Below are positions 1 through 32,053 of a DNA stretch of 32,053 nucleotides, piece by piece (positions within the stretch are counted from its first letter, which is position 1; every line of letters starts with the position of its first letter). The notes below the pieces were generated by a model. It had not been told where the DNA came from. It made no database searches and saw only the letters and a list, made by a program, of their open reading frames with translations. The position numbers were made by a program, and so were the translations under genes. This DNA is from a virus. The stretch is from positions 1-32,053 of IMG/VR virus record IMGVR_UViG_3300027675_000023. One strand, written 5' to 3'.

Positions 1-140
1 GCCTGTGGGGCTGCTGCGGTGTCTTAACCGGCATCATAGTGGGCACAGTGATGGGTGTTGTAGTGTCGAGGCTGCTCTAGTGTTGTAAGGGCTGATTATA
101 TTTATTTATATTCAGCCCTTAATCTTTTTAAAATAATTTA
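1..140. repeat. left copy of 140-bp terminal direct repeat
   Basis: Bases 1-140 match 31914-32053 in the same orientation. Only two differences are seen: G at 10 versus T at 31923, and A at 136 versus C at 32049. This is either a physical direct terminal repeat, as in T7-like phages (T7's is about 160 bp), or the overlap left by assembling a circular or permuted genome. The mismatches lie close to the repeat edges, as expected of assembly-end errors. The repeat contains a terminator and the last codons of a possible membrane anchor. Confidence 0.9.
87..129 (+). terminator. rho-independent terminator
   Basis: The stem AAGGGCTGA (87-95) pairs perfectly with TCAGCCCTT (112-120) around an AT-rich 16-nt loop, followed by AATCTTTTT. 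It ends transcripts from the late (virion, lysis, packaging) genes that reach the joined end. The opposite strand has no U-tract after the stem, so it acts rightward only. Confidence 0.85.
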
Positions 141-150
141 AAACAAAGTG

Positions 151-179
151 TTGACATCATTAACAACGTTGTGTAAGAT
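151..179 (+). promoter_or_regulatory. sigma70-type promoter with a palindrome in its spacer
   Basis: The -35 is consensus TTGACA (151-156), the spacer is 17 bp, and the -10 is TAAGAT (174-179). It drives the two small genes at 208-638. The spacer holds the perfect 10-bp palindrome ACAACGTTGT (163-172), a plausible operator. A host-type promoter fits a phage without its own RNA polymerase. Confidence 0.8.
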
Positions 180-207
180 TCAATCATCAACAACACAACG
201 GGGCAAT

Positions 208-483
208 ATGATGGCTAAGAAAGAAACAAAGAAACAAAGAGAGTTTGCAGTTAACAAAGCAGTGAGCGTGTTAACAGAGAACAACCCAATCAACATGTTT
301 ATGCTTGGTGAACTATCAGACAAGTTAGAAGCAATGGACAGCGGAGACTTGGCATTGATTATCGTTAGTGCTTACTCACCATGTGGCAACGCACGCTGGC
401 AGGATGTTTTGGATGGAACGGTATTCACTCAGACGCAAATAGACGGTGCAACAGTTACCGTGCTCAAAGAGGTGGCAGCATGA
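208..483 (+). CDS. small early protein of unknown function (91 aa)
   Basis: The first gene after the near-consensus promoter. Two adjacent ATGs (208 and 211) follow the purine run GGGG; reading from further upstream would start inside the promoter, so 208 or 211 is the start. The N-terminus is strongly basic (AKKETKKQRE); the rest looks like a compact helical domain with a C-terminal beta-rich segment. I recognise no family. Its TGA overlaps the next gene's start as ATGA, so the two are probably translated together. Position and promoter strength suggest early expression, possibly for host takeover, but that is inference from location only. Confidence 0.75.
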   Translation: MMAKKETKKQREFAVNKAVSVLTENNPINMFMLGELSDKLEAMDSGDLALIIVSAYSPCGNARWQDVLDGTVFTQTQIDGATVTVLKEVAA

Positions 484-638
484 ATACATTTGAGATCAAT
501 ATTCAGTCAACCATTATCCAACGGATAGTGGTTGAAGCAGCAGACCGAGACGAAGCAGTTGAGAAAGCTACAGAGGTAGCCGCTTGGAATACTTACGAGC
601 ATGAGACAGTTGTCTATCGCGAGTGGGACTACGCTTAG
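480..638 (+). CDS. small early protein of unknown function (52 aa)
   Basis: Starts at the ATGA overlap with the previous gene, with AGAGG upstream. The sequence is acidic and shows an alternating beta pattern (FEINIQSTIIQRIVVEAAD) followed by a helix (RDEAVEKATEVAAW), a layout common in small phage proteins. No family is recognised. Its TAG (636-638) overlaps the end of the convergent terS gene (TAA on the other strand at 635-637), so there is no intergenic space and the transcript must terminate inside terS. Confidence 0.7.
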   Translation: MNTFEINIQSTIIQRIVVEAADRDEAVEKATEVAAWNTYEHETVVYREWDYA

Positions 639-1174
639 CCTTCCTCTTTGAACTCCCCGTCATGAAGGCCAATTCGGTTGGCCTTTTCTATTTCACCCAC
701 GCGCTTCTCTAACTCTGTGTGCTCATGGATAGCAACGCCAGTCTCAACCAGTTTAGACAGCTGCTGTGCCTCACTCGCAGTCAAGTTACCCTTAGCCAGC
801 TCATCCAATATAGATTGCATTTGTTCTTGGAAGTTCTTTGCTATCTTCAAGCCTTCAATCTTTAACTTGCGGTGCTCTGTCATCTCAAACCGGTTGCGCA
901 TCAGCATTGACCACAGTTTAGAGTCAAGCTTTGCGCCGTCATGTTCTTGTATCAAATGATTCTGTGCCACATCAAGAAACCATCGCTTAGCCTTCTGCTG
1001 TGCAATAGTGTAAGCCTCTTTAAACTCTGGATTCTTATCGAGCCATATATCGAATGTGGCATTAGCAATCGAATGATGAGCGCAGAAGTGAGCACGGTCT
1101 TTGCCCTCAGTAAACATCGCTATCAACTGAGCTGGCATCGTGTCCAAGTACTTGGTCTGACCGTTATAAGCCAT
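635..1174 (-). CDS. terS: terminase small subunit (179 aa)
   Basis: Recognises phage DNA and presents it to the large terminase for packaging. The N-terminal 60 or so residues have the helix-turn-helix layout of small terminases (a segment around MFTEGKDRAHFCAHH, then an IANATFDIWLDKNPEF recognition-helix region). A central stretch (EHDGAKLDSKLWSMLMRNRF) is typical of podovirus-type TerS, and the C-terminal third is a charged helix suited to oligomerisation. AAAGGATG precedes the ATG. It is the last gene of the leftward operon, on the opposite strand from and far from terL (29731-31158), although the two are neighbours if the ends are joined. Its 3' end carries the terminator for the convergent early operon. 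The family call comes from pattern recognition, not a search. Confidence 0.75.
   Translation of the reverse strand: MAYNGQTKYLDTMPAQLIAMFTEGKDRAHFCAHHSIANATFDIWLDKNPEFKEAYTIAQQKAKRWFLDVAQNHLIQEHDGAKLDSKLWSMLMRNRFEMTEHRKLKIEGLKIAKNFQEQMQSILDELAKGNLTASEAQQLSKLVETGVAIHEHTELEKRVGEIEKANRIGLHDGEFKEEG
665..693 (+). terminator. rho-independent terminator inside the terS 3' end
   Basis: AAGGCCAA (665-672) pairs with TTGGCCTT (678-685) around a TTCGG loop, followed by TTCTATTT. It is oriented to stop the rightward 208-638 transcript. It lies within codons of the convergent terS gene, about 27 bases past the last rightward stop. On the other strand the stem is not followed by U residues, so leftward transcription should pass. 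Confidence 0.75.
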
Positions 1175-1200
1175 GTGACATCCTTTGTGGATACTAGTTT

Positions 1201-1233
1201 CTTACCTAGTGACCTACCTTAATATAAGGTAAG
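1201..1233. promoter_or_regulatory. dyad cluster in the terS leader
   Basis: TACCTTA (1215-1221) and TAAGGTA (1225-1231) form a perfect 7-bp inverted repeat with a 3-bp centre. CTTACC (1201-1206) and GGTAAG (1228-1233) form a second, nested pairing. The cluster lies 27 bp upstream of the terS start and overlaps the end of the possible 51-codon frame. It could be an operator or alternative RNA stems controlling terS. There is no U-tract, so I do not call it a terminator. Confidence 0.4.
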
Positions 1234-1374
1234 CACCTGCCCCAAGTATAGCAAGGGGTAGCCAATAGTTAAACCTTTGCGCTTGATGCCCATAAATGAC
1301 TGTGTCGCTGGCTCGGCCGCATAGGTATGATTACCTTGCCACGCCTTAAGTATACAGCTACGCGCTTGTGCCAT
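1219..1374 (-). CDS. possible small protein (51 aa), alternative frame to 1269-1406
   Basis: An ATG-started frame inside and beyond the coupled small gene at 1269-1406. Its C-terminal half is a mixed hydrophobic and basic segment (FMGIKRKGLTIGYPLLYLG) that looks protein-like. The frame stays open upstream of the ATG to the end of the previous gene. No good ribosome binding site is seen. It may be a separate gene, a frameshift extension of 1269-1406, or chance. At most one of the two frames need be real. Confidence 0.3.
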   Translation of the reverse strand: MAQARSCILKAWQGNHTYAAEPATQSFMGIKRKGLTIGYPLLYLGQVLTLY

Positions 1375-1406
1375 GCTCGCAGGGCTAATGTGTTTGGACT
1401 TGCCAT
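1269..1406 (-). CDS. small basic protein with LRAWH motif (45 aa)
   Basis: The start is a TAATG overlap with the stop of the upstream 97-residue gene, a coupling arrangement used throughout this genome. The N-terminus reads MASPNTLALRAWHKR, close to MASAKTLELRAWHRE of the small gene at 28444-28575: 10 of the first 13 positions agree, and the charge is conserved at the next. The rest is basic and Trp/His-containing and does not align. Function unknown. The competing frame at 1219-1374 makes this call uncertain. Confidence 0.4.
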   Translation of the reverse strand: MASPNTLALRAWHKRVAVYLRRGKVIIPMRPSQRHSHLWASSAKV

Positions 1407-1699
1407 TAGTAATGCTCCACTATAACTCTACCGTCACCATCAATGGCCAAGCCTAAATTCCTTGGTAGATCATTAAGAAGTTTCAGCTTGCCATCAGCAC
1501 CAATGCTTGCTAGCACCCACTCACCATACACAAAGTCAACCTCACAGTTAACACCATCAACACGCGCCGTGAACTCTGTTAAATCTAAAACTGGTTTGTC
1601 ATCCTCAACCAAGCGATACTTCCTGCCGTCTATTACTAACTCCTTCACCGCGTGCCCTTTTGGTTTGAACCCACTCAAAAAATCTTGTATGTTTTCCAT
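1406..1699 (-). CDS. hypothetical protein (97 aa)
   Basis: An acidic protein rich in predicted beta strands (ELVIDGRKYRLVED, NCEVDFVYGEWVLASI) with repeated Asp-Gly turns, suggesting a small beta domain. I recognise no family. The ATG lies two bases after the stop of the 1702-1902 gene, and the stop overlaps the next start, so it sits in a continuous leftward chain. Function unknown. Confidence 0.65.
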   Translation of the reverse strand: MENIQDFLSGFKPKGHAVKELVIDGRKYRLVEDDKPVLDLTEFTARVDGVNCEVDFVYGEWVLASIGADGKLKLLNDLPRNLGLAIDGDGRVIVEHY

Positions 1700-1701
1700 T
1701 G

Positions 1702-1902
1702 CTATACCGCCTTGTCTTGAAAGTTAATCACTACCTTGTCTTGGCTGTCGTTCTTTAGTTCACCGTCATAGCATTTAGTAATGCTAATCTGACCGATGTC
1801 ATAGTGATCGCCATCAATACAGATATACACCGGTGTATCTAGTGAGCCGAGGTTATCATCACGCAACGTATGCAACAATACAATTAGGTTTGTTAATGTC
1901 AT
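1702..1902 (-). CDS. small conserved-type phage protein (66 aa)
   Basis: Start chosen at 1902, where the ATG overlaps the upstream stop (ATGA) and GGAAGG lies 5-10 bases before it; the alternative ATG at 1914 has poorer context. The fold pattern, an N-terminal helix (TLTNLIVLLHTLRD), then a short strand (TPVYICIDGDHYDIGQISI) and a C-terminal strand (DKVVINFQ), is that of a widespread small phage protein with a PVY..DGD..Y motif. Its function is not known to me. It belongs to the leftward small-gene chain. Confidence 0.65.
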   Translation of the reverse strand: MTLTNLIVLLHTLRDDNLGSLDTPVYICIDGDHYDIGQISITKCYDGELKNDSQDKVVINFQDKAV

Positions 1903-2156
1903 GCGCCTTCCCATTCATCAGCAACAAATGCTTCCATGTTCTGCATCACTGCACTACCTGATATGTTTTTGTAATCGTTAGATATAGCTAGCCGTAACCT
2001 AGCTAACGTTAAGCACAGCTCAAACTTAACATGTGCCACCCAATTAATATCCACTGTGCCAGTATAAATATTGCCATCAGACTCTAGCCTGTTGAGCACA
2101 AAGCCTGCGTGCTGTTCCAGGCGCTTCACCAATTCCAAATTCTTATTCACCAACAT
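1899..2156 (-). CDS. hypothetical protein (85 aa)
   Basis: AAGGATA precedes the ATG, and the start follows the stop of the DUF3310 gene by one base. The protein is largely helical (LELVKRLEQHAGFVLNRL, FELCLTLARLRLAI) with an acidic C-terminus. I see no motif that gives a function. Its TGA overlaps the next start. Confidence 0.65.
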   Translation of the reverse strand: MLVNKNLELVKRLEQHAGFVLNRLESDGNIYTGTVDINWVAHVKFELCLTLARLRLAISNDYKNISGSAVMQNMEAFVADEWEGA

Positions 2157-2157
2157 A

Positions 2158-2379
2158 TTAACTATCCTTACACAAATTAAATATAGCCCTGTCTAAATAC
2201 CACCTAGCTTTCTTTAGGTCATCCAAGTGCATATCTATATCACCGCCTTTAATACCTGCACGCCAGATATACTTGATCGCATTGCCTAAGTTAAACCCCA
2301 TGTGCTCTGCTATATCTATACACTCCACTCCGCTTTTGTGACTCGTGTAATGTTTCGGATGATTAATATTTCCATCCAC
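2158..2379 (-). CDS. DUF3310-type protein (73 aa from the preferred GTG start)
   Basis: The motif NHPKHYTSHKSGVECIDIAE, followed by GNAIKYIWRAGIKGG and LDDLKKARWYLDRAI, is characteristic of the DUF3310 family of small phage proteins. T7 gp1.7, reported to phosphorylate dTMP/dGMP, contains a related region, so a nucleotide-linked role is possible but not shown. I prefer the GTG at 2379: it gives the usual family length and lies just past the stop of the overlapping 2390-2566 gene, with AAGGATAAGG about 10 bases upstream. Starting at the ATG at 2481 would add 34 residues rich in Ser, Lys and Cys that overlap that gene and look non-coding. Confidence 0.8.
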   Translation of the reverse strand: MDGNINHPKHYTSHKSGVECIDIAEHMGFNLGNAIKYIWRAGIKGGDIDMHLDDLKKARWYLDRAIFNLCKDS

Positions 2380-2389
2380 ACCTACTGCC

Positions 2390-2566
2390 TTATCCTTCAA
2401 CACAATTATATTGCTCCTGTAATGCTTCACACTGCTGCACCTGTTGACGCAGCTCTTTGATTGTAGCTTGCGACTCACCATGCCTAAACATCAGTATGCC
2501 ACAACAAATAAAACTAAACATCGCGACGATTAACGCTGTCCACATCGCTTCCTTTTCAAAACTCAT
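2390..2566 (-). CDS. small membrane protein with coiled-coil tail (58 aa)
   Basis: The start overlaps the upstream stop as ATGA and has the strong site GAGAGGTGA. Residues 8-27 form one membrane segment (MWTALIVAMFSFICCGILMF), followed by a charged, Gln-rich helix (ATIKELRQQVQQCEALQEQY) that could be a short coiled coil outside the membrane. This is the layout of small inner-membrane (i-spanin-like) phage proteins, but the tail is short and the gene is far from the lysis genes, so a spanin role is only a possibility. The frame overlaps the long version of the DUF3310 gene and decides that gene's start. Confidence 0.7.
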   Translation of the reverse strand: MSFEKEAMWTALIVAMFSFICCGILMFRHGESQATIKELRQQVQQCEALQEQYNCVEG

Positions 2567-2745
2567 TGGTCACCTCTCACACAAAAAGCACTGAATTTTA
2601 CAGGCTTTATAAACTTGTGAATGTTTTTTTCATGTGCTATGAATTCCTTTGCCGCTATCTCACAGCTTGATTGGTTCTCATAATACAGATGTGTAACGTT
2701 CACGCCTTGTGCACCCATTAGAATCACCATGATCAACACATACAT
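2563..2745 (-). CDS. small exported protein, signal-like N-terminus (60 aa)
   Basis: Start set at 2745, with AAGGGGG 7 bases upstream; a longer frame from 2847 would run through the 37-residue membrane gene. The N-terminus (MYVLIMVILMGAQGV) looks like an uncleaved or cleaved signal segment. The mature part has two cysteines (in SSCEIAAKEF and FSAFCVRGDQ) spaced as in a widespread family of tiny phage proteins with a C-E-A-A...C-V pattern, probably periplasmic with one disulfide. Function unknown. Together with its two neighbours it forms a tight envelope-protein cluster. Confidence 0.7.
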   Translation of the reverse strand: MYVLIMVILMGAQGVNVTHLYYENQSSCEIAAKEFIAHEKNIHKFIKPVKFSAFCVRGDQ

Positions 2746-2758
2746 AACGCACCCCCTT

Positions 2759-2872
2759 TTAAAAATCTTTCCGCTTCCATGCAACACATGCCGCCACAAT
2801 AGTGCTAACCACAACCGCAACCACCGCGAGCACTGCAAACAATACAACCACCGCTATTAATTTGTCCGTCAT
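2759..2872 (-). CDS. single-pass membrane microprotein (37 aa)
   Basis: Starts in an ATGA overlap with the upstream stop, with GGAAAGAGA as ribosome binding site. After MTDK, a long run of Ala, Val, Leu and Ile (residues 5-31) spans the membrane and ends in a basic tail WKRKDF, predicting N-out, C-in topology. No enzymatic motif fits in this length. It could act on the host envelope, for example in superinfection exclusion or depolarisation. That is inference from its form only. Confidence 0.65.
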   Translation of the reverse strand: MTDKLIAVVVLFAVLAVVAVVVSTIVAACVAWKRKDF

Positions 2873-3096
2873 GATTTCTCTTTCCCTGAAAGTTCCTTGA
2901 GTATAAACTCCTGTCGTTGTGCAATGTTAACATTGTTACTCTGCAACCGCAAGCAGGCATCCTTGATATCATCAAGGCGGTATTTGTTAATGAGATCCAT
3001 TGCAGTCATCCAGTGCAACCCTAAGCCAGTAAGATATGCAATGCACTTACCCATACGTAGCTCGACCCGGGACTTAGGTAGCATTGGTTTTCTCAC
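2869..3096 (-). CDS. hypothetical basic helical protein (75 aa)
   Basis: Starts with GTG in a GTGA overlap with the preceding gene and has GAGGAAGG upstream. It is basic at the N-terminus (RKPMLPKSRVELRMGK) and then helical, with a pattern (LINKYRLDDIKDACLRLQ) that could be a small DNA-binding or helicase-partner domain. No family recognised. It lies in the replication operon just after the winged-helix-like gene. Confidence 0.6.
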   Translation of the reverse strand: MRKPMLPKSRVELRMGKCIAYLTGLGLHWMTAMDLINKYRLDDIKDACLRLQSNNVNIAQRQEFILKELSGKEKS

Positions 3097-3338
3097 TCGT
3101 CGCCTTCCTCTAGGTTTGTGACATAGATGTACCCGTGGTTCACTAGCTCCTGTAGTGCGTCGACCGTGCCATCCCAGATAGAATTAGGAAACCTAACCCC
3201 ATCCCGGGTGGTTGTTAAAAAGCAACCTAAACCCTTTGCAGCCCATGAAAGGTTTGCGTCACGTATTATCATAAGGCGCAGCCCATCGTGTCTCTCTGGA
3301 CGTTTGGTGCACCATGTAACCCTAACGAAATTCAACAT
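3093..3338 (-). CDS. winged-helix-like small replication protein (81 aa)
   Basis: The segment IIRDANLSWAAKGLGCFLTTTRDG...ALQELVNHGYIYVTNLEEGDE matches the pattern of winged-helix domains at the N-terminus of many phage replication initiators (LS..AKGL..LL, then a second helix and a wing). Only that domain is present, so the protein may bind DNA alone or act as a truncated initiator or regulator. AGGGA precedes the ATG at a rather long distance. It is followed by a GTGA overlap into the next gene. Confidence 0.6.
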   Translation of the reverse strand: MLNFVRVTWCTKRPERHDGLRLMIIRDANLSWAAKGLGCFLTTTRDGVRFPNSIWDGTVDALQELVNHGYIYVTNLEEGDE

Positions 3339-3346
3339 TTAAATTG

Positions 3347-3523
3347 CTATCCCTGTTCTTGCTTGACCATGCACTGTGTGTATAGTATTTCATGAACCAG
3401 CCTAAACACTTTGGGTGTGCCGTATGGATGCCAGCCATCGTGCAGGCATTGATTGATTACTAAATCGAACCTGACTACATCACTGTCGGTGATAGTCTTG
3501 TAGCCGGTGATTACATTATCCAT
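3347..3523 (-). CDS. DUF1737-type protein (58 aa)
   Basis: Start at 3523, with AGGAG 7-11 bases before the ATG; a longer frame to 3577 would overlap the helicase gene by about 60 bases. The sequence has the DUF1737 pattern: an N-terminal Y+TITDSD, then FDLVINQCLHDGWHPYGTP and a C-terminal YTQCMVKQ. The family is common in phages and bacteria and its role is not established. The start lies inside the 3' end of the helicase gene (8-bp overlap), so expression is probably coupled to it. Confidence 0.75.
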   Translation of the reverse strand: MDNVITGYKTITDSDVVRFDLVINQCLHDGWHPYGTPKVFRLVHEILYTQCMVKQEQG

Positions 3524-4790
3524 TGTTAGAGCTCCTAAATGTTGCCGTTGAACCATCAAAAAATAACTCTGCCACACCTACAGCACCGCTTCTATTCTTG
3601 CCAACTATAACCCTGGCATTCTGCGCGTTGCGGTGTATAAATAAAACCGTATCAGCGTCCTGTTCGATACTACCTGAGTCACGTAGATCACTCAAGACTG
3701 GTGTCTTGTCCACCCTGCCTTCGGAGTTTCGATTGAGCTGTGACAGGACAATGATAGGGAGCTCTAGCTCTTTAGCCAAGAGTTTTAGTTCTCTGGTGAT
3801 AGCTGAGATTTCATGTACGCGACTCTCTGTCTTTGGCTTAGTCATTAGTTGCAGGTAGTCGATTACTATTAGGCTAAGGTCTGGATTTAGTTTCTTTGCC
3901 TGGTATGCGTAGGCTTTTACCTTACCGATTGTGGAGCCCGTAGATACGGTTTCGATCTTAGCCTTGTCTAATTCACCCACTGCGTATGCGAACCTGCTCA
4001 TGTAGCCGTCATGCTCGTTAAGTTTGTCGTCCTTGAGGTAGCTCAGAGGTATGCAGCCAGTCATTGCGATTAGTGATTTAGTTATTTCATCTTCACCCAT
4101 TTCAAAGCTAAACAATAAGGCTCGCTTGTCTTGCCGAAGCATTGCGTTTTGCATAATGTTTAGCGCAAGGGTTGTCTTGCCCATTGAAGGGCGTGCCGCC
4201 AATACGATTAGCTGCCCAGCTCGTATGCCTTGCAGCAAGTCATCGAGTTGTTTGTAGCCGGTGTTGATCTTAAGTTTCTTTTCACCGTCGATTGCATTGC
4301 TGATCTCATCTACAACCGCGCTTAGCATTGTAGACATGGTAGATTTCTTTTCAGTGATCGTAACCTCTGCGCTAATAGTCTGCAACTTAGTCTGCGCCAG
4401 GTCTATGATTTCCCCAAGTGGCTGTTGGAAATCATTTAACCCTTGGATATGCGCCAGTGATTCTGATAACCGCTTGCGTGCCTGTAGTGATCTCATTTGC
4501 ATCGCGTAGTGGTATGCGTTCTTAGCACATGGGGTAGCACGCATAATCTCAGCCAGAGTACTGAACACATTAACCTCTGGCATCTCAGGTTGAATCATCC
4601 CCTCCAATAACAGCATGTCAATCGGCTTGCCCAATGCTATGAGCTGATCCATAGCTACAAAAGTTCTGAACATTAAATCATCCTGAAAGTCTGTAGGTTC
4701 GATGACCGCCTTCACTATTGGCAACTGAGCATGGTCAATCAGTATCCCACCGATGACTGCCATCTCTGATGTTAGTTGTATATCTATCAT
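3516..4790 (-). CDS. dnaB: DnaB-type replicative helicase (424 aa)
   Basis: Unwinds DNA at the phage replication fork as a hexamer. Residues 1-100 form the small N-terminal DnaB domain. The RecA-like core starts near 170, with Walker A ARPSMGKTT at 199-207, Walker B LIVIDYLQLM at 307-316, the VLSQLNR sensor at 348-354, SDLRDSGSIEQDAD at 367-380 and the KNRSG arginine-finger region at 398-402. Length is close to bacterial DnaB and the key residues are present. AGGAG lies upstream of the ATG. The gene follows the initiator-like gene by 14 bases. I see no primase or polymerase nearby, so it should work with host DnaG and Pol III. Confidence 0.95.
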   Translation of the reverse strand: MIDIQLTSEMAVIGGILIDHAQLPIVKAVIEPTDFQDDLMFRTFVAMDQLIALGKPIDMLLLEGMIQPEMPEVNVFSTLAEIMRATPCAKNAYHYAMQMRSLQARKRLSESLAHIQGLNDFQQPLGEIIDLAQTKLQTISAEVTITEKKSTMSTMLSAVVDEISNAIDGEKKLKINTGYKQLDDLLQGIRAGQLIVLAARPSMGKTTLALNIMQNAMLRQDKRALLFSFEMGEDEITKSLIAMTGCIPLSYLKDDKLNEHDGYMSRFAYAVGELDKAKIETVSTGSTIGKVKAYAYQAKKLNPDLSLIVIDYLQLMTKPKTESRVHEISAITRELKLLAKELELPIIVLSQLNRNSEGRVDKTPVLSDLRDSGSIEQDADTVLFIHRNAQNARVIVGKNRSGAVGVAELFFDGSTATFRSSNNG

Positions 4791-4804
4791 AAGTACTCCT
4801 GGTG

Positions 4805-5431
4805 CTAGCGTCTTAACTTTAAGTCAATCGCTCGTTGTTGTTTAAGTTCATCAAAGGTTCTCACCTTTGCATACGGGCTGCTCGCTTGTTCCGGTAATGG
4901 CTTTGTGTAATCGTCCTTACCTGGCACTTCGCGAAGCGAAAATGTGCCTGTACTAGTACTTGCGGATGCGCTAACAGGGGTGTTGCGCTCCGTAGTATCA
5001 GTACCTTCTTCTAGAGAAGAAGTATTAGTACGCAGAAAGTGCGCACTACGTACGACTAACTTAGGTGCTAGAACCCTTGTGGCGCAAGAGGAGTTCCACT
5101 TTTTTTGGTCGTATCTTTTTATCAGTTTATTGGTAACCAAGGTATTAATATACTTGTCAAAAGTCCTTGGTGAGATAGTGTCTTCTGGGTGCCTGTTGTT
5201 GTAGAGTTCAAGCATAGTCTTGTTACATGCAACGCTAATGTTCTTGAGGTTAGTTACACTGATGATTATCTTAAGTAAGTTGGTTGTCTTTTGTTTTATC
5301 TTTAGTTGCTTGCACCGGTTCTCTGCCCAGATATAGAGGCTGCGTTTGTTATTCTTCCAAATGTCTGGGTCTTCTCTACGGATGACCTGGGCTGAATATA
5401 CTCTTTGTTTTCTTTGGGCAATAATTGTCAT
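4805..5431 (-). CDS. replication initiator-like / helicase-loader protein (208 aa)
   Basis: Lies immediately upstream of dnaB, where phage initiators and loaders usually sit. Residues 15-125 are basic and helical, with a winged-helix-like stretch (SVACNKTMLELYNNRHP, then SPRTFDKYINTLVTNKLIKRY). A Ser/Thr-rich linker follows (about 140-165; SASASTSTGTFS), then a charged C-terminal tail that could contact the helicase. The DNA encoding the linker contains repeated GTAYYAGTAC sites next to an AT-rich stretch, recalling the lambda O gene, which contains its own origin. The start is an ATGA overlap with a GGGAGTGA site. The exact role is inferred from position and layout. Confidence 0.6.
   Translation of the reverse strand: MTIIAQRKQRVYSAQVIRREDPDIWKNNKRSLYIWAENRCKQLKIKQKTTNLLKIIISVTNLKNISVACNKTMLELYNNRHPEDTISPRTFDKYINTLVTNKLIKRYDQKKWNSSCATRVLAPKLVVRSAHFLRTNTSSLEEGTDTTERNTPVSASASTSTGTFSLREVPGKDDYTKPLPEQASSPYAKVRTFDELKQQRAIDLKLRR
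4927..5171. other. candidate replication origin: iterons and AT-rich stretch inside the initiator gene
   Basis: Three related 10-mers, consensus GTAYYAGTAC, lie at 4950-4959, 4995-5004 and 5022-5031. Nearby are the perfect palindrome CTTCGCGAAG (4927-4936) and the arms CTTCTTCT/AGAAGAAG (5005-5012 and 5015-5022). About 70 bases on is an AT-rich stretch (about 5099-5165) bounded by the inverted arms ACCAAGG (5136-5142) and CCTTGGT (5165-5171). The arrangement resembles iteron-plus-unwinding-element origins, but the sequences also encode protein, so this is inference. Confidence 0.4.
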
Positions 5432-5550
5432 GCTTCACTCCCTGTAAAGTTAACTAGAAAAGAAATATGGGTCAGAGGTATTGAACTATGGGCGGTTTGT
5501 GGTATGATCTGCTGCATGTTTGCTCTCTCTTCAGGTTTGTAAACATTCAT
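5428..5550 (-). CDS. small protein of unknown function (40 aa)
   Basis: Start taken at the ATG at 5550, with AAGGA 9 bases upstream; a longer frame to 5640 would have to translate through the large inverted repeat. The peptide (MNVYKPEERANMQQ and a Ser/Thr/Ile-rich second half) has no recognisable domain. Its TGA overlaps the initiator gene's ATG (ATGA), so it may act mainly as a leader cistron that couples ribosomes into the initiator gene. An internal ATG 11 codons later is an alternative start. Confidence 0.5.
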   Translation of the reverse strand: MNVYKPEERANMQQIIPQTAHSSIPLTHISFLVNFTGSEA

Positions 5551-5564
5551 ATTTGATGTCCTTA

Positions 5565-5608
5565 TTGCTGCGTTAAGGTCACCGGATAAAGTAAGCTTAA
5601 CGCAGCAA
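5565..5608 (-). promoter_or_regulatory. 13-bp perfect inverted repeat in the initiator leader
   Basis: TTGCTGCGTTAAG (5565-5577) and CTTAACGCAGCAA (5596-5608) are perfect inverted copies around an 18-nt loop. On the leftward transcript the stem ends directly before TAAGGA, the ribosome binding site of the 5428-5550 gene. There is no U-tract after the stem, so it is more likely a translational or stability element, or a protein binding site, than a terminator. A very AT-rich run flanks it at 5609-5628. Confidence 0.7.
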
Positions 5609-5665
5609 GATTTAAAAAATAATATATAGAGTACCTGCACCTTATCTACAGATCAACTCATAATT

Positions 5666-5776
5666 TCAAAGTTTAGTTTTTATCTTGGAAGCGAGCCACT
5701 TGGCTTGACGGTTTAATCTATGCCGGGTAAGCAATGATAGACTGACGTGGCTCGCACTATAACTATAGCCCATCAT
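5666..5776 (-). CDS. basic microprotein (36 aa)
   Basis: The ATG at 5776 overlaps the stop of the regulator gene as ATGA; a second ATG follows directly. The peptide is basic, with a helical centre (VSLSLLTRHRLNRQAKWLA) and a Lys-rich tail, which suggests nucleic-acid contact. The Shine-Dalgarno match is weak (AAGTGG). The inverted repeat GCGAGCCAC/GTGGCTCGC (5691-5699, 5747-5755) falls inside it. It fills what is otherwise a 220-base gap between the regulator and the initiator leader. From 5551 to 5665 I see no gene, only the 5565-5608 hairpin and AT-rich sequence. Confidence 0.45.
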   Translation of the reverse strand: MMGYSYSASHVSLSLLTRHRLNRQAKWLASKIKTKL

Positions 5777-5955
5777 AACCACTTGGCAGCCCGAAGCTCT
5801 GGGTCTATTTCTTCTAGAAGCTTATACCTATGTGCCAGCAATGCGCGTACTAGCAACGATATATTACCACCACACTTCCTGTTCGCTTCCTGCTGCAATG
5901 CAGCTCGCAATGGTATTGTCAGCACTATGTTGCTGCGAATTAAATGATCTCTCAT
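5773..5955 (-). CDS. ribbon-helix-helix (Arc/CopG-like) regulator (60 aa)
   Basis: The protein has the RHH pattern: a short strand (NIVLTIPLR), a helix (AALQQEANRKC), a turn (GGN) and a second helix (ISLLVRALLAHRYKLLEEI). Length is typical of the dimeric Arc/CopG repressors, in which the paired strands read DNA. It is the first leftward gene next to the divergent promoter region, where such a protein would control both early operons. AAGG precedes the ATG by about nine bases. The likely target is the ATGAT/ATCAT dyad at 5985-5998. Family assignment is by pattern. Confidence 0.65.
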   Translation of the reverse strand: MRDHLIRSNIVLTIPLRAALQQEANRKCGGNISLLVRALLAHRYKLLEEIDPELRAAKWL

Positions 5956-5969
5956 ACTGTAAAACCTTG

Positions 5970-5998
5970 TTGACTTTGTTGTTAATGATGCGTATCAT
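5970..5998 (+). promoter_or_regulatory. rightward early promoter with an operator-like dyad over the -10
   Basis: TTGACT (5970-5975), a 17-bp spacer and TATCAT (5993-5998) form a good sigma70 promoter reading toward the recombination genes. The near-palindrome ATGATGCGTATCAT (5985-5998; 12 of 14 symmetric positions) covers the -10, so a bound repressor would block it. Confidence 0.7.
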
Positions 5999-6022
5999 CA
6001 CATAATCGTAAACATAAATCAA
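5994..6022 (-). promoter_or_regulatory. possible leftward early promoter
   Basis: On the minus strand TTGATT (6022-6017), a 17-bp spacer and GATGAT (5999-5994) give a weaker sigma70-like promoter toward the regulator gene. Its -10 coincides with that of the rightward promoter and with the dyad, so the two would exclude each other. Confidence 0.4.
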
Positions 6023-6032
6023 GGGGTGTGTG

Positions 6033-6233
6033 ATGTTAAGTAAAAAGTTTAGTATCGAAGGCCGTAAGTTTGCAATGACAGTTACTTGTTATGAAGAAGA
6101 CGGGAGTACATACCTAGCCGACAAAGAGTTTATTATTGGTTTACAAGATCTAACATCGGAACATATAACTACAGTTACTATCAGTGCTAAAGAGCTAGGT
6201 GAAATTGTATCAATGTTAAACGCAGCAAGGTAG
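6033..6233 (+). CDS. hypothetical small protein (66 aa)
   Basis: The first rightward gene, with AAGGGG at 6021-6026 and ATG at 6033 (a GTG directly before it is less well placed). The sequence is beta-rich (KFSIEGRKFAMTVTCYEED, TYLADKEFIIGL, HITTVTISAKE) with a C-terminal helix, suggesting a small beta domain. No family recognised. Position suggests an early role alongside the recombination genes. Confidence 0.7.
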   Translation: MLSKKFSIEGRKFAMTVTCYEEDGSTYLADKEFIIGLQDLTSEHITTVTISAKELGEIVSMLNAAR

Positions 6234-6240
6234 GTGTTAA

Positions 6241-7161
6241 ATGTTAACCAAGGAACAAATTTCTATTAGAAAAAACTATGTATGTGGTTCAGATATTGGA
6301 ACTATACTGGGTGTTAATCGCTTTGCCACAGCAGTTGAGCTGTGGCAGATTAAGACGGGTCGCATGGAAGCACCCGACATTGGTAACAAGCCTGCTGTTA
6401 AAGCTGGCAATATGTTAGAAGACGCAGTGGCACACTGGTTTGCTACTGAAACAGGCAAGGAGCTATACAAAGATGAGCGTTTCATTATTCATCCAAGCAT
6501 ACCCGTACTTGGTGGAAACATTGACCGGCGCATTACTGGTGAAAATGCTTTACTCGAATGTAAAACTACACAGTCGGGGGAGGGATGGGGCGAGGGATTC
6601 CCAGCAGGGGACAATATAATACCGCACGCATACTTATGCCAGGTCATACACTACTGCGCAATCACCGGATGTGACACAGCTTATATTGCTGTGTTAATCA
6701 GAGGTATTGATTTTAGATGGTACAAGTATGAGCGCAACATAGAGCTAGAAAAGATTGTCATGGAGCGATGCGTGCAATGGTGGGAGCAATACGTTGTAGC
6801 AGACACAGCTCCGGCACCTGTTACTGAGGATGATGTAACAGCGTTGCTGCAAGGTAGGGTATCAGATGCAACGGCACCAGCAACAGTTGAGATCGAGTGT
6901 GCAGTTGATGAGCTACGCCATGTTAGGTCTGAAATAGATTCACTAGAAGCGCAAGAGAAAAGCCTGCGTGATATAATCTGTGCATTCATGGGTGACAGAC
7001 AAACGCTAGTAACATCTAGTGGCAAAGTTGCAATCACATGGAAGCAGCGTGAAGGGTCTGTACGATTTGATGCTAAGACATTCAAATCAAAACACCCTGA
7101 TTTATACAGAGAGTTTGAAGTCAAAGGCGATCCGGTTAGGTCGTTTCTAGTAAAGGGGTAA
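6241..7161 (+). CDS. YqaJ / lambda-exonuclease-type recombination nuclease (306 aa)
   Basis: A PD-(D/E)XK exonuclease that would resect double-stranded DNA ends 5' to 3' to leave single strands for the annealing protein encoded next. Visible motifs are SDIGTILGVN near the start, the helix glutamate in GNMLED (E60), the catalytic aspartate in GGNID (D95), the ECK motif (E106-K108) and the downstream Q134 in LCQVIHY. The core occupies about residues 10-195; the remainder is a charged helical region (about 230-260) and a C-terminal extension. AAGGTAGG precedes the ATG. It forms a two-component recombinase with the ERF gene two bases downstream. Confidence 0.9.
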   Translation: MLTKEQISIRKNYVCGSDIGTILGVNRFATAVELWQIKTGRMEAPDIGNKPAVKAGNMLEDAVAHWFATETGKELYKDERFIIHPSIPVLGGNIDRRITGENALLECKTTQSGEGWGEGFPAGDNIIPHAYLCQVIHYCAITGCDTAYIAVLIRGIDFRWYKYERNIELEKIVMERCVQWWEQYVVADTAPAPVTEDDVTALLQGRVSDATAPATVEIECAVDELRHVRSEIDSLEAQEKSLRDIICAFMGDRQTLVTSSGKVAITWKQREGSVRFDAKTFKSKHPDLYREFEVKGDPVRSFLVKG

Positions 7162-7163
7162 GC

Positions 7164-7799
7164 ATGAACAAGTCTGAAACAATCGGTCATCTATCGCTGG
7201 CACTATCAAAGTTGCAAAGCGAAGTGCCGAACGTTCCCAAGGATGCCAAAGCCTATGGCTATTGGTATGCGGAACTATCTAGAGTGTTGGAGATAACACG
7301 TCCATTGTGTGCCAAGTATGAGCTAGCTGTGACGCAGCTCTGTGGCACTGACGCAGCAGGGGTAAGTGTTGAGACAGTATTGCTGCACAGCTCGGGTGAG
7401 TGGTTATCATCAACACTTGTGTTGCCAGTAACTGTGGGCAAAGGTATGTCGCAAGCGCAGGCTGTTGGTAGTTGCATATCCTATGGGCGCAGGTATGCAC
7501 TAACTGCCTTGCTGGGTATTGCACAAGTAGATAACGATGCAGCAGTTGTGGTTGCACCAGCACCGGCACCGGCGGTAGTTGTTGCACCAGAGGATAAGCA
7601 GGAGCAGATCACATCTAGCTTGCAAAACAATCTGTTGAATAAAAATGCAACTCTTTCTAGGCTTCAATGGCTAGTTGAAGATCGCAAACTGCATTCAAGT
7701 ATTGCTGGGTGGCTCGAGCACTTCAAGGTTAAAACATTCGCAGACTTAAGCGAGCGCGACTTACAGAAATTAATTAAATCAATCGAGGAGAAGGTATAA
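7164..7799 (+). CDS. erf: ERF-family single-strand annealing protein (211 aa)
   Basis: Anneals complementary single strands in phage recombination, the partner of the preceding exonuclease. The ERF core covers about residues 1-130 and contains YGYWYAELSRVLEITRPLCAKY and the signature SCISYGRRYALTALLGIA at 103-120, followed by a short acidic stretch (VDNDAA). An Ala/Pro-rich linker (about 128-145) joins a C-terminal helical domain of 60 residues (LQWLVEDRKLHSS...), the two-part layout seen in P22 Erf. AAAGGGG precedes the ATG. Its stop overlaps the next start as TAATG. Confidence 0.9.
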   Translation: MNKSETIGHLSLALSKLQSEVPNVPKDAKAYGYWYAELSRVLEITRPLCAKYELAVTQLCGTDAAGVSVETVLLHSSGEWLSSTLVLPVTVGKGMSQAQAVGSCISYGRRYALTALLGIAQVDNDAAVVVAPAPAPAVVVAPEDKQEQITSSLQNNLLNKNATLSRLQWLVEDRKLHSSIAGWLEHFKVKTFADLSERDLQKLIKSIEEKV

Positions 7800-8248
7800 T
7801 GGCATTGAATTATAATTGGGTAGACCCAAAAGAGTTAAACGCATTTCAGGTAATTGAACCAGGAGATGGCGAGTTCAAAGTTATTAAGTGTGAAGAAAAA
7901 CAATCGCGTGCTGGTAATAACATGATGGTTGTAACGTTCCGCTTGACCGATGTACGCGGGCAATCAACACTAGCTAATGAATACCTAGTGGCAAGCTCTG
8001 ACCCTGCACAGAACAAATCTACCGCTACTAAAACCTATAACTTGCTCTCGGGCATTGGTATGCTCGCGCTCTATGGCAGACCGTTAGATGGCCGTGATAT
8101 TGTTGGGCGCAGTGGTCGGTGTATAATTAAGACTCAAAAGTCTGATGACCCACAGTATGCAGACAAGTCCGTGATTGCTAAGTACATAGCTGTGGTGCAT
8201 GAGCCTGCACTACAAGACCCGAACATGGATCAGGAGATCCCATTTTAG
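7799..8248 (+). CDS. DUF669-like single-stranded DNA binding protein (149 aa)
   Basis: Coupled to erf by TAATG. Residues 10-130 match the DUF669 pattern of phage proteins (FKVIKCEEKQSRAGNNMMVVTFRLTD, then NLLSGIGMLALYG and GRSGRCIIKTQ), thought to be OB-fold single-strand DNA binding proteins. The last residues, DQEIPF, resemble the acidic IPF tip that bacterial SSB uses to recruit partners, supporting a role as phage SSB for the exonuclease/ERF system and the replication fork. The function is inferred from family and tip. Confidence 0.8.
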   Translation: MALNYNWVDPKELNAFQVIEPGDGEFKVIKCEEKQSRAGNNMMVVTFRLTDVRGQSTLANEYLVASSDPAQNKSTATKTYNLLSGIGMLALYGRPLDGRDIVGRSGRCIIKTQKSDDPQYADKSVIAKYIAVVHEPALQDPNMDQEIPF

Positions 8249-8262
8249 CCAAAGGAGGAACC

Positions 8263-8478
8263 ATGACCGAGCCAAAGAAGATACAACCAGTACCAAAGCC
8301 ACACGTACCCACCAATGATTGTTTACAGGGGTATCACACCTACATCGTGACGTGCTGGTTAATTGGCGGTGGCAAAGAGAAAGCTGTGCAGATACGATGC
8401 CAGCATTGCTTGATGCCTAAAGACCTAACCGAGATTGAGATGAGTGAGTGGTCAAAGAAGGAAGGATTGAGTGGCTAA
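8263..8478 (+). CDS. small Cys/His-containing protein (71 aa)
   Basis: A strong ribosome binding site (AAAGGAGG) lies just upstream of the ATG. After a Lys/Pro-rich N-terminus, the protein has C20, H26, C31 and then a CQHC motif near residue 47, which could hold a metal ion, although the spacing fits no zinc finger I can name. It sits between the SSB and a short basic-protein gene, so a DNA-metabolism role is plausible. Function unknown. Confidence 0.65.
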   Translation: MTEPKKIQPVPKPHVPTNDCLQGYHTYIVTCWLIGGGKEKAVQIRCQHCLMPKDLTEIEMSEWSKKEGLSG

Positions 8479-8629
8479 CAGTCTGCGTACCAGGGTTGCA
8501 AAACTGCACAGCGATGCAATCAGCGATGTTAGTTCGCAGATAGTTATAGCCAAAGGCAAAGAGGTGCTGCGCGAAGTATGGCGTGGCACCAATGCTAACA
8601 AGGTGATAAGGATTGTCGTTCGGTTATAG
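8471..8629 (+). CDS. small basic protein (52 aa), GTG start
   Basis: The GTG at 8471 has AAGGA about five bases upstream and overlaps the end of the previous gene by eight bases. The sequence is helical and basic (SLRTRVAKLHSDAISDV, GKEVLREVWRGTNANKVIRIVV). No family recognised. It is the last gene of the recombination block before the virion genes. Confidence 0.55.
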   Translation: MANSLRTRVAKLHSDAISDVSSQIVIAKGKEVLREVWRGTNANKVIRIVVRL

Positions 8630-8639
8630 GGATTGTTAC

Positions 8640-9119
8640 GTGTTATATGATGCTGAAGCCACACGGGAAATATTTTTAATATTCCAAGGCACATACCATT
8701 ACCGGTTCTCATTTATGTTAAAGGCCGGGTTCCAACATATGTTTGCACTAGAGCGCAGTGCGTTGGGATGGGTGTTATTAGATCCATCCCGGGCTAATTT
8801 TCATTGCTGCATACTACCTGCTGCCTTTGGGGATGATGTTGCCGGGGCATTTGCTAGGCGCAATAAAGACTCAACCGTCATGCAGGTCTTTGTTAAACCT
8901 GTACAACTAACTAGAAATTTGTACCCGAAGCTTGGGTTGCTTAGCTGTGTAAGCACCATGCAATATACCTTGGGGGTTTATTGGCCTTGGATAATAACTC
9001 CATACCAGCTATATTGTAGGCTAAGGAATTTAACCAGCGAACACATCAAGGTAGGGAACATATGGGCGGTGGAAGCGGCAGAAGACAAGCACGTCAGGCG
9101 GCAGAACAATCCCGGGTAG
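8640..9119 (+). CDS. conserved-type phage protein, possible permuted cysteine-peptidase-like fold (159 aa)
   Basis: Start taken at GTG 8640, with AGGGA upstream; a TTG at 8613 is possible. The protein has a GFQHMFALE...GWVLLDPS block (H33, D48) and, later, LLSCVSTMQYTLGVYWPWIITPYQLY (C103). This resembles a phage family found near portal genes, with an HCF.L....W.LLDP block followed by a C...V...LG....LTPWQLYR block. The His-then-Cys order could fit a circularly permuted papain/NlpC fold, but that is only a suggestion. Its last 58 bases overlap the next gene in another frame. Confidence 0.55.
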   Translation: MLYDAEATREIFLIFQGTYHYRFSFMLKAGFQHMFALERSALGWVLLDPSRANFHCCILPAAFGDDVAGAFARRNKDSTVMQVFVKPVQLTRNLYPKLGLLSCVSTMQYTLGVYWPWIITPYQLYCRLRNLTSEHIKVGNIWAVEAAEDKHVRRQNNPG

Positions 9120-9298
9120 AAGCAGAGACTGCACGTCAGCAGGCAGCAATAATCCAAAAGCGAGCACAGGACTCTGCCCTTAAAGCGCAGCGCGTATTGA
9201 TGCGCTCGTTAAGGTCTAGGAGTGCCGGGTTCTTTGAAACTGATTTCACCACAGGTGGAGCAGGTGGGTTGCTTGGCGGCGGGGGAACATTAGGCTAA
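9062..9298 (+). CDS. small virion-module protein, Gln/Ala-rich helix (78 aa)
   Basis: A helical, Gln/Ala/Arg-rich protein (RRQARQAAEQSRVEAETARQ, then KRAQDSALKAQRVLMRSLRS) ending in a glycine-rich tail (GGAGGLLGGGG). Proteins of this form sit just before the portal gene in several T7-like podoviruses; their role is unknown to me. The start overlaps the previous gene by 58 bases and is preceded by AAGGTAGGGA. The stop overlaps the portal start (TAATG). Confidence 0.65.
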   Translation: MGGGSGRRQARQAAEQSRVEAETARQQAAIIQKRAQDSALKAQRVLMRSLRSRSAGFFETDFTTGGAGGLLGGGGTLG

Positions 9299-10974
9299 TG
9301 GCAAAGACAAACGTACCAGCCCTATTAAAGCGCAAAGAACAAGCCAACGTGTTCGATGTTGCCAAAGCTAACGCACCCAAACAAAAAGTAAACGTGACAG
9401 ATTTAATGCGTAGGCGCGGTGATGCCCAGACCGAACTCAACATGTGGAGATCTCTGCTCGAGACTGCATACACCTATACCATACCCAACTACAACCCGTG
9501 GGTGAACATGGGCAGAGGTGGCTCCATATGCCCAGGCCAGCAGTTAAACGCTAACATCTATGACTTGACGCTACCCATTGCCCACCAGAAATTAGTTAAT
9601 AAATTATTAGTTGGTATGGTTCCGCAAGGACAGCAATGGGTTAAGTTCGTACCTGGCGATAGGTTCGGCAACCCTGACTCTAGCGCATACCAGAAGGCTG
9701 CCAAGGCAACTCAGATATTCACAGACCAGTTCTTTAATATTTTAGACCGCAGCAACTTCTACCTAGCTGTGAGCGAGAGCATGTCTGATACTTGTCTATC
9801 AACTGGTGTGCTTGCAATTAATGAAGGCGACAAGAAGAAGCCACTTAAGTTTGAAGCGGTGCCCGTGTCGTATGTATCATTTGAGGGTGACCCACAAGGT
9901 GGTATCTCAGCAGTGTTTAGAGACTGGGTTCAGATTAGGGTTGAGTTTATTAAAACGCTATGGCCTGGTGCCACTAACCCACCGAACAAATCTGCTAGCC
10001 AGAAAGTAAATATCTATGAGTGCTCATACATAGACTATCAAGCACCAGAGGCTACCCGGTATAAGTACTGCGTGATGACTGACCAGAAGGAAATACTATA
10101 CGAGTCAGAAGCTCCAAGCTGGCCGTGGGTAATCTATCGTATGCGTAAGCTCACTGGGGAAACCCGTGGTCGTGGGCCATCATTGGATGCCTATCCAACC
10201 GCAGCTACGATCAACGAAGCAGTTGGCGATGAACTAATGGCAGCGGCATTTACTGCCAACCCTATGTACATGGCAGCGAGTGATTCTGCATTTAACAATG
10301 ATACATTCAGAGCTGAGCCTGGCAATATAATCCCAGTGCAGATGACGATGGGGCAGTGGCCAATTGCTTCCTTCCCCGGTGGTGGCAATATACAATTCAG
10401 CGCGATGATCGTAGGCGACTTTCGCCAGCAGATTAATGAATTATTATTTACAGCACCACTTGGGCCGATCACTTCCCCGGATAAGACTGCGACTGAACAA
10501 CAGATAAGATACATGGAAAACCTAGAGTCTTTCAGTGCGCTAGTACCAAGACTGCAAACAGAATTTATGGATCCAACCATCACCCGGTGCTTGTATATTA
10601 TTAACAAGGTAGCCCCAGAAGTATTTGCTGGTATTGATCCGACGATTAAGAACCAGCTATTATCAATTGATGGACAGATACTAGATCTAAAATACGAGAC
10701 ACCACTAATGACAGCACGCGGACAAATCAAAGCGCAGGCACTGTTAAGCTATCACCAAGCCCTGGCAACTATGATAGGCCCAGAAGGTGCAACTGCTACA
10801 TTGAAACCACCAGAGCTAGCACAAGCAATGGCACAGTACAGCGGAGCAAACCTAACTGTTATCAAAGACAAAGAGGAACTACAGGAAATCTTAGACGCGG
10901 CAGCGGATGTTGGTACTGAGATGTTAGAGAATGATTTAGAAGCAGGAGCAACACTGAGTGACCAGCAGCAGTAA
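9298..10974 (+). CDS. portal protein (head-to-tail connector, 558 aa)
   Basis: Forms the dodecameric ring through which DNA enters and leaves the head and which joins head and tail. Length and sequence fit the T7 gp8-type head-to-tail connecting protein: an N-terminal segment LMRRRGDAQTELNMWRSLLETAYTYTIP, then LTLPIAHQKLVNKLLVGMVPQGQQWVKF, GRGPSLDAYPTAATINEAV in the middle, and a TATEQQIRYMENLESFSALVPRLQTE helix. The C-terminus is acidic. Translation is coupled to the preceding small gene. It starts the head-assembly order portal, scaffold, capsid. Confidence 0.9.
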   Translation: MAKTNVPALLKRKEQANVFDVAKANAPKQKVNVTDLMRRRGDAQTELNMWRSLLETAYTYTIPNYNPWVNMGRGGSICPGQQLNANIYDLTLPIAHQKLVNKLLVGMVPQGQQWVKFVPGDRFGNPDSSAYQKAAKATQIFTDQFFNILDRSNFYLAVSESMSDTCLSTGVLAINEGDKKKPLKFEAVPVSYVSFEGDPQGGISAVFRDWVQIRVEFIKTLWPGATNPPNKSASQKVNIYECSYIDYQAPEATRYKYCVMTDQKEILYESEAPSWPWVIYRMRKLTGETRGRGPSLDAYPTAATINEAVGDELMAAAFTANPMYMAASDSAFNNDTFRAEPGNIIPVQMTMGQWPIASFPGGGNIQFSAMIVGDFRQQINELLFTAPLGPITSPDKTATEQQIRYMENLESFSALVPRLQTEFMDPTITRCLYIINKVAPEVFAGIDPTIKNQLLSIDGQILDLKYETPLMTARGQIKAQALLSYHQALATMIGPEGATATLKPPELAQAMAQYSGANLTVIKDKEELQEILDAAADVGTEMLENDLEAGATLSDQQQ

Positions 10975-11236
10975 AGGCGCAGTTTCATTTAATGAATTGT
11001 GTTATGAATTATTTACAAACAACGTACACGGTAAGTTCTTTATTACCGAGCTTGAAAAAATGCTGAAATATCCAGTAGCTATTGCTGGTAAAGATATATG
11101 CTTTACATGGATGAACGAGGGGCGTAATGATTTCATACGCATGATGATCAACGGCAGTAATTTATTTATGCAAGAAAAACTAAATGCTGGTAAAACCCCA
11201 AACACTAACCGAACCCGTACCCGTACAAGGAAATAA
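10958..11236 (+). CDS. hypothetical protein between portal and scaffold (92 aa)
   Basis: Starts with GTG inside the end of the portal gene (17-bp overlap), with GGAG about ten bases upstream. It has a helical N-terminal half (FNELCYELFTNNVHGKFFITELEKML), a central stretch (DICFTWMNEGRNDFIRMM) and a strongly basic tail of alternating Arg and Thr. No family recognised. Location suggests head assembly or a virion component; the basic tail could bind DNA. Confidence 0.6.
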   Translation: MTSSSKGAVSFNELCYELFTNNVHGKFFITELEKMLKYPVAIAGKDICFTWMNEGRNDFIRMMINGSNLFMQEKLNAGKTPNTNRTRTRTRK

Positions 11237-11239
11237 TTT

Positions 11240-12046
11240 ATGTCAGAAGCAGCGACACAACCTATTGCAGCAGCAGAGGCAACAAACCCAGCGACAACAG
11301 CAGCGGATGCTCCCATCCAAGCATCCAATGACACCCCTGTTACATCAAGCTCTGATGCTGCGCCTAACACCGAGAGTGATACTAGTGCTGATAGTGACAG
11401 CACACCTGCTGCGGATGCACGCGACTGGTTCATGCGTGATAAATTTGCAACTGAGGTTGACCAAGCTAAAGCCTATCCTGAGTTACTCAAGAAGATGGGC
11501 AAGAACTGGGGCGCACCCAAAGATGACTACACCCTAGATAGCATCGAGGGCATAATCAAAGACGACCCATTGCTCTCACATCTAAAGCCAGCACTCAAGG
11601 AGCTGGGGTTATCGCAGGATGGCTTTGCATCTTTGATTAAAGGCTATCAGGATGCCAATGTGAAGCTAGGCGAGACCATTGCCAAGCAGGTGCAGCAGGA
11701 GTTGGTTGCCAAAGATGCAGCAACCGTTACTGCGGTTGACCAATGGATAAGCAAATCATTTGATGAAGCCCAACAGAAAACTATTCGCAGTTGGATTGTG
11801 TCAGTTGAAGATTTCCAAATTTTAAACCAACTGCGGGTTCTTATGCCTGTAGATACAAGCGTGCCAAGTTCAACGGCTGGCAATGCTATCAAGTTTGAAT
11901 CAGTCCAAGAAGTAGAGAATGAAAAGATTAAGTATCGCAAGGAAATCTCAGAGCGCTTGCGTGTACCTGATAAGAACTTCGAGAATGATTTACAACAAAG
12001 GTGGCGTGATGCTTACACTCGTGAAGAATATACTAAAAAGAAATAG
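11240..12046 (+). CDS. capsid scaffolding protein (268 aa)
   Basis: Guides capsid assembly and is then removed. The first 60 residues are low-complexity Ala/Thr/Ser/Asp, probably disordered. A conserved-looking segment follows (YPELLKKMGKNWGAPKDDYTLD, then LLSHLKPALKELGLSQDGFASLIKGY), typical of phage scaffold proteins, and the C-terminus is charged and helical (KIKYRKEISERL...QRWRDAYTREEYTKKK), as needed for capsid binding. Position between portal and capsid fits T7 gp9. No protease motif is seen. Confidence 0.85.
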   Translation: MSEAATQPIAAAEATNPATTAADAPIQASNDTPVTSSSDAAPNTESDTSADSDSTPAADARDWFMRDKFATEVDQAKAYPELLKKMGKNWGAPKDDYTLDSIEGIIKDDPLLSHLKPALKELGLSQDGFASLIKGYQDANVKLGETIAKQVQQELVAKDAATVTAVDQWISKSFDEAQQKTIRSWIVSVEDFQILNQLRVLMPVDTSVPSSTAGNAIKFESVQEVENEKIKYRKEISERLRVPDKNFENDLQQRWRDAYTREEYTKKK

Positions 12047-12048
12047 TA

Positions 12049-12076
12049 TTGCTAGCACAAGTTAACCTGCTATAAT
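12049..12076 (+). promoter_or_regulatory. extended -10 promoter upstream of the capsid gene
   Basis: TGCTATAAT (12068-12076) is a perfect extended -10; TTGCTA (12049-12054) lies 16 bp upstream. It would add transcription for the capsid, the most needed virion protein. The leader at 12077-12200 holds no gene. It contains the hairpin CTATC-TAAC-GATAG (12114-12127) and possible pairing TACC/GGTA further on, then a T-rich run and GGGGA before the ATG. Confidence 0.7.
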
Positions 12077-12200
12077 AGGAACTGATATACACAGGCCTTA
12101 GCATACTGGATACCTATCTAACGATAGCCTAGTCCCTGACTGAGATACCCTGAAAGGTAAATCGAAACCAATTCGTTTTTATTTTTTAAGGGGACTTACC

Positions 12201-13043
12201 ATGTCATTGCAATTATCACAAATTCAAATACAACAATTCCTAAGTGATGCTCACGCAGAGTTTCAATCAAGTGGATTCTTACTAGAGAAATCAGTGAGAA
12301 CACAAACAGGTGTTAAGGGCGCGATTTTAAATTTTCCGGTTTTCGGGGAAGGTATCGCTAATCAAAAGGCACCACAAGATGATGTAGTTCCACTGAATAT
12401 TTCAAACAGAAACGTAGCGTTAACGTTGGAAGATTGGTACGCACCTGAATATGTTGACAGGACTTTCCAGTATAAAATCGCGGTCAATGCCGTCGATGAA
12501 TACGTTAAACTCTGTTCCTGGGCTTTGGCACGTAGGGCTGACCAGTTGATTCTCGATCAGGTTGCAGCCCAAGCTTATGCTGCGGTACCAACTGATGTGC
12601 AAGGTGCATTAGTTCCTGCGGCTGCAACTGGCTTTACATACGATAAGTTAAAGGCAGCGCATAAATTCTTACGAGCACGCTCTGCAAACATGGGACGCAA
12701 GTTCATTGTAATGGATGCTGAGGCAGAAGAAGATTTGCTAGCAGAAGAAAAACTAACCAGTTCATTCTTTGTTAATCAAAAGGCGATTGCTGCCGATGGA
12801 TTAGACGGTATGACATTGTTAGGTATGAACTTCATTGTTGTACCTTCAATGAAAGAAGGTGGACTACCTGCTGGTAAAGCATTTGCTTGGAATGAAATGG
12901 CTGTGGGTTATGGCTCTGCTGATAGATTAGGCGGCGACATTTCATGGGAAAACGTTAAGACTTCCTACTTGGTTAACATGTGGTTATCAGCTAATGCTGC
13001 TGTTATAGATCCAAAAGGTTTAGTTGAAATTGACTTTGTTTAA
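12201..13043 (+). CDS. major capsid protein (280 aa)
   Basis: Builds the icosahedral head. It lies directly after scaffold, has its own promoter and a good ribosome binding site (AAGGGGA), and shows the HK97-like composition: an N-terminal helix (FLSDAHAEFQSSGFLLEKSV), an extended loop region (ILNFPVFGEGIANQKAPQDDVVPLN), a spine-helix-like region (YDKLKAAHKFLRARSANM), RKFIVMDAEAEEDLL, and a C-terminal domain with GVKTSYLVN-like sequence. It is shorter than T7 gp10 (about 345 residues). The call rests on gene order and this pattern. Confidence 0.85.
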   Translation: MSLQLSQIQIQQFLSDAHAEFQSSGFLLEKSVRTQTGVKGAILNFPVFGEGIANQKAPQDDVVPLNISNRNVALTLEDWYAPEYVDRTFQYKIAVNAVDEYVKLCSWALARRADQLILDQVAAQAYAAVPTDVQGALVPAAATGFTYDKLKAAHKFLRARSANMGRKFIVMDAEAEEDLLAEEKLTSSFFVNQKAIAADGLDGMTLLGMNFIVVPSMKEGGLPAGKAFAWNEMAVGYGSADRLGGDISWENVKTSYLVNMWLSANAAVIDPKGLVEIDFV

Positions 13044-13063
13044 TTAATTAAGGAGAAATGATT

Positions 13064-13342
13064 ATGCCGTTTGATATTAATTGTATGGGTAAGGTTTCTA
13101 GTTCTGGCAACCCTAAAGCGCTAAATGTTTGGCAATACAATGGAACCGCAAGTGGCTCTAATGAAGTGCTTGCTGATCTGATTGCGCCTAACTATTTCGA
13201 TCCATTTATGGTGAAGCAGACAGCAACGGCTGCATATGGCCCACTGCAAATCGGTGACATGATATTTGTACACGGAACTGTGTCCGCTTCTATCGTAAGA
13301 GTTGCTACAGTTGCCCCAAATGTAACTGTGGTTGCATACTAG
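13064..13342 (+). CDS. small capsid-associated protein, possible decoration protein (92 aa)
   Basis: Start set at the second ATG (13064): AGGAG at 13051-13055 is 8 bases from it but only 2 from the ATG at 13058. The protein is beta-rich and Ala/Val/Thr-rich, with few charges (MVKQTATAAYGPLQIGDMIFVHGTVSASIVRVATV). Immediate position after the capsid gene, shared promoter and small size suggest a head decoration or capsid-stabilising protein. No family match is recognised. Confidence 0.65.
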   Translation: MPFDINCMGKVSSSGNPKALNVWQYNGTASGSNEVLADLIAPNYFDPFMVKQTATAAYGPLQIGDMIFVHGTVSASIVRVATVAPNVTVVAY

Positions 13343-13349
13343 TTCTATC

Positions 13350-13369
13350 GGGTGGCAGCGATGCCACCC
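13350..13369 (+). promoter_or_regulatory. stable GNRA-capped hairpin after the capsid genes
   Basis: GGGTGGCA (13350-13357) and TGCCACCC (13362-13369) form a perfect 8-bp GC-rich stem closed by a GCGA tetraloop, in the 46-base gap before the tail-tube gene. No U-tract follows, so a simple terminator is unlikely. It is placed where T7 has its Tphi terminator and could attenuate, stabilise or process the capsid mRNA. Confidence 0.75.
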
Positions 13370-13388
13370 ATAACTATGGGGAACGTTT

Positions 13389-14015
13389 ATGCCAATAGCT
13401 ATTGCTCCACCACAAACTGACGTTGAGATATGCTCGGCAGCATGTTCCTTAGTTGGTAAGAGTTCATTCAACACAATCGAAGCCGGTGGCCCATTTGCCA
13501 GGGATGCGTCTATTTTCTATGGCACACTAGTATCGGCAGAGTTGGGCTCTAACCGTTGGCGATTCGCACTCAAAGAAGATCCAATGGCAATCATAACTAC
13601 GCTTGTGACACAGGTTGATGGTTATCAATATTACTGGGAATTACCAGCAGATTGTTTAATGCTATTGAAGATCATACAAAACAATACGCGTGGCAGCATG
13701 AATGACTGGCAGGTCTTTGGTGATCGAGTGTTACTAAATGCAAAACAAAACCAAACCGCTATCTACTGTCGCAACGTCCCAGTTAGTAAATGGCCGGCAC
13801 CCTTTGCGCTATACATTGTATTTGCCCTGGCGGATATGCTGAGCTTATCAGTTACCAATAGCGATAGGATGGTTGCGCGGATCCAATCTGGCTTACAAGA
13901 GTGGCACGCACGAGCACTGTTTGCAGATGGTCAGAACTCACCAGTTCGTGCCATGCGTTCACGTCCGTGGATTAATGTTCGCAATGCTTTCATCACACGA
14001 GGGGGTGGTCGCTAA
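13389..14015 (+). CDS. tail tubular protein A (T7 gp11-like adaptor, 208 aa)
   Basis: An adaptor ring below the portal that connects it to the tail nozzle. The gp11-like pattern is visible: an N-terminal ICSAACSLVGKSSFNTIEAGG with FYGTLVSAELGSNRWRFALKE, then YQYYWELPADCLMLLKI, a beta region (DWQVFGDRVLLNAKQNQTAIYCRNVP) and APFALYIVFALADMLSLSVT with a C-terminal helix. Length matches T7 gp11 (196). Position directly before the gp12-like gene agrees. Coupled by TAATG. Confidence 0.85.
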   Translation: MPIAIAPPQTDVEICSAACSLVGKSSFNTIEAGGPFARDASIFYGTLVSAELGSNRWRFALKEDPMAIITTLVTQVDGYQYYWELPADCLMLLKIIQNNTRGSMNDWQVFGDRVLLNAKQNQTAIYCRNVPVSKWPAPFALYIVFALADMLSLSVTNSDRMVARIQSGLQEWHARALFADGQNSPVRAMRSRPWINVRNAFITRGGGR

Positions 14016-16471
14016 TGCCAATGCGAACCATTCACAATACATTTACGCAAGGCGAATTAGATCCAACATTGTTTGCACGTGTTGACTTAGACAGCTACAC
14101 CAAAGGCGCACGTAAACTACGCAACATGATAGGGCTATGGACTGGGGCTGGACAAATTGCACCGGGCACAACCTACACTGACATTCTGGTTGACAGAACC
14201 AATGGCGATGCACCCATCACAAACCCTGCATTAGTCAAGGGGATTGATTTTCAATTTAGTTTTGCCGATGAAATTATTTATACAATAATATTTAGACCTG
14301 ATACTACCAGCACAGTTGCCATTGACATTTATTTTGCTGAAAGCTTAGTTGCCACAGTTGCTGCGAATATGTATACCACAGCACAGATTAAGAGTTTACA
14401 CTTTGCTGTCGGGCAAGACCGTATACTAATCCTGCACCATGATGTTGTAACACAACAACTAAAGCGCGGTGCTAATCATGCAACGTGGGCGCTATCTGCG
14501 TTTATACCTAGCATATACCCATCGTTTGATTTCACAGTGATAGGAGGCACACAGTACCGTGTTGCTGGTTTTACGTTCACACCAGGGGCGACAACTGGCA
14601 ACACTACACTCACAGCATCGAGTGCAATATTTACAGCAAACCATATCGGTGGGTTATATATTGGAGGCGGCGGTTCTGCACGTATTACTGCCGTAGCTAG
14701 TACGACATCGGCATCCATTACTACGATCACAGATTTTATAACAGTGACGGCAATACCAGGAAAACTATCTGCACTCTATGAAATTATGTGGACAGCAGGC
14801 GGTGGAGCTCCACCGGGTGAGTACAGAGGATTTCCATCTAGGGGTGTGTTTTATTTAAACCGGTTAGTCCTTGCCAATACACCGACACTGCCAAACGTTG
14901 CTGCACTATCAACTGCCGGTGTGTATGATAACTTTGATGATTCAGAAACGGATGCACTCGCCGGATGGAGCGCAACATTAAACGGCAAAGGTATGCAAAC
15001 AATACAAAGCATTGTTGCCGATGATTCGTTAGTATTCTTAACATCGAACAAAATCTTTGCACAAAATCCATTAGTTGATAATCCATTAACAGTGAGCAGT
15101 TTCTTTTTTGCGCCACAGTCACAAGACCCGGCCTCTGATATTGAAGCTGTAACTATTGATAACCAAATACTACATGTCACTGGGAATTATTCGCAGGTGA
15201 TGCAAGTTACATATTCAACAGCGGATGCAAAATATAAAGCAATACCTATTGGGTTACTCTCTGCACAACTGTTTGAGACTATTAATTCAAACGCAACGTG
15301 GGAGCCTAAGAACATAAAGGCTAGGTTATATCTTGCAACACAACAAAACGGCACCATGTTAATGTATAACACTATGTTAGATGAAAACATCAAAGCATGG
15401 TCACTGCGCAATACTCGTGGATATTTCAGGCAAGTTATAGGTGAAGGTGTACAGGCACATGTTATTACAGAGCGCGAGGTAAATACAGGCGCAGTGTTTG
15501 CAAACACAATAGACTTAGTATACCTAACCAATACAACGATGACTGCGTTTGATAATGTGACTGAGCAGTTTAACGACATCGGTACAAACGTTACACTGTT
15601 TGAGGATCAATATAACTATATACTGCTTGGTAACACTGTACCGTTCACTGCAATTAATATAACGCTAGCTAGTAATGCTAATATATCCATTGCACCTATG
15701 TTTGAATACCTAGACGGCAATGGTAGTTGGAATAATTTTGCCCCAGTAGATGGTACAAATGGTTTCACCGGTAGTGGTGCAATTAGCTGGACATTTAATG
15801 ATGTTGGTGACTGGATGCCGGGCAGTATTAACGATAGCGAAGATACGTACTATTGGATACGCATTAGAAGAACTACAGCAGCATTGATAAACTTGCCGGT
15901 TGAGTCTGTCATACTGATGAATACCGGTACTAGATTGCTCCTAGAAAAGTTAGACTTTAAATACTATACGGACAGCACAAGGTTAACTAGCAGCGATGTT
16001 GCTGGCAACGTAGTGGGGCTTACCAACCTAGCAGGTATGCAGGTGTATGCCCGGGCAAATGGTGCAACCTATGGGCCGTACTTTGTATCTGCCGCTGGTA
16101 CAGTTAATATTATCCATGAGTACCCGGTGGTAGAAATCGGTATGCAATACAAACCATTGCTAGTACCGATGCCAATGTACACACCAACGCAAGAAGGCGA
16201 CAACACATATACTGAGAAGTACATACAAGATTTGTATGTAGACTATGTAGATTCGTTATACTTACAGGTAGGCACGGACGTGACACACACCAACGTACCA
16301 ATGATACCGCTTGGTGCTTATACGCTAGGTACACCAATGCCACCACAAACTGGCGTGTACATGGTGCACCCGAGAGGGAACTGGGAACCACGGCAGGAAA
16401 TTAAGATCACCCAATTACTACCAGGGCCAATGACTATCATCGGCATTGGTTACACAGTGGAGTTAACATAA
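14015..16471 (+). CDS. tail tubular protein B (T7 gp12-like nozzle, 818 aa)
   Basis: Forms the tail nozzle. The N-terminus (RTIHNTFTQGELDPTLFARVD, LDSYTKGARKLRNMIG) is the hallmark start of the gp12-type nozzle family, and length is close to T7 gp12 (794). The rest is beta-rich, with a repeated Gly/Thr-rich propeller-like character and a typical GEYRGFPSRGVFYLNRLVLANTP block near residue 268. TAATG overlaps at both ends keep it in step with gp11- and gp14-like genes. Confidence 0.9.
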   Translation: MPMRTIHNTFTQGELDPTLFARVDLDSYTKGARKLRNMIGLWTGAGQIAPGTTYTDILVDRTNGDAPITNPALVKGIDFQFSFADEIIYTIIFRPDTTSTVAIDIYFAESLVATVAANMYTTAQIKSLHFAVGQDRILILHHDVVTQQLKRGANHATWALSAFIPSIYPSFDFTVIGGTQYRVAGFTFTPGATTGNTTLTASSAIFTANHIGGLYIGGGGSARITAVASTTSASITTITDFITVTAIPGKLSALYEIMWTAGGGAPPGEYRGFPSRGVFYLNRLVLANTPTLPNVAALSTAGVYDNFDDSETDALAGWSATLNGKGMQTIQSIVADDSLVFLTSNKIFAQNPLVDNPLTVSSFFFAPQSQDPASDIEAVTIDNQILHVTGNYSQVMQVTYSTADAKYKAIPIGLLSAQLFETINSNATWEPKNIKARLYLATQQNGTMLMYNTMLDENIKAWSLRNTRGYFRQVIGEGVQAHVITEREVNTGAVFANTIDLVYLTNTTMTAFDNVTEQFNDIGTNVTLFEDQYNYILLGNTVPFTAINITLASNANISIAPMFEYLDGNGSWNNFAPVDGTNGFTGSGAISWTFNDVGDWMPGSINDSEDTYYWIRIRRTTAALINLPVESVILMNTGTRLLLEKLDFKYYTDSTRLTSSDVAGNVVGLTNLAGMQVYARANGATYGPYFVSAAGTVNIIHEYPVVEIGMQYKPLLVPMPMYTPTQEGDNTYTEKYIQDLYVDYVDSLYLQVGTDVTHTNVPMIPLGAYTLGTPMPPQTGVYMVHPRGNWEPRQEIKITQLLPGPMTIIGIGYTVELT

Positions 16472-16974
16472 TGGCAGCAGCACCAGTGGCAGCAATGGCA
16501 TTTGCAGCAGCAGCGACCGCAATTGCTGGTGCTACATATGTAGGACAAAGAAAGGCAGCTCGCAGTCAGGCTATCATAGATGAGTCTGCCGTTGAGCTAA
16601 ACCGTGAGCAAGCGCGATTGCAATCAGCAGAAGCAGCCCTGGCTAATGCTAATAACTTTCGCAAGGCATTGGCATCCCAAGTGGCACTAGCTTCCCTTAG
16701 AGGCGGTGGCGGCTCGGTAATGCGACAGTTTGGCACAGAGGCTTATTCAAACTTCCTGCAAGACCAAGAAGCCATTAAGCGCGGTGTGCGTTTATCTGAC
16801 TTGCAAGCAGTACATGGGCTGGCACAGTCAGCGGCTAATCGTGGGGCTGCAAACTTGCGTGGGCTTTCACAGTTTGCAAGCACTAGTGTAAATTCTGCAT
16901 ATAGTGCTTATGGTATGAGCAGAGCGCAGACTCCGGCAACTACTCCGGCAACCACTACGATAGGTGGTAGATAA
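16471..16974 (+). CDS. internal virion protein (T7 gp14-like, 167 aa)
   Basis: The T7 counterpart leaves the head first and helps form a channel through the outer membrane. The N-terminal 25 residues are Ala-rich and hydrophobic (VAAMAFAAAATAIAGATYVG), followed by an Ala/Gln/Arg helix (ESAVELNREQARLQSAEAAL), a glycine turn (LRGGGGSVMRQFG) and another helix ending in a Thr/Pro-rich tail. Both layout and order before the two large internal proteins fit. Start and stop are TAATG overlaps. Confidence 0.75.
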   Translation: MAAAPVAAMAFAAAATAIAGATYVGQRKAARSQAIIDESAVELNREQARLQSAEAALANANNFRKALASQVALASLRGGGGSVMRQFGTEAYSNFLQDQEAIKRGVRLSDLQAVHGLAQSAANRGAANLRGLSQFASTSVNSAYSAYGMSRAQTPATTPATTTIGGR

Positions 16975-19778
16975 TGGCTAAAGATATACCAACCATCGAG
17001 CGACAAATCTTTACGCCAAACATACAGATAAAGCCAAACCAGGCTTTTGCTACGATGGGTGAGGCTACTTCAGAAATTGGTAATCTATTAACGCAAACAC
17101 TTGAGAACCAATCCACATACTATAGTGGACTTGCAGGTGAGCAACATGCTGCTGAAGGTAGAGCACCTAAGAACTTACTACCACCATTAACAAAAGCTAC
17201 TGCTGCGTATAACCAAGCAGTGGTTAACACTGAAACCAGATCCCTAACCCTGCAAGGCAAAGAGGCTTTGCTCAAAGCTTATGCTGAGCAGTCAGACCCA
17301 TCTACATTTACAAAAGATACACCAGCTAATTTTGCAGCTATTGCCAGTGGGATCATAGAAGGCACACTAGAGGGCACCCGGCCAGAGAATCGTGTGCAAG
17401 TTAAGGATGCGCTAACCGAGGCAGCAGGGCTAGCTAAGGTTCGGATGTTGGACAATGCTATTGCATATGACAACAAGCAAAAAGTATTATTGTTCCAGCG
17501 TGAGCTATTACAAGCACAAGAACAATTAAGTGATGCCAGACTAAGCAAAGACCCAGAAGCCATTGCTGCTGCGCAAGGTTTGGTTGAGCAGATCTTTAAT
17601 GACTATGGTGAAATCAGCCAACCGATTAAGGATTCAATCCCCGATCTTCGTAAGAAAATAGAAACTCAATCAAAGATTGATGATGTGGTTGCAGGTTATA
17701 TCGAAGCATATCGTAGTGGCAACGAAGTTAAATTCCTAGACCAACTCACCAAGACAAAGCCTGATAACCTAACGCAGACAGAATACTTTGCAGCTCTGCA
17801 AGAAGTATTGAAATATGAAAAAACATTTCAGTCTGCGGAAAATAAATACAACACTGAACAATACTACAAAGCGCATTATGAAATTGTATCAGGCCAAATT
17901 ACAACCCTTGAAGAACTCAAACGACAGTATGGTAATAGCGTTCCTGCATCATCGTTCTTCTCGCTGAGTGAAACATTACTAGCGCAGAAGAAAGAACAAG
18001 AATCTGTTTATACTGTTGAGAGCACAAGGTACTTTGGTGCCAATGAAGTAGCAAAGCTGCCAAGTAAAACTTTGAATGACTACTACGCAGAAAAAGAAAA
18101 ACAAATACTAAACCAGGTCAACAGCAACTTGCCTGAAGGTTCCGAACCTATACAACGATTAAACTTAAGCCAACGAGCAGAAGCTATAGTATTGCCAGCA
18201 GGAGCACCGATACCTGACTTCCTAGTTGATTTATCATATGGGCTAAAGAGCACCAACCCAGCAACAGCAACAGATGCGTTAAATGCTTATAGGCTTTTGT
18301 TTAGAAACCAAGGGGCGTTTGGGGATACACTCAAAGGTTTAGATAGTGACGCAGATGATATTGCACAGTATGTATTATCAATAGGCGATGTCAGTGAAGC
18401 TGATACTCTAAACCTAATACAAACAGCACAAAACAATATTAATGATAAAAGCGATACAACAATGGTTGCACGCCGGGAACGACTACAAAAACTATATGCT
18501 GTTAAAGATGGGCTAAATGTAATACAAAGCACATACAAAGGTGCATACGATGTGCTGCCGGATAATGCAAACACTGACGCACACTATGGAACATTCCAGA
18601 AATTATTTGATAATTACTTTATGGGTGTTGCCAATGGCAGCGAAACAGTAGCGCTGTCAATGACAATGAACGCACTAAGGGACTGGGGCAAGTCGCGCTT
18701 TAGTGAACCAAACAAAATAATGTATGCACCACCTGACATTGCAATACCATTTGCCGACAACGGTTATTGGATGGACAATCAAGTAGGTGAAGCATTAAAC
18801 GGTTTACTAACCAAGCATGAAGAAGCACAGACAGGAATTGCCAGACCTAAATGGATGGCAGAGCTGCCCATTACCAATGAGACAACAGACCAGCAGATGA
18901 TGGATACGAACTATTATCCTAAACGTACTGCATTAATCAATGGTATTGAAAGAGAAATATATATTCAGTCTACCAAGAATACCAGAACCTCTGAGTTTCC
19001 CGGGGAGATTTACCAATTCTATTACTTGGACGACTATGGCGTAATGCAGTACATAGTAGATCCAAATAACCCATTGGCAGTTGCCAACTGGTTAGCAATG
19101 GAGATGGCAGAGTATGTGCCAAATGTATTTAATAATCTGAAAGAAGAATCATTTGATGAAATGGCTTTCAAGATATATGAACGAGAAGGCACTGGCAAAG
19201 CCGATGTTGAGAACTCTAACCAGTACCTGCCATTCTTTATTGATGGTGAAGACGTAGAAACTGGCAGGAGATTGCTACATAAGAAAGGCAAGCTGGATAA
19301 TGAAGAAATAGATATAATCAAAGAACGACTGCATAACATAGGTAAAAAGAAAATAGTATTTAAGGATGGCAAGCCAGTAGAGTTGGATGATGCAGCAGTG
19401 GCCGCGCCTCAGACTAAGACTCAACCACCTGCACCAACGCCAAAAGCTAAACCGGGTACAGAGATAGACCTAGACGATATTGGGCGCAGGAAAGGAAACG
19501 TAGTTCCATCAACTGGCAGGCCGTTGATCCAAAACGAAGATGGTTCAGTTTCTAGCGAGCTCTCAATTACTATTACAGATCCACGTATAAACAAAGGAAA
19601 GCCTACTAATATCCCTAGTATATGGGATGGTGAGAAGCTATCTGATGAAGAAGCAATCGAGAGAGCTATATCCTCTGGTAAAAAGTTTGAATCATTCAAG
19701 ACTATTGAAGATGCAGTTGAAGCAGCAGTTAAACGTTCTAAGAAATTAGATGAAGAAATTTCAAAGGGCAAAAAATAA
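16974..19778 (+). CDS. internal virion protein (T7 gp15-like, 934 aa)
   Basis: A large, mainly helical protein in the T7 gp15 position, expected in the internal core and then in the periplasmic ejection channel. Most of residues 1-800 is amphipathic helix with many Gln, Glu and Lys. The last 100 residues form a distinct module (GRPLIQNEDGSVSSELSITI, then NIPSIWDGEKLSDEEAIERA and SGKKFESFKTIEDAVEAA). This module occurs at the ends of several phage structural proteins and is probably a small attached domain. The assignment rests on order and length rather than on motif. Confidence 0.75.
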   Translation: MAKDIPTIERQIFTPNIQIKPNQAFATMGEATSEIGNLLTQTLENQSTYYSGLAGEQHAAEGRAPKNLLPPLTKATAAYNQAVVNTETRSLTLQGKEALLKAYAEQSDPSTFTKDTPANFAAIASGIIEGTLEGTRPENRVQVKDALTEAAGLAKVRMLDNAIAYDNKQKVLLFQRELLQAQEQLSDARLSKDPEAIAAAQGLVEQIFNDYGEISQPIKDSIPDLRKKIETQSKIDDVVAGYIEAYRSGNEVKFLDQLTKTKPDNLTQTEYFAALQEVLKYEKTFQSAENKYNTEQYYKAHYEIVSGQITTLEELKRQYGNSVPASSFFSLSETLLAQKKEQESVYTVESTRYFGANEVAKLPSKTLNDYYAEKEKQILNQVNSNLPEGSEPIQRLNLSQRAEAIVLPAGAPIPDFLVDLSYGLKSTNPATATDALNAYRLLFRNQGAFGDTLKGLDSDADDIAQYVLSIGDVSEADTLNLIQTAQNNINDKSDTTMVARRERLQKLYAVKDGLNVIQSTYKGAYDVLPDNANTDAHYGTFQKLFDNYFMGVANGSETVALSMTMNALRDWGKSRFSEPNKIMYAPPDIAIPFADNGYWMDNQVGEALNGLLTKHEEAQTGIARPKWMAELPITNETTDQQMMDTNYYPKRTALINGIEREIYIQSTKNTRTSEFPGEIYQFYYLDDYGVMQYIVDPNNPLAVANWLAMEMAEYVPNVFNNLKEESFDEMAFKIYEREGTGKADVENSNQYLPFFIDGEDVETGRRLLHKKGKLDNEEIDIIKERLHNIGKKKIVFKDGKPVELDDAAVAAPQTKTQPPAPTPKAKPGTEIDLDDIGRRKGNVVPSTGRPLIQNEDGSVSSELSITITDPRINKGKPTNIPSIWDGEKLSDEEAIERAISSGKKFESFKTIEDAVEAAVKRSKKLDEEISKGKK

Positions 19779-22700
19779 TGGCTGAACAATCTGTATTAGA
19801 AAAGCGCAAACAGTTAACCTACCCGGTAGCTAGTGGCTTTCCTAAAGTATTGTCACAAACTCCACCGCTATCACCGGTGCCGGAAGGTTCAGTATTAGGT
19901 GCTGTGTTTAGACAGGAAAATAATATAGCCTCTGTGCTAAACAGAAGTGTGAATGGGTTAAGTGTCGGAGATGATATACCGGGCTTTGATCCGTTGCCAT
20001 TCGTGCCAACACAATACTTTGACTATGCAGACAAATACATTGGCTTAACGAATGTTGACCAGGTGAACCGCATGAATGAAATCATACGTGGGGAACTAAA
20101 CGACAAAGCTATTATGTATGCTCACCCGTGGCGGTCAATGGCATATGGTGCAGTGAGCGGTGTTGCAGATTTTCCAGGATTATTAATGCCAGGTGGTGTT
20201 TTATATAACGAATACAAACTTGGATCATCAATTGCAAAGAGCGCACTATCAACTGGTATTGCATCATTGGTAGCAGGCACTATAGATGAAACCATGCTAT
20301 ACAATTCCCAGTACACCAGATCAGTTCAGGAATCAATTAACAATGTAGCAATACGTACAATTCTGGGTAGCGTGTTAGGTGGTATTGGTGGTTACTATGC
20401 AGGACGCAATGCACCTAAGATATTAAATGCTGCAACAAAAGAAGCAAGCGACATCTATGAGCACGGTCAACCTACTTACCAGATAGAATACAAAGAAGGC
20501 AAGTACACAGTTACCAATGAACTGCCAGCACCTAAGCCTACAGGCACACCGCCTAAAAACAAAGACTTAAGCACACAAGGTGAATCGTGGCGCACATCCG
20601 GAGATGGTACATCTAATGTACCAACAAGACTAAACCAAGTTATGCCAGGTGGTAGTTATCCGGAGACTGACTCATGGACTGAATTTGAAAATGTATTTAC
20701 ATCACCGGACTCAAATATAAATCCGTTCTTTACCGATACAGTATTTGATGAGTCACAAAAGATTTCCGGGTTACCTAGCATAATGCAGAAAGCTTTAAAA
20801 CATAATCCATATGTAAGATTAAAAACATCGCCATTAAACTCTGCAAACTTTATAGGTGACATGTTATTTGATACTGCAACTGGAACTGTTGCAACAGATG
20901 TAAACGGCATTGCAAAGCCAGTGAATCTTCAAGGATTAATATACTCTAACTATTGGCAATACAATTCACACCTAATAGACATACAAGACATATTCCATAA
21001 GCAGGCAGGCAATCTAGCGGACGCAATGAAAAGCGCAGAGAAACCCAAGGGTTTATCCGCAACCGAGTTTGCAGAGGAGCTATCATACTACTTGCGCAAC
21101 CGTAGTGTTAAATCACCTAACAAAGATGTTGCACGCGCAGTTGAAATTGCCATTACTAAAATACTAGATCCAATGCGTAAGGAAGCAGTTGAGCTTGGCA
21201 AGCTTGGAGAGTTCCAAGAAGTTGAAGACTATCTAATGCGGATATGGAACAGGCCATATGTTGTAGAGAACCAACAAGATCTGTCCAAGTTATTGTATGG
21301 CTATTACAAAGAAGTAAACGAAGTCTTGCGTGAATCATTACCTAAGATGCAAACGTTCAATGATGCCATTAGTAGATCTAACCAACTACTGCAAGACAAC
21401 ATAGACATGCGTGCAGATGTTGAAACATTCACACAAACAATAGCTGTGAACCAAAACGATTTACTCTCGGTACAAAAAGATTTAGCTGTAAGCAAAGCAC
21501 GTATAACTAAAGACAACGAAGTAATTGCAAACAAAAAGAATTTCTTAAGCCAAAGAACGCTAGATATAAATGAAGATATAAAAGAAATACAAACCAATGC
21601 TGCTGAGTATATCAAGACCGAATCAGAAAGACTTAATAATGAAATAACTTTCTTAAAAGAAAAGAAAATAAAAGCATTGCGAGGGGCTGCACAACAGGAT
21701 AAGACGGCTGCCTTTGTTGAAAGGTTAACTCGTCGGTATGAAAAAGAAATCATGCAGCTTGAAAAAGATTTAGCAAAGATAATCAGGCTAGCCAATAGGG
21801 ATGCTCAAAAAGAAATAGAAGCACTTAAAAAGCAATTACAAAAAATAAAGGCTGACACTAGTAAAGACATAAAGAATATGCAGTCATACGTTGCAGAATC
21901 AAAGCAGGCTGTTAAAGATGCAGCAGCAAGAGAAGCTGTGCTCATTAAAGAAATCGCAGCACTAAATAAAAACATAGCTGAATTTAACAATATACTTAAA
22001 GCACAACCAGATGATGTAATACTTAAATCATTAGAGATGTTTGAGTCAATGCTTAAAACATTACAGACGCAAGACATCTATGGTGTTAAGACTAATCACC
22101 TAGTGCATGATGATGGTACCATGCGTACAGTAATGGAAGATCACGAACTGCTAGCCAATGCTAATGAAACATTGCTGACTATCCTATCCTATGGTGATGA
22201 TGCGCTAGAGTCTTCAATGATGTCTAAGATCATACCCCAATCCGGCAAGCCATTAAAAAGCCGCAAGATACATATACATGACAATTACCTTGGAAATTTC
22301 ATAAAGAAAGACGGCTTTGAAATTCTATCTAGGTATATCAAAGCAATGAACCCTGTCATATCTGCTGTGCAATATTCAAAAGGCTTGGGCGTAAACAATC
22401 TAGAAGAAGCAACCGCACTATTTAAGAAAACCGTCCGGGATGAATATCTATCAAAATCTATGGGCATGGATAAGAAAGCTGCAAACAAACTTGAAAAGCA
22501 TTTAAGTAAGATAATCCAAGATGTTGATGACTCGGTTGAGATCATAATGAATGTCTATGGCACAGCTAGAAATAATGACGCATGGTATGTAAAATTCCTG
22601 CAACACTTCAGAACATTTAATACAATACGCCTGATGGGTTCAATGGCATTATCATCGCTCACCGATATAGGAACGATGTCAATTAGAAGTGGGCCTTTCC

Positions 22701-23854
22701 AACTAATATATGAAAGTATAATTCCCTTGTTAAAATCAAAAGAATTACGCGCAATGTCTAAAGAGGACTTACGCGCTTTAGGATTTGCATTGAACCATCA
22801 GAACGGGCAGATAATTAAAAGTGCTGCTGATACTGGTTCATTGGTAGTACAACCCAATAAGTTCTCAGGTATAATGGATAGAGTACTGCAAGGCTTTGGC
22901 AATGTAACTTTAATAAACCAATGGTCAAACCTTACTGAAATGATGGGTGGAACTTTATCTACCAATAATATTTTAAAATCTATTGAAACTGTAATTAATG
23001 GTGGCACGTTAAGTCCAAGGGATACTAAGTGGTTAAATAGATTAGGCATTGGCAAAGAACATTACCAAACTATATATGACTTATGGCAAGAGCATGGTGG
23101 TACATTAGTTGGCACTAGATATTCAAACCATCAGAAGTGGATCTTAAAAACGCCAGAGCAGGCAGCAGCTTTCAATGCTTTTAGGATGGCGCTTAGTAAA
23201 GACATGCGACATATGCTTGTACGTCCTGGGCCTGAAACTAAACCCAAGGCAATGTATTCAGAAGCCGGCAAAACATTTTTCCAGTTCAAGAGTTATTATT
23301 TTGCTGCAACTGACAAAGTATTAATGTCGTCGATTCAAGATCGAGGTGACATGGAAACCATCACAGGCTTAATGGTGTTGTTATCTATTGGTGCGCTACA
23401 ATATGTAATTACAAGCTATACCAACGACAGAGAGCCTGACTTATCTATTGGCAACCTTTGCAAAGAATCAGTAGACCGAACCGGCATACTAGGCATCTAT
23501 GCTGAATACTATAATATCTTTGCTAAGCTAAACTTAATACCTGGGCTTGGTACAACTAGATACCAAACCCGTGGAATAGCTGGCGCACTAGGTGGGCCAA
23601 CTGTTGGGGCATTAGATGACTTTGCAACAGCTATGGGTAAGATCAACCAAGCAGTTACAGATGGCAGACCTCTGACTGCTAAAGATTATTCAGTAATGCT
23701 AAGGCTTATGCCGTACCAGAATTTGTTTTATACTCGTAGGCTAAGCAGATATTTATTAGGGATAGAGGAATCAAAAGCTGGTGCACCTATTGAACCTACA
23801 CGGTTTATGCAGCGCAAAGCAGCTGAGTTTAACCAAGAAGGAAGGAAAAGATAA
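19778..23854 (+). CDS. internal virion / DNA-ejection protein (T7 gp16-like, 1358 aa)
   Basis: The largest protein, in the T7 gp16 slot. T7 gp16 (1318 residues) spans the inner membrane and reels in DNA. Visible here are an N-terminal region with Gly-rich hydrophobic stretches (about residues 110-210), a Pro/Thr-rich linker (about 240-290), and a long coiled coil (about 520-730, full of KEIEALKKQLQ-like heptads). A conserved-looking C-terminal half follows, with FRTFNTIRLMGSMALSSLTD and MVLLSIGALQYVITSY as possible membrane-contact segments. Unlike T7 gp16 I see no transglycosylase domain at the N-terminus. Confidence 0.75.
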   Translation: MAEQSVLEKRKQLTYPVASGFPKVLSQTPPLSPVPEGSVLGAVFRQENNIASVLNRSVNGLSVGDDIPGFDPLPFVPTQYFDYADKYIGLTNVDQVNRMNEIIRGELNDKAIMYAHPWRSMAYGAVSGVADFPGLLMPGGVLYNEYKLGSSIAKSALSTGIASLVAGTIDETMLYNSQYTRSVQESINNVAIRTILGSVLGGIGGYYAGRNAPKILNAATKEASDIYEHGQPTYQIEYKEGKYTVTNELPAPKPTGTPPKNKDLSTQGESWRTSGDGTSNVPTRLNQVMPGGSYPETDSWTEFENVFTSPDSNINPFFTDTVFDESQKISGLPSIMQKALKHNPYVRLKTSPLNSANFIGDMLFDTATGTVATDVNGIAKPVNLQGLIYSNYWQYNSHLIDIQDIFHKQAGNLADAMKSAEKPKGLSATEFAEELSYYLRNRSVKSPNKDVARAVEIAITKILDPMRKEAVELGKLGEFQEVEDYLMRIWNRPYVVENQQDLSKLLYGYYKEVNEVLRESLPKMQTFNDAISRSNQLLQDNIDMRADVETFTQTIAVNQNDLLSVQKDLAVSKARITKDNEVIANKKNFLSQRTLDINEDIKEIQTNAAEYIKTESERLNNEITFLKEKKIKALRGAAQQDKTAAFVERLTRRYEKEIMQLEKDLAKIIRLANRDAQKEIEALKKQLQKIKADTSKDIKNMQSYVAESKQAVKDAAAREAVLIKEIAALNKNIAEFNNILKAQPDDVILKSLEMFESMLKTLQTQDIYGVKTNHLVHDDGTMRTVMEDHELLANANETLLTILSYGDDALESSMMSKIIPQSGKPLKSRKIHIHDNYLGNFIKKDGFEILSRYIKAMNPVISAVQYSKGLGVNNLEEATALFKKTVRDEYLSKSMGMDKKAANKLEKHLSKIIQDVDDSVEIIMNVYGTARNNDAWYVKFLQHFRTFNTIRLMGSMALSSLTDIGTMSIRSGPFQLIYESIIPLLKSKELRAMSKEDLRALGFALNHQNGQIIKSAADTGSLVVQPNKFSGIMDRVLQGFGNVTLINQWSNLTEMMGGTLSTNNILKSIETVINGGTLSPRDTKWLNRLGIGKEHYQTIYDLWQEHGGTLVGTRYSNHQKWILKTPEQAAAFNAFRMALSKDMRHMLVRPGPETKPKAMYSEAGKTFFQFKSYYFAATDKVLMSSIQDRGDMETITGLMVLLSIGALQYVITSYTNDREPDLSIGNLCKESVDRTGILGIYAEYYNIFAKLNLIPGLGTTRYQTRGIAGALGGPTVGALDDFATAMGKINQAVTDGRPLTAKDYSVMLRLMPYQNLFYTRRLSRYLLGIEESKAGAPIEPTRFMQRKAAEFNQEGRKR

Positions 23855-25086
23855 TGGCTAACATTAAGATCAACGATGTGCCACAACGAATACAGTATGA
23901 AGCCACTAACCCAAACCAGGCTATATTCCCTATACCTTTTCCGTTCTTGCTAAACACTGACATAGTCGTGTGGCAAGATGAAGTATTACTATCCCCAGGT
24001 GGTGCACCAGGTCAGTACGGCTTACTAGGTGCAGGCACCGCTTCAGGTGGCAGCATGACATTGGTTACGCCGGCGATCGCCGGTACGATCATAACCATCA
24101 TAGGTTCAACACCTATTGATCGCACCTCGATATATTCACCGACAATATCAAACTTAACTGGGGATGATTTAAACTCTGACTTAAACAGAATAATTATCAT
24201 GCTGCAAGAGTTATGGACAATCCAAAACTTTATGATGCTGCAATACAAACCGTGGCTACAACTATCACAAGATATAAACGTTACCAAAGACAGATGGCTC
24301 CCCATTCTGCCACCGTTACATGGCTGGATGATGAACGCATCTAACAATGAAATCATTGCAGCTCCCTTTGGTGGAGGTGGTGGTGGCGGCGGTGGTAATC
24401 AAACTGTGATTGTTGTAACCACACCATTACCACATGGCTTTGTTGCAGACCAGGCCATATACCATGACGGAATTAAATATGAACTAGCACTTGCTGATGA
24501 TCCAATTAGTGCCGAAGTTGTGGGCATGGTGATAAGCGTTATAGATCCAAATAATTTTGTATTGTTAACTGGCGGTGAATTTACCACAGCAATCCAAGTG
24601 TTAGTGCCCGGAGTCTATTTCTTGTCCGACATTGTGCCCGGTTTAATCACGCTAGATGAACCGACAACACCCGGACATATAAGCAAACCGTTAGTAATCG
24701 CAACAGATACAAACACCGGTGTGTTCTACAACATGCGCGGAAAAATAGTAAACGTTGCAACATTCCCATGGCTGCCAGTTGATGCTGATACCGTGATGCA
24801 ACCCAATACTTATTACTATACTACTGGCGGTGGTAATCTATTTTTAACTTTGCCTGTGGTTGCACCAGAAGGCTCTGTCATTAAAGTGGCTGGTTATGGT
24901 TCACTTGGATGGAGGATCGCACAGAATGCAGGGCAATCTATAAGCATTGGCATTACCACATCAACAGTTGGTGTTGCAGGCTATATTGAATCAACAGAAC
25001 CAACTGATTGTGTAGATTTATTATGTGTTGTAGCCGATACACATTGGATAGCACTAAGTACCGTTGGAAATATTAATGTTGTTTAA
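23854..25086 (+). CDS. tail fiber with T7 gp17-like anchor domain (410 aa)
   Basis: Residues 1-135 have the pattern of the T7 tail-fiber N-terminal domain, which docks on the tail (YEATNPNQAIFPIPFPFLLNTDIVVWQDEVLL, then IGSTPIDRTSIYSPTISNLTGDDLNSDLNRII and a coiled helix). A run of nine glycines (173-181) then links to a beta-rich C-terminal part of about 225 residues with repeated Gly/Thr/Val strands. Two more fiber genes follow, so this protein is probably the adaptor that holds them or one arm of a branched fiber. AAGGAAGG precedes the TAATG start. Confidence 0.85.
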   Translation: MANIKINDVPQRIQYEATNPNQAIFPIPFPFLLNTDIVVWQDEVLLSPGGAPGQYGLLGAGTASGGSMTLVTPAIAGTIITIIGSTPIDRTSIYSPTISNLTGDDLNSDLNRIIIMLQELWTIQNFMMLQYKPWLQLSQDINVTKDRWLPILPPLHGWMMNASNNEIIAAPFGGGGGGGGGNQTVIVVTTPLPHGFVADQAIYHDGIKYELALADDPISAEVVGMVISVIDPNNFVLLTGGEFTTAIQVLVPGVYFLSDIVPGLITLDEPTTPGHISKPLVIATDTNTGVFYNMRGKIVNVATFPWLPVDADTVMQPNTYYYTTGGGNLFLTLPVVAPEGSVIKVAGYGSLGWRIAQNAGQSISIGITTSTVGVAGYIESTEPTDCVDLLCVVADTHWIALSTVGNINVV

Positions 25087-25098
25087 AGAGGATTTATA

Positions 25099-27279
25099 AT
25101 GACGATCGCCAATTCAATTAATACAGTACTGCTACCAACCATATACGTGTCTAGCACCGGTAGTGATATTCAAGGTACTGGAGCAATATCAAATCCATAT
25201 GCAACCTATGAGTTTGCACGCACTCAAATTGCACCATTTGCTACCGCAACTAATCCTTATACAATCGGAATGATTGGTGTGTTTGATATTGTTGGCGATA
25301 TGACGCTATCAGCATTTGTTAACGTGTCTGGCATAGGCACTAGCGTTAGTATTATAAATGTAAGTGGTCAAGTTATATTGGGCGCAAGCTTTGAGGTAAC
25401 AGTTGCCCCAGTGTGCCATATACAAAATGTTATTTTAAATGTTGCTGGAAATATCAGTCTGCTTTTTGGCGCATACCAGGATGCAACCATACATTTTGAT
25501 AACGTTGATTTTAAAAGCACGCCACAATTTATTGCCACAGGATTGGGTGCAACCACGCTATGTGAATTAGTTTTAATTGAAAACTGTATAAGCATTGTTA
25601 CGCAACCTGCATTTATATTTACAAACATTAGAGCTGCAATAGTTAACTCTAATGTTACAACAACCACTGCAATTAATAGCTCAACAATAACGCAGAACTT
25701 TTTTATTCTAACCGCACCAGTTGGAAATATGGGTGCATGTACATTACAAACAAATAGCACAGGAACAATGACGGCTATATTGCAAGGCTGTATTAACCTA
25801 GGCTCAGCAGTCACACTTAATGGAACGTCCAGCACTTTGTACATCGACAGCGCAAGCTATGGAGTAGCTCCAACATTCTTAGGTGGTGCAACATCTGCTC
25901 AAGTTAATTTTGTATCCCTCGCTGATGGCCTGGCGGCAAATGTTAACTTCACACCAGTTAACTATGTGCCAACAGCAGGTGCAAATTATAAAGCCAATAG
26001 TATTACTGGTAATCTCAAGGGAATTGATGATGCGATACTTGCTGCTGGCGGCGTTGCAAGTGTAGCTGGCACAACAAATCAGATTGATGTTACACCTGGG
26101 GCTAACCCAGTGCTGAGTATTCCAACTACATTTAATGTTCCTGCCAACATGACTGTTGCAGGCATTACATTTTCAGGTGGTGTTATCAGCTCACCATCTA
26201 TAATTAATTACACTGCACCTGTGGTTGTGTTTGGTGCCACTGTTGCCATAGGCAGTGGTAACTTTTTTCGAATGTACAATAGCACCAACACATTTAAAAC
26301 AAACATTACAGCGGCGTCTATGGTATCTGATGCAACCTATACGTTGCCACCAGCGTTACCAGCAGGGAATGGTTATACAATATCATCAACAGCGGCAGGT
26401 GTTTGGACTTGGGTTCCAATGCCACCACCTAGCATGTTTGCTGTTGGCGGTCGTTTAACACTAACAAGTAATACGCCAGTCACAACAGCAGATGTGTTGG
26501 CAGCTACAACTTTATATTTTACGCCTTATCGTGGAGTTGATATTGATTTATATACCGGCACAGGATGGATGCGCCTTCAAATAAACCAGTTAAGTATTGC
26601 AGTCCCTGCAACTACAAATACTATGTATGACGTATTTGTAAACTATAATGCTGGAACGCCTATCCTATCAGTTGTTGCATGGTCAACACTTACAACCAGA
26701 GCCACTGGATTGGTTTATCAAAATGGAGTCTTGATATTAAATGGTGATGCTACAAGACGCTATGTTGGTAGCTTTAGCACAACAGGGGTGTCAGGCCAAA
26801 CAGAAGACAGTGCGGTCAAAAGATATGTGTGGAACTATTATAATCGTATTGAAAAGCATATGTATGTTGCCGAGGCTATAGCAAGCTGGGTGTATACAAC
26901 TGCAACATGGCGACAAGCTAGAGCAAATACGGCCAATCAAGTTGATTTTGTTATTGGTGTCAGTGAGGATACGGTATATGTAAATCTGGCTGCTCCGTGG
27001 GCAAATACTACACCAGGAGGTACCGCAGCTATTTCATTGGGTTTAGATTCTATAACTGCCCCTGCTGCTGCACCAGCAACTCGCACCATCGGTCAAACGG
27101 GTGCGGCTGGTAGTGTGTTTACCCTACAGGCTACATACAATGGCTACCCAGGTATCGGCAGGCATTACTTGGCGTGGCTAGAGTTTTCGCAGGCTGCTGG
27201 CGTGTCAACTTTCTATGGTGGTGGAACGCTAGGGGTAGTTACTTTCTCGTCAGGCATACAAGGCAGAATATTTTGTTAG
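25099..27279 (+). CDS. tail fiber / tailspike-like protein with beta-helix start (726 aa)
   Basis: Residues 14-45 (YVSSTGSDIQGTGAISNPYATYEFA) are typical of the start of right-handed beta-helix domains of tailspikes and surface polysaccharide lyases. About 250 residues of repeated Val/Ile/Asn strands follow. Then come a typical fiber linker (GVASVAGTTNQIDVTPGANPV) and a shaft-like region, ending in a globular, Trp/Tyr-rich part. It likely recognises or cleaves host surface glycans. No catalytic residue can be assigned by eye. It has no lipoprotein or signal sequence, as expected for a virion protein. Confidence 0.75.
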   Translation: MTIANSINTVLLPTIYVSSTGSDIQGTGAISNPYATYEFARTQIAPFATATNPYTIGMIGVFDIVGDMTLSAFVNVSGIGTSVSIINVSGQVILGASFEVTVAPVCHIQNVILNVAGNISLLFGAYQDATIHFDNVDFKSTPQFIATGLGATTLCELVLIENCISIVTQPAFIFTNIRAAIVNSNVTTTTAINSSTITQNFFILTAPVGNMGACTLQTNSTGTMTAILQGCINLGSAVTLNGTSSTLYIDSASYGVAPTFLGGATSAQVNFVSLADGLAANVNFTPVNYVPTAGANYKANSITGNLKGIDDAILAAGGVASVAGTTNQIDVTPGANPVLSIPTTFNVPANMTVAGITFSGGVISSPSIINYTAPVVVFGATVAIGSGNFFRMYNSTNTFKTNITAASMVSDATYTLPPALPAGNGYTISSTAAGVWTWVPMPPPSMFAVGGRLTLTSNTPVTTADVLAATTLYFTPYRGVDIDLYTGTGWMRLQINQLSIAVPATTNTMYDVFVNYNAGTPILSVVAWSTLTTRATGLVYQNGVLILNGDATRRYVGSFSTTGVSGQTEDSAVKRYVWNYYNRIEKHMYVAEAIASWVYTTATWRQARANTANQVDFVIGVSEDTVYVNLAAPWANTTPGGTAAISLGLDSITAPAAAPATRTIGQTGAAGSVFTLQATYNGYPGIGRHYLAWLEFSQAAGVSTFYGGGTLGVVTFSSGIQGRIFC

Positions 27280-27290
27280 GAGATTTTTAA

Positions 27291-28415
27291 TTGGCAAATA
27301 GCGCATTTAGTACGGGTGGTTCAGGTACTGGCACAGTCACTAGTGTTGGTATCGAAAGCGACAGCTTAGTAGTTAACAACTCACCAATCACAAACAGTGG
27401 TGTAATTGATATTGAATTGCCAGGTAGTCTTACTGGCAAGAATATGATTTTGAATGGTGACATGCGAGTATTCCAAAAAGGTATACCAAGTGGTAGTGGT
27501 ACAAACATTCAAGCCATTCCACCTAATACAACCACGTATTGTATTGATAGGTTTCAGATTCAAACGCCGCCTGGTGTTGATGTTTTAATCTCGCAGCAAC
27601 CAACGAGCGCGAACAACGCCGGCTGGTTCGTGACCATTCAACGCAGTGAGTTTAATGCTGGCGTTGGTGATATTAAATTCTGCACATCATTAACTAGGGA
27701 TATGTGCCTAGAGGCTGCCGGTAAGCAAGCTACAATTAGTGTGAAGCTAAGAGCTGGCGGTAACTATAGTGCAGCAGGTGGGATCCTTAATCTGAAATTA
27801 GTATCAGGTGAAGATGCAACCGACATAAGCGTGTTGTCAGGTTTTACTAATGCGGTTAATGTGATTGATGAAGATTGTGTGATTGTGCCAGGTGGTACAT
27901 TCACCTTCACATCATCCGTGATAACAGCGAACATGACACAGCTAGCAGCAGTGTGTACTTTTAGTTGTTTAGGAATTGCAGGCGGCGATGATTCTTTTTC
28001 TATAGAAGAATTTAAGATCGAGGTGGGAGATAAGGCAACCCCATTCCTATCTAGCCCGAATGCCGAAGTGCTGCCCAAGCTTTTATATTTTAGATACATT
28101 CCAAAGTGTACAGTTCCACAAATCTTTGGAACTGGATTCGCAATTAATAATATCAATGGCAATGTGTGGATACCATTTCATACAGCTATGCGTGTACCGC
28201 CAATCCTTACGGTTGACACTGTACCTGGACACTATTACATCATGAATGGCAATGGTAATCAGGCAGGGAATGTAACAAACATTGCACAGATAGCCACAAC
28301 AATTAATGGCTGCCGTGTGCACGTTACAACTACAGGTGGCTTAACAGTTGGACAAGGCACGATGCTAGCTGCACTGAGTCCAACTTTCTTAGACTTTAAC
28401 GCCGAATTAGTTTAA
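27291..28415 (+). CDS. receptor-binding tail fiber protein (374 aa), TTG start
   Basis: Starts at TTG with GGAG eight bases upstream. The N-terminus (GSGTGTVTSVGIESDSLVV) is a common fiber repeat. Residues 51-64 (NMILNGDMRVFQKG), followed by YCIDRFQI, match the start of a jelly-roll, carbohydrate-binding type domain frequent at phage tail tips. SIEEFKIEVGDKATPF and the LLYFRYIPKC region mark its end, and a C-terminal beta domain of about 100 residues follows. It is the last of three adjacent fiber genes and probably sets host range. Confidence 0.8.
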   Translation: MANSAFSTGGSGTGTVTSVGIESDSLVVNNSPITNSGVIDIELPGSLTGKNMILNGDMRVFQKGIPSGSGTNIQAIPPNTTTYCIDRFQIQTPPGVDVLISQQPTSANNAGWFVTIQRSEFNAGVGDIKFCTSLTRDMCLEAAGKQATISVKLRAGGNYSAAGGILNLKLVSGEDATDISVLSGFTNAVNVIDEDCVIVPGGTFTFTSSVITANMTQLAAVCTFSCLGIAGGDDSFSIEEFKIEVGDKATPFLSSPNAEVLPKLLYFRYIPKCTVPQIFGTGFAINNINGNVWIPFHTAMRVPPILTVDTVPGHYYIMNGNGNQAGNVTNIAQIATTINGCRVHVTTTGGLTVGQGTMLAALSPTFLDFNAELV

Positions 28416-28443
28416 TGTTATTAAATGAGTTAAGGAGTAAGAC

Positions 28444-28575
28444 ATGGCAAGTGCCAAGACGTTAGAGCTAAGAGCATGGCACCGTGAAGCCACTGCAAAG
28501 TTGAATGGTCGCTGGGTATGGAAACATACAAGTAGACCTTGGGTTACATTTATTAGGAGATATGATGCCAGCTAA
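28444..28575 (+). CDS. small basic Trp-rich protein with LRAWH motif (43 aa)
   Basis: AAGGAG lies eight bases upstream of the ATG. The peptide is short and basic with four tryptophans (RAWH, GRWVWKH, RPWV) and begins MASAKTLELRAWHRE, close to the small gene at 1269-1406 on the other strand. Its end overlaps the next gene's start by 11 bases. No family is recognised. Trp/Arg-rich peptides often contact membranes or nucleic acid, but the role is unknown. Confidence 0.65.
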   Translation: MASAKTLELRAWHREATAKLNGRWVWKHTSRPWVTFIRRYDAS

Positions 28576-28753
28576 ACACATGAAAGAGAACGACAAGAAA
28601 CCAACTAGCCCAGGGAAAGCCGGAGCGAAAGCCACCGACAAAGATAAGGTCGCACCTAAAGCTAAAGCCGCACCAGTGAAAGAGAAGGCAAAGGCTAAAG
28701 AGAAAGCAGCCCCGGCCAAAGCCAAAGCTAAGTCTAAATCAGGCAAGTACTAG
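28565..28753 (+). CDS. histone-H1-like Lys/Ala/Pro-rich protein (62 aa)
   Basis: Start taken at the second of two ATGs (28565), which is better spaced from AGGAG at 28555-28559 than 28562. Nearly the whole protein is Lys, Ala and Pro in KAK, EKA and PAKAK units with a KSKSGKY end, a disordered, highly positive chain like the tail of histone H1 or AlgP-type proteins. It could bind DNA in the head, compact DNA or bind anionic envelope polymers. Its place between fiber and lysis genes does not settle this. Confidence 0.75.
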   Translation: MPAKHMKENDKKPTSPGKAGAKATDKDKVAPKAKAAPVKEKAKAKEKAAPAKAKAKSKSGKY

Positions 28754-28757
28754 TTCT

Positions 28758-29249
28758 GTGATAAATCCTAGACAATTTATTAACGATATCCTAGAGCCTG
28801 CTCTCAGATACACCAATCTATACTCAACAGATGCGATGCATCTAATGGTATGCACAGCACTAACAGAGTCAAAGCTAACGCACGTTAGGGCAATGCAAGG
28901 GCAGGGATTAGGGTTAGGATTGTTTAACATCAAGTGGGAAGATTACCTTGACGTGGTACGCATCCTAGATGGTGATCGAGAACTACGTAGGCTTATCACA
29001 CTACACACAGGCAGGCGCAACACAATCGAGACACCGGGCGTGCTCATTGCTGACATTGGCTTTGGCGCATTGGTTGCAAGAGTGCGTTACGCAATGGCAC
29101 CAGAACAGATACCATCCTACAAAGATATAGAAGCGCAAGCTGATTTCTATACCAGGCACTATAATTCTACTGCGGACGTAAACAAAACCCAGGAGTTTAT
29201 ACGCTATGCAAAAGAAATCGAAGGGTGGATTGATATCCAAACTGATTGA
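28758..29249 (+). CDS. lysozyme/transglycosylase-like protein, candidate endolysin (163 aa)
   Basis: Probably degrades peptidoglycan for lysis. The N-terminal half has the helical lysozyme-like pattern with ALTESKLTHVRAM (candidate catalytic E37), a glycine-rich turn (QGQGLGLGLFNIKW) and a following helix, as in phage muralytic proteins with an ALxES...LGLFQIE pattern. The rest is helical (TDIGFG-like segment, FYTRHYNSTADVNKTQEFIRYAKEIEGW). The start is GTG without a clear Shine-Dalgarno, five bases after the previous stop, so low or coupled translation is likely. The adjacent membrane gene fits a holin partner. Confidence 0.65.
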   Translation: MINPRQFINDILEPALRYTNLYSTDAMHLMVCTALTESKLTHVRAMQGQGLGLGLFNIKWEDYLDVVRILDGDRELRRLITLHTGRRNTIETPGVLIADIGFGALVARVRYAMAPEQIPSYKDIEAQADFYTRHYNSTADVNKTQEFIRYAKEIEGWIDIQTD

Positions 29250-29385
29250 GTGTTTACACAGCCCCTATATGATTGTAGTTGCTGTAGCTTGTGCGGTTGC
29301 TGTGGTTATGTATCTTGTAGTGGCAGACTTGAAAGAAGGCACGGAGCACCTCTACAGTGGCTATAATTCTATCCCCTACGACTGA
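29206..29385 (+). CDS. single-pass membrane protein, candidate holin (59 aa)
   Basis: The ATG at 29206 overlaps the 3' end of the lysozyme-like gene and has AGGAG about ten bases upstream. The N-terminus is basic (QKKSKGGLISK). Residues 21-41 form one membrane span (MIVVAVACAVAVVMYLVVADL), and the C-terminus is short and hydrophilic. Size, single span and position beside the lysin match small holins such as T7 gp17.5 (67 residues). It overlaps the next gene's start. No spanin gene is obvious nearby. Confidence 0.65.
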   Translation: MQKKSKGGLISKLIECLHSPYMIVVAVACAVAVVMYLVVADLKEGTEHLYSGYNSIPYD

Positions 29386-29737
29386 GAGACAACTCACCGA
29401 AGCATGGTGGCAATGGCTGCGCTATAAATTCCCGGACGTATCAAAGGGAACCTTCCATGTACCTAACGAGGGCAAGCGTTCTGCTGTGAGCTGCCGCATA
29501 CTAAAGAACTCTGGCATGGTTAAGGGAGTAGCAGATTTTATAATGCTATGGCCTGCCAGTAGTTATAACGGCGCGGTGTTTGAGTTCAAGTCTATAACTG
29601 GCAGACTATCACCAGAGCAAAAGTTATTCCTGGCACACGTTAAGAGTTGCAACTACTACACACAAGTCTTTCGTGATATTGATACGGCTATTAACATAAC
29701 ATCCCAATACATACTCGACGAGCTAACCCGATGCTAG
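29357..29737 (+). CDS. VRR-NUC domain nuclease (126 aa)
   Basis: A stand-alone PD-(D/E)XK nuclease of the VRR-NUC type. Key residues are visible: HVPNEGKRS (34-42), the KGVADFIM aspartate (D60), the FEFKS E-x-K pair (E76, K78) and Q88 in SPEQKLFLAHVK. Stand-alone phage VRR-NUC proteins can act as structure-specific endonucleases on branched DNA. Starting with GTG and GGAG upstream, it overlaps terL by seven bases, so it may resolve branched concatemers before packaging. That partnership is inference from position. Confidence 0.85.
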   Translation: MAIILSPTTERQLTEAWWQWLRYKFPDVSKGTFHVPNEGKRSAVSCRILKNSGMVKGVADFIMLWPASSYNGAVFEFKSITGRLSPEQKLFLAHVKSCNYYTQVFRDIDTAINITSQYILDELTRC

Positions 29738-31158
29738 TACATGAGATAGATTTCTTTAAGGAAATATTTAACGCCTACCCAGACCAGCGCAAGTTCTTTG
29801 ATGCTGTATTCTCTGGGAAGTACCAGTACTTTTTAGAAAATGCACATCGTAGGTTTGGTAAGGACGCCGAGTTCTTTAACTGCGCTTGGCTATATGCTTC
29901 GATGATACCGGGCACACATCTATATACACTGCCAAAGATAGGCCAGGCACGCAACGTAGTATGGGAAGGAACAGACCTAAATGGTAGGCGTTGGATTGAT
30001 TCAATACCAGCGCACCTGCTGGCAAGAAAGCCACACGAGACAACCTGCAAGTTATACTTCGTAGGCGGTGGCGTGTTGCATATCACTGGGGCTGATAACC
30101 TGCTTAACTCACGGTTAGGATCTAACTTAGCCTCTGTGTGGATGTCCGAGTTTCAACGTACGCATCCAGCTATCTGGGATTACTTGCGGCCAATAATAAA
30201 ACGAAGCGGTGCCATTGCTGCATTTAACTATACAAGCTTTGGCAAAGGACACGCCTATAGACTCTACCAACGTAACAAGGATAACCCTAAATGGTTTTGT
30301 AGGAAGTTAACCGTTGAAGATACCCGGGACAATTACGGGAACTATATATTCTCACCGGAGCAGATAGAAGAAGAACGCGAATCAGGGATGGATGAGGACT
30401 TAATCCAACAGGAGTATTACTGTAACGACAATGTAGCGGTTAAGGGTACGTTCTTCTCAAGCCAGTTAGAGCTAGCCCACACCGAAGGTCGCGTTGTCAA
30501 GGTGCTTGAGGTCTTTCCAAACCTGCCAGTGCATACATCATGGGACTTAGGTTCAAGGGATACCAATAGCATATGGTTTTTCCAAGTCATTGGCACGGGT
30601 AACACGGCACAGTTTCGATACTTCTATCAGCATGATCACACCTACGGGAGTGTCGAGTATTACTTAGACCTGCTAGCTAAGGTGAAAGCTAAGCACGGCT
30701 TCACAAGATACGGTAATCATTTCGTACCGCACGATATATCGCAGACTGAATACACATCGGGTAAGACTAGGTTTGTAACGTTCATGCAAGCAGGGCTCAA
30801 GCTTATACCTGTACCTATGGTACGAGTCATTGAGCGCGTCCAGGTTGCACGCACTGCATTGAAGCAGTGCTGGTTTAGTAGTGATGGATGCAAGCACGGC
30901 CTTGAAGCTTTGGCGGTGTCACGCGCTCACTACAACGAATTAACCAAAGCACTGTCAGCGGATGAGGTGCACGACTGGGCATCCCATGCTAGCGCTGCGT
31001 TTCAATACGGCCACGTTGGATGGCTCGACCAGTACAACAAGCCAATGCTAGCCAAACAACAAGAGTATGCACGGGCTAGACACCACACCAACCCGGCAGA
31101 CAGATACCCAAGTAACATGATGGCTGGCATCAATAGAAATATAAACCACAAACGCTAG
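29731..31158 (+). CDS. terL: terminase large subunit (475 aa)
   Basis: The ATP-driven packaging motor and nuclease. The ATPase domain has an atypical Walker A, HRRFGKD (39-45), and a Walker B ending in SVWMSE (135-140), both forms known in phage terminases. ITGADNLLNSRLGS (118-131) and NYTSFGKGHAYRLY follow. The nuclease domain shows the expected acidic positions at D272 (SWDLGSRDT), D335 (VPHDIS) and D415 (EVHDWASHASAAF). Length is in the family range. The small subunit is on the other strand at 635-1174. Its stop is followed by 72 bases without a gene. Confidence 0.9.
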   Translation: MLVHEIDFFKEIFNAYPDQRKFFDAVFSGKYQYFLENAHRRFGKDAEFFNCAWLYASMIPGTHLYTLPKIGQARNVVWEGTDLNGRRWIDSIPAHLLARKPHETTCKLYFVGGGVLHITGADNLLNSRLGSNLASVWMSEFQRTHPAIWDYLRPIIKRSGAIAAFNYTSFGKGHAYRLYQRNKDNPKWFCRKLTVEDTRDNYGNYIFSPEQIEEERESGMDEDLIQQEYYCNDNVAVKGTFFSSQLELAHTEGRVVKVLEVFPNLPVHTSWDLGSRDTNSIWFFQVIGTGNTAQFRYFYQHDHTYGSVEYYLDLLAKVKAKHGFTRYGNHFVPHDISQTEYTSGKTRFVTFMQAGLKLIPVPMVRVIERVQVARTALKQCWFSSDGCKHGLEALAVSRAHYNELTKALSADEVHDWASHASAAFQYGHVGWLDQYNKPMLAKQQEYARARHHTNPADRYPSNMMAGINRNINHKR

Positions 31159-31164
31159 GGCAGT

Positions 31165-31193
31165 TTGATAATTTTAGGTGTTGCTGCTACGTT
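31165..31193 (+). promoter_or_regulatory. possible weak promoter before the coiled-coil gene
   Basis: TTGATA (31165-31170), a 17-bp spacer and TACGTT (31188-31193), preceded by TGC, resemble an extended -10 promoter, although the -10 matches only three of six positions. It would give separate expression of the 31231 gene. Confidence 0.25.
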
Positions 31194-31230
31194 TAAGCAT
31201 GTTATTTAACGTTAAACCTAGGAGAATATT

Positions 31231-31914
31231 ATGGACGCTATAGTACCTGCTGGAAATACCAGCTTAGTTATAGATAGAAAAGATGACTGCGACAAGCCAC
31301 GCCGTAGCTATGATGACTGCGGCTATAGCCGTAGAGATTGTGCAACACGTGATGATGTCGAAGGCTTAGAGACTCGACTCAATGTCGGTGAGAACTCCCA
31401 AGAAATTAGACAGCAAGCAGCTAAGTTAGCATTGCATGTGGCTGATAAAGTGAACGACGAGGGCAGAGAAGGCCGCCTAGGTCTGTTGCGTGTTGCTGAT
31501 AAGCTAGGCGACTCTGTTGAGAAGTTCGGCTTGGCTGGTCTTGTTGCAACTAAAGACCTGCACAAAGATGTTGAGCATGAGTTTGGCAAGCTTAAGTTTT
31601 TAATTGCCAAAGAAGTTGGCGAGTCTAAGTTGGAATCAGCCAAGCAATATGCAAGCGTGTTGTTAGAAGCTGCTAAGGCTAAGGCAGAGATTGAGCTAGA
31701 AGCTTTGAAGAACACAACTAAGATCAAAGATAAGATCGCCGAGTGCTGCGCTGAGACTCATATGCTAATCAAAGAAACTGCATGTGAAACTAAAGAGCTA
31801 GTGAGAAGTGTTGAAGAAAAAAGACTACGTGAAAGACTAGAAGAAGCACAAGACGAAGCCCGTGCTTTGCGATTTCGCTTCTGCGTCTGCGCCAAAGATC
31901 ACACAGCACCTTAG
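31231..31914 (+). CDS. coiled-coil protein of unknown function (227 aa)
   Basis: AGGAGA precedes the ATG. The first 45 residues are rich in Asp, Arg and Cys (DDCDKPRRSYDDCGYSRRDC). A long helical, heptad-rich region follows (about 50-215) with ECCAETHMLIKETACETKELVRSVEEKRLRERLEEAQDEAR near the end. This Cys-pair-then-helix pattern (ECC.E...LI) occurs in small phage proteins of unknown role, possibly virion components. The last 12 residues (RFCVCAKDHTAP) look unlike the rest. A +1 shift would instead continue into a hydrophobic anchor (see 31877-31993). Confidence 0.7.
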   Translation: MDAIVPAGNTSLVIDRKDDCDKPRRSYDDCGYSRRDCATRDDVEGLETRLNVGENSQEIRQQAAKLALHVADKVNDEGREGRLGLLRVADKLGDSVEKFGLAGLVATKDLHKDVEHEFGKLKFLIAKEVGESKLESAKQYASVLLEAAKAKAEIELEALKNTTKIKDKIAECCAETHMLIKETACETKELVRSVEEKRLRERLEEAQDEARALRFRFCVCAKDHTAP

Positions 31915-31993
31915 CCTGTGGGTCTGCTGCGGTGTCTTAACCGGCATCATAGTGGGCACAGTGATGGGTGTTGTAGTGTCGAGGCTGCTCTAG
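31877..31993 (+). other. possible +1 frameshift extension: C-terminal membrane anchor
   Basis: If the reading frame slips by one base at TTTC (31873-31876), the 227-residue protein continues for 38 residues after F215 instead of 12. The extension has a polar stretch (ASASAPKITQHLS) and then one long hydrophobic segment (LWVCCGVLTGIIVGTVMGVVV) with a basic end (SRLL), stopping just before the terminator. This could be a sequencing indel in the TTT run, a programmed shift, or a separate gene from GTG 31862. Confidence 0.5.
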
Positions 31994-32053
31994 TGTTGTA
32001 AGGGCTGATTATATTTATTTATATTCAGCCCTTAATCTTTTTAAAATACTTTA
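31914..32053. repeat. right copy of 140-bp terminal direct repeat
   Basis: Matches bases 1-140 at 138 of 140 positions. The copy begins on the last base of the stop codon of the 31231-31914 gene, so the sequence is continuous across the join and the contig is probably complete. Confidence 0.9.
32000..32042 (+). terminator. rho-independent terminator, right repeat copy
   Basis: The second copy of the 87-129 terminator, with identical stem and T-tract. It lies seven bases after the TAG at 31991-31993 that ends the possible frameshifted membrane tail, as expected for the end of the late transcript. Confidence 0.85.

Follow-up and report, generated by a model that had tools for sequence, protein, structure and literature searches.

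A candidate replication origin built of unlike hairpins within a putative initiator gene of a podovirus

Structured DNA Within the Gene Upstream of dnaB

In a podovirus genome of 32,053 b (one complete virus record, IMG/VR IMGVR_UViG_3300027675_000023, referred to here as the window), the DNA at positions 4923-5048 is under strong structural constraint beyond its codons, in the middle of a gene for a 208-aa protein and next to dnaB. On balance, we favor the interpretation that this segment is the core of the phage replication origin, located inside the linker-coding part of the phage's own initiator gene, with dnaB following. Such an origin is best read as made of dyads, not of iterons. Origins within genes are already known, and on the best reading the new elements here are the unrelated protein and the unlike dyads. 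The features concerned are as follows:

3516-4790, minus strand: gene for a DnaB-type replicative helicase of 424 aa (Pfam DnaB_C, 1.3e-75; DnaB N, 1.6e-13; PHROG 19, 7.4e-87)
4805-5431, minus strand: ORF for a putative replication initiator of 208 aa, a role suggested by the dnaB gene that follows it and by its internal structured DNA
Parts of the 208-aa protein: possible HTH (judged by eye, at about residues 85-125), a Ser/Thr linker, and a basic helix at the C-terminus
4923-5048, minus strand: candidate core of the origin, a run of four adjacent hairpins (fold z against codon-preserving shuffles -5.6 to -5.8, 0/2000; 0/1581 for the whole gene)
5026-5048, minus strand: hairpin H1, 9-bp stem with one G-T pair (z -3.7 alone)
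5005-5022, minus strand: hairpin H2, 7-bp stem in CTTCTTCT-CT-AGAAGAAG (z -1.15 alone, not significant)
4950-5004, minus strand: hairpin H3, long imperfect stem of 55 nt (z -5.1 alone, 0/200 shuffles)
4923-4948, minus strand: hairpin H4, stem of 10 bp and a bulge of 3 nt (z -3.3 alone)
5136-5171, no strand assigned: AT-rich stretch with 7-bp inverted arms, indistinguishable from chance by the counts of such arms and the AT percentile

Within the 208-aa gene, the hairpin cluster coincides with the codons for the Ser/Thr linker. Folded as a single strand, H1 to H4 comprise 47 pairs in total, 46 of them Watson-Crick and one G-T. The four dyads are unlike in sequence, and their centers lie 23.5, 36.5, and 41.5 bp apart. 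This hairpin arrangement was not mentioned in the initial annotation of the region, which had described iterons, extra palindromes, and an adjoining AT-rich stretch within an initiator-like gene.

With DNA parameters, the coding strand of 4923-5048 has a fold-energy z of -5.6 to -5.8 and the opposite strand one of -4.8, and none of 2000 codon-preserving shuffles folds as well. When the minimum over the whole 208-aa gene is taken instead, the observed fold is reached by none of 1581 codon-preserving shuffled genes. The DNA thus folds far beyond the needs of the protein, which suggests an origin carried within the gene. In a dinucleotide-shuffle scan of the whole record (140-nt windows in steps of 35, both strands), 4901-5040 ranks first for structure on both strands. 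The background set consisted of 29 genes directly upstream of dnaB plus their dnaB genes, taken from IMG/VR; none of its 889 windows falls below a z of -5, and about 0.3% fall below -4. The truncated initiator-like gene in the relative L009 lacks a fold peak.

Separately from the cluster, the start of the yqaJ gene (6231-6440) is also structured beyond its codons (z -4.6), with a single stem, GCCACAGC/GCTGTGGC, dominating the fold.

Comparison With Known In-Gene Origins

The same codon-preserving test was applied to replication genes of other phages. It gave a z of -5.3 over the four annotated iterons of lambda O and nothing in lambda P, -3.7 over the annotated rep_origin in P22 gene 18, and -3.3 over the gp15 sites in phi80 gene 15. 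HK022 O was weak, with -3.0 and -2.9 at two places, and its record has no annotated origin. The rep gene of TP901-1, which we take to carry an in-gene origin, has a single fold peak (z -3.9), and in this it resembles the 208-aa gene; unlike the latter, it encodes a DnaD-like helicase loader of a lactococcal phage, with no sequence similarity to the 208-aa protein.

P22 offers several points of likeness. Its initiator gene (gene 18) directly precedes a dnaB gene that the phage itself carries (gene 12), its origin lies about two fifths to three fifths of the way into the initiator gene, as does the hairpin cluster here, and a codon-preserving fold peak is found in both genes, in P22 over the annotated origin. 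They differ in that the initiators are without sequence similarity and that the signal reported here is stronger and built of unlike hairpins. With lambda O and phi80 gene 15, the 208-aa gene shares dyad-rich DNA between regions encoding the N- and C-terminal parts of the protein, and the z of the fold is of the same size as in lambda (-5.6 here, -5.3 in lambda). That the origin sits mid-gene in O is already in the literature (PMC6022878, PMC7466680), and for lambdoid origins it is stated in print that no hairpins in gene O are more stable than those formed by the iterons (PMC7466680). The lambda origin consists of four 18-bp repeats of one dyad, spaced about 20-24 b apart, and an AT-rich tract follows toward the C-terminal end (PMC6022878, PMC7466680). 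In contrast, the dyads here are not copies of one another, the AT-rich tract is modest and is found on the opposite flank, and a strong AT-rich unwinding element is absent from the lambda-like side of the hairpin cluster. The gene order also differs, as lambda P is a loader, whereas here the DnaB gene follows the initiator gene.

A row of hairpins within a short stretch is also found in the structured initiation sites of the phage G4 type, which belong to single-stranded genomes and act via primase; nothing in the present results points to such use.

Overall, the 208-aa gene has the layout of an initiator gene with an in-gene origin, in that DNA constraint beyond the codons lies in mid-gene; a regular iteron array is not part of it. 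The earlier proposal of an origin inside an initiator gene remains the best-supported reading, given the structure beyond the codons, a location like that in lambda, P22, and phi80, and the adjoining dnaB, whereas the initiator function of the protein is put forward from context.

DNA-Level or RNA-Level Function

The main rival to a DNA origin, and a serious one, is that the hairpins act in the mRNA, where a structured segment between two protein domains could serve in ribosome pausing, in RNase III cutting, or in tuning the expression of the downstream dnaB. RNA folding of the coding strand likewise gives extreme values (z -4.2 to -5.3 against codon-preserving shuffles), the hairpins lie within the initiator-dnaB transcription unit, and with DNA parameters the coding strand is slightly ahead of the opposite one. 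However, just 1 of the 47 pairs is G-T and the opposite strand is nearly as structured, as would be expected for DNA dyads, and the same signal marks DNA origins in lambda, P22, and phi80. The scarcity of G-T pairs and the structure on both strands lean toward a function at the DNA level, without deciding the matter. We regard a role in the mRNA as possible, though with a clearly lower probability than an origin.

If 4923-5048 is an origin, the 208-aa protein would, by analogy with P22, bind the dyads of its own gene in double-stranded form. Neighboring DNA may be strained and opened by the resulting complex, after which the phage DnaB might be brought onto single-stranded DNA by a host loader or by the C-terminal tail of the 208-aa protein. 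A flexible linker would accept any residues that the DNA dyads impose.

Repeats, Palindromes, and the AT-Rich Stretch

The 10-mers GTACTAGTAC (4950-4959), GTATCAGTAC (4995-5004), and GTATTAGTAC (5022-5031) together span 82 bases, as had been noted before, and they do fall where the 208-aa ORF (4805-5431, minus strand) encodes its Ser/Thr-rich part. They are rare: the pattern GTA[CT][CT][AG][AG]TAC has four copies in the whole window, three here and the remaining one at 29820. Under synonymous-codon randomization that kept the protein, and for this place alone, their occurrence has P = 0.0008; the values are P = 0.0017 in a motif-free test counting 10-mers with at most 1 mismatch and P = 0.0013 for three perfect 10-bp palindromes. 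All three counts are beyond coding chance; the density of palindromes is not unique in the window. Across the window, we counted eight clusters in which at least three comparable 10-mers fall within 120 b, whereas 20 Markov simulations gave 0-6 such clusters. The 10-mer repeats alone are therefore not exceptional.

The term iteron did not hold for these repeats. Their spacings are uneven (27 and 45 bp), their flanks are not shared, TRF finds no repeat array at the in-gene 10-mer region, and two of the copies are arms of one hairpin. Specifically, the arms of H3 begin and end with the 10-mers at 4995-5004 and 4950-4959, which are complementary and form the outer parts of both arms, and the 3' arm of H1 contains most of the 10-mer at 5022-5031. 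Arms that are near-palindromic naturally resemble direct repeats. An iteron plasmid replicon finds no match either, as both a Rep_3-type initiator (Pfam) and tandem direct repeats in helical phase are absent.

It could be argued that the region has no function, and that the codons of a low-complexity Ser/Thr linker drifted by chance into repeats and palindromes. All three 10-mers share one reading frame and encode xTxT, and the eight clusters of like strength in the window also speak for this view. However, the codon-preserving controls exclude chance folding (0/2000, 0/1581), and the cluster, which is the extreme of the window, has no equal among the 889 background windows. We consider such drift very improbable.

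The stretch bounded by ACCAAGG (5136-5142) and CCTTGGT (5165-5171) had been singled out as a further element, and here both of its properties proved to be within chance expectation. Perfect 7-bp inverted arms 3-30 nt apart occur 105 times in the window (0.8 per 245 b). Between the arms, AT content reaches at most 73% over 60 b (98.8th percentile), and comparable values occur elsewhere in the 208-aa gene (71.7%) and at about 5.6 kb (75%).

As a separate matter, a mobile palindromic element in the linker was considered and rejected: it has no second copy in the window and no notable DNA match in phages.

The 208-aa Protein and Its Gene Context

The product of 3516-4790 scores above the cut-offs for both PF00772 and PF03796, the N- and C-terminal domains of DnaB. 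Its gene starts 14 bases after the 208-aa ORF, directly downstream, so that the 208-aa gene has the position typical of Phage_rep_O-type genes, directly upstream of a helicase or loader gene. From this gene order and the DNA signal inside the gene, the 208-aa protein is probably an initiator.

No relative of the protein was found in Pfam, PHROG, NCBIfam, PDB, INPHARED phages, PLSDB plasmids, IMG/VR (searched with the whole 208-aa protein and a fragment), or GTDB. Among 124 IMG/VR loci of capsid-guided relatives, none has this putative initiator or a related DnaB, and in 80 DnaB-guided loci the neighboring genes are without relation to the 208-aa gene. Homology to Phage_rep_O, the family of lambda O and P22 gp18, was not detected with Pfam, PHROG, or alignment, and four lambdoid O proteins and TP901-1 Rep gave no significant alignment. 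Single-sequence AlphaFold models (pLDDT 45 and 66) were too poor to use. With regard to a winged HTH, helices were predicted at low confidence, a wing was absent, and Foldseek returned no match.

The earlier suggestion that the protein families differ stands as an absence of detectable similarity, a pattern that convergence and extreme divergence would leave alike. A bolder reading is that an orphan initiator, of no kinship to lambda O, arrived independently at an origin within its own linker-coding DNA, and that a row of unlike hairpins is recognized by shape or dyad symmetry instead of through iterons; we offer this version tentatively and think it rather unlikely as a whole.

If the interpretation as an origin is correct, the placement of origins in initiator linkers would extend beyond recognizable lambda-type O proteins. 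Such origins would then be findable without homology, as the codon-preserving fold scan located those in lambda O, P22 gene 18, and phi80 gene 15, and the scan would offer a cheap way to propose origins for many phages with initiators outside known families. It would also provide a clean test of whether DNA dictates the sequences of initiator linkers.

Other Possible Origin and Control Signals

The cumulative GC skew has its minimum at 4874, beside the hairpin cluster. This check, proposed in the initial annotation, is favorable in location, but the minimum is shallow and is confounded by the switch in gene direction near 6.0 kb, where the AT-skew minimum is located. The DnaA box TTWTNCACA does not occur in the whole window, against 4.9 expected in shuffles. 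The GC-skew minimum and the absence of DnaA boxes are consistent with an in-gene origin, and agree with it only weakly.

The leader upstream of the 208-aa gene contains an 18-nt inverted repeat (5565-5582/5591-5608, 89% complementary, 8-nt loop). This repeat (5565-5608) adjoins an A/T-only run and is a possible operator or second origin element. It bears on a further alternative, namely that the 208-aa protein or another phage regulator binds the gene as an operator, in autoregulation, and that replication starts elsewhere, for instance at the leader dyad with its A/T run (5565-5630). The strength of this dyad, its place upstream of the gene, and the adjoining A/T-only run fit such a scheme, as palindromic sites fit self-binding. 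Yet the leader dyad is a single stem whose folding is far less exceptional than that of the in-gene cluster, and 380-510 b inside a gene is an unusual place for controlling initiation. We regard an operator as unlikely, and an origin at 4923-5048 remains our preferred reading.

In the divergent control region, an inverted repeat, GCGAGCCAC/GTGGCTCGC (5691-5699 and 5747-5755), lies beside a 60-aa ORF (5773-5955, minus strand). This ORF and the neighboring inverted repeat are perhaps a small repressor and its operator.

The Virus Record and Its Relatives

Leftward genes of this podovirus include the 208-aa ORF and dnaB, and rightward genes include those for YqaJ and ERF recombination proteins. 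Positions 1-140 and 31914-32053 of the window form a direct terminal repeat that is identical at 138 of 140 positions, and the genome is therefore probably complete and either terminally redundant or circular. The record is apparently not classed as closed, for which the inexact terminal match is perhaps the reason. The terminal repeat also contains a terminator-like hairpin, TAAGGGCTGATTATA/TATATTCAGCCCTTA.

Distant relatives (about 27-36%) of the portal, major capsid, and terminase proteins occur in Pelagibacter, Vibrio, and Methylophilales podoviruses and in spring-water phages. The nearest relative is the IMG/VR fragment L089, with about 73-78% identity in its portal, capsid, and tail proteins; it stops short of the replication genes. 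An ORF at 8613-9119, to which no function was assigned, is also present in the relatives L009, L010, and L019, where it lies immediately upstream of the portal region.
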